Source of the DNA: Mytilinidion resinicola
Lineage: Eukaryota; Ascomycota; Dothideomycetes; Mytilinidiales; Mytilinidiaceae
Reading direction: 5' to 3'
NCBI RefSeq assembly: GCF_010093595.1
Contig: NW_022985456.1
Coordinates: 456,104-520,103, forward strand
DNA length: 64,000 nt
Part shown: positions 1 to 64,000 of the stretch, piece after piece
Numbering within the stretch: the stretch's first letter is position 1
How the letters are laid out: each line of letters starts with the position of its first letter
Program-made: the position numbers and the translations under genes
The notes under the pieces: generated by a model
What the model saw: the letters and a program-made list of their open reading frames with translations, nothing else
Told to the model about the DNA's origin: nothing
The model's database searches: none

Positions 1-669
1 TATTAGCAGGCGTTAGCTATATGCACGCAACCTCTGCGATATAATACAAGGACTAGAAGTGAATTCTGGTATACTAGATACAGGCAGCGGAATGCGCAGA
101 GAATAGACTTGTATTATGATCCAGTTTTCAGATTACGGTTCTAAATCTGGCCCCCGCCAACGTCAAATTCCAGGTCTGTGGAAGCCGCCCATTGCTAAAA
201 ATAAGCACTCCTAAATATAGTACAAATTTGTGGTGCAGTGCACGCTGATTTAGGACTTGGAGACAGATAGTAGCCCCATGCTCCGTTTAAGGCTGTCCCA
301 GATATGGGCCACATGAGCCAAGACCTGCCAAGGCGATGAGTGTCCCATTTTCGGGCACATGAGCGACCCCTGCTAAATACCGTCTCGCCAACCTTGAAGT
401 GAAGTGGTCCGGTAACGGTGCCTGCGCCGGTGGTAGTCTTGGCATGGGTGACGTTTAGATGGAGAGGGCACTGTACGGAAGACACGGAAAGTAATGACGA
501 TGAATAGAAACGATAGTCAATTTAGCCTTTGATTGAATTTGGCTCCGGCTTCTGCACCCTAATAAGTTCTGTTACGATGATGCTGGGAAGCACATCGTAG
601 CTGAAATCGGGAATCCTCGTGAAGTAACGGGTGCGTGTCTATCTACGGGCCTGTCATTGCAATCAAATG
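1..669. other. No gene recognised
   Basis: Only short, biased open frames are present, and no protein family, RNA gene or clear repeat could be seen. It borders the minisatellite that starts near 670 and is probably part of the same repeat-rich, gene-poor segment. Confidence 0.5.
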
Positions 670-1080
670 GCTGACCTCTTCGAATTCGGCTGGCCCGCTC
701 AACTGCGGCTGGCCTGTTAATTCGGGCAGCCTTTCGAATTGGCTGGCCTTTCAGATTGGCTACAAGGGGGTAACATGAGCGGGCCAGCTGCCCTCCCTGC
801 AAGTTTTAGGGGCATTATAGTCGTATCCATGCTATTTCTCTAGGACTTTACTATAACGCCCCCAAAACTTGCAGGGAGGGCAGCTGGCCCGCTCATGTTA
901 CCCCCTTGTAGCCTTTTAGATCGGCTGGCCGCTAAGATTTCGGCTCGTCTCTTTGAGTTCGGCTAGCCTCTTCAAGTTCGGCTGACCTTTCATATTGACT
1001 GGCCTTTCGAATTGGCTGGCCACTAAGAATTCGAATAGCCTTTCAGAACTCGACTAGCCGCTCAGAATTCGGCTAGCCAA
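670..1080. repeat. Degenerate minisatellite of GGCTGGCC-type units
   Basis: About a dozen imperfect units of roughly 20-24 bp occur in tandem, each built around GGCTGGCC or GGCTAGCC followed by a TTTCGAATT or CTCAGAATT-like spacer. They occupy about 670-757 and 914-1080. The array is split by the 156-bp foldback element at 758-913. Units differ mainly by C/T and G/A changes, which would fit RIP-type decay, but this was judged by eye. Confidence 0.7.
758..913. mobile_element. Foldback (MITE-like) element, 63-bp inverted arms
   Basis: The arm at 758-820 and the reverse complement of 851-913 match over 63 bp with only two differences, both G/A transitions. A 30-bp loop (821-850) separates them. 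The element has no coding capacity and sits inside the minisatellite, which resumes on both sides. This looks like insertion of a non-autonomous foldback or MITE element into an existing array. No clean target-site duplication could be recognised because the flanks are themselves repetitive. Confidence 0.75.
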
Positions 1081-2147
1081 ATTCTAGCCCCAAAATAGGC
1101 GATACAGTCGACCTATTTCTAGTCCCGTTATCATTACATGTGGAATTATATGAATGGATATATTTAGAACGTACGCTAAAGATAGATGGATTTCCCGGTA
1201 TATACAAGAGTTCGCCGTCAGGAAAATATTTGTTGTGACATGGGATTGGTGTCATCTCGCCAAAGGTCTACAGATTCCATGTTGCTTGAATTGCCTGGGC
1301 TGTATCCGCCTTGAGGTGAGCTTCTGGCACAAATGGCTCCAACCCGACATTCTCGTGCGCTGCTAGTTTCTGCAAGAGCAACCTTTGTACTTCAAGCACC
1401 CCTTCAACCTCATACATAATGAGCTTTGGGTGGGCTGTAGATCTTGGTCCTCGGGAATGCACGACCTTTCCTTTATGCTTCTCCGCTCGAGTAATATTAG
1501 GAACATAATGTTGGGCCTAACGGCTTCTAATGTATGTACTTAGGGGTATGTCTAGTCTCCAATCTGCGGGAATAGTGATGCAAGTCTACTAGGGAATTCG
1601 ACGGCAGGTCAGCTACTTAAATAGCTCAGGGAGAGTCTGGTGTAGCGTTAAATCGGCCTAATCCTATTAGAGCACTTATCCTGTTCAGCGGTTAGTGTTA
1701 CACCCATCTGCGATTTGTTCAAGAGGGGAGTACGGTCCCGTACGTGAGTATCGAGTGTGCGGTGAGGTGAATACAGGAAATGGGAGGGGAGTACGGTCCC
1801 GTACGGGAGCATGCAGTGTGCGGCGAGGGACAAGCGGAATACTGAAAGACGTTAGCGATCGCGTTCCCGTACGGGAGTATGGAGTGCAGGGGCAAGAAAG
1901 CGGTGTTGCGGCAAGTGATAGGATTGATTGATTGTCAGACTATGGATGGGCGGGGTGCCTCATATATGTATCCATTCCCATTCCTGTCACATGGATTCAG
2001 CCACCAGGAATGCCGTGACATTCAACACTCCCACTCGATGGCTACCTTCGCTAAGAAGAGTGCCAGCGACCATTTGTCACGACTCTGACAGACCCCGTTA
2101 AAACCTTCAAAAACCCTCCAAGGCAAAAAGAAGGAAAGGGTGCCTGT
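1081..2147. repeat. Gene-free stretch with a 61-68 bp tandem repeat
   Basis: No gene was recognised. At about 1721-1897 a unit containing GTACGGTCCCGTACG followed by a GAGTAT..AGTGTGCGG-like tail occurs three times, at spacings of about 61 and 68 bp. The third copy is partial. The core is nearly palindromic (GTAC..GTAC). The remainder shows nothing that could be supported. Confidence 0.55.
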
Positions 2148-3250
2148 GTGTTCTGCCTATTTCGTGCTTATCACTCGATACCTAGCCCTCTCCGAAACCA
2201 TTCAAATCTGTCTCGTGTAAGAGGTTTGGTGAACCCATCAGCGACTTATGCTGTAGTTGGAACATACTTTAGTTCAACCGTTCCAACGGCTTAAACTTCT
2301 CCTTGCCACTTGCGCTGGATTTCTATATGCTTCGTGCGTGAGTGGTACTGTGGGTTTAAGGACAGAGCAATAGCGCCCTAGTTGTCGCCACATATAATTG
2401 TCGCGGCTTTTCCTTGGCTTATATTTAGCTTATTAAGGAGTCTCCTTAACTAGATTACTTCCTTAGTTGCTTAATCTATCCTATAAATTCTGCTTTACAG
2501 GTTAATAGAGCAACAACGCTCTGCCGCTTAGACTGCTAGCTGATTGCTCCGCTCCTAATATGAAATAGATATCCAGCCGTTAATTATCTTATATTGCAAC
2601 ACCCGGCCTAGTCTGCGTCTGTAAAGCCTTTTAATATCTAGAAGTGGCCCTTATATATAATTCTAAGGCCTTTTATACCTTTAAGGTACTGCAGGATGCA
2701 TTAAGCAAGCTTTATATATTATAGTCCAGGGTTTACTAAATACCGGCTTACTATAGAGACTGCATATACAATATCTCCTCTGGTTCTAAGCATAATGTAT
2801 ATTAGGGATCCTATAATACGCTGGTACTCCGCCTTTTAATCTAGAGGACAGTTGTATTCTAGGTTGTTTTCTAGCAGTGGGGAGGTCTCTATCGGCGTGC
2901 TAACAGGAGCGCAGTTGTCGATTCTAAACCAATAAACAACCTTATTAATATAGGCTTCTTAACTTAGGTACAGTATCCTGTTCTAACAGTCTTGCTAGAT
3001 GGATATCCCGAGGTAGTAGCTATATAGTCCAAGGTCTGTTATTTAGAAATAGTTTCTAAGGCCTCTCTTAGTTCTCTTAATTTCTGCAATACTTAGTCTA
3101 ATAATTAGAAGGTTGTTAACGTACACCGCAATATACATATTACTCCGAATAAAAATTCCAAGGTCGTTGTTAATTAGTTTAAAACCGAGACGGCATAGGA
3201 AGTTTATAAGGGTCTAGTAGTTTATTAACAGCACTGGTCTGGTCTCTAAC
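2148..3250 (-). mobile_element. Degenerate Ty1/Copia retrotransposon (RT-RNase H end)
   Basis: Read on the minus strand from about 3240 to 2150, the frame gives the end of a Copia polyprotein. The order is an RT segment with a mutated catalytic box (YVNNLLI in place of YVDDLLI), the YYLGI motif, a RIIGSLIYIM block, DIVYAVS..SRYL, a GFTDAD box, then the RNase H end with SRTKHIEIQ and VADGFTKPLTRDRF. The frame is broken by many stops. Several are TAA or TAG where CAA or CAG is usual in the family, as expected from RIP (CpA to TpA). The 5' part (gag, protease, integrase) and LTRs were not seen, so this is a truncated dead copy. Element borders are approximate. Confidence 0.85.
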
Positions 3251-4307
3251 TATCAACGTCGTGTGTAGACATGTGGGTACTTCGTGACGAAGCTGCACAT
3301 CAACATACCTTACAGACACCAGCCAATCTACACCGAACTACTTCGCACCACGATACCAGCACCATACTCAACCAAACACCAATCCTGTTTGCCCAAACTC
3401 CAACCCATTGTTTCCCTTGGGGGGGGAAAAAAAAAAACTCTAACCGAGCCGTGGCTTCTACCCACCTTCTCACCTCTCCACATCACCTCTTCAAGCCCCC
3501 GCCTCGAGACCCTGCCTGCCTACCCCACAACACTCTTGCTCCTTCCGACTATCATCCACCAAACTCGATAAGGGACGACTTTGCACAGTGGCCAGATGCG
3601 TACGCAAGCATCGGCACCAACCTGGAGTGGCAGAATTGGGATTGTAGCCTGTCCCCTCGAGTGTTACATCTACATCTCCCCACCCATCTACCGCTATGTC
3701 ACACGGCCTGGGAACTTTACCGGTCGCGCAGAGGACCCAGGACTGAAGCCGCAAACTAGCCCAGCTTGACTTCGCCTTGGGATTGTCGTGTCTGGTGTGA
3801 GTAGTGGGATTTAGTACATTGGCTGTGGACTAGTTCTCGCCAACATCTACCGGGCAATGTTCGCATCGCGTAGAGCCTTTTTGAGCCGTGGTAGAAGTTC
3901 TACGCTTCCTAGTGACAACGGACTCGTGGTGAGATTAGCGGGGCAGATTAGTGCACCGGAATGGTTGGATAACATGGGAGAAGCGAGGATGGTTCGGCTT
4001 GACGTAGTGCCAAATAGTATTTATAGGGTACCGAATTATGAGTTGTGGTACACTACATATACAGGCGCTGTGTCCACCTATCTGATGGTGTCTGAGGTGG
4101 CCGGCCCAGTAGAATACCGGTTGCGCAGAATAAGCTTTTACCTACCTAGCTCTCATTGACAGCTGTCAGGCATTCTCGACCGTGGAGATGTCTTAAGCAA
4201 GCCCGTGGTTTTGGTATGCTTTGTAAGCGTTGGATCGCCGTCGCTCCAATGTGTTGGTGTACCTAGATACTGAGCCCTGGGTGAGCTTCGTCCTCGGGAT
4301 ACGCTTT
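3251..4307. other. Intergenic, no convincing gene
   Basis: Small open frames exist on both strands (for example 3271-3759 and 3857-4159 on the plus strand), but they show no family similarity, no consistent splice structure and low-complexity composition. A G/A homopolymer tract lies near 3421-3440. Part may be 3' flank of the minus-strand DBR1 gene that ends at 4308. Confidence 0.5.
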
Positions 4308-6124
4308 TCACGACCATCCGCGGCCCCCGCGTCCGCGCCCGCCGCCCCTACCGCCGCCTCTCCACGGCCCACCTCCTCTGTTACCTCCCCTACCACCTCT
4401 TCCTCTTCCAAAGCCTGATCCTCCACGGCCCCCCCGGAAGCCATCTCTGTGGGAGTCCGGCCTAGGCCCATTCAGCGCTCGTTGCCGGCTCTCTTCCGTT
4501 CCCGCATGGAACGGATTCGGGATCTGTAGCAGGTCGCAGAAGCCTTGTGTGTGAGCGTTGTTGTACTCGAGCGGTTGTCCATCAACCTTCTCCCCTACCA
4601 AGGGATCGTACGGCGTAGCTGTGATGTGGAAGTCTTCCGGGACGAGCATCTTCTCCGATTTCACGATATTCTCCTCAACCCATGCTTCTTCCTTCTCGAT
4701 CAGCGGGCGGTAGTGCGCGTCGCCTTGATCAAAAGGGATGCGAGCTTCTGGATTGCCCAGAGCTAGGTCCGCGGCGAAGACGCGCGTGATGGCGAGCCAT
4801 TCTTTGTCGTATGAAAGGCGGAGCGGGCGGGTGAAAGGGGCCGGTTTTAGTGGCTCGACTTCCATGAGTTGGAGGAAGTGGCGGTTAGGGAGGCATTTGT
4901 CTAATGCTAGGAAGCGGGTAGTTTTGTTCTTGATGTCGGCTGGAGGTGGGAGGGTTTCGGGTTGTGGGTGCGCGCCGCCGTTTGCAGGACGGGAGAAGGC
5001 TGCTGGGAGAAGGCTCCGGATGTCTTGGGGCACTTCAGACGGACTTGCGCTAGTCTGTGAATTTGGCTTGGAAATATCACCATTTGAAGCTTGTGTGGTT
5101 GGTGGTTGGGCTGGTGTCGTTGAATCGTCCTCGTCGTCTAAGTCGAGATCTATCTCGGCATCGTTCTTTGGCGTCATCTGTGGAATTGCTGGCGTATCAT
5201 CATTCATATCGAGGTCAATCTCCTCATTGTTCTTCGGTAGAGTTTCTTTCGCCTGAGCTTTTGCTGAGACATCGGGGGAATCCTCGAAATTCCAGATGGC
5301 GGAGTACTTGATATGCATATGTGCACTGAACCAGTACGCAGGCCTGAGTCGATCTAGGATAAGCTTGGCTGCAACGCTCCCCAAAGTCCCATCTCGAGCG
5401 TCCTGTTCAAAATGTGACTTCTTCCGGAACAGCGTCTTCCAGTCGCCCTTCCACTCGATCCCTCGTGGCCAGTCATGGCTCAACCCAATGTCAACCTGAG
5501 TCCGTATTTGAAGTAGCTTCCTCGTATCCAGCTCTCTGACGTGGTATATGCTCTTGATATCATCCTGGTTATACGGTAGCCGTTCGTGATGTTGTTTCTT
5601 GTAGTTATATCCCTTCCAAATCCCCGAGAGTCCAGCTATCCTCAGCGGTCCCAGGCGCACCACGTTCGCCGCACCCATGTAGTAGATATTCGGCGCCACC
5701 CATCCGCCATAGTATAGTTCCCACAGGTAATTGCTGGCCTCGTGGTTCCCACCGATGAATATGGTCAGGTAGGGAGCATCTCGCGCGCCGGAGTAGTATT
5801 CGTGAAAGTCGCCGATTTCGCGGTATTTCGCTGGCATGGACACCACGTTCAGGTCGTAGGCATTGCGGACTGACTACCTATGTTAGTTACAGCGCTGTAG
5901 CTAGAGGGGCGCAATTTTTACTTGGAAATCTCCTCCTATGATCAGAAGGTCAACTCCGTCCCAGCCTTGACGTTCGCAGGTGTCTTGGATGGAGGCGTAG
6001 ATGGAATGCAAGGTGCCGTGACCCTAGACTGCGTGAGCCAAAGTCTGTTGGAGGGGCAGGAAGTACGTACGCATCCTTCTACGGCTATGCGCAGCCCTTG
6101 TGTTTCGACGATTAGGGTATCCAT
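4308..6124 (-). CDS. Lariat RNA debranching enzyme DBR1
   Basis: This metallophosphoesterase hydrolyses the 2'-5' bond of intron lariats after splicing. Exons are 6071-6124, 5922-6023 and 4308-5873, with introns of 47 and 48 nt, giving about 573 aa. The N-terminus LRIAVEGC is typical of the family. GGDFQ and SVRN at the exon 2/3 join, GNHE near residue 94, LSHDWP near 183 and SAHMHIK near 235 are the metal-binding and substrate motifs. A low-complexity linker follows, then a DBR1 C-terminal domain, and the protein ends in an arginine/glycine-rich RGG tail over the last 50 or so residues that may bind RNA. The start at 6124 is the ATG that places the conserved motif close to the N-terminus. 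It is transcribed divergently from the RNase P subunit gene. Confidence 0.95.
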
Positions 6125-6381
6125 GGCTTGCTGTATTGAAGCAGCTCGGACGCGGTTGACTTGGCCTCGGGGTGGAACGCTAGCGTGGAGCTGAGCTTTG
6201 CAGCTTTGGAGCTTTCGCCGTCAGGGCCGTCGACTACGAAAACTACGCGTTTGTCTCCAATGGAAGTCGTGGGTGAGTAAGGACGAAGGTGTAGTCGACA
6301 GACCGCAGATGTTCACTTAAATGCCTATGACGAGGACACGCGATTTTTCTATCTAGATTTTCTTCCTAACTCCAATCTAAA
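6125..6381. promoter_or_regulatory. Divergent promoter region DBR1 / RNase P subunit
   Basis: This 257-bp gap separates two start codons pointing away from each other, so it should hold both promoters. No specific factor-binding site or TATA box could be assigned with confidence. Confidence 0.4.
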
Positions 6382-7011
6382 ATGTCCACCAACACGTCCG
6401 ATAGACAGGCGCTGCAGTCACGGCTGCAATATCTGAAGGATGCAGCCCACCTCTTACACGCACAATCGCCAACAGCTGCAGCCGTTTTAGGCGCACAATA
6501 CGACAAGCTCCTAGTGGACAGGAACCTCGATCTTGAAGCTTCTCAAAAAGAATGGGATTCGCATCGCCGAGATATCTGCGGCGCATGCGGCAATCTGTTA
6601 ATTCCAGGACGATCTTGTCAGGTCTCCCAGGAGAGCCATTCATCGAAATCCTCGAAGGCCCCGAAGTCCAAGAGACGTACTGGTGATGTCGAGAAAGCGA
6701 TGGTGTACACGTGCTCGAGATGCGACGCAAAGACAGTCCAGCCCCTACAACGTCCACCAAAACTCCTGGGAAGACAGGCCGGGATCTCTAAATCACAAAA
6801 CCAGACGAATTCAAATCCGAGAGCAACCGCGATCTCTTCTGATGACACGTCTACCGCACCGAAATCTGCCAACGCAAGCAGCAAGAAAAGAGCCAAGGCA
6901 CGCAAGCAAGGCGGGCTGCAAGCTCTGTTGGACAAATCTAAGAGCGACACATCCAAATCGCGTCAGGGGGAATTTGGTTTGGACCTCATGGACTTCATGA
7001 AGGGAACTTGA
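6382..7011 (+). CDS. Rpr2/Rpp21/Snm1-family RNase P/MRP protein subunit
   Basis: This single-exon gene encodes 209 aa. An alpha-helical N-terminal segment with an RLQYLKDAAHLL motif precedes two zinc-binding cysteine pairs, CGAC at residues 66-69 and CSRC at 111-114, in the arrangement of the Rpr2/Rpp21/Snm1 family. These are subunits of RNase P (5' maturation of tRNA) or RNase MRP (rRNA processing) in the nucleus. The C-terminal third is lysine/serine-rich and probably disordered, ending in a short hydrophobic/acidic motif. The sequence does not decide between the RNase P (Rpr2) and MRP (Snm1) member. Confidence 0.85.
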   Translation: MSTNTSDRQALQSRLQYLKDAAHLLHAQSPTAAAVLGAQYDKLLVDRNLDLEASQKEWDSHRRDICGACGNLLIPGRSCQVSQESHSSKSSKAPKSKRRTGDVEKAMVYTCSRCDAKTVQPLQRPPKLLGRQAGISKSQNQTNSNPRATAISSDDTSTAPKSANASSKKRAKARKQGGLQALLDKSKSDTSKSRQGEFGLDLMDFMKGT

Positions 7012-7049
7012 AGCTCTATTCACATTCACTAAAACTCACATTTGGTAGG

Positions 7050-7330
7050 CAGGTTTTCTTAAACAAAAAGTGATAGTCCACGAGTCCCTGGTTCTGATTC
7101 CAAGCTTCCTATCCTTGAGTTACAGACTATTTCCGTGCTTCTGCATGCTTGTTCAGCACCGCTGGTGTGTTATTCAAATTCGTATAATGCCAGCTTTAGC
7201 AGGCCTGATATCTCTCCGGGCCACCTCAGACGGTGTTGAACTGCTACTTTTTGTTCAGCGGAGCCTCGTAGGGCTGAAATGGACAGGGGTGCCACCCAGG
7301 ACCGAATTTGCCCCACCGAGGGGCAGAAAA
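7050..7330. repeat. Dispersed repeat, copy 1
   Basis: This segment resembles two other places in the window, near 62724-62925 and 50456-50600. The best shared block is around 7190-7245 and reads as GGCCACCTCAGACGGTGTTG with flanking similarity (CCAGCTTT.GCA upstream). The 62.7-kb copy aligns over nearly 200 bp and the 50.5-kb copy is more diverged. No coding capacity was seen. It could be a decayed transposon or LTR fragment. The rest of the gap to 7590 shows nothing else. Confidence 0.6.
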
Positions 7331-7590
7331 GTTTTGGGCCTTCGTCATGCCGCAAAAGGAACCTTCGTGAACAGGCCACCAATAACACCCGCCTTCGGTG
7401 AAGCATTTGGCACCTCACCTATAACCTCGAAGAGCCTCACACCTTTCCATCTTATCTACACTTTGTACATGGACCAGGCAGCACGAAGTCCCTTCAAGAG
7501 TCATACACACCATTCCTGAACGATTGCGCCTAGTTCCCCGATATCAAATCCTCTGCCTCCACGTCCGATCCTGCTTCAAATCCGCACAGT

Positions 7591-9240
7591 ATGGCGGCAC
7601 CACCAGGCCTAGCGAAGGACCTCTTCGAGGACATGGGGCGAAAAGTGGCAGACGCGCAGGGCGAGGGAATTGACGACGGCGAGTCGAAAGTAGTCGACGA
7701 GATCGAGACTCTTTGCATGAACTGCCATGAAAATGTACGTAAATCACAGTCGACCTTTGGAGATATTGAAAATGCTAATCATGCATCAGGGCACCACCCG
7801 ACTCCTCCTCACCAAAATCCCCTTCTTCCGCGAAGTCATCATAATGTCATTCGACTGCCCCCACTGCAACTTCAAGAATTCCGAGGTCACACCCGCCGGA
7901 GAGATACAACAGCGCGGGTGCAAATACTCGTTCAAGGTAGACCGAGCTGCGGACCTCAACCGGCAGATCGTGAAGAGCGACACCTGCATATTCAGGATAG
8001 AGGACATCGACCTAGAAATACCCCCAGGCCGCGGACAATTGTCGAATGTGGAGGGCATCTTGAGCATGGTCGCCGAGGACCTTGCGCAGAAGCAGGCGGA
8101 GCGGAAAGAAGTCATACCAGAGGTCTACGAGCAGATCCAGGGCATCATCCGGACACTAGAAGCCATGAAGACCGGCCTGCAGTTCCCATTCGCCATCACG
8201 GTGAACGATCCCGCAGGGAATTCCTGGATAGAGCCGTCGCCAGATGACAAAGGCGGCAAGTACTTACGACACGAGTACGCCAGGACACCAGCGCAGAACG
8301 AGGCTATTGGACTTGGTGGCGGCGACGAGGAGGAGGCGGCGGAGGGAGACGCACCGCCTTCAGAAATACGGCCGGAGTACCAAGCCTCGCAAATGTACCC
8401 GCACATGCCAGCAGCCGGCACGAACAACGTCGACGACGATGAGATTGAGGAAAACCAGGTCTACTCATTCCCCGCCACCTGCCCCGGATGTACCAAGCCT
8501 TGCGCGACCAAAATGAAGATGGTTAATATCCCCCACTTCAAGCAAGTCGTGCTGATGAGCACGGTATGCGAGTACTGCGGATGTAAGCTCCCCCACGACC
8601 CACCCAACCCCCAACGTACACTGAGTCCCTTTTAGATCGAAGCAACGAGGTCAAAACCGGCGGCGCCGTCCCCGAAAAAGGCCGCCGCATCACCATCTCG
8701 GTCGAAAACAAAGCCGACCTCTCCCGCGACATCCTAAAGTCCGGCTCCTGCGCCGTGCGCTGCCCAGAACTCAACCTCGAAATGGAACCCGGCACGCTCG
8801 AGGGCCGCTTCACCACCATCGAGGGCATTTTGACCCAGGTGCGCGACGACCTGCGCAACTCCATCTTCGACGAGGAGAGCGGCGGCAGCGGCAGCGACTC
8901 TGTCCAGAAAGAGGCGAGGGCGAAGTGGGACGCGTTCTTCGAGAGGATCGATAAGGGGATTAGGGGGGATGTGAAGTTTACGCTGATACTGGAGGATCCG
9001 TTGGCCGAGAGCTATGTGCAGAGCTTTACGGCGCCCGAGCCGGATCCGCAGATGACGGTCGAGGATTATGTGAGGACGCATCAGGAGGAGGAGGATTTGG
9101 GGCTGAATGATATTAAGACTGAGGGGTATGAGGAGGGGCAGGCGAGGGAGGAGGTAAAGGTGGAGGAGGCCAAGCTGGAGGAGGCCAAGGCCAAGGCGGA
9201 GGAGGCAGCGAGTAATGGGATGGTGGCGGAGGGAGGTTAA
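7591..9240 (+). CDS. Zinc-finger protein ZPR1
   Basis: Exons are 7591-7734, 7790-8582 and 8636-9240 (introns of 55 and 53 nt; the first has a GCTAATC branch site), giving 513 aa. The protein has the duplicated ZPR1 layout: a first C4 finger (CMNC at 42-45, CPHC at 71-74) followed by a beta-barrel domain, then a second C4 finger (CPGC at 279-282, CEYC at 308-311) and a second domain containing GGAVPEKGRR. The C-terminus is a charged, glutamate/alanine-rich tail. ZPR1 is a eukaryote-wide essential factor that binds eEF1A, and recent work in yeast assigns it a chaperone role in eEF1A folding. Length and motif order match the family, so the model is secure. Confidence 0.95.
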
Positions 9241-10548
9241 TTGATTGGGGCTGGGGGGGGTAAGGGCGTGTATAAATACTAGGGATTGCTCTCACGAGCT
9301 GTAGGAATGGCCGATGGATTACATTGTGGTACTGAGTTTGTGGGGTTTTTCATGGACGTGATATTAGCAAAATCAAACTCCTCCGTCATGGTTGGCGACG
9401 TCTAAGGTCGCCCAACATAATCTCAAAACGTTCAAAAAAAAAAGGAAGTCAACACTCGTTCGGATATCTGCAGGTATATCAAACCCATCCCCATCCCCGC
9501 GCCCAGGGGCCTACGGCGGCCGCAAGGCGGTGTATGCATTCTTGCACTGCTTCAGGAAACTTAGCCGCCTATCAACTATAATCCACAGCCCCTATTCAAC
9601 CTTCATATCCCCCGTCAGCCGACTCCCCAGCACCACCGTGACCCACAAGCTACCACTCACAGTCCCTAAGCATACTGTTATAGCGATACCGCATCTAGCA
9701 GGCTATCATATCAGCTCTCTCCTCCCCACGTCTCTGAGCAGGAGTTCGGTGGTACTGACCTAAAAACCGCGAGCACACGGGCGTGAAACGGGAGTACAGT
9801 AAAACCCCGTTACATGTTTTCGGGGTATAGTGATATACTTCACAGAGTGATACATTCTGGCTTCCACTACATTCCAAGCTTGTAGTAGTAGATGGCGTGG
9901 GGGTGGGGTAGCTAGGGGGTGGGCTAGCCTATCTCGAGTTTGGGAGTCGTGGGCCCTTCGGGTGTGTAAGTACCTGGCGGTGTGGTTGGAGTTGATGGAG
10001 ATGTAGATCTTGCCGAACTTGTGGTGATAGACGGCATGGGTGTGGGGTTTCTGGGAGGTGGGTTAGCTTTATTTCGAGTCTGGGAGCAGCTCTTGTATAC
10101 ATGTTTGGTGTGTGCTTGAAGTTGATGCAGAGACCGCGGAGCTCGTAGGAGCAGATCGGGTGGCATCCCCAGACGAGCCCGCCGTTGTGAGAGCAACATC
10201 TTCTAGCCAGAGACCTACGAGGTCGGACCTCCCTTGATCCTGCGGTTTTGGGGGCCACTGCCTTATGGAAAGCCCACGCGTGACTCTTGGTATAGTGATA
10301 CCACCCCTCGGAAGAAGGCGTATTACTATAGCGGAGGTCTAGTGTAGTTGAGATAGTGATGGCTTGGGGGGCCACGCTGGGTGGGTATCGCGTGCGTGTA
10401 TGGATTTGAGAAGTTGGAGGTTGAGAGCAGCGGTAAGGTAGCGAGATCGAAAAGCGTCGAGGAATTGGTCGTGGAGCGTTTTGAGGGAGAGAAGCGAGTT
10501 GCTGTCACCTCTTAAATCTGTGGGTGCATGGCTCTTGCTTCCCGAAGC
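9241..10548. other. Gene-free stretch with a local direct duplication
   Basis: No gene could be supported. A segment at about 9889-9947 (GTAGATGGCGTGGGGGTGGG and following) recurs with changes at about 10028-10086, offset 139 bp, suggesting an old tandem duplication. Open frames in this interval are low complexity. Confidence 0.5.
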
Positions 10549-13500
10549 CTATGGCGTCCATTGCCGTTGAAGCAACGAGTAATTGCTCATACACCCTTGA
10601 GTAATCGGATGATCTAGCCCGAGTTTTTCTTGCAGGCCTGCGCATGCTCGCTGGTAGAGTGGTGAAGCGTCTTTATACTGCTGCAGTTGGTGTAGTAAGT
10701 ACGCAAGGTTGTAGACGCTCCTCAGCGTGTCGGGATGCTCTTTCCCTAAAACCTTCTCCCACCCCTCCAGCACTTGTCTATTCATCTCCTCTGCCTGCTT
10801 GTACTTCCCCTGCTCTTGCAGTACTAATGCTAGGTTGTTTAAGCTTCTTAGTGTGTCAGGATGCTCTTCCCCTAGCACCTTCTTCCTCATCTCTAGCGCT
10901 TGTCGGTTCATTTTCTCTGCTTCCTGGTACTTCCCCTGCTCTTTCAGCACTGTCGCTAGGTTATTCATGCTCATTAGCGTGTCGGGATGCTCTTTTCCTA
11001 AAACCTTCTCCCACCCCTCCAGCGCTTGTCCATTCATCCCCTCTGTCTGCTCGTACTTCCCCTGCTCTTGCAGCACTAATGCTAGGTTATTCATGCTCAT
11101 TAGCGTGCTAGGATGCTCTCTCCCTAGCGTCTTCTCTCTCGCCTCTAGCACTTTTCGGTCCATATTCTCTGCCTCCTTGCACTTCCCCTGTTTTTCTAGC
11201 ACTGTCGCTAGATTGCTTATGCTTTCCAGTGTCCGGATGCTCTTTTCCCAGCACCTTCTCCCTGCCCTTTAGTGCTTGTTCGGTTAAATCTTCTGCCTGC
11301 TTGTACTTCCCCTGGTGTAGCAGCACTGCCGCTAAATTATTCATGCTCGCCAGAGTCTCAGGATGCTCTATTCCTAACGCCTTCATGCTCCCCTCCAGCG
11401 CTCGGCGGTTTATGCCCTCAGCCTCTTTATACTTCCCCTGGTATTGCAGCACTGTCGCTAGGTTGTTCATGCTCGCCAGCGTGTCTGGATGCTCTGCCCC
11501 TAAAGCAGCCTCCCTTGCTTCGAGTGCACCTTGGCTCATCTCTTCTGCCTCCTTGTACTTTCCCATCTCGTATGCATACCACGCCGCCTTGAAAAGAACC
11601 GACGCCCACGCCTCGACCGCCCGTCCACCAGCTGGCTGACAAGCTACCACTGCTCGTGCATGTGGAAATAGCGCTTGACATACCGCCCAGTTCTTGTACC
11701 GTCCCACCGGATCGTTGTCGTCCATGAGCGTTATGTATGCCTCCTTCCACTCCTCTAGTTCATTATAAACCTCTAGCCATTTCTTTATCGAGAACTGCAC
11801 CAGCCGGTGCATCTCAAACTCGCGCCCATCCAAACTCATCCAATTAAGGAATAGTTTGTCAGCGTGTGAATGTCCTCTTCAAAGTTGGCTTCTCTATCCT
11901 TTTCTCGCTGATATTGGCTCTGGAGAAGCGATTCCGGAATTCCCTGTCGGTCGAAAAAACTCATCAGCGAGAGTAGTCGAGCGGCAGTAGGCATCCCTCT
12001 ACGGATATGTTCGAATGAGACCTGTAAGGTGGCGATGATGGAGTTAGATGCTCTGCCGTCCCTGCGGTTGTCTCCTACGTCCCTTGCAAGTAGACGGGCT
12101 CGGTCATGGTCGTTTCTGTGAATTTCGTCTATGTATCGCGAGATAGTCATACGCGGCGCTCTCTGTTCGATGTGAGCCGCCGCCTGCGTGATAGCAAGGG
12201 GCATGTAGTCGAGAGCTTTAAGCAGTTCAGTCGCGTTGTGCTCGTTCGCATTGCTGAGCTTCTTCTGGAGAAGAGCTAGTGCTTCGCGACTGTCCATCGG
12301 CTTGACCTCCACGAGGCGATCTCCGCGTCCCGTCAATCTGCGCGCCACGTCTCGGCTCCGAGAAGTGATGAGGATCGATCCGTTGGGCGATTGTGGTAGA
12401 AAGTCTGACAGCGGCTCTGCTGCTTGATCCGGATTGCTAGCTCCTGCCACTTCCGCCTCGTCGAATGGAGGGAAGAGGACGTTCGAATCGTCAGCGTTGT
12501 CGACAATCATCACCCACCGCCCGTTCGACTCGTCGCATAACCAGCTTTGGACGAGCTGGAGGACATCCGCTTTGGGGTTGTCCCACCCATCCATCTTCGT
12601 CACTTGAACGATTTTGCGATAGCCCTCCTCGAACGTCGCTCGTGTATCTGCGTGCACCCAAAACACCCACGTTGTCGGCGACTCGTCCTGCACCAGGTAG
12701 GCATATTCAATGGCAATTTGGGACTTGCTGTGCTGGCAATTAACGTCGGCGTTACGCTTGTGAAGTACAGCACTTACCCAACGCCTCCAAGGCCAACAAG
12801 CGCCGCGCGAGCTGCTGGTCTCGTGCAGATCTGGCGTACCCTGTCGAGGCTGTTGCGGCTGATGAAGTCGATGTCCCGCCGGAAGGGGACTGTCGAGGAT
12901 GGGGGAGGCTTTGGGCGGAGGGCGTGCAGGACGGTAACAGGGCCTAGACGGCTTAGTAGAAGCACTTGCTATGGATATGAACTTGGTACCGTATGAACTG
13001 AGTATATAGAGACGGGGCTCTTGGCGTGCTAGCCGATCACTTGGACCTATTTGAGTAGGTAGGAGTCCAAAGTCGACTGAAGGTAGCGCGCCAAGAGTCC
13101 CGTCTCAATATACTCAGTAATTACGGTATGGAAGGACGTTTTGGAGCGCGATGCGCGATTGAATTACACACCTTTAGATCCTTCCCATTCCTTCCAGTTT
13201 TGAATAACTTTCTCTTGCGCGCTCTCACACATCTCGCTCAAAAGGCCCACAACGGTTCGGAAGTCGTCGTCTGAGCGATATCGGAATCTGATCAAGGTCG
13301 TGTGATCCTTCTTGATCTCAACAGATTCCGCATTTCGCATACCGGGGACCACGGCTGACGCCTTGGGGACTATCTGTACGTATGTTAGAGACGCGCCATC
13401 CATCATTCACGCCAAGAGAACTCGCCATCATCGAACGTCCCGCTGGAAGGAAGGTTGGATATGACTCGAAGCAGAATATTGTGAAGACTTCCGCACTGAT

Positions 13501-14140
13501 AGCCATGTATTGCCTCAGCTGTATTTCTAGCCACTCGGAATCCCTCTCCAAATGCTCAAGAATTGCTGTGTCAGCGTGTCGATAGATCGATGTTACGTTG
13601 GCCAGCACTTTTCCCCATGATGCGTTCTCTGTACCTCGATGAGGCGTTCCAAAGAACATCACCCCATAGGTGGAAAGCTTAATGGCTTTCAGGTGTTCTC
13701 TATCGGAATCACCTGCCATGTTTGAGTGAATCAAGGCCTTTTGTCCTGTCAGCGCCGACCTCTACATTGACACGATTTCACGACAATGCCTCCCAAGCTA
13801 TGGGCAAGAAAAATGATTGGGCGCCGCTCGGTCTTGTTGGTCCTCTGTCAGTAAAAGCCGCACAACTTCAACCACTAGGGCACTTGCCTTTGATCTTCGT
13901 CGATACAGGCTCAGACTTGATACAAGACTCATGGAATGACCGTATAGTGTCTGGTGCGTGAGATGTCCCGAGCTCCGCGTTCGCGAGTCGTAGCCGTAAG
14001 TGAGCACTCGAGCATTCGGTATTTCTTTCGGCAGCAATGCTTGCAGCCACAGGACATCGTTATCTGCCGTCCACGACTTCTCTCTGTCCCCGTCAAGGCC
14101 GTGAACCGCGACGATGCTGTTTGTAGATGCTGTGGTCAGC
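10549..14140 (-). pseudogene. NLR: lipase-like, NB-ARC, eight 42-aa TPRs; frameshifted
   Basis: This is a fungal NOD-like receptor. Its order is a SesB-type alpha/beta-hydrolase domain (VAVHGLDGD, LAHSLGGI, FFGTPHRG), a linker with VVPG.RNAE, an NB-ARC domain (P-loop GLGGVGKS split by a 50-nt intron at 12728-12777, then VMIVDNADD and LITSRS), and about eight 42-residue TPRs of the NLA.VL..QGKY.EAE type. Splicing includes an intron at 12944-13171 carrying a MITE, and a probable GC-AG intron near 13850-13895; the frame at 13745-13790 is unresolved. Two breaks are clear. Near 11838 the frame slips between YSLIG and MSLDG. Near 11230 two bases of a GTGT run are missing relative to sister repeats, ending the frame in TPR 3, although TPRs 4-8 remain open. 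Such proteins trigger cell death or incompatibility in fungi. It may be dead, or an allele with altered repeats. Confidence 0.8.
12987..13128. mobile_element. MITE with ~42-bp terminal inverted repeats inside an NLR intron
   Basis: The left end (TACCGTATGAACTGAGTATA and following) matches the reverse complement of the right end over about 42 bp with a few mismatches. The whole element is 142 bp and non-coding. It lies within the 228-nt intron at 12944-13171 of the NLR gene. Removing it leaves about 86 nt, near normal intron size here. No clear target-site duplication was identified beyond a possible short one at the TA-containing ends. Confidence 0.8.
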
Positions 14141-14174
14141 CTGAGAAGCTCGCAGGCGCGTTGATTATGCTTAC

Positions 14175-16269
14175 TCGATTGATGGGGCTTCGCCCTCTAC
14201 CAGGCACTTGATACCATATGAGCTTTCTTCGGGAGACGCTGACTCTGGATCGTTCTTGGACTGGTATTCATCGGTCGCGAAGCTCATGTTCTTGATGGAG
14301 TCACACCAGATCTGTACTTTCTCATTGCTTGAACAGGTAGACATATCTTTTAGATCGGATTTTGTGAGACCTTGCAAATCCTCTCCACAACTCGAGAAGC
14401 CCAAGCTGACTGAAGAAAGGGATGAGCGACTGTTGGAATGTGACACGCCAGTAGGGGCTACACTGGTTACTCTGGATGAACCGTCACATTCTGGCTCAGG
14501 TAGTGCCCGTAGGGCAAATTTATGCATGTCTTTTCCGATATGTTCCAAGAAAGAGTTACTTCCCAGGTCGAACTTTGCATCTTTCGCCTTTTCCTTCTTC
14601 CAGTCGCCCTCGTAAATCGAACAAACGGGACATCTGTCTAGTTTAGGTTCGTCAAATATCTGGCATGCCGTCAAGAGGTCATTCAGGTACTCTTCAGAAA
14701 CAGCATCTCGATGGAATGCCCGAACATGTTCACTAAAGGCGCCTTCTTTAGCGAAATTGCGAGGGTCTGGGCAGAAGAAACACGTCCATCCCCGGAAATC
14801 TTGGTGCTCCGAGAAGACATGTGTTTTCCACGCTCTGAAGGTATCAAACAAGCGGTTATTCTGTGAGCAGTCCGGAAGGTAGCACGTGTAGGGCTGCAGA
14901 TCCTCTGAAACATGTTTCCTGCAAACTTAGCATATGAAAGGCAAAGCACAAGAGTCTTAAACTAACCTCCACTGAGATGGCTTCGCAGTCTCTGTCAGAA
15001 TAGTTAAATTGCAATATGGGCACTCGACTCCGGTATCCTCGTTGAAAAATCTCGGCGGCATTGGATAGTCAACTTGAAGAGCGATCGCTGTCGGCGGTGC
15101 AGCTACAGGAATCTGTTCAACCATCGTTCCCAGCGGAATGTCAGGTACGAACTCTGATAACTGATTTGTAGTGGCTGTTGAATGTTGTGAACGAGGCGGG
15201 GGAGGCATTTCAACTCTTTCAGCTGGAGGTGCTGTAGGTGTGCTCGTCGGATATTGGATCTCGGTATCTGGGACTTGTGTTGGTTGACGGCGAGAAAGAT
15301 CCTCCAGAAAAGGTGAGTGAGGTGCAAAATCGTGTTGGTCGATGGGTATCTTCAATTTACCCCGGCGTTCCTTCGCGAATTCAAATCGATGCATCCGCTT
15401 GGCATTTGCATTGATGAGCACTTGTTGTTCAAATCGTAACGGGCTCTGTTGCTCAACTGCTCCCTTTGAGGACACTAGCGCTTGAATCTTCTCTTCCGTA
15501 GGACAAAGATCGTCCGAGGAAACTTTCACACGAAGGAGGAATATCAGATGCTCCATCAGCGACGAGTAATTGGCTTTGTGCTTCTCAAACGTACGATCAG
15601 CGTTGCTCAGACGCGAGGCTGCGCTAGCCTGCCGGATTGCGACTCCCAAAAGGACAAGGAGTCTAAGCAACTGTTCAACGCTGAGCTTTGCTTCTTCTAG
15701 GATAACGTCTCGGTCATCTTCTTTGCCTGCGCCTTCGGCTTGTGAAGGGTCTCTCTTGGTGCTGGTCTGCTGGTCTAGTGATACAACATGTGCCTTGGAC
15801 CCATCTGCAAGATCTCGACACAATGTTGCCCATGCCTCTAGTGTGCTCAATGAGCTGATGACGACGTTCTTCGCCGTAGCATCGTTTCGCAGGCGAAGAT
15901 CAAGAGAGTTTGGCGCCCTCGCACTTGCTCCAACCCCGGCGTCCCATAGATTGAAGTCACTCAGGCGATTTCGGCCAAATGAGACTTCTTCGGATTTGGT
16001 GCGCTGTTAATTCCTCGTGAATCTGGGAAAGCCATGAGTAAGTATTCCTATCTGCGTCTGGTCCAATATGACGATAAGTATAAAAAGACTACCAACGATC
16101 GAAGCTTACCTTGGCGCTTCTTAGGCTGATTTCCACCTTTTCGAGCTTCACGAATTGCACACTCTTTAAGCCTGAGACGGCATTCCCGGGTGATCGAGCG
16201 TATAGTGATAGAGTGGGTATTGTCCTGAGGAGTCTCCATCATATCAGCAAGTGAAGAATCTAAATGCAA
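14175..16269 (-). CDS. AcuF-like C2H2 zinc-finger protein or N-terminal part of the NLR
   Basis: Two main exons, about 14967 to beyond 15850 and 14175-14918, are separated by a 48-nt intron (14919-14966). The product has an N-terminal helical region (around NSLDLRLR) and a proline-rich linker. A zinc-finger block follows: CPYC..L then KPSQWRKHV, YTCYLPDC, FDTFRAWKTH, WTCFFC and FHRDAVSEE. This matches the C2H2-type region I associate with fungal 'AcuF-like' proteins. A 34-nt interval with GTAAGC and CAG ends (14141-14174) would join it in frame to the lipase-like NLR. That is unusually short for an intron, so separate genes remain possible. The 5' end is unresolved: an exon at about 16090-16269 (QKKRQ then GTAAGC) is plausible, but the frame into 16010 needs a one-base shift. 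Confidence 0.6.
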
Positions 16270-16927
16270 ACTGTGAACGAGCTGGCTGGGGATGTCAGCG
16301 TTGAAGAAGGTTATCAGTGGGGCATGCGTGCCTTAGACCCTCCAGAATAGGATCAACTCTGCCCGTGCACATTGTGGATTTTATGAAATAAAATCACCAA
16401 TCAGAGAGCACCATGTACCGGGCGAGACTAATTCCTCTGAGAGGGTCTAAGGGATTTTAGTCGCAGTCTATAAGGGACGGGACTAACATTAACCTAGCAT
16501 CTCCCTATTTAATGCTACACATCGCCCCTAATCGGCTAGGTGGCAAGGTAAGATTATTAAAGGACTTTAAGATTGATTCCATTGCGTATAAATAAAGGTA
16601 ATAAACCTGTTTAGAAAGAGACTGGTTACACCAAAAATGCGCCTAAAAGGTCACAGACGCTTCTCAGAGAAATTGGGGGTTTGCCAGGGTAGAGAGGGGT
16701 CGGTGCTAAGTTACGCAAGCCACCAAATTTCACTTGAAGCGGCAGGGTTCCGAGATAACGCAGGCGGGGTTCATGGAAAAAGCACACGCATGCTGCATGT
16801 AGCTTCGGTGGCGTTGTTGCGTGACCGGTAAGGGTCGGGCATCAGATCAGTGCCTGCCCACTTGCTACGGCCTGCCATCCACTTCTGACACCACGCGAGC
16901 AATTCTAATCCCTATACTCTACCTTTC
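16270..16927. other. Intergenic region between the zinc-finger gene and the protease gene
   Basis: The two genes are divergent, so promoters are expected here. Short direct and inverted motifs (GGGACTAA.. and TTAGTC..) occur around 16425-16490, but no element could be delimited. No gene was recognised. Confidence 0.4.
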
Positions 16928-19846
16928 ATGTATCTTGATGACGAAGATGATTCCTGGGTCGACGTTCAAAAGTTCTCAGATACTAATAGCAACGCTGCTG
17001 CTGATGCTGCTAATTCTGCCCGGCAAGGCGGCTCGCTGGATGGCCTCCGACAGGCAACGAGATACAACTTCACAAGCTTCCACTGGTTCGGTCTCAGGAC
17101 AGCAAATGCTCAAATGAAGGCTGCTATCTCCCCAAGAGACGTTCGTGTGATGTCTCGTTCGGTTGAATTAGCTCTCACGCTGGAAGAGCTAACACTGCAT
17201 TCAGGTCAATCGCTACGCACTGGATCATGCAACAAGCATGAAAGTCGAAGCAAGCCTCGCAGGCGAAGATGCCGAAGTCAACGCTCCACTACCGGTCCGA
17301 AACGCTGGCTCAGCGGAAGAAAACGAACCAGAACAGTATTCAGCCTCAATGACCCAAGCCCTTCATACTGTCTTCCACAATAGCACAGTCTTGCCTTGTG
17401 ATTGCGAGCGCGAAGGCGGGCAATTCCGTTTACTCGATACGCATGTTTGTGCGTTGCGATTAGATGGAAAGTTGGGGGTATCTGGCGACAGTAGCCACTG
17501 CTTTTTTGAATCGGTTGTTGCAGTTGACGAAAATTATCAATGGAGACACATACAGTTCCAGATACCGAGGTATGGCCGTTCGGATATCGACTATTGAGTC
17601 AAAAAGCTCATAAAGTCTCGCAGAACTATCAGTCAGGTTCACTTTGAAGACTCTTCCAGCGACACTAATGACGGCACACTCGGCCCACCATACGAGTTAC
17701 TGAACGATGTTTGCCGGATTTTTGAGAGCCGCGTTCTTTACCATAGTATCCCTATACGCATTGAAGGCAGTGTACCTAATCACACACTGTATAGACTCAA
17801 TCCTGAGGATGGAGGTGAAACAATGCATTGAACGAGGTAAGTTATGTATTGGATGAGCATCTATCTAGGCTACGTACGCCGTATATATACTCTGTGTGTG
17901 CGGAGGCTTACGTAGCCGTACCGTAGAACTGTGTGGGCTAAGTATAGGAACCGTGTTCTATATCAAGGTAGCCGAGCTAACCGTACCATACTCCGTAGGC
18001 TAGCTGGCTAAGAATACGTACTCCGTCAAATCCTGTATTCATAGATGACTCTCCCATGGACTACGCGCCGATTCCGCTGTCGACCGCACTCAAAAACAAT
18101 CTTCTCTCATCAACAAGCAAGATACAGCTAGCCTTTACGTTATCCAAAGCATTCTGGCAGTACTATGAGTCAGACTGGATGCGAGCAGCTTGGAATTTTC
18201 AAACAGTACAGCTCCTTCCCCAGCGCGATGAGGATGAACGCTGTGGAATCGCGACACTGGATTGTGAGGCGGAAGTACCATTCTTGAAAATTGATACAAT
18301 CTCCCCGGACGGGCCTTTCTTCTCCGAGTACGAGCCGCAAAACCAGCGCATGCACCGTTACCCGTATATCCTCAATTTGTGCCTGCTTTTAGTTCTACTA
18401 TGCACAGAACAAGGTTCGCCACACGAATCTTCTCCTACGCAGAATCGAATTTATTCTTTTTGTGCCATGAAGATCAAGCACAAGCAGAGCGTATGGCCCG
18501 TTATCGAGCTTTCCGACGAACGCAAGAGGAAGTATAAGGAAATCGTCCGCAAGTGTCTGCCTAATCCGCGCGAAGATATCTGCCTCAGTCTTGCGGAGAG
18601 ACGCGCGTGGTTGAGAGACAATGTTGTCCGCCCTCTGTATGAACTTCTCCAAGACATGCAGTGCTCGGACACGGATGATGCCCCAGAGACAGAAGAAGCG
18701 GGCCTCCAAACCAACCCACAAATAGACATGGACGAGATTGCCAAAACCCCAAGGTAGGTTTCTAAACAAAGTCTCGGCACTTGGGCTAAGAAAGTTTCAA
18801 GCAACGAATCAAGAAGATGGATCAATAACATCAAATTTTCGCCCATGCAGAGATATATCTGTCAGGAACTGAAAAACGACAAAAAAGGAAGACGGCCAAA
18901 AATTGCAATCATTGATACGGGGTATGATGGCGAAGCACGTTGGCTCGATAATCCATTCAAAAATCGACTAAGCCAAAAGGACGAGGCCGGGACAATTTCT
19001 CAAAATTGGAAGGACTTTTGGGAGAATAACGATCAGCCCCAAGATGATTCCGGCCACGGAACTTCTATGCTGTATACAGTCATGAATATCGCACCTTTTG
19101 CCGATGTCTGCGTTGCGCGTATAGCGGGAAATAGCGAAGATTTGCGTCAGGAGGATTCAAGGACGACTAAAAATCTTGCAGATGTAAGAGATTCTGACTT
19201 TGAGGTCCCTTCAATTAGTGACGCTAAACCCGGGCCACAGGCAATTCGTTGGGCTGCGGAAGTCCAGGAAGCGGACATTATATCCTTGTCTCTTGGCTGG
19301 GAACAAGAGAAATTGGTTGAGGGACGCTATGTTATAAGCAACGTTATCTTTGATGCACTTGGGAAACGAAATCAAAAGGTGTTGCTTTTTGCTGCCGCCT
19401 CAAACTATGGAGGCGGTCGATACGAGCTGTTTCCAGCAAAGCACCCAAATGTCTTCTCTATCCGGGCAACGAATGCGCTTGGCAAACATGAAGACTTCAA
19501 CCCTCCTTTGCCTGACGATGGCAGCGAAGTAGTTGGAACGCTGGGGGTGGGCGTACCCACGAAGGAAAGGACCCACGAGGAGACTGGCAGGACGGGGACC
19601 TCGGTAGCAACAGCTGTTGCCGCTGGGTTCGCGGCCATTGTCGTTGCTTATATCAACATTCATGGTGAAGGTCGCTTATGGGAAGGCCTAAGGACTCACA
19701 CGGGGTTTACCAGACTACTCCGTGAAGGTATCTCAACGGAACCCGAAGCAAGGAAACGTTTTGTCACGTTGGAAAAGCTGTATGGAAATAATTGGAAAAG
19801 GCACTTTGAGTCTTGTCTAGATGGAGTTACTTCAAGACCGAATTAG
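16928..19846 (+). CDS. Subtilisin-like (S8) protease with DUF7580 region, HET-Q2-like
   Basis: The reliable part is two exons, from about 18048 to 18753 and 18802-19846, joined by a 48-nt intron. The first encodes a fungal DUF7580-type segment (PLSTALKNNL..., FTLSKAFWQYY, NFQTVQLLP). The second is a complete S8 catalytic domain with Asp in IIDTGYD, His in DSGHGTSM, Asn in AASNYGG and Ser in GTSVATAVAAG (codon near 19601). There is no signal peptide, so it is probably cytosolic. Upstream frames at 16928-17383 and 17238-17829 probably form the N-terminal region, but splicing is unresolved and the second contains an in-frame TGA at 17595-17597. About 210 nt from a GTAAGT at 17838 looks like an enlarged intron. 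It is convergent with the gasdermin-like gene 0.6 kb away. This is the arrangement of Podospora HET-Q2 (protease) with HET-Q1. The function as gasdermin activator is inferred from that pairing. Confidence 0.8.
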
Positions 19847-20456
19847 TCCCTTTACATTTGTCATGAATGCTGCATCATTTTACAAATGTGATCTATCTTA
19901 TGAGCCACGTCGCGGCCCACGGTGCATTTGAGCAAAATGAGACGGAGGAACTGTATTCTACCGAAGGAGCTGACCAGAGAATCACCCCACACTGTTGATG
20001 TACCTTTTAGGCAACCCTTACCAATTTCATGCATGCAGCTAAAGATTTGCTTGACAAGAGTGTGGTCTGAGTGGATCGGAACGTCTGTCTGTAAGGCGAG
20101 AGCCGCTGCAGGCTGGCTGTATTCAGTCAGATCAATATGTTGAACGAACGCTCTGCTTCAGCATTGATGGAAGCTGCCATGCACGAAGCAATTCGCTCTG
20201 GCAGGCGCCTCAGCCTCCAAAGCTAGTTGGCTGTATAAGGCACGGGAGTCAAGGCGTTCTTGAGCTAAAATTCGCGCATGCCATCACCTCCATACTTCGC
20301 TGGTACCACAACATCACTAGATAATACGTTTATCTGTCAGATGCTTGACATACACCCGCGATCAAACCGCGAGTTCTTAGTGCGAAAGAGAGATATCAGA
20401 ATATGCATTGAACTAGGTCGTCACCTAGAGCGACAGCACCAGTGCCTATCATTCCT
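19847..20456. other. Convergent intergenic region
   Basis: This is 3' sequence shared by the protease gene (plus) and the gasdermin-like gene (minus). Only small open frames with no similarity were seen. Confidence 0.45.
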
Positions 20457-21299
20457 TCATAGCATCGACCATACTTCTTCTCCATCCTCAAAGTCTACTT
20501 CACGGACCTGACCGTACTCTTGCTGATCAGCAAAGTATACCACATTTTGCTGCGTAACTGTGTCTGCCTCCAGCTCAACATCCTCAACCTTGTCGTCTCG
20601 ATCCATGAAACCTGCATCTCCTGGATCATATGTCTCGACCTGTACAGTTGGATTTGATCCCCATGGCTATCGCCGTCCTGCCTCCTTGACTTCATGCAAC
20701 CGGTAGGCGAGAATACAATCGCCTAGGATCTTGTAGGACTCCGCGTTCTCTCCGCCTCTAGTTGCTTCCGCTCTGCCCTCCACAGCGGCATGCTCATTGA
20801 TATGGCCACCTCCACTCAAGCCACCGTGCATCTCAGCCGTGCGTCGGTTCGAGTACTTCAAGCCTTTGGCAATTTTGAGTCCAGTGACGATGAACACTGG
20901 GCCAGTATTCAGAGCTCCGTCGACCTGTTCATCCTTCTTGCGAAGCGCCTTCACATCCGCTCCCGTAGGATTCTGGCTCAAATACCAAGACTCAACTTCG
21001 TTGTATTCATACACCGTCCGCAGGCTACGCTCCTTGCTTGCTTCGGCACGGCCTCCGAAGGCCTCGTAGAGTTTCGCGGAAAAGCTAATATTGATCGACC
21101 CATGGGCTTCGCGCTTGACGTCTCCCTCGCCGGCGCCGGCACCTTTCATAACGTTCGGAAGAGGGTCAAGGAATCCGATTGTATTCTCGGGATGGAACAT
21201 GTTCGTGATAATATTGCCGATCTTGATTGGTCCGCCCTGAATATATTCGAGATCGGGCACTCGGAGATAATACTTCTGGTTTCCCTGCGCGGCTGGCAT
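20457..21299 (-). CDS. Gasdermin-like pore-forming protein (HET-Q1/RCD-1 family), interrupted by in-frame TAG
   Basis: From the ATG at 21299 an open frame of 210 codons runs to a TAG at 20667-20669. The same frame then stays open for 69 more codons to a TGA at 20457. The sequence has the fungal gasdermin pattern as I know it: an N-terminal KYYLRVPDLEYI start, an IKIGNII strand, an INISFSAKLYE block, EVESWYL, and PVFIVTGLKIAKG followed by glycine-rich hairpins and ILAYRL. The part after the TAG is acidic and would be the C-terminal piece removed by protease in HET-Q1. Total length with that part is about 280 codons, near HET-Q1. The TAG may be a true nonsense break, or lie in a 51-nt intron (weak GTCAAG donor, CTGTACAG acceptor) that preserves frame. 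In this family the activated protein permeabilises the plasma membrane during incompatibility. Confidence 0.75.
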
Positions 21300-22725
21300 G
21301 GTGACCGAATTTGTGGGGTAGATGTGGGCTACGGCGTGTAGATGGTTTTCAGCAACTAGTGCAATGTTTTTGGAGAAAGCTTCTGGATCAGCTCGGTCTG
21401 CGGGCTATGATGTCCATTTGTGAGAGCTTTTTGGAGCACGAGGCTGAGCCTGAGCCTGTGCGTCGGTCAAGCTCTGAAGCCTGGGAGCAATCTTCAGCCG
21501 TTTGCATAATTTAGAATCTGCGCGTCACACTGCCTAGAGCGGCGCTTGTCGTTGATAAGACAGACTGAGATTTGCCCTCGTGATTGGCCTCTGAAGGTTC
21601 CAACTTGGTTCCACGGAGAGCATTATTCAGCTGCTTGCATGTGGTATGGCTTGGGAGTGTGGGGGCTGGGAGAGATCCTCAGCTACATGCATGCAGTATT
21701 GCAGGAAGACGTGCCCATCCGCTCAGGCCACACTCTTGTGAAGCGGGAATTGGATATGCTAGCAGGGATGGCCGCCAACCTGTTGATGCCACCCTCTTGT
21801 GGAATGGCGAGTTCTGCAGGTGTTCAGTCAGGTGGCATGGGACCCGTTCAACTGGTTCTATCCATGAATCTGTGCTTTTGATCAAGGCTTAAAAACTTGT
21901 TCCTTTAGCGCTGTGGCGCTGTAGCATTCTAAAACCTACCTATCAGACAACAAAAGGTGGAAGTTATGTTGCAGCAAGGCATACAGAGTTATCAGCTAAA
22001 CAGATCCTACCACCTGACGCACCAATAGCAGGCAGGCCGACCCGAACAGTATTCTACGAGTCTGATTAGGCCCACAGCCTCGTTACAAAGGCGAAATTTA
22101 GCCAGCGTTGGTTAGAAAGAAGCGGGAGCTTTTGACATGAGACCGGCTAACGGAGCTTTCTAGTAGTAAACACTTACGAGATTTGCTATTCTACCAAAAT
22201 GTAGTCGGAGATGTCCAAGGGTAGTGGCTCAGCGGTAGGCCCGTGAGCGATAGAGCGGCTCGTCCCGCGATCAGACTAAAGAGTGGTCACAGTGAGTCCC
22301 GTGCATGGGGCCGAGCCAGTGGCGAGGTAGTCAGGATAGTGTATTGTAGGTACCAGCGCCAGCGTCCACTTCAACCGAACCCGCCCTGCCGCTCTCAATG
22401 ATAGGGCCTAGACATCCGCAACGGGAGCATCGCTAACTCTTTCAATCTAGACAGCTTCTTCACCGACTCTTGGAGCGGGGCCCAGGCGGAAATCGTGCTC
22501 TAAACTATGACATACGGCGAGGCTGAGGCTGAGTATGTAGTGAGGTGCAGCAAGGCTGTGACTTGAGGTGCGTCGAGGTGGAGTACGGTCGCTGAAATGT
22601 CTTGGCTGGGCGGATGTAGGGCGTAACGACGCTCAACGGCCCCCAAACTGTACCTTCGTGCAGCCCCTTCTCGTAATCTGTCGGTGGAAGTCGATGAGAG
22701 AGGTTTAATTTGCGATTACTCCGAT

Positions 22726-23124
22726 CACGTGATAACAAGAATGGAGGACAAAAGATGTCGATTCTATATAGGAATCTAGCTAGGCTATATACACGTAGGG
22801 AGGGCCCGTGCGGCCCTAAATATTGACTAGATCTATAGTAGGAAGGCCTCCTAGTATAGATCTACACATCACGTGTATAGAAACCTATACATCACGTGTC
22901 TAGCCATCACGTGCCCGAATATCAGCCGGACGCTGAGAATTCCACAAATTGGCCGCATTAGCCTTTGCATTGTTACACAGCGTTTATGAAATGCACTAAC
23001 CACAGGATGCGCGAAGGAGCTGCACAGCATATCATCACGTCCGGTGACCTACCACCGTGTTTTATGAGGATATTACGTCACGTGACATAATCTTGGTGGC
23101 AAATTTTATAGATTGGATCACGTG
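22726..23124. promoter_or_regulatory. Cluster of six CACGTG motifs
   Basis: CACGTG occurs at 22726, 22870, 22893, 22908, 23079 and 23119. By chance about 0.1 would be expected in 400 bp. CACGTG is the E-box recognised by basic helix-loop-helix factors, but two copies lie within the arms of the 23049-23154 hairpin and others in short palindromes. They may be a property of repeats rather than of gene control. Confidence 0.45.
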
Positions 23125-23154
23125 ACGGAATCTCCTCGTAAAACACGGCGGTAG
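23049..23154. mobile_element. MITE-like hairpin, 106 bp, ~38-bp inverted ends
   Basis: The left end CTACCACCGTGTTTTATGAG and the reverse complement of the right end agree over about 38 bp with a handful of transitions, and both carry GTCACGTGA at their inner edge. It has no coding capacity. It is unrelated in sequence to the MITE in the NLR intron at 12987-13128. Target-site duplication is uncertain. Confidence 0.7.
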
Positions 23155-23630
23155 CGCGGAAACTGAGTCGATCCCAGTAAACCACCTTTTCTGGGCTAAT
23201 GTTGAGTCAGCTTGAGGATTGATTGGCTAAGAGGCTGCTATTACCCCTTAAAGGCGTCCGAAAATACTGCCTTATACGGTGATTTTGTGGCTTGATTTTA
23301 GCGCTGGGTTGCCGGACGTGAGTGTAATCCTTCGAATCTTTGCTCGCTCGATCGCTCTAGTTATGAAAAAGAAGAGCAGTATCAGACTTCTTGCACGACT
23401 TATTAATCGGTATAAGACACCCAGGTTTTGGTGCAATGGCTTATGCGCAAAGCAAAATGCGCGTGTATTAGTACTAAGAAGCATTAGGCAGCAACTCCAA
23501 TTCACTCTCAGCCTCGATGTTCGCCCATAAGTTCCCATGTTCGATCTTCCCTCTCCATGCTTAGGAAAGCTCTCGAATGAGTGCTGATGCGCTCTGTTAT
23601 CTGTAGCCGTTCAGGACGTTGCCCTCCGTC

Positions 23631-26600
23631 ATGTCTACTTCGGTAGCAAAATCTTCGCGGCTAAAGCCCGAAATTCGTCTGGCTCAAGCTGTTTCCCAGT
23701 TCGAAGGAGACCTTTCAAGCGAGCAGAAAACTGCCTTCCGTACCAATAAGTCTCAATCGCTACATTCCCCTCCAGATCCCTGCGATGTTATGCGACTCAC
23801 AGCCGAGATTGACCGCCGCGTGTCTGGAAAGGGTGGCGGCCGTTGTTTTGGACCTCGTTTTATGAATTTCGTACAGGTAGTCCAGCAATTTGCTGCGCTT
23901 GGGGACATTGTTGTAGGAGGCTCTCAGAATATAATCGCATGCAGCGTCTGGTCGCTAGTGCGGGTGTCATTACTTGTTAGTGTTTCAACCTCCTTGGCTG
24001 GTTTCTCTGCTAATCTCATCAAAAGGCAATTGTGAACTTCTCGTCCTACCTCGAAAAGCTTTCGACCCTCTTCATGACCGTTGGTCGCTCAGCACCACGC
24101 TACCAAAGCATGGCCATACTCTATCCTCGATCCAAATGTCTACAATCAAACCTATCTGAATACTTTATTGTAGTAGTTCGCCTTTGCCATCAGCTATTGA
24201 AATTTACACAGAAGTCGGCGATTCGACAAGTCGTGTCTACCTTAAGCGACTCGGACTTGAAGATGTTTCAATCAGAGCTCGATCGCTGGGCGAATTCGAT
24301 CAAGGAGGAGATAAACTTCCTAGTGGCAAACCAGGTTGAGGAAGAAGCCCAAGAGAATTTCCACTTCAGGGTTCGATCTAGCAAGTTTTACAAATCCGCA
24401 TCGCACGAGCAAAAACTAGCCACAAACCTTCGAGTCCTCGAATTCTGCTCTAAGTATGATCAAGAGACGACGTGGAAACAGACTCGAAAAGTCGGAAACA
24501 CAAACCTCTTCAGTCAGGTCGCCGAATACCAGGACTGGAAAACCAAAGATACGTCCTGCACACTCATATACACAGGCAAATTAGGATCGGGGAAGTCTGT
24601 CTTGCTTGCAAACATTGTCGACGATCTGCATATTCACGACGGAGGTAAGGATATTGCAGTAGCCTATTTCTTTTGCAGGCACGACATTGCGGAGAGCTTG
24701 AAGGCACAGACAGTTATTGGTTCTCTAGCGCGACAATTGTTACGCACGGTACCAGACCTTGCTATGGTAGCAGATTTGTGCGAAAGGACCACTTCAGCCC
24801 CAGATTTCGGAACAGTAGGCAATTTGCTCCATCACGCCTTTCCATCTCATCGTAAAGCGTACTTCGTCCTTGACGGGATGGACGAATGTAACCCTTCGGA
24901 GAGAGACACACTGGCTCAAGAACTCCGGAAGCTCCAGAAGACCCTTACGCTCCTTGTCTGCGTTTCATTCAGACTAGATCCAAACACCGCATTGGAATTG
25001 AACCCCGAACAGTTTGCTGCCGCTGCTACAACTGCAATCCCCGATAATAACCCTGACATCGAGGAATTTGTTGAGGCGGAGTTAGCGAGATGCCTAGAGT
25101 GCAGAAAGCTGGTATTAGGGGATGCTGCTCTTATAATAGAGATACAAGATGCTCTCTTACAGGGATCTCAAGGAATGTTCCTCTGGGTGGCTCTCCAAAT
25201 CCAGTCCTTGTGTAATATGAAATCAGACCAGGATATCCGCGATGCTTTAGCGGATCTTCCCGAGGATCTTTCAGAAACGTTTTCTCGGATTCTACGGCGA
25301 TCGGAAGGACCGGGAAAGTCTTACCAGAGACAAATACTACAGCTCGTCACAGCAGCCTACCGGTACTTGACAATAGACGAGCTTCGAGAAGCCCTGAGTG
25401 TAGTTCCAGGAGACCAAGTCTGGAATCCTTCAAGGCTCCTGAACGACGTATATTCGACGCTGGCTTGCTGCGGATGCCTCCTCACTGTTGATGAAGAGGA
25501 GTCCACTATACGTTTCATACACCATAGCGTCAAGCAGTTCCTCCTGGGTGGTTTCCAAGACTCAACCAACACAGCTTTCACGATGGACAGCGCACAGAGG
25601 ACGATGGCAGATATTGTTATCACCTACCTCAACTACGGCGTCTTTGGAACCGAACTAAGCACAATGAAAGTTCCACAAATAAGAACAGCCTCAGCGCCGT
25701 CTAGCATCATTCTTTCAGCTCTAGGAGCTTCAAGCAGTGCCCGAACTGCATTGAAATTCTTGAAGTCTAAAAAGCGAGCTGACTTTGATATTGGCAAGAC
25801 TATTGCAGAAGCGCGTAAACCGTTCCAGTCTCATTTGGTGGACGCATTTTTCTTCCACCCTTATGCTAAGACGTACTGGCTACAGCACGCCCCGTACTTC
25901 TCGGAGCAAGAGCTAATTATGTGTGACTTTCTACTCGGACTTGTGAAAGGAAAGATCAGGAACTCGACCTTTCCTGACAAAGAGGGTAATACATTGCTCT
26001 GGTGGGCGGTTAAAGGGGGTCACGGGGCCGTCCTCAAGCTACTGCTTGAGACGGGCAAGATCGACGTCGAGTCTGCGGATGAGGATGGACGCACGCCGCT
26101 ATATTGGGCAGCAGAGAACGGCCACGAAGCCATGGTGAAGCAGCTGCTGGCGACGGGTAAGGTCGACGCCAACAACAACAGGCTCGGTCAGACGCCGCTG
26201 TTGGGGGCGGCTAAGAACGGGCATGAGGCTGTGGTAAAGCTGCTGCTAGCAAAGGACCAGGCCGAGGTCGACTCCAAAGACAACGAATATGGTCGGACGC
26301 CCCTGTCGTGGGCGGCTGAGATCGGGCATGAGGCTGTGGTGAAGCTGCTGCTTGAGACGGGCAAGGCCAATGTCGAGGTTAAGGATAAGATTGGCGGGCA
26401 GACGCCGCTATCGGCGGCAGCACGGTACGGGCACGAGGCCGTTGTCAAGCTACTGCTTGAAACAGGCACGGTCGACGTCAACTCTATTGATAATTCTGGA
26501 AACCCTCTCGTCAGCCTTAGGGGTTATTCTGGAAACACACCGCTATTCTGGGCAGCAACAAATGGGCATGAGGCCGTTGTTAAGCTGCTGCTTGTAATAG

Positions 26601-27172
26601 GTAAAGCCGACATGGCCTTGAAGTGTAAGGACGGACGTACGCCGCTATCAGCGGCGGCGCACTGTGGGCAAGAGGCCGTGGTTAAGCTACTGCTCGCGAC
26701 GGGCAAAGCCAACATTAATTCCAGAGATAGATACGCATCAACGCCACTGGCGGGGGCGGCAAGGTATGGCCATGAGGCCGTTGTTAAGCTGCTGCTCGAG
26801 GCGAAGGCCGACGTCAACACCACGGATCAAGGCGGATTCACGCCACTATCACTGGCGGCAAAAATGGGGCAAGAGGCCGTGGTCAAGCTGCTGCTTGAGA
26901 CGGGCAAGGCCAACGCCAACATCAGAAATAGTGTCGGATCCACGCCGCTATTATTGGCGGCAGAAAAAGGGCACAAGGCCGTTGTCAAGCTACTGCTTGA
27001 GTCGGGCAAGTTCGACGTCAACATCAAATATAGTGTCGGATCCACGCCGCTATTATTGGAGGCAAAAAATAGGTATAAGGCTCTTACTAAGCTACTGCTC
27101 GAGACGGGCAAAGTTGACATCTACACCAAGGAACCAAGGACAGACGCTGCTGGCATGGGCGGTACAAAATGA
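23631..27172 (+). CDS. NACHT-ankyrin NLR
   Basis: Exons 23631-23975 and 24026-27172 (50-nt intron with GCTAATC branch) give 1163 aa. An N-terminal fungal helical domain of the DUF7708 kind is followed by a NACHT-type NTPase (P-loop GKLGSGKS near residue 299, YFVLDGMDECN as Walker B), a winged-helix region (LPEDLSETFSRIL..., TIDELREALSV, FIHHSVKQFL), and eleven ankyrin repeats built on GHEAVVKLLLETGK. The ATG at 23631 is preferred over an upstream in-frame TTG. The repeats are strikingly alike at DNA level, typical of fungal NLR recognition arrays under concerted change. A twelfth repeat (QTLLAWAVQNEHDAVVELL) follows in the next frame, so one base appears lost near 27130 and the annotated frame ends at a TGA at 27170. 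Fungal NLRs of this build act in non-self recognition and cell death. Confidence 0.88.
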
Positions 27173-29209
27173 GCATGATGCCGTTGTTGAGCTGCTACAA
27201 TCGCATATCAACCTCCTTGGGTAACATATATCGCCTCATACCCAACCATAACCTGTTACCACCCTCTTCCTATATACTCTTTAGGTGGTATACAATGGAT
27301 TCAAGGAGGCGATATGTTACAGCAAGTCAGCCACGCTTTCGGTCAAGGGCGGTACCTTCGACTTCGCCTGAAATTCACTAGCCCTGTACTGGATGGTTGG
27401 AGTTGGCGTCGACTGATTCAGATTTCGGCTTCACCGGAGGCATCGTATGGATGCTACGTACAGGCCCGCGCCGCGACCAACACCATCCTCAATCCTCCAG
27501 CTCTGCCCTTGGATATTCCGTACAGTGCCTGCATTTTCGTTTTTCTTTCATTCAGTGTTCAAGGGTAGAACGGGCTGGTCCCCATTTGCTACAGTCACAA
27601 TCTCGTTCGAAGGTATTTGCAGCGGTTTCCATACATCTTGTCTTTCCTACGGTTTCTTCAGGAGATATAATGAACCATCTCCCTCTCCCGTCTGATCCTA
27701 GCCTCAACCCTGACGTATCCTATTTGTGCACCGAAACCGTATACGGCGGCCCATTTGCCATATGTGATACGCGCTCCGGCTAGAGCTAGACATCCGTAGC
27801 CGGCCTGGCTGATCTCAAGCGCACTGGGGAGGACGTGAGTAAAGAGCAAACGACCTCGTTCCTGCAGACTCGGACATACTTTGAACTTCTCAACGAGACA
27901 CTCAGGGGATGGAGCTCCGATGTTCGGAAGCAATTCATTGCAGCGGGAAAGAGTAGCCAATATAAAATTTCCACCATGCCTAAGCCAGATCGCTCTAGAT
28001 TGCCGCGAGGATCGAGAGAGATCCGTCGCGAAGCGCTACGGCCTAGGTTTTGGATCGAAATGTTACAAAGACTCCCGGATCTAACCGTACAACCGCTTTT
28101 TTGATCGACGTGGCGTGCCCGTGGTGGGCCTGCGAGTATTTGGTTCCAGTATTCGACATAAGCGAGGACCTATGTATCAGTGCTGTGATAATAGAATGAG
28201 GAGATTTCGACCGATGAGTGGTGAAAGACTCTGTCCAGGATTTCGGTCGTCTTTCTACAAAGAGTTACAGATCTGACCGTTCAACAGATTTTTATCATAG
28301 ACGCAGCGTGGACACGGCGTCACCTCGGTGTGGTCGTGTTTTATACCAGATTCACGGCCTGGGAATCGGGGTAAAGTTGGAAAGGTCGAGCTTGAGCTCA
28401 TAGAAAAGTCATGAAGTACCTTTTCAAGTACATACAGTCTTTCTTCGTACGAAGTAATATATTGAACCGCGTGACAGATGTTATGCAGTCACTACCACGT
28501 GCGTATCACATGCACATCACGTGCTATGACGATAGGTTGATTCCTGGCCATACTTAGAGCTCTTGAGGTTGAGTCGCAGGAAGCAGCTTTGCGTAGGCTA
28601 TGATCTGGCTCCAATTGCTGCTTTCTGTGACCTGTTTTGTTACCCGGGGAGGCTTGCGATGGTTTGGTAGAGCAGACAATCGGGCTTCAGGCTGGGGATG
28701 CTAGTGTCTGGTGGCTTAGCGAGTCTAAAGACTGATCGAATTGATGCACTTCCGTCTCTTCTAGTTTTTGGAATGCGATTTGGAGCGCCCTTGACAGTGG
28801 TAGAGAAGTGTGCTTGCATGAAACTGATTTGAAATATCACCACCTGGTGTATCAATTACCAAGCTATACCGCTGTAAACCACTCGTAAACGCCAGCACCC
28901 AGACGGATTGATAATCCAGGAACTGACCTGCTCCACAAGACTTCGTCTTTTTCGATGCCAACTGGAGACCGATCTGAACAAAGCCGCATTGAGCGAGCCA
29001 ATCACGGCCATAATCAGAGCTGAATCCCTGGACGGGGACGAACCGAAGCTGCGGAGCGCTGGCGTTGCCACATGCATATCGTTGGCGTCCAAACGCCAAA
29101 GCACAAAGATCGAAGGCTTGGCCCACTGTCTGCGAACCTCGCCCTCGGTAGTGACCTTCACTGACTTTCTTCATCTTGCTTCCACATTATCACTATGGAC
29201 TCAATCGTC
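27173..29209. other. Gene-free stretch with repeat traces
   Basis: Just after the NLR, an imperfect inverted repeat (GTAACATATATCGCCTC at 27221; GAGGCGATATGTTAC ending 27320) could be a small foldback element. Around 28070-28130 and 28250-28320 a TACAAAGA..CGGATCTAACCGT-like block is repeated with changes. Two CACGTG sites lie at 28496 and 28518. No gene was supported. Confidence 0.45.
28702..28902. repeat. Direct repeat A flanking the HET gene
   Basis: About 200 bp is shared with 32090-32292 in the same orientation. Both begin TAGTGTCTG, share CTGACAGTGGTA.. or TTGACAGTGGTA.., GATGAAACTGA or CATGAAACTGA and TATCAATTACCA, and end near CGTAAACGCCA. Identity is roughly 70% by eye. It lies just 3' of the HET gene. 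Confidence 0.7.
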
Positions 29210-31399
29210 TTACACCAGCGTAATCATTTCTTCCTCATATCCGTCCTTGTGAACAAACACCTCCCCTTGCATAAAATCATAGAAATAAGCCTGGCCAACT
29301 AATGTGAAGCACTCTTCTTCCGTTTTTGCTCGTCGAATTATCATTGGTACAGATACACCTTTGATGACAACCACAATGTCTCCAGCCCGCGCCTGTTGAG
29401 GGACCATTCCGACGTACCCCGTCTTCGTTGTGGCTACGCGCACGTGGAAGCAAAACCGACGGGCTTCTGCGTGAAATTTTTCTGCCCCCATGTTCATGTC
29501 TCCGAAATGTTGCCAAAAGGCGGGGAGTGACTCGTCATCATCTTGGTTTGCGTCATTTGGGGGTGTTACTGACTCGCTTTCGACCATGGCGACAACGCGT
29601 TTGACCTTTTCAACGAGGTAGCCAGGTTCGTACTGGCATTTTGTGATGTCCATGAATGATTTGTAGGAGTCGGTATAGTCTTCGCGTGCTCTCGGATTAG
29701 ACTTGGACTCAGGACTGCAGACCATAGTCCTCCACGTGATATTATTGTGATCCTGCTCCGTATATTGTGATGAACGTTTCAAAGAGCGATGGATTTCTTC
29801 TGCGATGGAGTATAAAGGAGGCCAATCCGAATGATCTTTCGAACTAGAAGATAAATTTCCAAGAGTATCGGAGTCTGCGTAGGAATGAGCCGTGGACTGA
29901 CGCTTTTGATCTTTTGCATGCTCGTGAGGTTGATTATTGTTGAAAGACTGCAGAGCCTCGTTGAGTAGTTTCATCATATGAAAAGGACGATTATATCGGT
30001 ATTTGTGAACGCAACCCGAGGATTCAATCTCGCTGATACGGAAGGCAGCAACGAGGATTTGACCTTGCTGTTTACTGAGATGCAGGTGGGGAATTGGTCC
30101 CCCTGCAGCCGGAATGGCATCCAGATTGTACGCTGTAGCCTTCGGGGCTGGATTCTCTGAGGGAAAACTGGGAAATGACCAGTCAGGAACCCACGAAGGC
30201 AAGTTCAACGACGGATCGCTGAGTGAGGCGTTCAAAAGAACCTTCGCGCCTTGGCCAGAGCTCATAAGAAACTCAGCCGTCCTGATGAATGTTTCACGGA
30301 CAGTTTCTGTATAGTCTGGTTGAAATCGACTACCCTTTCCTTCTTTAGAGAGATTAAGTAAACCAAATACTCGGTCCCTTGGGTCGGATGCGGAAGCATA
30401 TCTCGATATCTCCAGCACCTCAATTAGACCCCATTGTTTTAGTTCCTCTCCCGGAGATTGCATCATCCAGTTGCACATTCCTAGCTCATGCATGAGCGCT
30501 ACTTGAGAGCAACCCCTGATGTTAGGTTGTTCCCAAGGAAAGTTGACTTCCAACGAGAAGTTAAGGACTGGAAATCGATGGCCTATACATATTACTAAGG
30601 CCGAGAAGATGAAATCCGCTGAAGCAAGCCAAGTTCCGCACATTATGTCCATTTTCCTTGCTGCTAGAGCTTCCTGAAGAATCCAGACGCGGAAGAACCA
30701 AGGTCGAGAGAGAAACTTGCGAAGTACTTCCCATGACGCATCTTCAGAGGTGGGAAGGCCACAAGGACTCAAAGCCCAAGGCATACAGTGCATTTTTTTC
30801 AAATTGGCGTCGTTCAAAGTGAGCTCGTGGGCAGCACATATTCTTGCGAGCAATTCAGGTATCCGCTCGCTGCCGTCAGCCTCATGGCCCAGATATGCTA
30901 CCACTTTCTTAGCAGTCGAAAAGATGTCGTACATCAATTGGACTTGAGAATTCCGCTCCTGGAGATCCATCTGATTGATACAGACAAAGTCTACCCAAAG
31001 CAGACGTGGCTGATCTTCGAGTTGGAGAGAAAACAGCGCGGAGTGGAGATTATCGCTGATTGTGATCATATTGTCGTCTAGCCAAAGGACACGAGATGGA
31101 GCGGACTGGCCCCAAGTGTATGATAGGCACTCGTATGAGGGCAGTCCGGCAAGATCGACTTCGATCAATGTACCACATAAGTCCGTCTCGTGGAGTGTAC
31201 GGCCTAGGTATTTTTTGCTGATTTTGCTGGCGGAGCTTTCGTGTGATTCTGGAAACAGCTTCAGAAGCCTGATTTTCGTCCTTCCCTCGAGCCTCCTGTA
31301 AGGATATCGGCGGGCAATAGACAATACATTGCCGTCAGGAATGGAGTATAAAAGAGGGTCTGCGGCGAACGATTGAGCATGGAGTCGGGTAGAAGCCAT
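29210..31399 (-). CDS. HET-domain (heterokaryon incompatibility) protein
   Basis: This intact single-exon gene encodes 729 aa. The HET domain begins with YECLSYTWG at residues 89-97, followed by LWVDFVCINQ at 134-143, RNSQVQLMYDIF, and PWFFRVWILQE. The C-terminal half has the usual LPSWVPDWS and a closing AGDIVVVIKG.SVPMIIRR motif found in this group. HET-domain proteins are fungal effectors of vegetative incompatibility, related at the fold level to TIR domains, and cause cell death when activated. The gene sits at the distal edge of the accessory island, is flanked by direct repeats, and is followed by conserved genes from VPS24 onward. Confidence 0.92.
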   Translation of the reverse strand: MASTRLHAQSFAADPLLYSIPDGNVLSIARRYPYRRLEGRTKIRLLKLFPESHESSASKISKKYLGRTLHETDLCGTLIEVDLAGLPSYECLSYTWGQSAPSRVLWLDDNMITISDNLHSALFSLQLEDQPRLLWVDFVCINQMDLQERNSQVQLMYDIFSTAKKVVAYLGHEADGSERIPELLARICAAHELTLNDANLKKMHCMPWALSPCGLPTSEDASWEVLRKFLSRPWFFRVWILQEALAARKMDIMCGTWLASADFIFSALVICIGHRFPVLNFSLEVNFPWEQPNIRGCSQVALMHELGMCNWMMQSPGEELKQWGLIEVLEISRYASASDPRDRVFGLLNLSKEGKGSRFQPDYTETVRETFIRTAEFLMSSGQGAKVLLNASLSDPSLNLPSWVPDWSFPSFPSENPAPKATAYNLDAIPAAGGPIPHLHLSKQQGQILVAAFRISEIESSGCVHKYRYNRPFHMMKLLNEALQSFNNNQPHEHAKDQKRQSTAHSYADSDTLGNLSSSSKDHSDWPPLYSIAEEIHRSLKRSSQYTEQDHNNITWRTMVCSPESKSNPRAREDYTDSYKSFMDITKCQYEPGYLVEKVKRVVAMVESESVTPPNDANQDDDESLPAFWQHFGDMNMGAEKFHAEARRFCFHVRVATTKTGYVGMVPQQARAGDIVVVIKGVSVPMIIRRAKTEEECFTLVGQAYFYDFMQGEVFVHKDGYEEEMITLV

Positions 31400-32322
31400 G
31401 TTAGAAGGTGGTTCAAATTATATAGTAGCCAAGCGTCGAATTCGTAACATGCGAATACTTCTTTCCCTTGTCTAGATATGTATCGAGATTAATCCATAAC
31501 TAGGTGTTAGGCAGCAGTGACAAGGCTGTGAGGTTGCCATGGGCTTATCTATGCTGCATACCTAGGTAAGACTCGGCGCGTTAAGCCACACTAATTTGGG
31601 TCTGCATGCCCTCTCTGTATTTTGTCGCATGACAAACACCTATTTATTGGCTCTGGAGGAGTCGGCTAACGAACGTGCTAGTATTTGCCGCCTTTTACAG
31701 CGGCACATAATATTAGCATCAGATTCCATATTTATTGATCGTGATATCTTTGCATGTTTACATTTTGTTCTCTTTCTTCCACAGCTGCATTCAGAAGTCT
31801 CGGATTCATTGTGTAACCTAACGCAAAACCCGTGGATCCGGTCCTGTATGCTAATTCACGTGGACGTTCTAATTTTGATTGACGCGGCGTACATCACGAA
31901 GGGTGACTCAATCTTGTCTGCAATCAACGGCCCTAAGGTTAGATTGTAAGTAGGAAATCGCTATGGATTTTCCTCTGGCTACCATTGATGGAATCAGTCT
32001 CTCTTTGCCATATTATGATTCTGGTTCGGAGGCGCCAAAAGACTTCGACTCGTTTGGAAAGGAGACGGCCTGGCCTCAGGTCGGGACCATAGTGTCTGTG
32101 GTAGCTTAACGAGTCTAAGCATTGGGCAATCTCACTAGGCTCCGTCTCGTTCGGATTTCTGAAAGCGTGATGGGGTGCCCCTGACAGTGGTAAGAAAAGG
32201 TGCTGGGATGAAACTGACTTGAAAAATGATGGCCTAGTATATCAATTACCACGCCATACGGCCGTGAGCATTTCGTAAACGCCAATTCCCAAATGAAACC
32301 CTTCCGCTCTTGATCCGTACTA
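31400..32322. other. Intergenic region, no gene
   Basis: Upstream region of the HET gene, and the site of direct repeat B (32090-32292). The small plus-strand frame at 31596-31949 has no similarity I recognise. Confidence 0.45.
32090..32292. repeat. Direct repeat B flanking the HET gene
   Basis: Counterpart of the repeat at 28702-28902, same orientation, about 3.4 kb apart. The pair encloses the HET gene. Sequence divergence suggests an old duplication. No terminal features of an LTR (TG..CA with primer-binding site) could be shown. Confidence 0.7.
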
Positions 32323-33060
32323 TCAGCCCTTGAGAGCCTCCAGCCGTCCCCTCATATGCGCCAACATCTCCTGTTCCTTCGGATCTTCCACCTCCTCCGC
32401 GACGCGCTGCACCGAAACGCTATCCACAGGCTTCTCCGCACTCGCCGGCAACCGATCCTTCAGAATCTCGCCCAGTATCTTATCCACCTCCGCCTCCGCC
32501 GCATCATCCTCGCCCTCCCACAACTCGCTATCCGGCAAACTATCCCCCACCATCTCCTCAATGATCCCTGCCCGCACCAACTCCTGACTCAGCTCTCTCA
32601 TAGTGCCCGTCAACTCCGGCAGCCGCACCAGTGAATTCACATCCTTCATAATGCCTGTGCTCGCGCGCAGGCTACCCTCGATCTTGCGCATCGAAAACGC
32701 CTCATTGACCTGCATCTGCACGCTTTGTAGCTGGGCCTTGCCCGTCAGGAGGCGGCTGGTCTGCTTCCGGATGCCGATGAGCTGGCGGGCGAAACCGCGG
32801 GTCGCGTCGAGTGCGGCTTTGGCTTGCCCGGAGTTCTTCTGGGGGCGCTTCGAGGCTTCTAGGATTAGGGATTTGGCCTTGGTTTCGGCGGCTTTGCTCT
32901 GCTGGATCTCGCGTTCGAGTTTGCGGACGTTGGAGCGGACAAGGGCGTTACATTTTCGTTTCTGGATGGAGCAGTTAGTGGTGGTTGATAGGGGAGAGGT
33001 GTAGGTGGGCACCTGTTCTTCGGGAGTAGGCTTCCAGAGGAGACCACGGATGGTCTCCAT
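32323..33060 (-). CDS. VPS24: ESCRT-III subunit Vps24 (CHMP3)
   Basis: Exons 33013-33060 and 32323-32961 give 228 aa after removal of a 51-nt intron (32962-33012, acceptor CATCCAG, branch ACTAACT). The N-terminus METIRGLLWKP..EEQ joins KRKCNALVRSNVRKLEREI, the basic membrane-binding helix typical of Vps24. RKIEGSLRASTGIMKDVN and LVRLPELTGTMRELS are family hallmarks, and the acidic C-terminal helix ends with a MIM1-like motif (MLAHMRGRLEAL). Vps24 co-polymerises with Vps2 on Snf7 filaments at endosomes during multivesicular-body formation. The intron is a multiple of three without a stop, so an unspliced message would still encode a full frame (245 aa). Confidence 0.95.
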   Translation of the reverse strand: METIRGLLWKPTPEEQVPTYTSPLSTTTNCSIQKRKCNALVRSNVRKLEREIQQSKAAETKAKSLILEASKRPQKNSGQAKAALDATRGFARQLIGIRKQTSRLLTGKAQLQSVQMQVNEAFSMRKIEGSLRASTGIMKDVNSLVRLPELTGTMRELSQELVRAGIIEEMVGDSLPDSELWEGEDDAAEAEVDKILGEILKDRLPASAEKPVDSVSVQRVAEEVEDPKEQEMLAHMRGRLEALKG

Positions 33061-33628
33061 GGTGCACCGTGGGGAGGGTCAGAGGCTGAGGTAGGAGGGA
33101 GATATGGCTGTTTTGAGTGTAGATATCGTGAAGTGTGTATACGGTTATGGCGCTGTATGTGTGACTTTAAGGTGTTGCTAGGTAGTGAGACGGGAGAGTT
33201 GCAGCAGCCGCCCAGACCACTGACGTTGAGCGCGGGGCAGCTCCGACCTCGAGTCCACAGCGGGCCATTCTGTGCGCAAAGAGAGTGCAAAGCGTGCATA
33301 TTATTTCATTCTACGCTTCGTACTGCCTTTAACAATTATTCTCAGAGTTCTGACCCCGGAATTGGGGCGCATTTTCTGGCGACGGCGTCACGATCGGCTC
33401 GCATTTCGATTGCCTTCCACAAACATCTCTCCAGCCTTGAGGCGCTAGTAAAAGGTGCAGCAGCCCTGCGCCCTCCACTCCTCTCGTCTCATCTGCTTCG
33501 ACACCTTCCTTCACCAACCACCACTCTCTCACCTACACATCTACACTCGGCGACCACCTGAGCCTCTCGATCCAGCAACAACACAACCGTCTTCCCTGTG
33601 TGACGTCCGCCTCCGCCTCTTCATCAAT
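33061..33628. promoter_or_regulatory. Divergent promoter region VPS24 / p23
   Basis: This 568-bp gap lies between two start codons facing apart. Pyrimidine-rich sequence before 33629 is typical of a fungal transcription start region. No individual site is assigned. Confidence 0.4.
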
Positions 33629-34464
33629 ATGGCTTCTCAAACCTTCCACCCCGAAGGTAAGCTCTCTCGCTCTTCTATGTCCATGGCCGCCCCAGCCGTG
33701 ATCAAGTAATACTTTATGTCCTCATCGCTAATTAATCAAAGTCCTCTGGGCCCAGCGGTCTTCCTCCACCGATGCGGCTAAGAATGTCGTATTCCTCAAT
33801 TTGATTGCGGCCGACGTGCCACCAGAGAACCTGAAACTCGATTTGCAACCCACCAAACTCACCTTCGAAGGCAAATCGACCTCCAAGGGAATCACCTACC
33901 AAGTTGAGCTGGAGTTCTTTGCCGAGATCGACCCTAAGGAGTCCAAGGTCCACCACTTGGGGAGCGGCATCGAATTGGTGCTACGGAAGAAGGAAGTTAA
34001 GGAGGAATACTGGCCGCGCCTCCTCAAGGACTCGAGGAAGATGCACTTCCTGAAGACCGACTTTTCCAAAGTGAGTTTTGATTTTCTGGTGCAGAATTAG
34101 GCTAACATCCCCGCAGTATGTCGCAGAGGACGAGCAGAACGAGGCGCCCGAAGACGACGAATACATGAACAAGATGAACCCCATGGGCGGCGAGGGTGGC
34201 GGCGAAGGCGGCTTCGGCGGTATCGATTTCTCGAAGCTCGGTGCTGGTGGCATGGGCGGAATGGGTGGCCTGGAAGGCTTGGGCGGCATGGGTGGCCTGC
34301 CCGACCTGCAAGACCTAGCGGAGAACGGCGAAGACAGCAGCCCGAGCGAGGACGACGACGATGAGATGCCGGCGCTGGAAGGCGATGACGAGAAGCCTGC
34401 TGCCGCTGCCACGAAAGAAGCCCCCGCCCCCGCGGCTGCTGCCAAGATCCAGGAAGTCGAGTAG
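33629..34464 (+). CDS. SBA1: Hsp90 co-chaperone p23 (Sba1/Wos2)
   Basis: Exons 33629-33656, 33742-34070 and 34117-34464 (introns of 85 and 46 nt) give 234 aa. MASQTFHPE joins VLWAQRSS, the start of the CS domain, which contains NVVFLNL, LKLDLQPTKLTF, IELVLRKKE and the p23 signature YWPRLLKD. A methionine/glycine-rich region and an acidic C-terminal tail follow, as in yeast Sba1. It binds the ATP-bound N-terminal domain of Hsp90 and slows its ATPase. The 28-nt first exon is short but its junction restores the conserved VLWAQRS motif exactly. Confidence 0.95.
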
Positions 34465-34897
34465 ATATTCTGCGCGTATCTCTAGGTTTTGGCGTCTTGA
34501 ATAGGGACAGCGCGTCTTTCTTGACAAAAGACTGGGTGGGAGTCAAAAATAGGGTAATGGTCTGATTGCAAGTGGCGGTGGGTGGTACATGCTTTTCCGT
34601 CATCGTGGGAGACGACTTGGACTGTTGTGGATTGACATTAGGCTTTGTGATATATGCCCTAGCAAGTAGTCCTCTATTGAAAGTCAGATCAATCTCCTCT
34701 CGCTTTCTATGATGGTCTAAATGCTTGCAGCTAGTCCTCTATCGAAAGATGTCATTCTCATCTCGCTTTCTATGCTATGGTCTAAATACTTATTGCTAGT
34801 TCTCTATTGAACGACGGGCCAACCTCCTCTCGCTGTCTATGCTGAGCCAGATGACTGCTGTAAATGCCCATTCCCAACGCCCCTAACTATACCACCT
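34465..34897. other. Convergent intergenic region with a local tandem duplication
   Basis: No gene. At about 34668-34850 a ~60-bp unit (AGTCCTCTATTGAAAG or AGTTCTCTATTGAACG ... CTCGCTTTCTATG) occurs three times with small changes. Confidence 0.6.
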
Positions 34898-35897
34898 CTA
34901 TATCCCGTCCACCACAGGCTTCACATTCTCCTTCTCCTTCTCCCCTCCTATTTCAATCCCATAACTCGCATACGGAAACCCCTCCAACGTCTCCAACAAC
35001 CGCGCCCACCCATCATCCAACTCCCCCGGCTGCCCCTTCACGCTCGCCCCCTTGACCCTCTCCGCCCCATCCACCTCCTCATCCACATGCGCCCCCGTCA
35101 GCCCCGCCAACACCTCCCTCTCCCGCCCTCGATACTCCTCCCGCAGCCCCGGGTGCGGACACCACACCACCTGCATCCCCGCCCGCCGCCCGCTCTCCAC
35201 CCCGGGCACGCTGTCCTCAAACACAAGACACTCCTCCGGCCGCACCTCCGCCGCCCCCTTGGCCCGCAGATCCACATTAATCGTCTCCAGCGCCAGCAGG
35301 TAGATGTCGGGCGCCGGCTTGCCGCGGCCCTGCGCGATGCGCGGGTCGTCGCCGAGCACGCGGTGGCGCTGGGCGAAGACGGCGAAGAGGTCGGCCAGAT
35401 GGTTGGTTTTGAGGTGGAAGTTTGCCTCGTGCGAGGAGGTGGCGAGGGCGAGGTGGGCGCGGGAGGTCGAGAGGGTGCGCAGGAGGGCGGGGACGCCGGG
35501 GAGCGGTTTTGTGCTGGGGAAGTGCTGGCGCTGCAGCGCGGAGATTTTGGCGGTGAAGTCGGCGGGGGTGATGGGGAGGTGGGCCCATTCTTGGAAGATG
35601 CGTTGGGACTGGGAGGGGGGTTTAGTAAATGGTAGGGTTGGAGAGGGGGTGAGAGGGAGCTACTTCGGGGCCAGGGCGGCCTTGGAGTTGCGCTTTGATG
35701 CTCCAGGGGAGTTTGGGCCGGCCGTATTCGGCGAGGACGGCGTTGGTGCAGATCGAGTAGAGGTCTTCGGAGTCGATGAGGAGGCCGTCCATGTCGAAGA
35801 GGCAGGCCCGTATGGGTGGAGGAGGACTATGGTGGGATCAGGTTTTGGGGGACAATTGGCTTTGGAGATGCTCTACGTACCTTGAGGATGGAGACAT
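34898..35897 (-). CDS. HAD-superfamily hydrolase, pseudouridine-5'-phosphatase-like
   Basis: Exons 35881-35897, 35664-35826 and 34898-35608 (introns of 54 and 55 nt) give 296 aa. Motif I is CLFDMDGLLIDSED (nucleophile Asp near residue 17), motif II is LATSSHEANF, the lysine lies in GRGKPAPDIY, and the metal-binding acidic pair is in CLVFEDSVPGVESG. The helical cap sits between motifs I and II. The layout fits the GS1/HDHD1 (pseudouridine-5'-monophosphatase) branch and its fungal relatives. The exact substrate is not decided by sequence. The gene is GC-rich at third positions over its middle part. Confidence 0.88.
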
Positions 35898-36124
35898 TTT
35901 GTCTGTGACGATATGGAGTGATATGGAACGGAAGTTGGGACGGTAATGATCGTGTATGGTGGTGAAGACTCATGAACTTCCTTCAAAATAAAATTTATAG
36001 TAGTTACAACCATTCACCATTCGTACAAAGTATTCCGAGTTTCGCACGGGCCCCCACCTTTCAGGGACGAACTGACGTCGCCAGGAAGCTCTCGACAGCT
36101 TCAACAGCTACCACAAACGCCAGA

Positions 36125-36977
36125 ATGGATCCTCCTTCAGAAACAGAGCCCTCAAAGACCGGCAACACCCTCAAACCAGAAGCAGACGAAGAACCCGCCT
36201 CCGTCCGCTTCTCCCCCAAAGAAGAAGCAGTAAATAAAGCCCCACCATCTTCATCAATACATTATCTGACCTCGCCTTGAGTCCCTCGTCGCAGAATCCG
36301 CCACCGAGAAAACAACCGCAAATGCCTTCTTCAGCAAAGGCGACTTCTCCTCCGCCATCCAAGGCTATAATAAAGCCCTAGGCGTATGTCCCACCTACCT
36401 CGATTACGACATCGCTGTCCTCCGCAGCAATATCTCCGCATGCCACCTCAAAATGTTAGATTGGAAAGCTGCGATCAGCTCCGCGACTGAGGCGTTAGAA
36501 GCGCTAGATCGACTCGATCCTCCACCTCAGAAACCCAAACCTGGCGATGATACCGCGGAGGGAGTGGTCGAAGAGGTGGACGATGACACAGCTAGCAAGA
36601 TTGAGGCGCTAAACCGCAGCGGCCGCTCACGGGATGACATACAGAAGCTCCGCGCAAAAGTACTTCTTCGGCGCGCAAAAGCGCGACAGGAGACGGGTGG
36701 GTGGGCGTCGTTGCAGGGCGCGGACGAGGATTACAAGGCGTTAGCTGCTATGCCGAACCTGACCCCGTTGGATAGGAGAACAGTACAAGTTGCGCTGAGG
36801 ACGCTGCCGCCGAGATTGGAAGAGGCGAAACAGAAGGAGATGGGCGAGATGATGGGGAAGCTGAAGCAGCTGGGGAATGGGATTCTGAAGCCTTTTGGGC
36901 TGTCGACGGATAATTTCAATTTCGTGAAGGATGAGTCGTCGGGTGGGTATAGTATGAATTTCGATCAAGGGAGGTGA
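36125..36977 (+). CDS. TTC1-like tetratricopeptide repeat protein
   Basis: Exons 36125-36229 and 36282-36977 (52-nt intron) give 266 aa. An acidic N-terminus precedes three TPRs (ANAFFSKGDFSSAIQGYNKAL, CHLKMLDWKAAISSATEAL and LLRRAKARQETGGW...). The C-terminal block GKLKQLGNGILKPFGLSTDN followed by GGYSMNF matches the end of TTC1 proteins very closely. TTC1 members act as adaptors binding chaperones (Hsp70/Hsp90) in animals. The fungal role is inferred. The ATG at 36125 is chosen although the frame is open further upstream (from 35972). Confidence 0.85.
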
Positions 36978-37364
36978 GGGTAGGATGGGCTTGGTGAAGA
37001 TTTGGATCCTGGGACAGGTGTAATAGCATAGGAAGGTACGAGCCAGGCTTCGGAACAGTTATGAGGGCTGATCAGGAGAAGAATGCTGTCTCATATACCC
37101 AACTGGATTAATGAACGCAGCAGAGGCTCTAGTAGAGGCGAGCACCAACGATTCTACCATAGAATGGTGCAGTCGAGCTACATCTCGAAAGTACGAATGG
37201 AAAGTCAAACGTATCCCCAACGACTTCTTCCCGCTCATTCTCGTCACGCAAATCGTTTTGTCGATTTATAAGAAGGTGTACCGCGTTTCTGTCTTGCATC
37301 GAAATTCACGCACGTACTTTCTTTCATACCACATAGCCTCAGCGCATTTCCTTCCACTACAATC

Positions 37365-37745
37365 ATGCCCCGCTTAGACTACGAGCAAAATGTGTGCCTG
37401 CATTGCAAGAACTATCACTACGTCGTGAACCCAGGCGCAGAAGCCAGCATCTTTGATATCCTACAGACGAAGCAGTCAAAGCTTGGAGAGGACAATGAGG
37501 CTATTCTTTCTGTGGAAGTGCTACAGAGCCATACGCAAGCGCTCAAATGCCAGATCGAGATTGAGAAAAAGAAACACCAGGCAACGAGAGACATGGCGCA
37601 AGAAAGAATGGATGCGAAAGTCAGCGACATAAAGAGGTTGCAAAACGAGATCGATAACGGCAAAAGGGAGCTGGAAGCTGAGAGAGCAGTCTGGAAAGCG
37701 GCGAGGCAGGACATCCTTAACACTTTGAAGCAGATCAAGAAGTAG
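37365..37745 (+). CDS. Small coiled-coil protein, unknown function
   Basis: This single open frame encodes 126 aa. A short N-terminal segment has a C..C pair (CLHC) and the remainder is strongly helical and charged with heptad-like spacing (about residues 48-125). I do not recognise a family. The upstream 37083-37364 shows only short frames. Composition and codon usage look like the neighbours, and it lies between two conserved genes, so it is plausibly real but not proven. Confidence 0.5.
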   Translation: MPRLDYEQNVCLHCKNYHYVVNPGAEASIFDILQTKQSKLGEDNEAILSVEVLQSHTQALKCQIEIEKKKHQATRDMAQERMDAKVSDIKRLQNEIDNGKRELEAERAVWKAARQDILNTLKQIKK

Positions 37746-38006
37746 TTAGGAGGTACTCTGTGTAGAATCACGGTCTCGGAGGCGCTGATAATGGGTTCGA
37801 TATTGAAGGACACGGAAAGCTACGAAGTTTAAAGAGAGTATCTTCGATCAATATACAACAATACCATTCCTTGATCTTGAATAATCACGTGCGCCCCACT
37901 TTCCCCACAATATCTAGCCCTACGGCGCTAGCCACCACGCGACGCCTAAATCTTAACTCTATCCAAACATTTCCTCCAACGCTCACCACAATCCTCAGCA
38001 CCCACG

Positions 38007-39277
38007 ATGGACCCCTCCAACCCGTCCTCGGCCCCACCGTCGCGGACTTCAACCCCAAACCCAGCCACCGCCTCGCGCTTCACCTCCCAAGCCGCCACCG
38101 CCGAAGACCTGCTCAAAGAACAAACTGTCGGCCTCGTACACCTCTCCGACTTCCGCAAGCGCCGCGCTGAGGCCCTCGACCGAAAAGACAGAGAGCGCGC
38201 AGATGCAGCTCTAGCCCCGAAGTCGAAGCAGGGGACGCCGAGCGCGTCTGGCGCGAGCACGCCTCAGGACAGGTAAGTGATGCTCGCTCCCAAGCTATGC
38301 AATGGAGTGGAGCTGATTGTAAAAGTACAGAGCATCGACGCCGCGGCCCCTGAAAAAGAAGCGGAAGGATCCTGCGAAGGGGAAACTGTCGTTTGGGTTC
38401 GATGATGAAGAGGACACGGGCGAGAGTGCCGTGCCCACGCCGCGGTCGGCTACGCCGAATGAGCAGGGCGCTAGCGATGGTGCGGAGGAGAATGGGACTG
38501 TGGTCAAGAAGAAACTGGGTCCGAATTCGGCGGTGAAGTTTGTGCCAAAGGCGATGTCGAAGTCGGCGTTGTTGAGGGAGGCGCAGACGAGGGAGCAGTT
38601 GAGGAAGGAGTTCATATTGATGCGGGATGCGGTGAAGGCGACGGAGATGCTGCTCCCGTTTGTGTTCTATGATGGGACGAATATACCCGGGGGCGTGTGT
38701 CGGGTGAAGAAAGGGGATCCGATATGGCTCTTTCTGGACAAGGCGAGGAAGGTTGGCGCAGAGACGGGTGGTGGTGGTGGGGATAAAAGTAGGAGGGAGT
38801 GGGCGAGAGTTGGTGTGGATGACCTGATGCTTGTGAGAGGGGAGATCATAATTCCGCATGTAAGTGGAGGTGCTATTGGCTTTAGAAGAAGAGTATGAAG
38901 CTAATCTGAGACAGCACTACGAGTTCTACTACTTCATGGCGAACAACACAATCGGTTTCAACGGGCCCCTCTTCAACTACTCGGCACAGCCGACAGCTGC
39001 GACACCTTTATCGGACGATACGACGCCCATAGACCCTGCTACTTTCGACCCTCTAGCGCGGCCAGAGAAGAAAAAGGAGAAGAAATCTGCCATTCCAGAC
39101 TCCGAGCTGGAAGGCAACACTGAAGACCCTACTGTGACCAAGGTGGTGGATCGACGCTGGTATGAACGAAATAAGCATATCTTCCCGGCGAGTGTGTGGG
39201 AGGACTACGATCCAGGCAAGGATTATAGCAAGGGGCATAGGAAAGACACAGAAGGCAATTCGTTCTTCTTTTCATGA
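38007..39277 (+). CDS. XAP5: XAP5/FAM50 family nuclear protein
   Basis: Exons 38007-38272, 38331-38859 and 38915-39277 (58- and 55-nt introns) give 385 aa. The N-terminal part is serine/proline-rich, then RKRRAEALDRK and a nuclear-localisation-like PLKKKRK. The XAP5 core follows: LPFVFYDGTNIPGGVCRVKK, WARVGVDDLMLVRGEIIIPH, HYEFYYFMANN, and the C-terminal VDRRWYERNKHIFPASVWEDY. FAM50/XAP5 proteins are nuclear; in fission yeast and human they are linked to chromatin and spliceosome function. Splice junctions exactly restore the conserved IIIPHHYEFYYF block. Confidence 0.95.
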
Positions 39278-39388
39278 GCGTAATATGGACAGACTACCTG
39301 CGATTCTGGCATAAAGCAAGCGGTGAGTAGAGATGTTTCTGATACCCAGTTCGCATACAATGGCCAAAAAAGCCCAATCACGCAAACA

Positions 39389-40432
39389 CTATCTCTCCGT
39401 GATAAATTTTCCGCTCCGCTTCCCAATCATACTCCCGCTCAACTCGTAAATTCGATCCGTCTGTATCCTCCGAAGAGAATTCCTGTGGACTGGTCGTTGT
39501 AGATGAGGCCGAAGACCCTTTCCAAAATTATCTGCACAGAGCAGGCCGTTTATGAGTGTGGTAAAGGCCAGCAATATAGTCATGGCGCCAAAAGTTGTTA
39601 GGGAGCCGAGGCTGGGTCTCGTTTCGTCTGTCACGGTTTGGTAGGCCCTAGCAAGTTTGAATGGGAAGTATGCGATGACAGCTAGCTGAAGAATCTACAA
39701 GGAAACATGGGCCGGAAATTAGAGCTGTCGGATCTAGACTTGGGTGTACATATACGTACCGCACGCCATAGTGCCCCGATGCTTGACTCTCTTCGAGTAT
39801 AGTAGGCAGGAAGCATTATAATCGCTATGAGAATGGGCAGTGCAGCCGCAGTTCCGTAAAACTCATTACTTTGCACAGACCTAGGAAGCAGCAGGAACTG
39901 GATGTTGTACGCAACAAAAAAGAAGAAGTCAACTTTCAAGATAATCAAGTAAATCTAATGCAGGTTGTCAGTGGTTGACAAGGTGGAGTAGAATTCAGGC
40001 TAATCCTGGTAGACCTACTTGGAATGTGAGTTACCGTCTTCTAAGCCGGAGATCCGCGGCAATGTACTTCACTATCGACCAACCATAGATGTGGTATAAC
40101 CTGTACGTAAAGAACCCAAGTAAGAGGGTCGCTAAGGACACGACGGATATGACGATGTCTAGCATTACGTCCATCCTGCGAGACAGACCTTCTGGATAAC
40201 CCTGGATTTCCTCGATCGTTTGAAAGACGGCGTTGAGCTGATTCCGTTGAAGGACCGCAAAGTAGACGATCCCGAAATTATATATGACCGTTGCGACTAG
40301 CTGAAAACAATTCTCCAGCCTGATTGCATCCCAGGTAAAGACGAGCTGAGGAAAGAATCCAAATAGGAAGACGGATAGATCACAAGCCACTGGAAGGAGT
40401 ATATCGGCATTGTTTCCGCCATCGAAGACCAA
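39389..40432 (-). CDS. UPF0658 Golgi apparatus membrane protein
   Basis: Exon segments at about 40035-40432, 39760-39954 and 39389-39694 encode a multi-span membrane protein (about seven hydrophobic segments) with YIAADLRLRR, IYLIILKVDFFFFVAYNIQF, YTRRES and LCADNFGKGL, hallmarks of the UPF0658 Golgi family. The 65-nt intron at 39695-39759 joins cleanly. The interval 39955-40034 has GT..AG ends, but its phase does not preserve frame, so either a micro-exon is missed or a one-base change exists. The first exon extends upstream of 40432 (the frame is open without ATG there) and was not resolved. Function of the family is not established. Confidence 0.75.
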
Positions 40433-40470
40433 GAGCGCAGGCTTATTAGCTTCACGTAAGATATGTCTGG

Positions 40471-41486
40471 TTGAGCGATAGAATTTTAGCCTCGAGCACT
40501 CAAAGTCGAAAAGCGTTGCCTAATCAGAATAATGCCTACCCTTGTATTCCTAGCACCACGGCTGTTTGGGCAAGCACAGTAACTATAAAAAATGCTGCCG
40601 AAACTGTTTTGAACATGGAACGGCACCAGCGTAGCAAACGAGGTAAACAGATCTTCAATGCTCGCCTGGAGATCGGACCCTATGCAAAGACACCAAGGAA
40701 AATCCTACTCTTAGAAGAGCCAGTCCACTGCTCCCGTGCACCGGGGCGAGGATTCCTCGGCGCTGGCGCCATCTTTTCCGTTTCCGAAGCCACAGAATCC
40801 ATCCTCCAGCTCATATACGATTCGCCCATCGTATACGGCTTGTGGAAAGGCGTGTGTACCGAGTCGGCATTCACTGGTTGCGCCACAGCCGTCTCGTCTG
40901 TAGCATTCACTAACGCTGACATCCTTATCAAATCCGGTGAGCCGTCCTCAGCTTCGCTTGCCACACCACAGATATCTCCTCCTGGCCCAAACCCCACTTC
41001 AGACCCCCCCTCAACCTAGCCCTCTATACAACCTCCGCACCCATCCTCCGCCTCCTCATCATCTACCCAATCTATGTCCTCCTCCTCACCCTTCTCATCA
41101 CCTGCTTCGAAGCTAAGGTCTTCAGCATCGGCGTCTTCGGCGCGATCTTCGCGATCCTCACCGCTGCTGCTTTGGCAGCGCATCTAGTACTTTATTTTCA
41201 GTACTTACGGAAGAGGATTTTGTATATGCAGAGTTTCGATGATCAGCTCGACCCCAAGGAGGAGTGGTGGGTTACAGTGGATAAGTACATGGTGAAAGTG
41301 AGGTGGTGGAGGGTGCCACTCCAAATTGCAGTTTTCAAGATAGTGGTCTGCTGCGTGAAAGCGTGGAAGCCGCTACAGAAGGACGGTGTTTGGTTCTCGG
41401 CGGCGGAGCAGAGGGAGGGAGGGGTGGGGCCTAAAGACTTGACTAGGAACAGTGGTGGAGCGGTGCCGGTGCGAGGAGAGGTTTGA
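40471..41486 (+). CDS. Hypothetical membrane protein
   Basis: The region 40972-41486 reads as one continuous frame with two or three hydrophobic segments (LRLLIIYPIYVLLLTLLITC; IGVFGAIFAILTAAALAAHL) and a charged tail. An upstream frame 40471-40936 could join it through a 35-nt GT..AG interval, which is unusually short, so the 5' structure is uncertain and the start is not fixed. No family was recognised. It is divergent from the UPF0658 gene. Confidence 0.4.
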
Positions 41487-41779
41487 TGTGGACTTGGTTA
41501 GGCTTGGTCGGATGGATCGAATCGGTTGTGCGCCATCTATAATCAATGTATTTCCTTCTTGGTTCGGACTAGACTGAACACGACCACAAAACCCAGATAA
41601 GGGTATGAATTTACTATCAAACAAGCTGCTCATTCTCAATGGAACCAGGATAATATGTCACATGACACATATATCAAGCCACGGCCGAGCACACGCTACA
41701 CTATCCCCTCTAGCACACAGAAACCCCCCCGTCCAAACCTATCAGCATAACCTCAATCCCATCCACCTGAGTCCCTCGC

Positions 41780-43433
41780 CTACCCCTTCGCAACAGCAAA
41801 CGGACATCCCCCCCTCCCCGCTGCATACAACTTCCCCTTCTCCATTTTGTAATGCTCCAGCCCCTTGCCCTCCATCTTCTTCGGACCCACCTCATGAAAA
41901 TGATAGCCCTCGGGCTTATACTTACCACCTCCGGGAATCGGGCGCCCAGCTAGCCAGCGGACCCAGGCTTCGAGGCTCCAACGGTTCCCGAACGTCTCGG
42001 GGATGTACCAAGGCTCTGTTTCGTAGAAAGTGCGCTCATAGCGGCCGGTGCTGTTAGGCTCCTCGGTGAAGGCTCTGAAGCGGAGGAAGTAGGGGCGCGG
42101 GAGGAAGAAGTTTTTGAGGAGGAATTTGCGGGCTGAGAGGGCGAAGTTCTTGACGGCGTGGTATGGAGCGGGTGCGGCGGGGTAGCTGGATTGTGCGTTA
42201 GTTGTCATAGTCTGGGTGTTTTGTGATTCAGAAGGGACTGATTTAGAGGGGAAGAGATTTACATCATCGCCTTCCGCAGCCTCTCGTCCATCATTGTCGT
42301 CACCAGCTTCTTTGCCGGGCCCTTTAGGAAGCCAGGGAGGTTGTAGATCAGGATGGCGGTTGTCTCGTTAGCGAGCTTGTGGTTGTAAGGGTCTGGGATT
42401 AGATTCTTTTGCTCGTAGTCCTCGACCCATTCTGCGAGATCGTGGGCGAACTCGAGTCCGTCTTGGAAGTTGTTGGGGCCATGCTTGAGAGCTGATAAGT
42501 CAATGCCCATTGCGTCGCCAATGTTCTTCCATTGAGTGCCACTGTCCTCAATCAGCGAAAAGGTTGACAGAAAGAGGTCGTGGACGTACAAAGCACAAAG
42601 TTCCATATCGGTGAGTGGTCGCCATTCGTAGTTGCGTATCCATCGATCGGTTTCGAGAACGAACAGTGCCAGCGTGTAAATCATGTCGTCGTTGGAAATT
42701 TTACCGGCCTTTCGATAGCCCCTGATAAACCCATCAGCATTAGAAAAGTTTCTGGAACGAGCGCTGGCTCACTCGTGAAGATAGTTCATCCTGGATATCG
42801 CGGAGATTGCCCGGTCTGAGTCGGGGGCGTTTCCTACGAATTCGTTGATGAGGATGGCTGTGTCGGCATATCGCTATAGAACTGTTAGCAATTGAAAGAG
42901 TTCCTGGTTGTATTGCTAGAGAGTACCCTGGAGGCAAAGACCGGCTCCGCAAGCTGCTTTGTTTCGCAAAGAGTTTTGCTGATCGTCGGTACACCGTATG
43001 TCCTGTGTAGTTAGGTCAACGAAATTGAATACATCCAACGAGGTTTTGGTAGCGGAAAGAAAAAGTGACGCTTGAGCCAAGTACTGTTTCCCGAGAGATA
43101 GAGTCATGGGATGAATGAAGATCGATGAGATACGCAAATGTTTTAGACCCACCGAAATAGAGCAAACTGCGCCGCCTTCTCGCTCGTGAAAGGAAACTCC
43201 AAAGAGAAGACGTATTTTCCGATCTCATACGCATCGGTAGCAGTCATCTTAGAGTAGGACTCCCGAGTCTTGTATGGGTACTTGGCATGCTTTTGTTCCA
43301 TTCTTCGAAAACGCAACATCCGACAGAGCAGAGAATAAGAAACAACTAAAGCAAGAGCGCTGATGGGCCATAATAGAAGCTTCTCAGTGGGCAAAGAGAA
43401 GTTGAAAGGCAGTTTCTCGGAAATCGATGCCAT
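41780..43433 (-). CDS. ER-bound oxygenase mpaB-like (DUF2236) protein
   Basis: Five exons (43153-43433, 42927-43002, 42773-42873, 42263-42721, 41780-42185; introns of 150, 53, 51, 77 nt) give 440 aa in frame throughout. An N-terminal membrane anchor (LLLWPISALALVVSYSLL) is followed by the mpaB/rubber-oxygenase-type helical domain: YKTRESYSKMTATDAYEIGK, RYADTAILINEFV, RMNYLHE, KISNDDMIYTLALFVLETDRW, MELCALYVHDLFLS. Members such as MpaB bind haem and cleave terpenoid chains in mycophenolic acid biosynthesis, but most homologues, including this stand-alone copy, have unknown substrates. No other biosynthetic genes surround it. Confidence 0.88.
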
Positions 43434-45112
43434 ATCTGATAGTAGTGATGGCAGAAGTGGCAGGCGGGGAAGAGAGGGTCTACAAAGTTGAGATGGTAAC
43501 TATATTCTAATGGCAGGGGAAAGACAGATGCCTGGGAGAACAACGCAGTCCATACCAAGGAAGTAGGTACACGGGTGGCCTGGTTACTTAGTAACAAGGT
43601 CTCATCTTGCGTGAGACGTGCTGGCCTTATGTAACCATGTTTGGTGGCGTGCGGAGATATCTGTAGCTGACGTCCCGTTCCCCGCGCCATAGAACATCAA
43701 TTCCATCCGACGCCGAGGCATGCGCCTTCATATGTTAGTCTCTTCCTCGCAAAGTTGCCTGTTTCGCGACCATCTTCGGCCCTCTGCCTGTAATTTCGGA
43801 CGATCAGGGGACTCGGATGCCCGCAACATGCCTCCCTAGCGTGTCTACAGGGCTATGCCGTAGCCGTACTGTGGGGGTGGGCATAAGGTGGGTTTAGTTC
43901 GCGCTGATGCCAAAACGATGTATTGCAGGCTTCATCTCCAACCACTGCCCATCCCCGCGACCTCTATATCCCATTTGGCATCAGCATTCCGTCCATTTGG
44001 ACCCCTACAATGGCCACTACGCTAAAACCATCAATCATGTCCGACATCTCCGGTCTTCTGCTGTGATAAACCTCGCATGTGGACCCAGGGCTTTCCATCC
44101 CATCGCGCCTACCGACCTCGGGTTACCTAGACATCTCCTCGTGTCGTATCATTAGACCACCAAAACTGCGCAGTCTGGACACTGAATTAAAGCCGACATC
44201 ATGCTCCGACACCATGCCCTTGCGCATATGAAGACTCTTCTTTTCACGACGAATCCCGACAAGAGACAACGCTTATATCAAAAAAATTTATCAGGGTATC
44301 CGAGTAGACTCTCATTTGGCGATTGCCTTTCTAGCAATTGTGGGATCAGACACTCGAGCAATCTGTTCAGTCGGACCAGTTGTAGTTGGGGCTCGTTCAC
44401 CTTTACCATTCCATGTTGAAAGCTATAGCGTGATGTCGATAGGCCAGCGACCGCCTCCTAATGAGCAGCTGCAGCTACTCAGCTCCAAGCTTTCAGATAC
44501 GAAAGTTCGTATCAGAGCTAATGTATTTCTTGAGTAGCATTTTCAATTCTCGACCAGATGCCCTTACCTGGCGCTATCAGTACCTCACTTGCGCGTCTCA
44601 CCATCACGCCTTTCACTAATGTGGCCTTCACTCTAGTATTTAAATCGCATCGGCCGAAATTCATGTTTAGAGTTGGTATAGGTGAAAGATACGGGCAAAG
44701 GTTATGGGCGACATATGAAAAACCCTACGTATGAGTCGACGCCGACGCCGCCGCCGCCGAAAATACTTCTGCCTCCCTTAAAGCCTCTCGAAAATCATGG
44801 TCTTCATCATCGCCGCGTACGGGGTCAAGTACGTCTATGAGATTTCACATACTTTCAGCATCTACGCAGTCACGTGACCTGCCCGTGCGAGATCCCGTGC
44901 GTCGCGTTTCTCCGAACTTCTTCACGCCGAAAAGAAGACTTGGCGACGAATCACACCCTGGATTAGCGCCATTCCGACTCGAAAGTCAGTTCCTGACGCG
45001 AGCTGTCTACAGCTGCTACATTTTCACCGCAATGGCGCTGTCAATACGTATTGTGGCCCTTAGCGTGAGTGCGAACGTTTGAAGCGCGGCGGCCAACTTT
45101 CACCAAAAGAAG
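43434..45112. other. 1.7-kb gene-free stretch
   Basis: Only short frames without similarity. A (GCC)n-like run near 44739-44760 and a TCACGTGACC motif at 44871 are the only notable features. Promoters of the two flanking divergent genes lie here. Confidence 0.45.
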
Positions 45113-46870
45113 ATGGCGGGCGACCTCACTCTTGAGCTTTCCAACAACCTCCTTCTGCCTCTCATGAACATCCTCAGGATCCTTTTCACAGCAACCACCT
45201 ACTTCGACCCACCTATCACCCATTTTGACATCGCTACCGCCCGCCTCGAAGCGTGCAACCCTCCACCTCAACTTCCGCACCGCAACGCGCTTTCTTCGAT
45301 AGAAGATCCTTCGTCCTGCGCCATGGGGAAGAAGGTGAAAAGGGCTGCCGAAGCAGTTGACAAAACCAGACGTGCGACATCATGCAACCATCTACTGCAC
45401 CCTAGCGCTCCCAATATCACCGAAACCTGTCCAGTCTGCGAGCTTCGATCGAAAATGACTCACTGCGCCAAGCGCGAAGCTGAGCTCAAATGTTGGACGC
45501 AACCCTCTGCCAGATACGCTGGATATCGCCGGGGCACGCGAGCCGCCAAACTTGCTGTCATTAGAGAGATCGGCAAGTGCGAAGAGCAGGCAGCGCTGGA
45601 AAAGGAGTGGGAGGACCGTACCCCCGACACCGATCCGCTGAAGTGGCTTCCTGGCGTTCACTCGGCCCAGCTTGCTCTGGCTTTCGCTGATTCCGAAGGA
45701 TACTTCGTCTCCTGGCCGCCGGGCACTGGACAGGATGCGACCAAGCCCAAAATTACCACATCCAAACCTTGGAAATCCAAGAAGAAGGCAATGGTGGTGA
45801 ACCCTACGAGAAAACCCACTAGCAAGATCATACAGGTCACCGAGCAGAACGAGAAGCCAAAGCGCAGGGTGTCTTGGGATCCCGATCAAGAGCATCGCTC
45901 GGAGGACCTCTACCGTAGTCCTGCTTTCTACCACCGGAAATCTACCTGGTATAAGCCGGGTCCTCATGCCACTCGAAGTATGGAAGGATACCAAAACACT
46001 AGCTTCCAGAAGGATCCCACCTACTTCAGCCGTGAAGAAATAGAGGCTCGAAAGGAAGCAGAGAAGCGTTCAGCTTTGACAAGTACAGATGATTCAAATT
46101 CCGAGGGGCCAATCGATGATCTCCTGGACCAGGAAGACGACGACGGTGAGTTGGAAGCGACTACAGCTCAGATGGATAGTGCCACTCTTGAAGATCCCGA
46201 ACTTAGAGAGGCCAACATGACGCTAGAACAGCTGAAAGCCGACTTGAAACGGTTGGAAGAGAAGTTCGGGCCCAGACCGGAGAATTTGGCGGAGAAAACA
46301 CACGGAAGGTGCCAGGAGGAGGACTCAGAAAGCCGAAAACATGCTCCGACCCCTTTGACTATGGAAGCACTGGCCGAGCTCAACGGGAACAAGAAAGGAC
46401 TGATATCCCGATGTAGAGACGACGACCTAGATACTCAGTGCGGCTCGGATAGCTCTCACGACTCGGACAGCGACCGCGACTCGGATGAGGACTTGGACCG
46501 AACGTTATTGGATATAAAAGAGAGCGTTGAATCTCCCCATGACGAATCAGACCCGGATATATACGGCGATATCGTCTCACACCTGCGACAACGAAGCGAC
46601 GACGATCCTCTTGTTGACATCGAAAATGAGACTAGCTACTCGGAACCTTACAAATACAATTGGAGGGTCCCATCCGTAACGCCACGAAGGGCGTCCTCCC
46701 CTCCTCGAGATCTACCTAGGGGAGGCGACCTGGAGGCACTCCACAACACGACTCCGATCCATAACCTGAACCCTAGAGCGCCGTCGTTCTATCCCAATTA
46801 CCAACGCGCGAACACCTTCAGCAGTATGAATGCGTTCGACTACAATTATTGCAACCTTAGGCACTTTTAG
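45113..46870 (+). CDS. Hypothetical acidic protein, no recognised domain
   Basis: This intact frame of 585 codons has no introns. Near residues 91-105 a CNHLLHPS...CPVC pattern suggests a small metal-binding unit. Later come a basic KPWKSKKK stretch, RRVSWDPD, a coiled-coil-like stretch (MTLEQLKADLKRLEEKF), and an acidic serine/aspartate-rich region. The true start may be the later ATG at 45323 (MGKKVKRAAEAV) because the first 70 residues are poorly structured. I do not recognise a family. Length and codon usage argue it is a real, perhaps lineage-restricted, gene. Confidence 0.65.
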   Translation: MAGDLTLELSNNLLLPLMNILRILFTATTYFDPPITHFDIATARLEACNPPPQLPHRNALSSIEDPSSCAMGKKVKRAAEAVDKTRRATSCNHLLHPSAPNITETCPVCELRSKMTHCAKREAELKCWTQPSARYAGYRRGTRAAKLAVIREIGKCEEQAALEKEWEDRTPDTDPLKWLPGVHSAQLALAFADSEGYFVSWPPGTGQDATKPKITTSKPWKSKKKAMVVNPTRKPTSKIIQVTEQNEKPKRRVSWDPDQEHRSEDLYRSPAFYHRKSTWYKPGPHATRSMEGYQNTSFQKDPTYFSREEIEARKEAEKRSALTSTDDSNSEGPIDDLLDQEDDDGELEATTAQMDSATLEDPELREANMTLEQLKADLKRLEEKFGPRPENLAEKTHGRCQEEDSESRKHAPTPLTMEALAELNGNKKGLISRCRDDDLDTQCGSDSSHDSDSDRDSDEDLDRTLLDIKESVESPHDESDPDIYGDIVSHLRQRSDDDPLVDIENETSYSEPYKYNWRVPSVTPRRASSPPRDLPRGGDLEALHNTTPIHNLNPRAPSFYPNYQRANTFSSMNAFDYNYCNLRHF

Positions 46871-47420
46871 GTGAAAGACTATCAATATCTCGTTCTATGC
46901 GGTCAAAATCTGACGGCCAACTGTGGTCATTGGCCTCGCGCTCTCAGCATGTCGTCACGACGCAACGGATGACGAGCAAATCTTATGTCTTCGGTTGATT
47001 GCTTAGCTTCTTTGGTATATGCTACCATAGGTTAGTATGTAGTAATGGAAGCGTCTTGAATCTGAGCTTCGGGAATAGGATCCTGGTTCATCTCAAGCAG
47101 AGCCCTGGGGGCTTCTGCAGTAGTTAGCATTTCTTTAAGGAACATGTTTGAATCGAACATGGCTGTATACTACATACCCTAAATGCAGCTCACTCTACTA
47201 CAATGAATATGTTTACAAGTTTCCAATGCTTAAGTCTGGGTGAAGCCAGTCTCATAGTATAATGCGTGACTAACCTTGGAAGCTGCACCTGAACAAAATT
47301 CGACCAATCAGCTAGCCCCACGCCAAACGACACCTCTACGAAAATTCCTCTCCATCCTCCCAAATCTCACAAAGCTAACGCCAATCTACGAAAGAAAAAA
47401 ACGGTGGATATAATCCGAGC
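46871..47420. other. Intergenic region
   Basis: No gene or repeat recognised. The final 60 bp before 47421 are CT/A-rich, as in fungal promoters. Confidence 0.4.
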
Positions 47421-47959
47421 ATGGCAGAAACCGACGATATCCTCGCCTCCGTACGTAACTTGCTGCATCTCACTTTCCACCGTCATTCCTTTTTACTCTC
47501 CTCGTACTCTCTCTCTCGGGTCCGGTTCCCATCCAATTTGGGCCCCACTCCGCCTCGTTCTCCCCTCTCAATTTCCTTCATTCCTCTCATCTCGCTCGAA
47601 TCTATCTTTCTCAGTTCTCTCCATCTTCCCCGATCTCTGTCCCTTTCTTTCTCCCTTTCACCACGCCTCCTCCTCCCTTCCTTTTCTCACTACCCCCTCC
47701 TCCCCCTCTCGCCCTCTCCCTCCTTCCTCCCAAGCTCATACCCCCGTCACAGCTCCAATCTTCTCTCCGCAACACTCTCGCGACCTTCGGGCCCGAGAGC
47801 GTGCAGTACAAGAGCACAGCGAAAGTCATGGACGAGTACATTGCTCACAAAACTCAATCTCAGCTTTCTACTGCCGTAGGGAAAGGCAAGGAGAAGGAGA
47901 CGCAGGGTCCGATGTTCACGCTGGCGCATCGGCCGAAGACGGTGGGGTGGCGGAAGTAA
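47421..47959 (+). CDS. Small protein of about 78 aa, function unknown
   Basis: Exon 1 at 47421-47450 (MAETDDILAS) and exon 2 at 47753-47959 join in phase 0 across a 302-nt intron with GTACGT donor and CACAG acceptor. The intron is almost pure pyrimidine on this strand. The product has a helical N-terminal half (SLRNTLATFGPESVQYKS) and ends PMFTLAHRPKTVGWRK, which looks like a conserved tail, but I cannot name the family. The G-rich run after the stop (about 47970-48000) is low complexity. Confidence 0.55.
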
Positions 47960-48298
47960 GGGTTCGGATGAGGGAGGGAGGGGGAGGGGGAGGGGGAGGG
48001 GGGAAATGGGGGTTTGAGGTGTGGTTGGGAGATGCCGATGAAAGAAAAGCGAAAGAGCGAGGGCGTGAGGGCGATGGAGTGGGTGTGATGAGCATATCTG
48101 GAGACCGTCATCCGGGTAATGAAGGACGGTATGCGGCTGCAGTGGGGAAAATTCATTGCATTCTTTTCGACTTTGCTGTTTTCACATGCATAGCATTGCG
48201 ATGCGCGGGTTGCTGAACACATCAAATATCAATGGCGGACAGATTCTCGATATCTATATTCCACACCTAACCCTTCGCCAACCTCGCCCCACCCCTCC

Positions 48299-49740
48299 TC
48301 ACTCTAACATAACCCTCATCCCATCTGCCCTCTCCAAAACGGCCTCCTTCTCCACCCCCTCCACCCTCCCAGTGCCCCCATCCGCCCCCAAAAACAGCAC
48401 CGGCACCAAACTATCCGCCCACATCAACCATCCCCCCCTCGCACTCATCCACACCGTCCCCCCAAACGTCACAAACCCCAGCACCCACCGGCAAACCAAT
48501 CCACCACCAACTCACCCTTACATGCACCACCCTCTCCCAGGCTTCTCCCCTGGCCCCCAGCGTCCCATCCCCCGCCCCCGCCGCCTCCCGCATCCTGTTC
48601 CTCATTCGCCGCCGCCACCAGCTCCACCGCACAATCCACGCTCGCCCCCGGGATCCGCACAGCCCGAGTTGCTGAAGTTGCCGTACCAGGAGCCTTGGTA
48701 GAGGGATTGCGTGCTGGCGAGGAAGGAGAGGATGCCGGATTGGAGGTAGGAGCCGTTGAAGTCCTGGCTGAGGGGGTTGGCGAGGCCTTGGAATGCGAGG
48801 GAAGAGAGGCCGTAGGCGTGGGGCGAGAGGCCCCATCCCGAGGTGTTTCAGTTGGGGGAAGGGGGTGAGGGGTGAGGATGTAGACATCCGCGTCGCAGCC
48901 GCCGCATTCGGGGGTCGGGGTGAGGGCGACGTCGCTGGTGAGGCTGGTGCCGAGGACCCAGGTCTGGAGGATTTCTTCGGTGTAGGGGGAGCTTGAGGCG
49001 GTGGTGGTGGGGGCGCGTTTGACGGTGGGTTTGTAGGACTTGATGGACGGGGAGAGAGTGCAGTTGGAGAGGTGTAGGTGATTGCATTGAGGTCGCGGTA
49101 GCTGTTGTTGCCGGTGTCGATTTGCTTCGGATCGACGTTGAGGTACATAGATAGGATGATGATGGGGCCTGGGTCTGAGCCGTCGACGAGGGTTTGGATG
49201 CGGAGCATTTGGCCGTCGATGGGCGAGCCGGCGTAGGATTGGTAGGTTATGTTGAAGGGGTCGCTGGGGCTGTAGAGGCTTGGGAGAGATAGGATCCAGT
49301 CGCCTGTGTCTAAGTTATGGGTTTTCTTCACGAGTGCGGTGGTGTCGGTGCAGGAGGAGCACATCCCGATGCTAGCTGTTGCGTTCCAGGTGAAGTTGCC
49401 GGAGGTACAGATGTAGTGTGGCTCCGCCAACGACTGGCTGGAGCCGGAGTTGAAGAGAGCACTATGCACATTCCCTTTGAGCGCTGGGTGGGCATTCGCC
49501 TCTACTTCTACGTTAGTAAGATAAGGTGTGTATGGCTTCCGGACTCACCGATCCCAAACACGACATTGGAGCCCGTTTCCATGTAGACGGTATCGTTGGC
49601 CACATAGGCCAATTTAGAGGGCGCTAGATCGCTGTTGCTGTAGTATACAACAAGATTTGGATGAGTGGCTCAAAGCCCATGCCTAACAGGATACCAAGAG
49701 CGGCCAGAGATGCGAAGTGTCTACGGATCAATGGATTAGC
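48299..49740 (-). pseudogene. Truncated, frameshifted DUF3176-type membrane protein
   Basis: Read on the minus strand, successive frames give parts of a fungal DUF3176 protein: HFASLAALGILLGM (normally internal), LAYVANDTVYMETGSNVVFGI, an intron near 49505-49549, then NVHSALFNSGSS, CTSGNFTWNATASIGMCSSC, a stretch to YRDLNAIT, then in other frames SNCTLSPSIKSYKP, EEILQTWVLG, and a final transmembrane segment (VLGFVTFGGTVWM). The frame shifts near 49650, 49085, 48600 and 48505 with no intron to explain it, and the usual N-terminal third is absent. It directly abuts the aldo-keto reductase fragment. Confidence 0.75.
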
Positions 49741-49749
49741 AGCAGCTTA

Positions 49750-50155
49750 TCCTCTGTGAGTTCCGAGATCCGTGTCTCCCGCCTTGAACTTCCCGTTCGA
49801 GTCCTTCGGCATCAGCTCCTCGCCTCTTGCAAACGACGCCGCCAATGCATCAGCTAGAGATCGATGTAGTCGACCCTAAGGTCTTTCAGCAACGCATGAG
49901 CCTCCTTCTGCACATCCTTGGGGTAATAGCTATAGTTCTACAACTTAGTCATGATAAAGATATTACTGCGGGGAACGCCGGAGTGCTTAATAGCCGCACT
50001 AACTGCAGGCTCCGTACCGTAGATGCGTACAGTATCAATGTGATGGTAGCCGGCTTTAAGGGCAGCGATGACGGCAGGCTCTTGTGCTTCATTGTCCTGC
50101 CAGGTAGCAAAGCCAATGGCTGGGATGGGAGCGCCAGTGTTTAGTTTCTGGATAG
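49750..50155 (-). pseudogene. Aldo-keto reductase N-terminal fragment
   Basis: The minus-strand frame gives LNTGAPIPAIGFATWQ, AALKAGYHHIDTVRIYGTE (the AKR catalytic Asp/Tyr region), VPRSNIFIMTKL, then a TAG, KDVQKEAHALLKDLRVDYIDL, another TAG, LMHW, a one-base deletion, and EELMPKDSNGKFKAGDTDL. Similarity stops abruptly near 49757, after about 130 codons of a family that is usually near 300. The active-site Lys/His region is present in part, but the cofactor-binding C-terminal half is missing. It is a dead fragment joined to the DUF3176 pseudogene. Confidence 0.85.
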
Positions 50156-51506
50156 TGGGTACTATTCTGACTTAATTTTGTAATTGTGGTAGAAAATGAA
50201 GAGAAGGAAGGTGTTGTACCTACCTCGCCTTCAATTTTCAAATCAACCCAACACTCCCCGCCAGCCCCTTCGTCCCCGAATCAAACATCTCCAAACCCGA
50301 CAGCGGCCTTTCCTTCTCCCCAAATCAAACCCACTTCAACTGTCCCAGACCATCACCGGTCACATTTGGCTCTACATGATCGATAAGGACGCAACCAGTG
50401 GAAAGCTTTGAGTGATGAGAATTGCAGCAAAATCCCTGAGCAATACACTTCCTCTAGGCTTTTCGTACACTTCCCTAGTACCACTTGAGGTCCTTTAGGA
50501 CGCTATGAAAGATCGGAAAAGGACAATATCAACAAGGCTGATAGCTTTTCGGGCCGCCTCAAACGGTGTCGGACTCCTCCTTCATGTTCAATGGAGTCTG
50601 ATCCTAAGTCCGAGCGCAAGACAGGTTAAGGGATACATATAAGATCATGCAAAGAAGACGACGTCTGACTCTTGGAGGCACATCAAGTAAGCCTATAGCA
50701 GAGTTAGAACGGAGTGAATTGTGATATTTCCATTCCTGCTCAAGAGTATGCTTCAAGGGCATGCCTATGCCCATATCGATCCGTTATCAACGAAACAGTA
50801 TCACCGCTCACTCACTCTCGGCGCACGTCTCAGCGTCTCATCATGCCCATCCAACTTATGCACCCGTTCTCATCGGAAACAAGATACCGCCAGAAAGAGA
50901 AAAGGAAAGAAGACATTACCCCGCTGAAATGCAACATCAACAAGTCAAGACGAGGTAATGGCAATAGGTACCTGTACTTGCCCTCATCCAAGAAGAATAC
51001 CAACAACGAACTAGCCGTCGATGGTACGCCGCTCACAAGACCCCAAAACGAGCGCCAAATCCGCTATCCTTATTTCCTATTCCATCCGAGACTCGAACGG
51101 TCTGGTCCAATTGTTCCTCCCTGCAGTTGCAGGTGCCCTTCAAACGCCAAGTGAGAGCCAAATCTAGAAGCGCCGACTCCGGTTGGCTGAACAGCCATCA
51201 AAAGGGATTCGTCTTTTGTCGAGCACTCGATGCTGTTCGAACGGAGTATGTTTTCGACATGTGCAATGCATTGCGTGCGCGCGGCCGTGCTTTTCTCTAA
51301 GTTCTAGCACAAGCGGTCTTACATGGACCATTTTGCTTCATCCACCCTCCTCGCCTTCTCTTTAGTCCTGTCTGATGCACGCGTTGTCGTTCGTCACTCT
51401 CCACGGTAATCGTCACACCACCGCGGCCCCGCTTCTTCTCTCTTTCCCCCCGTGTCCAGATATCAAGGTTCATATGTCGTCAGAAATTTCCCCCTCGTAC
51501 TCTCAC
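50156..51506. other. Gene-free stretch with dispersed repeat copy 3
   Basis: About 50456-50600 resembles the repeat at 7050-7330 and 62724-62925 (GGGCCGCCTCAAACGGTGTC block). The open frames at 50714-51154 and 51183-51605 have no similarity and odd composition. They are probably not genes. Confidence 0.5.
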
Positions 51507-52927
51507 TCACTCGATGAGCGGTTTCCTGACACCTCCAACCATTGCAATGCCAAGTGCTCTCAGTCCGTTCGGCTCGTTAGCTTTGATCACCACGCTGGCG
51601 GGTAGCATAGGATTATCGGGGCTGACGTGTGCGGCGTCCTTGGCAGCCTGCTCGATGGCTTCCATTTCCTCTTTGCAGCCGGCATGATCGAATGGGCAGA
51701 CGACGATGGGTTGGCGGAGGAGAATATCTTTCGCTGAGGACATTTGCGCCTATGTATGTTAGCAAACATGAAGCCTGTCTTTGAGATGGAAAATGAAAGC
51801 GAACTCGCAAACATACCTTTACTGTTAAATAGTACTCAATCTTGTACAGCGAACCTGTTGTCGTAAATCCACTAACAGCGTACATCGGAAATTCTTTCTT
51901 GCCCCGCGGAATGATGCCATCACTATCCCTTAAATCCTTGCCTGGAAACACTAAACCCAGATTTGTGAAATAGCCCGCTTCAGGCATCTTGACATTGACG
52001 GTCTGCGCCGTTTTTGTGAGCGTTTTGACCTTCCGACTAGGTTCGTCCCCCTCGTGGTTGAATATGATTTCCTCGTCTATCCCAATAGTTATCGTTTTAA
52101 TCGTCACCTTCTTCGCTTTCGATAGCCAATCTGGATTTGGGGATAATTTGATATACACAGACACCGGGTCCATGGGTCCGTATGACCATCGCGGTAGAGA
52201 TATACCGAGCGTCACCAAATGGTCTGTCACGCGTTCTGCGCTTTCCGGGCGGTTGTACATGCCAAATGTAGAAAGAGTGTCGTATCGCGATATGGGTACA
52301 GGAAAGGCATATTTTTTCTGCTCCTGCGGTCCTTGTTGTACCGTTACTACCAGCTCGTAGAACGTCTCAGCCGTCCGCGACGGCAGTTGTAGACTTGCGG
52401 GCGGTACCCTTCGGGCTACTTCTTCACCTCCGCGTCCGTATGGTATGAATATCACAAAAGGCAAATCCATGCTCAGCACGCTTTCGCATTCTTTTCCAGC
52501 AGGACACCTGAATAGTAGCATCTCCTTGCCTACAATGTCGGTGATCTCCTTGCGGGGTGCAGCAAGGTGCTTTTTCGTTATAGATTCAGCTGAGGGGTGT
52601 ATAGTCTCGCGACGGTGGAGAGCGATGGTGACGAGTGAGACGAGGACGGGGGCGCTGACACCTTTGTCAGGTCGGATTTCCACTTTGCCTTCTATTCGGG
52701 GCTGCATACATCAGACGTTAGCAAAAGCCATAAAAACTAAGATCATCATCCAGGTCTTATACGTGACGGCTGAAAAGGCGAGGCTATAAGCCCACTATGC
52801 GCCTATAGCGACATCTCCCCTGCAATGTCATAGGAAAAGTCTCACGTACCAGCGTGGCCGAGATTCCCGGGTAGCCGACTAAGAAGTTACTGTTGGGCGG
52901 GCCCGAGACGCGCACAAACGCCGCCAT
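51507..52927 (-). CDS. Arrestin-like protein
   Basis: Exons 52850-52927, 51817-52701 and 51507-51749 (introns of 148 and 67 nt) give 401 aa. The sequence is an arrestin-fold trafficking adaptor: GYPGISATL, RIEGKVEIRP, VSLVTIALHRRET in the N-lobe, then FVIFIPYGRGGEE and RTAETFYELVVTVQ, and a C-lobe with GYFTNLGLVFPGKDLRD and FTTTGSLYKIEYYLTVK. The tail ..EEMEAIEQAAKDAAHV has DNPMLPAS. Fungal alpha-arrestins recruit Rsp5-type ubiquitin ligases to plasma-membrane transporters, but no PPxY motif was seen, so the subgroup is uncertain. Confidence 0.82.
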
Positions 52928-53749
52928 CTTATCGTGCGGCTCTGGGAGGGAGCGGTATACAGTCGTCTTCGGCGCTGGCCTTCCACCGCTCCTGGAACTG
53001 CATGGAACCGCCCGTGTTGCGGTGTGGCCCTCACTACGCACAGAGGCCGGGCAGCACCCAGGTCGAGCAGATTCAGGTGCTTGTGTCGAGTATGCCGCGC
53101 TCTTCAGTACGCTATAGATATTGTTCCGGTTCTTCTGGCCAGGCTCTCGAGCTGTCCAGCCTCGAGCTTGGCGCGCGGGCTGTGGGCGCTCTCGCCGTGG
53201 AAATCGAGTGGCCCTTGGATGAGAGGAGAAACCTCAGAGAAGAAGTAGCGTAAGGGTGGCGGGCGGCTAGGAATGGGGAGGCGTGGGCGGTGGTGAGAGT
53301 ATGGTGAGCGGTGGAGGTCTGTAGGGCTGTGGTGATCGGGGAGGGATCAGCTCTGTGATAGGGCAGCTGTTTCTCAGCAGCGAACGGTGGGGTAGCCGTT
53401 TGGGTACAATGATGCGCTCGGCACCGTGGATGGTGAATTGTGGTGTCCTGAGCAGTGCGGGAATCTCGGGAGCAGCGGTGTCAGTGAGCAGACGGCATAG
53501 GGCTCCGTAGCCGGTGAGGCGCACCGCGGTCTGGCGTGGTGGAGTGGTGGTGGAGGTGGCAGGCAGTTCGGTGGGAGGGCGCAAGGACACGATGTGGGCT
53601 GAAGCTGAAGTTACGGGCTCTTGACGAACCCAGCTGCTGGATTGCTAGACCACATGTCAACGCTCTAAAACTCTACTGCTACGTCAGTGCAAACATCGCC
53701 ATACCACGCCCGCAGCCGTGGTCTACTGCGCTGCCATCCCCGGGTCGCC
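52928..53749. promoter_or_regulatory. Divergent intergenic region arrestin / cyclophilin
   Basis: GC-rich with several long open frames on both strands (for example 53267-53590 minus) that lack similarity. An unrecognised 5' exon of either neighbour is possible. Confidence 0.35.
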
Positions 53750-54631
53750 ATGTCTGTCACGGTACGTCCGCTCTCGCGCCTCGTGCACTACCGCACTCTC
53801 CACCATGGACCAATCCCCCAATACTCCGAACCCGGCTCTCTTCACGTCCTATCACCACCACCCCACCATCTGTCTTTCGCATCCGTCTTTCGCATCCTTA
53901 CAGCACGTAAGCCCAGCTGAGGCGCGACACGACATGTCTTACGAGTGCAAGACCGAAGCAGGCACTTTCCAACATACTCGCAGCTTCATGACGCCAGCCT
54001 GCATTTCCCCAGTACCGTCATCATCATCGTCATCATCATCATCGTCATCATCATCATCATCAAAACCTCAAAACATCTACAACATAGCATCAAGCTTCAT
54101 GAAACCACAAAACTAGACATGTAACTAACCCCCCAACTAACACAGCTCCACACAACCCACGGCGAGCTCAAACTCGAGCTCTTCTGCGAATCCACCCCCA
54201 GCACCTGCGAGAACTTCCTCGCCCTCTGCGCCTCCTCCGCCTACGATGGCTCCGACTTCCACCGCCTCATCCCCGGCTTCATGATCCAAACCGGCTCCCC
54301 CGCCAGCGATCCAAAACACAAAGCGTCGACCTCGATCTACCCGACCCACAACGCCCTCTTCGAAGACGAGATCCGCCCCGCGCTACGGCACAACGCGCGC
54401 GGCATCGTGGCGATGGCGAATAAAGGACCGAATACCAATGGGAGCCAGTTCTTCATTACGTTTGCGCCGGCGCCGCATCTGGATGGGAAGAACACCGTGT
54501 TCGGGAAGGTGATTGAGGGATTTGAGACGCTGGATGCGCTGGAAGGGGTGGAGGTTGATAAGAAAGGAAGACCGAAAGGCACGGCGAGGATAGAGAAGGT
54601 ACAGATACATGCGAATCCGCTTGCTGGATAG
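53750..54631 (+). CDS. Cyclophilin-type peptidyl-prolyl isomerase, PPIL3-like
   Basis: Exon 1 (53750-53761, MSVT) and exon 2 (54146-54631) give 165 aa. LHTTHGELKLELFCE, CENFLALCAS, FHRLIPGFMIQTG, GIVAMANKGPNTNGSQFFIT and HLDGKNTVFGKVIEG show the PPIL3/Cyp10 class of spliceosome-associated cyclophilin. The catalytic arginine in FHR and the Q in SQFFIT are present. The glycine-rich loop usual after GFM.QTGDP (GTG.GG.S.WG) is replaced here by a longer ASDPKHKASTS-like stretch. The 384-nt intron is long for this genome and contains a (TCATCA)n microsatellite at 54017-54063. Confidence 0.92.
54017..54063. repeat. TCA/TCATCG microsatellite in cyclophilin intron
   Basis: About 15 copies of a TCA trinucleotide, interrupted by CGTCA, lie within the intron of the cyclophilin gene. 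Confidence 0.9.
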
Positions 54632-54926
54632 GGTGGATGGAAGGGCACGGCGTCACACATGGGCGGAATTCAGCGTTATGGGGGCGCATATGGAAAAAAG
54701 CAATTGTCACGTAACAGGGAGGTACTAGATGCGATACGTGCTATGTTGACTACGGAAGACGATGTTTTAAAAGAGGGAAAAGGTCAGGAAGGAGGCTCAT
54801 ATACGAGAGGAGACGTGCACCTGGCATGTCGAGACCGCTCCTCCTTCCTTGGCGTTTAAAGAAGAAGCTGGGTCTATAATATGGGGTAGCCTCAAAAATC
54901 TCTGAATAAGGACAAAAGAGACGATT
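54632..54926. other. Convergent intergenic region
   Basis: 3' regions of the cyclophilin and the following minus-strand gene; nothing else seen. Confidence 0.4.
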
Positions 54927-57460
54927 CTAATGCGCATGAAGGAACGTGTGATACACCTTTCCGGATTGCCGCAGGTCTTTCACAATCAATGCGAGTGCCT
55001 CTGGATCCTCAAATTCTTCGCTGTCTGTGAGTGTATATACACAACTATCTTGTCTCTCAATCAGCTGGTTTTTGAGACTGAGAGACTCTACCAGGACCAT
55101 GCCTCGATCAGAGAGTTCGACCTGATCTGCCCATGGGTTTGCCCATGGAACAAATTCTTCGCCCTTCTCTTTGCGCTCTTTTTGGCGTTCGGATTGGTTG
55201 CACATCTCGCACTCTTGGGGGACGTGGGCTCCATCGATCTCAGTGCTATCGTCTATTGTCTCGAAGACGCGAATGAATGATTCGTTAGAATCTCGCTGTT
55301 CTGGGTCGACGTATGTTACACCGGGATTCATCGGCCGTATTGTCGGATCAAGGTTTGGTGGAGCTTGTCTTGGCGGCCGTAGTTTGTGGTACTTCTGGAC
55401 CAGGTTTCGCAATAGCGAACGCCTAAGGTTTCCGGCATCGAATGCTCCAGCAGCAGATGAATTGGCTGCGCACCTTTGCTCTTGTTCGATTCTAGAGAAT
55501 GGCGAAAAGCACGTACACGAGATAGCCGCCATGAGCAACTGTTCTGGTGAAAACGTGCCTAGGCAAAGACTAGCGTCGTGGATGTCCCCAATGCTCCATG
55601 ACCTATGGGCCCAGTCGATTGCTTGCATTTCTTCTGCGTTCAAGAGAACGTTGGCATGCGTGTTCAAAATGAGCAGGACATCTCTCGACACAGCTAGGTA
55701 AGTCGACTCGTGCACAATGTCCCAAGATTTGTTGATGAAGGTCGCGAATGAGGTTATTACAAGAAGCTTTTCATTCGGACCAGTTGTTGTTTCGTCATCG
55801 GACCACCATTGCTCCCAGCCTCTGAGATCGTCCGCGTTGAAGAACACAGTCTCTGAAATGTTGGCCGATATAAATCTCAGTATTTCTGCCGCAGCACTCA
55901 CTGAACTATCGTCTTCTGAATCTTTCCTCGCATACTCGAGAAAGGCTCCGATGTTTTGCGTAGAGAGCCACAATCCGACAACCCGAGTGCGTATTACAAG
56001 CGCAGAACGGCGTAGCACGAGTTTCGATTGAGAAGAATCCAGAGCAGAAAGGTTTTGATAGTCCATAGTTGGAGCTTGACGTAGCTTGTCCAACTCGTGA
56101 TCAAATCCATCGACATGGGTTGGCGCACCCGGAACCCAGTCCGAGATCCGACTGTACGAGGAGAAAATGTTGGTTTCTCTGGTCAGGCTCACTGCGTCGT
56201 AGTCTTTATCTGTGGCTATAGATTTCAGCTGTCTCAGTATTGAGGGACGGTACAGGTCCCTTGCCCAGTCGAAAATGTAGTCGATGATCAGGAGGAGCTG
56301 AAGGGCGTTATTGTAAGAGACTACTGATCCGGCCCACATGTGAACGATATGCTAAACCAAGATCAGTGCTGTAGAAGTAACAATGGCAACGCATCCACGT
56401 ACGTATTCGATGGGGTTACTGTCGGTAATATAGCAGCCGTACACCCGCCAGGAGTCTCCTCTATTCGCAAGAAACCAGACAAATGGGCTTAGATTGGTTC
56501 TAGAAGCCTTGACCCTTTTTCGCAATTTATGTTGAAGATTCAGCAGCGCGAATATGGGAAATGCGGTTTGAGTTTGGATGGCGTCAAACCCGGCCTTGCT
56601 GTCTTCGGACTTGGCTTCAAGGATGAGAAATGGGAAGATCAAAGGATCATTTTCCTTTTTGAATGGGCTAACTCTGATCGTATCCCCTAATGTAGTAGCC
56701 GGGCTGTATGTAGGGTCTGCTGTCACTGGCTGTGAAAGCAACTGCTTGAAGTTTTTGGTTTGTCGCAACCCATAAATCCTGTCTGGTTGTTGTTTGGGCG
56801 TGTATACGTTAGGAGGTGCTGGATAGGTCGAATCATCTTGGATCTCTCTCTGGATTCGGTCGTCGAAGAGAGGACTTATGCCCATCTCGTAGCTGTTCTA
56901 GTTAGAATTTGGTTACACCCGTTATTGACCCGACTCACAAGTCGTGAATGCGATCGACTGCAGGGCATTGGCACACCGCACGATTCTTCCTTTGCTGCGC
57001 AAGGTCTTCTGTTATCCCGTCATGTTGATCAAAGGAAACTTCAATCTCCGAGCGCCAAATTCTAGCCCGACATTCTGGGCTGCGACAACCTTAGCTAGTA
57101 TCCTAGAACCCAAAGCTTAGCGTGGACCACTTACCACGCAATTTCTACAGCCAGTCTTTGGAAGACGGTAGCCTCAATATGCAGCCTCCAGTCTGCTTCA
57201 TTGCGTTTCTGCTTGAACAATCGAGCAGCATTCTCTACCAGCCATTCCGCGCGTCGTTTTAGTTGGCCTTTCCAAGGTTGATCGCCCGAGTGAACATCGG
57301 GAACGGAACAGAAATTGTCGAATAGTTGTACGCCGAGCTTTTGAATGTTTTGAAATGTCTGTCGATGCGCAGCAGGCCAACGAGATGAAGGCTGCTCTGG
57401 AAAGAACGTTATGCGGTATCTCTCGGCCAACTGTCGAAGTTCAAGGTCGCTAAAGGGCAT
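54927..57460 (-). CDS. Large fungal protein with PD-(D/E)XK-like core, function unknown
   Basis: Exons 57135-57460, 56939-57079, 56403-56892 and 54927-56351 (introns of 55, 46 and 51 nt) give 793 aa from the ATG at 57460. The middle contains FPFLILEAKSEDS followed by AIQTQTAFPIFALLNLQHKL and FVWFLANRGDSWRVYGCYI, resembling the E-x-K core of restriction-endonuclease-fold proteins widespread in fungi. A C-P-E-C and C-Q-C pair near the exon 1/2 join suggests a small zinc-binding unit. The frame upstream of 57460 (57454-57783, NYTEITFGRYQP...) encodes a well-formed helical sequence. It would naturally be the N-terminus but is out of frame by one step at GATGCCCTTTAG. It may be a frameshifted gene rather than one starting at 57460. 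Confidence 0.7.
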
Positions 57461-57783
57461 CTTCTATGGTAAAGAGTCGAAGCTCGCGAAGTGCGCCGTA
57501 AAGGACATAGGCATGGCCGGCTTGAAGCTTATGGGCAATGGTCTGAAGCAATGTAGGCAACGATTCGATGCTGTGCCGCATTGGTGCTTCTGACATGGCT
57601 ATGAAACGAGAGCCCTTGATATGCCGCAATCTCGCGAGTTCGGTAAACTGATTGGCTGAGAAGCCACATCTCTCAAACTTCGCCTCGTTCCATCTTACTA
57701 TCTCCCAAAGGGGCTTCGTCAGCTGCCTTTTAGTGGGCTGATATCTGCCGAAGGTGATTTCAGTGTAGTTCTATAGAGAAGCT

Positions 57784-58778
57784 TGAATCATTAGACAGAG
57801 TGAATTTCATCACTCACTTGCTTTTCTCACCTCAAACCTTCAACTGGCCGTCGACACGCTTACCCTAGGTCAACCTCATGACAGACCCTTGGGACCACCC
57901 ATCTAGATAACATCGTATTACCGCTAACAAGCTGAGTATGGAAGATTTGGTTATTCAAGTAATACTTCCAGTTATAGAAAATCTATGCCTTGCGATTTTC
58001 ATATAAATTTGCACTCTATCCTTTATGTAATTATCTTGCTACTTTAGCTGATTCGAGATCTATCGTAGGGGAAAAAAGAAATCCCTACGGCATAGGTCTT
58101 TGCAAGGCGCCGTTTGGTAAATATTTTGTCGGTGTGTTGGGATAGTCTGTCGTATTTTATTTAAGGCCTCAGCCTGGCCAACTGAAGTAATACTATGGCC
58201 ACCTCTATGTTACAACCCTTAACACGAACCACCTGAATGCTGAGGCACTCACGGAGACAAGTAAGCAGATCAGACTGATAACGCAAGAACGAACCACAGG
58301 ACCTCGAGGAACGAGGGTTGGTCGAATAGGGATCCTGGATTCCCCCACGGACTGCTGGTGGATGGGAACGATCTAGAGGACAGCACACGGCAGCGGTCAC
58401 GTGCAGGATCATTGTTGAATCATAGCGATCCAAGAATGAGCCACGAGTTTCTTAGGACGGAGCTTTCATATATAAGGACGCTCCTTTGCATACATAGGAA
58501 CCTCGTGTTCAACCCAAGACTTCAATACTACCTATTGGAAGTAACCCCGTCTTATCCTGAGATTGATTTTGCCTTACCTTTTGAAGACTATTGCACCCCG
58601 ACGACGAATTGAGCTATCCTATACTTGTGTGAGGCACTTGTATAGTTTAGCAGAGACGACCCGTTACACTCTACTTCAACACGTTTGCCGAACTTACCAT
58701 CACACCATAAAATCTTACCACCTCGCCCCTTGCAAGTCTGTCTTCGCTATCAACTCCACCTCCACATTTGCAGCAACG
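57784..58778. other. Intergenic region, no gene
   Basis: Likely contains a 5' exon or promoter of the minus-strand gene and the promoter of the plus-strand membrane gene. AT-rich around 57900-58070. No repeats identified. Confidence 0.4.
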
Positions 58779-59593
58779 ATGCATAGCCTTAAAAAGCAAG
58801 CCATACTCTGGCTGCCGACTGTGGCCTTCTTCACGACAGCCCTCTATCGTGTCCTCGCCCTCTACCTACATTCGCCGCTAGGCCGCGTCTACCGGAGGTT
58901 CACCGAGTCACCAACTCTCTCGTTATGGATCCCCATCCTACTCCTACAAATCTACACCCTGCTGCAATGCGGAAACCAGCCAGCAAAACTCGAGGCCGCA
59001 ATGTTCTGGTCGCTGCTTCTCACACCCCTTGCAATACGATGTCTCACGCTGCTTTTAGCCTTGTGCAGTAGCGAGCCCTATGATGACGCGATGTGGCCGT
59101 TGGTGCCTATATTCTCCAACTCTCCTGGTAAGCCTGCCGCCATTAGCATCATATGCGACTGGCTACTTTGGGACCGGGTTTATCTGGGGAGATACCAAGA
59201 TTACTGCTATGATGAGGTGAGTTTTCGCGCGGTGCAGAGGTTTCATGGGCCATCGGCTGACAGAACTTGCAGGCCTCAAGATCGGTAACAGACGTCGATG
59301 GCGCTGTTCTGCACCGCTTCAAGCCCGACCAAAACCCGATCTACTTCCCGTGGAGGGACCTGACTGTGCGCCTGGGATATATTCATGTTATCGACAACTT
59401 CCTCCACGTCATCTGGTTGCGTTATTTCTACGCCGATGGTCCGTATACGGCGCACATCAATAACTCAGAGCTTTTCACTGTGCTGTTGGTCGTACAGGTG
59501 GCTGTATACAGCTATGCAAGACGGTGCACATGTGTCAAGCTTCACGACGACGTCGAAGCAGGCGGAGCAGATGATGAGAAGGGCGACGTGTAG
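58779..59593 (+). CDS. Multi-span membrane protein, unknown
   Basis: Exons 58779-59216 and 59273-59593 (56-nt intron) give 252 aa. Hydrophobic segments: WLPTVAFFTTALYRVLAL, LSLWIPILLLQIYTLL, FWSLLLTPLAIRCLTLLLAL, possibly ISIICDWLLWDRVYLG, and near the C-terminus VLLVVQVAVYSYA. No family was recognised. The ATG at 58779 is preceded by a short in-frame upstream stretch, so the start is a judgement. Confidence 0.6.
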
Positions 59594-60437
59594 GATGTTG
59601 TCCGAAAGGAAATCGCGATCCGGGCCCAAGATTGATCCAGGACGCACGGCGTACATCTACTACGCGTACGACCCACCGTCTCCATGGGGTCCTCTGACTA
59701 TTCTGTACGCAACGAATGGATTAAAGGTCTTTTTGAGCTCGGCAACGACTACAGTGACAGGACACAAGTCTGTGTTCTCGTTTGCCAATGCCAGGGTTAC
59801 CCCAACGAGGCTTACAAAACCTGAGCGTGATGTCATGGTTCATGCGGCGGGATCTGAGCTGCCTGTTGGCTGAACGGATTCCAAGCGATGGGGCCACTCC
59901 TGAAGGCATTATCTAGCTTCCACCGCGTTTATCAGAAAAGCTGCTCTCAAATCAGATCTGTAATACTTTGTGACAAAAGTACCGATTATTTTGTTAGAAA
60001 CACTCCGCCAGTGTTTCATAAAATGACCTGTGATTTAGCCTGTAAGTGTATTGATCTACGCATTAAGTTCAAGTTTAACAATTTAAAAACAAGGGTAGTG
60101 ATTAACTTTTGATAGAAGAATGTTTAGAACATACCCTTGTATGGAAAATATGCACAGATATTTGCTGTTCGCGATTCCGTGAACAGCGGCAAATGCTAGC
60201 AAGTTTGTCCGCCATTTGCGCTGCCTGAACGCTGGATAAAGCAGAACCAATTGATCCCACTTCCCATTCTGCGCCTCATGCGCCGTAAATCAGCCCACGT
60301 TGACACTTACAGCCTTGCCACTGTTGCCTAACACCTAGGTACATACCATTACTGCCAGTGGTTTTCCGGAAAAAAAAGTATCATTCGCGCGTTACAAATT
60401 CATATATGCCACGACGCTAGAATATTGAATATCTTCG
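59594..60437. other. Intergenic region upstream of HET gene 2
   Basis: Short frames only. AT-rich around 59940-60150. Promoter of the HET gene is expected before 60438. Confidence 0.4.
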
Positions 60438-62492
60438 ATGCCAGCCATCCTGCATCATGACGAACCAATACGAATACCAGCCGATATGTCGTTTAAAAGA
60501 GATATCAGACTGCTGAAACTACTTCCGAGAGATATCAACGCCAAGCTCAAGTGGATCCCAGCTTGCCAAATTATCCATACCGGCCTTGATAGCCACCCGG
60601 AGTTCGTAGCGCTGTCCTATGTGTGGGGCGATGCCAAAGATTCACGGGTGATACTCGTCGAAAAGCACCGCGTTCGGGTGACCAAAAACTTGTATGAGGC
60701 GATGATGGCACTCAGACCACTCAAAGAACCCATCTTAATCTGGATCGACGCTCTTTGCATCAATCAAGCAGATGAAGAAGAGAAGAGCTGGCAGGTTGGG
60801 CTCATGGCAGAGATCTACCGTCATGCGTTCCAGACCCATGCTTGGCTTGGCCCAGCAGATGAGAGTAGTGATTCAGTCATGGATTACCTTAACGCTCTCG
60901 GAGCAAAAGCTGAAGCTTGCTGTATGGACGTTGGTCTGGAGCAATACCAAGAAGCCTGGCGGGAGCCTGCGATGGGGCCTTCGCCTGTCCGTGACCTGGG
61001 TCTATTAGATGTCTTGAAGAGATGGCTTATGCTTATCGGCGGGTTGCCGAGTTCTTCCGAAGAGACATTGCGTAGTATCTTTTACTCTATTAGTGGCTGG
61101 CACGATCAGGATCACCTATTTCCAGTCGCTAGCATGAAGAGCCTTTTCACCCGACCATGGTGGGGACGGGTATGGGTTTTGCAGGAAATCACCGTTCCAA
61201 AAAATGCAGAATTCGTTTGTGGAACCAAGAAAATCACACGAAGTCGATGTAGCGTTGCCCTGGATGCATATTCTGCTCTATGGCGTATTCTTGCGGTGAA
61301 GGCCAAAGACGAACCGCATTCGCTGACGCCTTATCAAAGAGATATTTTTAATGCCTCATTTCAACACCGACCTACTGTCATGCTATCCTCCTGGAGAATC
61401 TACAGACATGGTAAATTTCCGCTAGCAGCTCTACTCCGCGCAACATGTGTCGGCAGTATAGATCCTCGCCGCCACGGGCCTCACCATTTGGAATCAACGG
61501 ATCCGCGAGATAAGATATCTGCCTTACTAGGGATTGCAGCACATCGAAAAGAGTTAGAAAGTTTAGGTCTTGTTCCGGACTATACGAAATCGTACGAACA
61601 GACATATACAACGGCTATGGCAGCCCTGCTCCAGCAAGGGCATGTCTCACTACTTTCGCTATCCCAGAACCCTAAGTCTCTGCCCCACTTACCATCCTGG
61701 GTACCAGATTGGTCCGGATCCATAACACATATGTTACAAGACGTGGAAAACGATCATGTTACCCTTAATCCCAGATTCAATGCGTCTGGTGCCGAACCAC
61801 AAAGCTCGAAAATAACGATCATACGGGAAGAGGGGGTAATCAAGGGAGTGTCAGGGATAAGCTATCTATACGACGAGATACACAAATCCGGGCATTTCAC
61901 TGGCAGAGCTTCTACTCGTAAAGTGCCTCTTGCAGAGACGTTCTCGTGGCCAATAGAGTGGTTGCTTGAATTCATCCGCCTCACTTACACCGAGGGTATT
62001 TACAGGAACTTTCGCGCCCGTCTACGTGCAGCGGCGAGAAGCTCGATCGGAGGCGTTGGACGGAACAAAGATGGACAACTGGTGAGAATTAAAGAGGATC
62101 GATTTGTCGATGCTGTAGCTTTCCTGCGGATGGGTATCAATGACATCAAGGGAGATCCTTTCCAATCTGAGGCCGGACGCTTCCTGGCGCGTACATCTGT
62201 CAGAGATGGGGCCATGAGCAAGCTTTCGGCGATTTTCAGGCTGGGCGCGGAGATTAGGGGAAACAGTCTGGGTCGATCGCCTTTTATTACCAAGAAGGGA
62301 CATCTGGTCCTTGCGTCTGAGCATGTTCAGCCAGGCGACGTCGTTGCACTGATCAGGGGAGCACAGGTTCCGTTCATCCTGCGGCGTCAAAGCAGCGGTC
62401 AGTATCAAGTCATCGGCGAAGCATACGTAGACGGCATCATGGACGGAGAGGCGATGGAGAGCTCTAAATGTCATGCTGTTGATTTAGTCTAG
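60438..62492 (+). CDS. HET-domain protein 2
   Basis: This intact single-exon gene encodes 684 aa. The domain shows FVALSYVWGDA at residues 56-66, ILIWIDALCINQADEEE at 99-115, and TRPWWGRVWVLQEITVP further on. Downstream are ESTDPRDKISALLGIA, LPSWVPDWSGS and the closing VQPGDVVALIRGAQVPFILR. The two HET genes share domain plan but little sequence outside it, so they are distinct members and not a recent duplication. It stands apart from the main island, amid conserved genes. Confidence 0.92.
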   Translation: MPAILHHDEPIRIPADMSFKRDIRLLKLLPRDINAKLKWIPACQIIHTGLDSHPEFVALSYVWGDAKDSRVILVEKHRVRVTKNLYEAMMALRPLKEPILIWIDALCINQADEEEKSWQVGLMAEIYRHAFQTHAWLGPADESSDSVMDYLNALGAKAEACCMDVGLEQYQEAWREPAMGPSPVRDLGLLDVLKRWLMLIGGLPSSSEETLRSIFYSISGWHDQDHLFPVASMKSLFTRPWWGRVWVLQEITVPKNAEFVCGTKKITRSRCSVALDAYSALWRILAVKAKDEPHSLTPYQRDIFNASFQHRPTVMLSSWRIYRHGKFPLAALLRATCVGSIDPRRHGPHHLESTDPRDKISALLGIAAHRKELESLGLVPDYTKSYEQTYTTAMAALLQQGHVSLLSLSQNPKSLPHLPSWVPDWSGSITHMLQDVENDHVTLNPRFNASGAEPQSSKITIIREEGVIKGVSGISYLYDEIHKSGHFTGRASTRKVPLAETFSWPIEWLLEFIRLTYTEGIYRNFRARLRAAARSSIGGVGRNKDGQLVRIKEDRFVDAVAFLRMGINDIKGDPFQSEAGRFLARTSVRDGAMSKLSAIFRLGAEIRGNSLGRSPFITKKGHLVLASEHVQPGDVVALIRGAQVPFILRRQSSGQYQVIGEAYVDGIMDGEAMESSKCHAVDLV

Positions 62493-63351
62493 CAGCATTA
62501 GCGAATCTGTATCTAGTGTATCTCATCACGCGGGGCATGAAAAAGGCGGCACTCTACACGGGTGTATGCCACTGCTTGGGATGCTTCAATGCATTTTCAG
62601 AAATCTAAACGGGATAGAAGCTCTGCACTCTAGGCTATGTGGAAACTTGTTGAAGCACTTCAAGCAGTGGTAGCCAGGTGCACCTAGGAGACAGACATCG
62701 CGGTTGATGAGTGTCAACATAAAGTAGTAGTCCACAAATCCGTAAGGTGTATACACACTCCAGCTGTTTCTATGCTTGTGTACTCTTGTTTAGCAGCGCT
62801 TGAGGTCCTCTGATATGCTATTGTTATTCATAAAAGACCAGCTTTGGCAAGCTTGACGGCTCTCTGGACCACCTCAGACGGTGTTGAGCTGCCGAGTATG
62901 CCACCCTTTTTATACCCCGCGTGCTTGTGTCAATGATGTTTACTACATATATCGAAATAAAGGTAGATTATATAGGAAGATGTATTGAGAATAGAAATAA
63001 GCGTTGCTGAGTGCTATAGGTTACGCAAAGCCCTATTCGACTGACTGTAGACATTGGCGGATAAGTGAAAGCCTCTCCGGGATCATCGATGCTCTACGTC
63101 GCGCTTAAATATAGGGCCTACATATACTTTTTTAAAGAGTAGAGCTGTACGACGCTCTTTTCATTAGCCCTGGCCCATTTCACCTAGAATTATCGTCCCG
63201 CGGCCTAAGAAATACAGCCAATTAGTAGTTAAGATGAAAAAGAAGTTCGCATCCAAATCAGGCGTTTTGTACCCTTTCCCGTCTTCTTCCTCGTACACTT
63301 GATGTTTGTCTCGCACGGCTAGGCTTGCGAGTCTGGAAAGTTTCCTCCCGT
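62493..63351. other. Gene-free stretch with repeat copy 2
   Basis: The interval holds dispersed repeat copy 2 at 62724-62925. AT-rich sequence follows; no gene was supported. Confidence 0.45.
62724..62925. repeat. Dispersed repeat, copy 2
   Basis: Aligns with 7050-7330 over nearly 200 bp, including CCAGCTTTGGCAAGC and GGACCACCTCAGACGGTGTT. Non-coding. Confidence 0.65.
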
Positions 63352-64000
63352 TCATAGTCGCCTAGCCTCTTCAACGACCTGCCCATCGAGTTCGACTGGT
63401 ATCTCATTCACAGCCAGCTCATGAGCAGCATGCGATGGGACGCCCATCTCGACGGGCTCCACTCTTTTCTTTCCCGTAGCAGGTAACTCCGATTTGGCCT
63501 GCTCCGGCTCATCCCTCGCAGCCTTCAACGCCTTTTTCAAATGGCGGATATAGAGGTATACGCCGCCTGCGATCAGTGAGACCACTATGACAACGCCGAT
63601 GCCGATGCCACCTTTAGCGCCTGCCGAAAGGCCGCCCTTGGGGGGCTGAGAAGTAGTCGGAGACTGTGAGAAGATTGGCTGTTGGGTGCTGGTGAGTGAC
63701 GAGGATGAAGCTGAGGTGCTTGAGTTTGCTGCAGCCAGTGAGGCGCTTGGTGCCGATGACGAGCTTGCCAAGAGCTGAATGATTGCGGTATCTGTGGCCT
63801 CCCAAGCGATCGTTATCCCAGCATGTGCTACTGTTGCGATGTAGGTAACTGGATAAGCTGTATAGCTGTTGAGGACCGGTTACTGTCCAGTGGCGGAGGC
63901 GTTCGGGGCCAAGAAGATTGGGATTATCGAGGAGGACACGGGCACGTAGCTAAAGCATTGGGCAGAGTAGTCGCCTTGGTAGTCATAATGGTTGCATTGA
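63352..64000 (-). CDS. Serine-rich single-span membrane protein, partial, with in-frame TAA
   Basis: The minus-strand frame from the window edge reads through a sequence like a fungal extracellular glycoprotein, a serine/threonine-rich stalk (about 63660-63771), one transmembrane segment (GIGIGVVIVVSLIAGGVYLYI) and a basic cytosolic tail ending at 63352. This build is typical of fungal cell-surface or WSC-like proteins of unknown role. A TAA interrupts the frame at 63880-63882 within otherwise coherent sequence. The 5' end lies beyond the window, so an intron could explain it. Confidence 0.5.

Follow-up and report, generated by a model that had tools for sequence, protein, structure and literature searches.

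The gasdermin gene and the S8 protease gene that lie side by side in the genome of the saprobic fungus Mytilinidion resinicola (Dothideomycetes, Mytilinidiales) probably represent an ordinary cleavage-activated S8-fGSDM module that is likely decaying in the sequenced strain. The window, which is the whole 64,000-nucleotide stretch of DNA that was analysed, corresponds to C20:456104-520103 of the 47.1-Mb genome; the contig C20 is 750,812 bp long. In this haplotype, a protease that is severed but catalytically complete neighbours a gasdermin that is cut between its core and tail. The initial annotation assumed a working module, which is not supported given the lesions in both genes, an in-frame TAG in the gasdermin and a solo-LTR-like insertion in the protease gene. 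The pair in the sequenced strain is most likely no longer a working regulated unit. Because the clustering of S8 and fGSDM genes is already known, the pair itself is unsurprising, and the added value lies in its damaged state.

Organization of the locus

The gasdermin gene on the minus strand and the S8 protease gene on the plus strand are convergent neighbours within one haplotype of one strain. The intergenic gap measures 0.82 kb from the protease to the TAG codon of the gasdermin; taken to TGA 20459-20457, which is the following stop in that frame, it measures 0.61 kb. The distance of 0.6-0.8 kb between the fGSDM and S8 genes is within the 10 kb used to define Q2L proteases of gasdermin clusters.

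The locus is surrounded by NLR and HET-domain genes. The gene on one side of the pair (24014..27172, plus strand) encodes, according to Pfam, a DUF7708-like start (below the cut-off), a NACHT/NPHP3_N domain, and ankyrin repeats. The gene on the other side (10549..13104, minus strand) has Pfam matches to NB-ARC (weak, below the cut-off), DUF7779 (below the cut-off), and TPR. The earlier placement of the pair between NLRs is supported by the NACHT-ankyrin gene on one flank and by the NB-ARC/TPR gene, with its weak NB-ARC match, on the other.

The gasdermin gene and its in-frame TAG codon

The fGSDM core is encoded at 20670..21299 of the minus strand. The motifs KYYLRVPDLEYI, INISFSAKLYE, and PVFIVTGLKIAKG, recognised in the initial annotation as those of a fungal gasdermin, are all located in a single minus-strand frame, which starts with ATG at 21299 and runs for 210 codons to TAG 20669-20667. 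The core has 62% identity to a relative, P0002. The Pfam scan assigns no family name to the protein, and a single-sequence phmmer search of the PDB produced two unrelated weak matches only, so that a family profile was needed for the gasdermin. The profile of the gasdermin family identified Neurospora RCD-1 in the PDB with an E-value of 2.2e-11 and matched gasdermins only. Gasdermins were also the top rows in the Foldseek/VIA structure searches with two AlphaFold models, and the solved structures closest to the window gasdermin are those of RCD-1 (8jyy, 8jyz, 8jyx). The AlphaFold model of the 210-aa product itself has low confidence (pLDDT 55.7). A profile or fold search had been proposed as the test of the initial assignment, which stands, since gasdermins were found. 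A chance resemblance or a non-gasdermin identity of the minus-strand protein is ruled out by the profile and structure searches. Judged from sequence and models, the gene is a fungal gasdermin, and its core is predicted to be a pore-forming domain.

Full-length relatives of the gasdermin are about 282 aa long, and the 210-codon product is shorter because of the in-frame TAG. This stop is codon 211 (20667..20669, minus strand) and is positioned at the start of a predicted linker, the placement of which is derived from the P0002 model. In that model the last of the core strands reaches residue 206, confidence is low over residues 216-235, and residues 241-280 form a beta-alpha-beta-beta unit. 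The corresponding C-terminal tail of the window gasdermin is encoded past the TAG, in the same frame (20460..20666, minus strand; 69 codons to the TGA), and is missing from the 210-codon product. It was delineated from the family HMM, codon usage, and the model, and it matches positions 222-287 of the family HMM with an E-value of 7.8e-17. The alignment indicates that the TAG and one further codon constitute a two-codon insertion just before a conserved tryptophan, and that this insertion is absent from all 20 aligned relatives (L-INS-i). A first reading by eye had aligned the TAG with this tryptophan; it was abandoned, because L-INS-i places the insertion before the residue.

The tail shows no excess divergence. 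The mean ratio of tail identity to body identity is 0.82 between the window gasdermin and 19 relatives, compared to 0.76 over the 171 pairs among those relatives; 20 relatives were chosen for the alignment, and the partial P0015 from Metarhizium majus was aligned but omitted from the ratios. Codon usage is coding-like in both the body (0.129) and the tail (0.163). The lack of excess divergence in the tail and its coding-like codon usage indicate that the TAG is either very recent or bypassed. Relatives sharing the tail are present in Geoglossum, Phialocephala, Neocucurbitaria, Bipolaris, Alternaria, and others, and the pair is therefore not species-specific, as had initially been proposed. The final residues of the relatives, mostly four, are absent from the end of the window gasdermin. 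Besides the TAG, the gasdermin body contains no further break, and the S8 domain of the neighbouring protease is likewise unbroken.

The protease gene and the solo-LTR-like insertion

The annotated protease P0016 is 561 aa long (18056..19846, plus strand) and consists of the C-terminal half of DUF7580 followed by an S8 subtilase; its introns, 18754-18801 and 19184-19240, were positioned by reading the DNA by eye against the protein. The frame of the S8 catalytic domain (18758..19846, plus strand; PF00082, E 1.2e-14) contains Asp 18914, His 19055, Asn 19403, and Ser 19601, and the triad motifs DTGYD, GHGTSM, and GTSVATA start at 18914, 19055, and 19601, respectively. The S8 domain is complete, with all triad residues present, as originally noted, and it matches subtilisin BPN' with an E-value of 3.9e-4. 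The DUF7580 region reported upstream of it is also real (E 7.5e-10), but covers only positions 143-278 of the 319 in the profile.

The extent initially given to the protease gene requires two corrections. The 5' part of the gene is interrupted by an insertion at 17804-18028, and the region 16928-17190, as judged from its sequence, is without support as part of the gene: it has no Pfam match in frame, and none of the 52 protease tblastn matches falls there on the plus strand. The severed 5' part was identified at 17598..17803 of the plus strand by tblastn against relatives. Positions 17700-17798 resemble P0049 (E 2.4e-7) and P0021 (E 0.014) in their N-terminal parts, and in both of these proteins the N-terminal part continues into DUF7580. 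Pfam gives no match for 17598..17803 alone. The frame of the severed part has a TGA at 17595, which could be due either to an intron or to a lesion.

The insertion is 225 bp long, is bounded by TG...CA ends, and is flanked by a target duplication, AATCC, at 17799-17803 and 18029-18033. It separates the 5' part of the protease gene from the part encoding DUF7580 and S8. At least 40 copies, including that in the window, are present in the genome with 94-100% identity (40 of 63 candidates were scored). Exact 5-bp duplications flank 15 of the 21 copies examined, and six lack them. Compared with the majority of 20 other copies, that in the window has a difference at two of 225 places. The element is read, from these sequence features, as a recently inserted solo LTR.

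The insertion adds stops to the upstream protease frame. Five frame-keeping splices could skip the stops of the LTR; one of them, 17815-18044, is exactly 230 nt long, the combined length of the insertion and the duplication, and has the weak donor GTGAAA. The P0016 gene model begins 3' of the insertion, and the annotated models P0019, P0040, and P0042 likewise begin at a downstream ATG. It is possible that the protease simply starts there. As a counterpoint to decay, the conserved tail with its coding-like codon usage, the unbroken gasdermin body and S8 domain, the 230-nt splice, and the downstream ATG can be listed together.

Gasdermin-protease pairs in the genome and in other fungi

The M. 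resinicola genome contains S8 matches at 13 places, of which five have a gasdermin alongside (the window, C2, C10, C18, and C35) and eight do not, based on 9.9 kb around each of the 12 S8 places outside the window, plus one stretch of C6. The genes of four pairs are convergent, and those of the fifth, C2, point apart. Of the five gasdermin genes found outside the window, three (C2, C6, and C10) contain an in-frame TAG, which makes four of six when that in the window is included. The C2 gasdermin is full length except for one TAG. The C6 gene has one TAG, and its 3' part is not recognisable. The C10 gene has one TAG between the core and tail, and its N-terminal part was not detected. The C18 and C35 gasdermins have open frames. 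An AT-rich gasdermin relic at C2:1.24 Mb (29.6% GC) contains many stops, of which the three within gasdermin matches are all TAG. The genome search for gasdermins used five queries, and this list is possibly incomplete. The frequent loss of gasdermins in this genome favours decay of the window copy, and birth-and-death decay of the modules is the best explanation for an in-frame TAG in three of the five gasdermin genes elsewhere in the genome.

The association extends to other fungi. Both proteins occur on same-size contigs in two more species (P0010/P0031; P0078/P0022 from Pyrenochaeta sp. DS3sAY3a), and a single gene model of Curvularia kusanoi, P0073, contains both gasdermin and protease. 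A third candidate pair, P0091/P0037 (contigs of 3,024 bp), was dropped because the sources differ. The initial statement that fungal gasdermin genes are commonly next to protease genes agrees with the described clustering of approximately 80% of fGSDM genes with protease genes and approximately 63% with S8 genes (PMC10197012).

Proposed mechanism and comparison with known systems

The mechanism proposed for the ancestral pair is based on the relatives and on published fGSDM biology. A multidomain protease, consisting of the 5' part with DUF7580 and S8, would have sensed a trigger. The S8 protease would then have cleaved the gasdermin linker after the core and freed the short beta-alpha-beta-beta tail, so that the core could oligomerise in the membrane, form a pore, and kill the hyphal compartment. 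In the sequenced strain, the young solo LTR detaches the 5' part of the protease, and the TAG truncates the gasdermin frame right after its core.

The clustered fGSDM/Q2L modules described in PMC10197012 and PMC12881547 likewise have a short-tailed gasdermin beside a multidomain S8 protease; in the window, however, the tail is severed by the TAG and the 5' part of the protease by the solo-LTR-like insertion. The initial annotation interpreted the pair as a copy of the Podospora HET-Q1/HET-Q2 system. This system also comprises a gasdermin, the activation of which is expected upon tail removal, and an S8 protease. However, het-Q1 and het-Q2 are idiomorphs, that is, different genes at one locus (PMC12881547), and are carried by different strains, whereas the window genes share one haplotype. 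As same-haplotype neighbours they represent the general clustered S8-fGSDM arrangement and not a HET-Q copy. Furthermore, het-Q is an incompatibility locus, whereas the window pair is known from the genes of one strain alone. HET-Q2 has 388 aa (PMC10989679), compared to 561 aa for the window protease. HET-Q1 loses a fragment of approximately 5 kDa upon cleavage, likely at F238 (PMC12881547), and by our own comparison the predicted beta-alpha-beta-beta unit of P0002 is similar in size to this fragment. RCD-1, the closest solved structure, differs in having no cleavage control and two antagonistic alleles. The OLD-ZAO modules resemble the window in that a suicide-type defence gene contains an in-frame UAG, and the window contig also carries a PF14441 deaminase. 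However, the OLD-ZAO deaminase adjoins the edited gene, whereas here the nearest of nine PF14441 matches is 29 kb away.

Alternative explanations

It is rather unlikely that the pair still works, in which case the UAG would be bypassed by readthrough, by an unseen intron, or by A-to-I editing of the kind published for premature-stop-correction genes, and translation of the protease would begin at an ATG 3' of the LTR. The conserved tail with coding usage agrees with a bypass, as does the identity of the stops: all seven in gasdermin matches are TAG (one each in the window, C2, C6, and C10, and three in the relic), compared to eight of 20 in S8 and DUF7580 matches, where many stops are possibly intronic (hypergeometric 0.007, for a comparison chosen post hoc). 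Without the relic, however, the count is four of four, for which the chance is about 0.023-0.026, and coding-like frames often have a single stop between them, with 14 TAG, 14 TGA, and 8 TAA in 193 kb, counting the window TAG. This control flags the window TAG, whereas those of C2, C6, and C10 did not reach its limits for codon usage or length. UAG is the preferred target of editing in fungi, and Neurospora OLD deaminases thereby activate a suicidal antiviral factor, with the PF14441 family editing UAG in zao genes (PMC12754623). One of the nine PF14441 deaminase matches in the M. resinicola genome is that located 29 kb from the window TAG; no ZAO-like neighbour was recognised next to it in the list of ORFs. 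The hairpin-loop position is uninformative, as the TAGs of the window and C6 fall in a loop whichever of the five flank lengths is used and that of C2 at one of five, against a background of 41-58%. The C6 and C10 genes have further losses, which counts against a bypass. PMC11156358 reports an absence of genome-wide editing in Aspergillus nidulans and Botrytis cinerea, and leaves open which other classes edit. An intron over the TAG is not favoured either: 181 GT/GC-AG candidates with a length of 40-260 nt preserve the frame, and the GT candidates listed that are shorter than 60 nt have the weak donor GTCAAG and would remove conserved residues. Among the matches listed by the literature search, none joined gasdermin with stop-codon RNA editing in fungi, and neither Mytilinidion resinicola nor DUF7580 was present.

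Taken together, the two lesions match the expectation of the pseudogenisation model in PMC10197012, in which a sensor becomes constitutively active and the remainder is lost or pseudogenised, with het-Q1/het-Q2 as the example. The locus could accordingly be a nascent het-Q-like allorecognition locus, in which the LTR freed a catalytic protease from its regulatory 5' part, the strain survives since its own gasdermin is broken, and the mixed cell would die if the fusion partner had an intact gasdermin. The intact S8 domain, the short length of HET-Q2, 388 aa (PMC10989679), and the surrounding NLR and HET-domain genes are consistent with this. However, the 561-aa protease is a predicted product, and coincident decay suffices as an explanation because damage also affects three of the five gasdermin genes found elsewhere in the genome; such a locus is unlikely. 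It is very unlikely that the 210-aa product is used as such, as a tail-less, RCD-1-like gasdermin controlled by a partner allele without cleavage. The TAG does directly follow the last core strand, and RCD-1, the closest solved relative, is without cleavage control (PMC12881547); but a tail-less gene would not need the tail that is still conserved past the TAG, a single allele was observed, and the product ends approximately 22 residues before the site aligning with the HET-Q1 cut, a rough estimate in which chain position was taken as residue number. An assembly or base-call error in an otherwise intact gasdermin would affect one codon and leave the rest of the gene open, as is the case here. 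It is nevertheless extremely unlikely, since a single wrong base would not create a two-codon insertion absent from 20 relatives, and the last residues of the relatives are missing as well. Decay of an ordinary cleavage-activated module remains the preferred explanation.

Significance

The window offers a real genome in which the pseudogenisation model for het loci can be tested. If the allorecognition reading is true, a protease-active, target-less haplotype would be lethal to fused cells in which the gasdermin is intact, the scenario proposed for how het-Q1/het-Q2 arose. The amber codon in four of the six gasdermin genes found bears on a possible role of stop-codon editing as a gate on cell-death genes beyond the classes where such editing is established. 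The C18 and C35 pairs, in which the gasdermin frames are open, provide internal comparisons within the same genome for the gasdermin side.

The genome of Mytilinidion resinicola contains four more pairs of S8 protease and gasdermin genes besides that of the window, positioned on contigs C18, C35, C2, and C10. The genes of the pairs on C18 (stretch L043), C35 (L042), and C10 (L052) are convergent, as in the window, and those of the pair on C2 (L050) point away from each other. The C10 gasdermin (L052 3521-4189, plus strand), the N-terminal part of which was not detected, is the second with an in-frame TAG between the core and the conserved tail. A gasdermin relic in C2 (C2:1241937-1242287, stretch L068) is AT-rich, with a GC content of 29.6%, and looks like a product of repeat-induced point mutation.

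The gene model of a close relative from Metarhizium majus (P0015; 66% over 54% of the query) likewise stops just past the gasdermin core; the record is partial. The single gene model P0073 from Curvularia kusanoi contains an S8 domain without the Ser motif followed by a gasdermin, and is either a true fusion or the result of merging neighbouring genes.

The window protease contains a candidate intron, a GT...AG stretch at positions 17815-18044, the splicing of which would preserve the reading frame. Its length of exactly 230 nt equals that of the LTR-like insertion together with its target duplication.

An OTT_1508-like deaminase gene (L058 1933-3803; PF14441 match at C20:447547-447726), belonging to the OLD family of RNA editors, is located on the window's contig, 29 kb from the window gasdermin. 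There are nine PF14441 matches in the whole genome.

The window also contains two HET-domain genes (PF06985), at 29210-31417 (minus strand) and 60429-62492 (plus strand). Two minus-strand ORFs without a Pfam match (14171-16006) adjoin the NB-ARC/TPR gene, and their pattern, read by eye, looks like that of a single C2H2-type finger gene with an intron between them.
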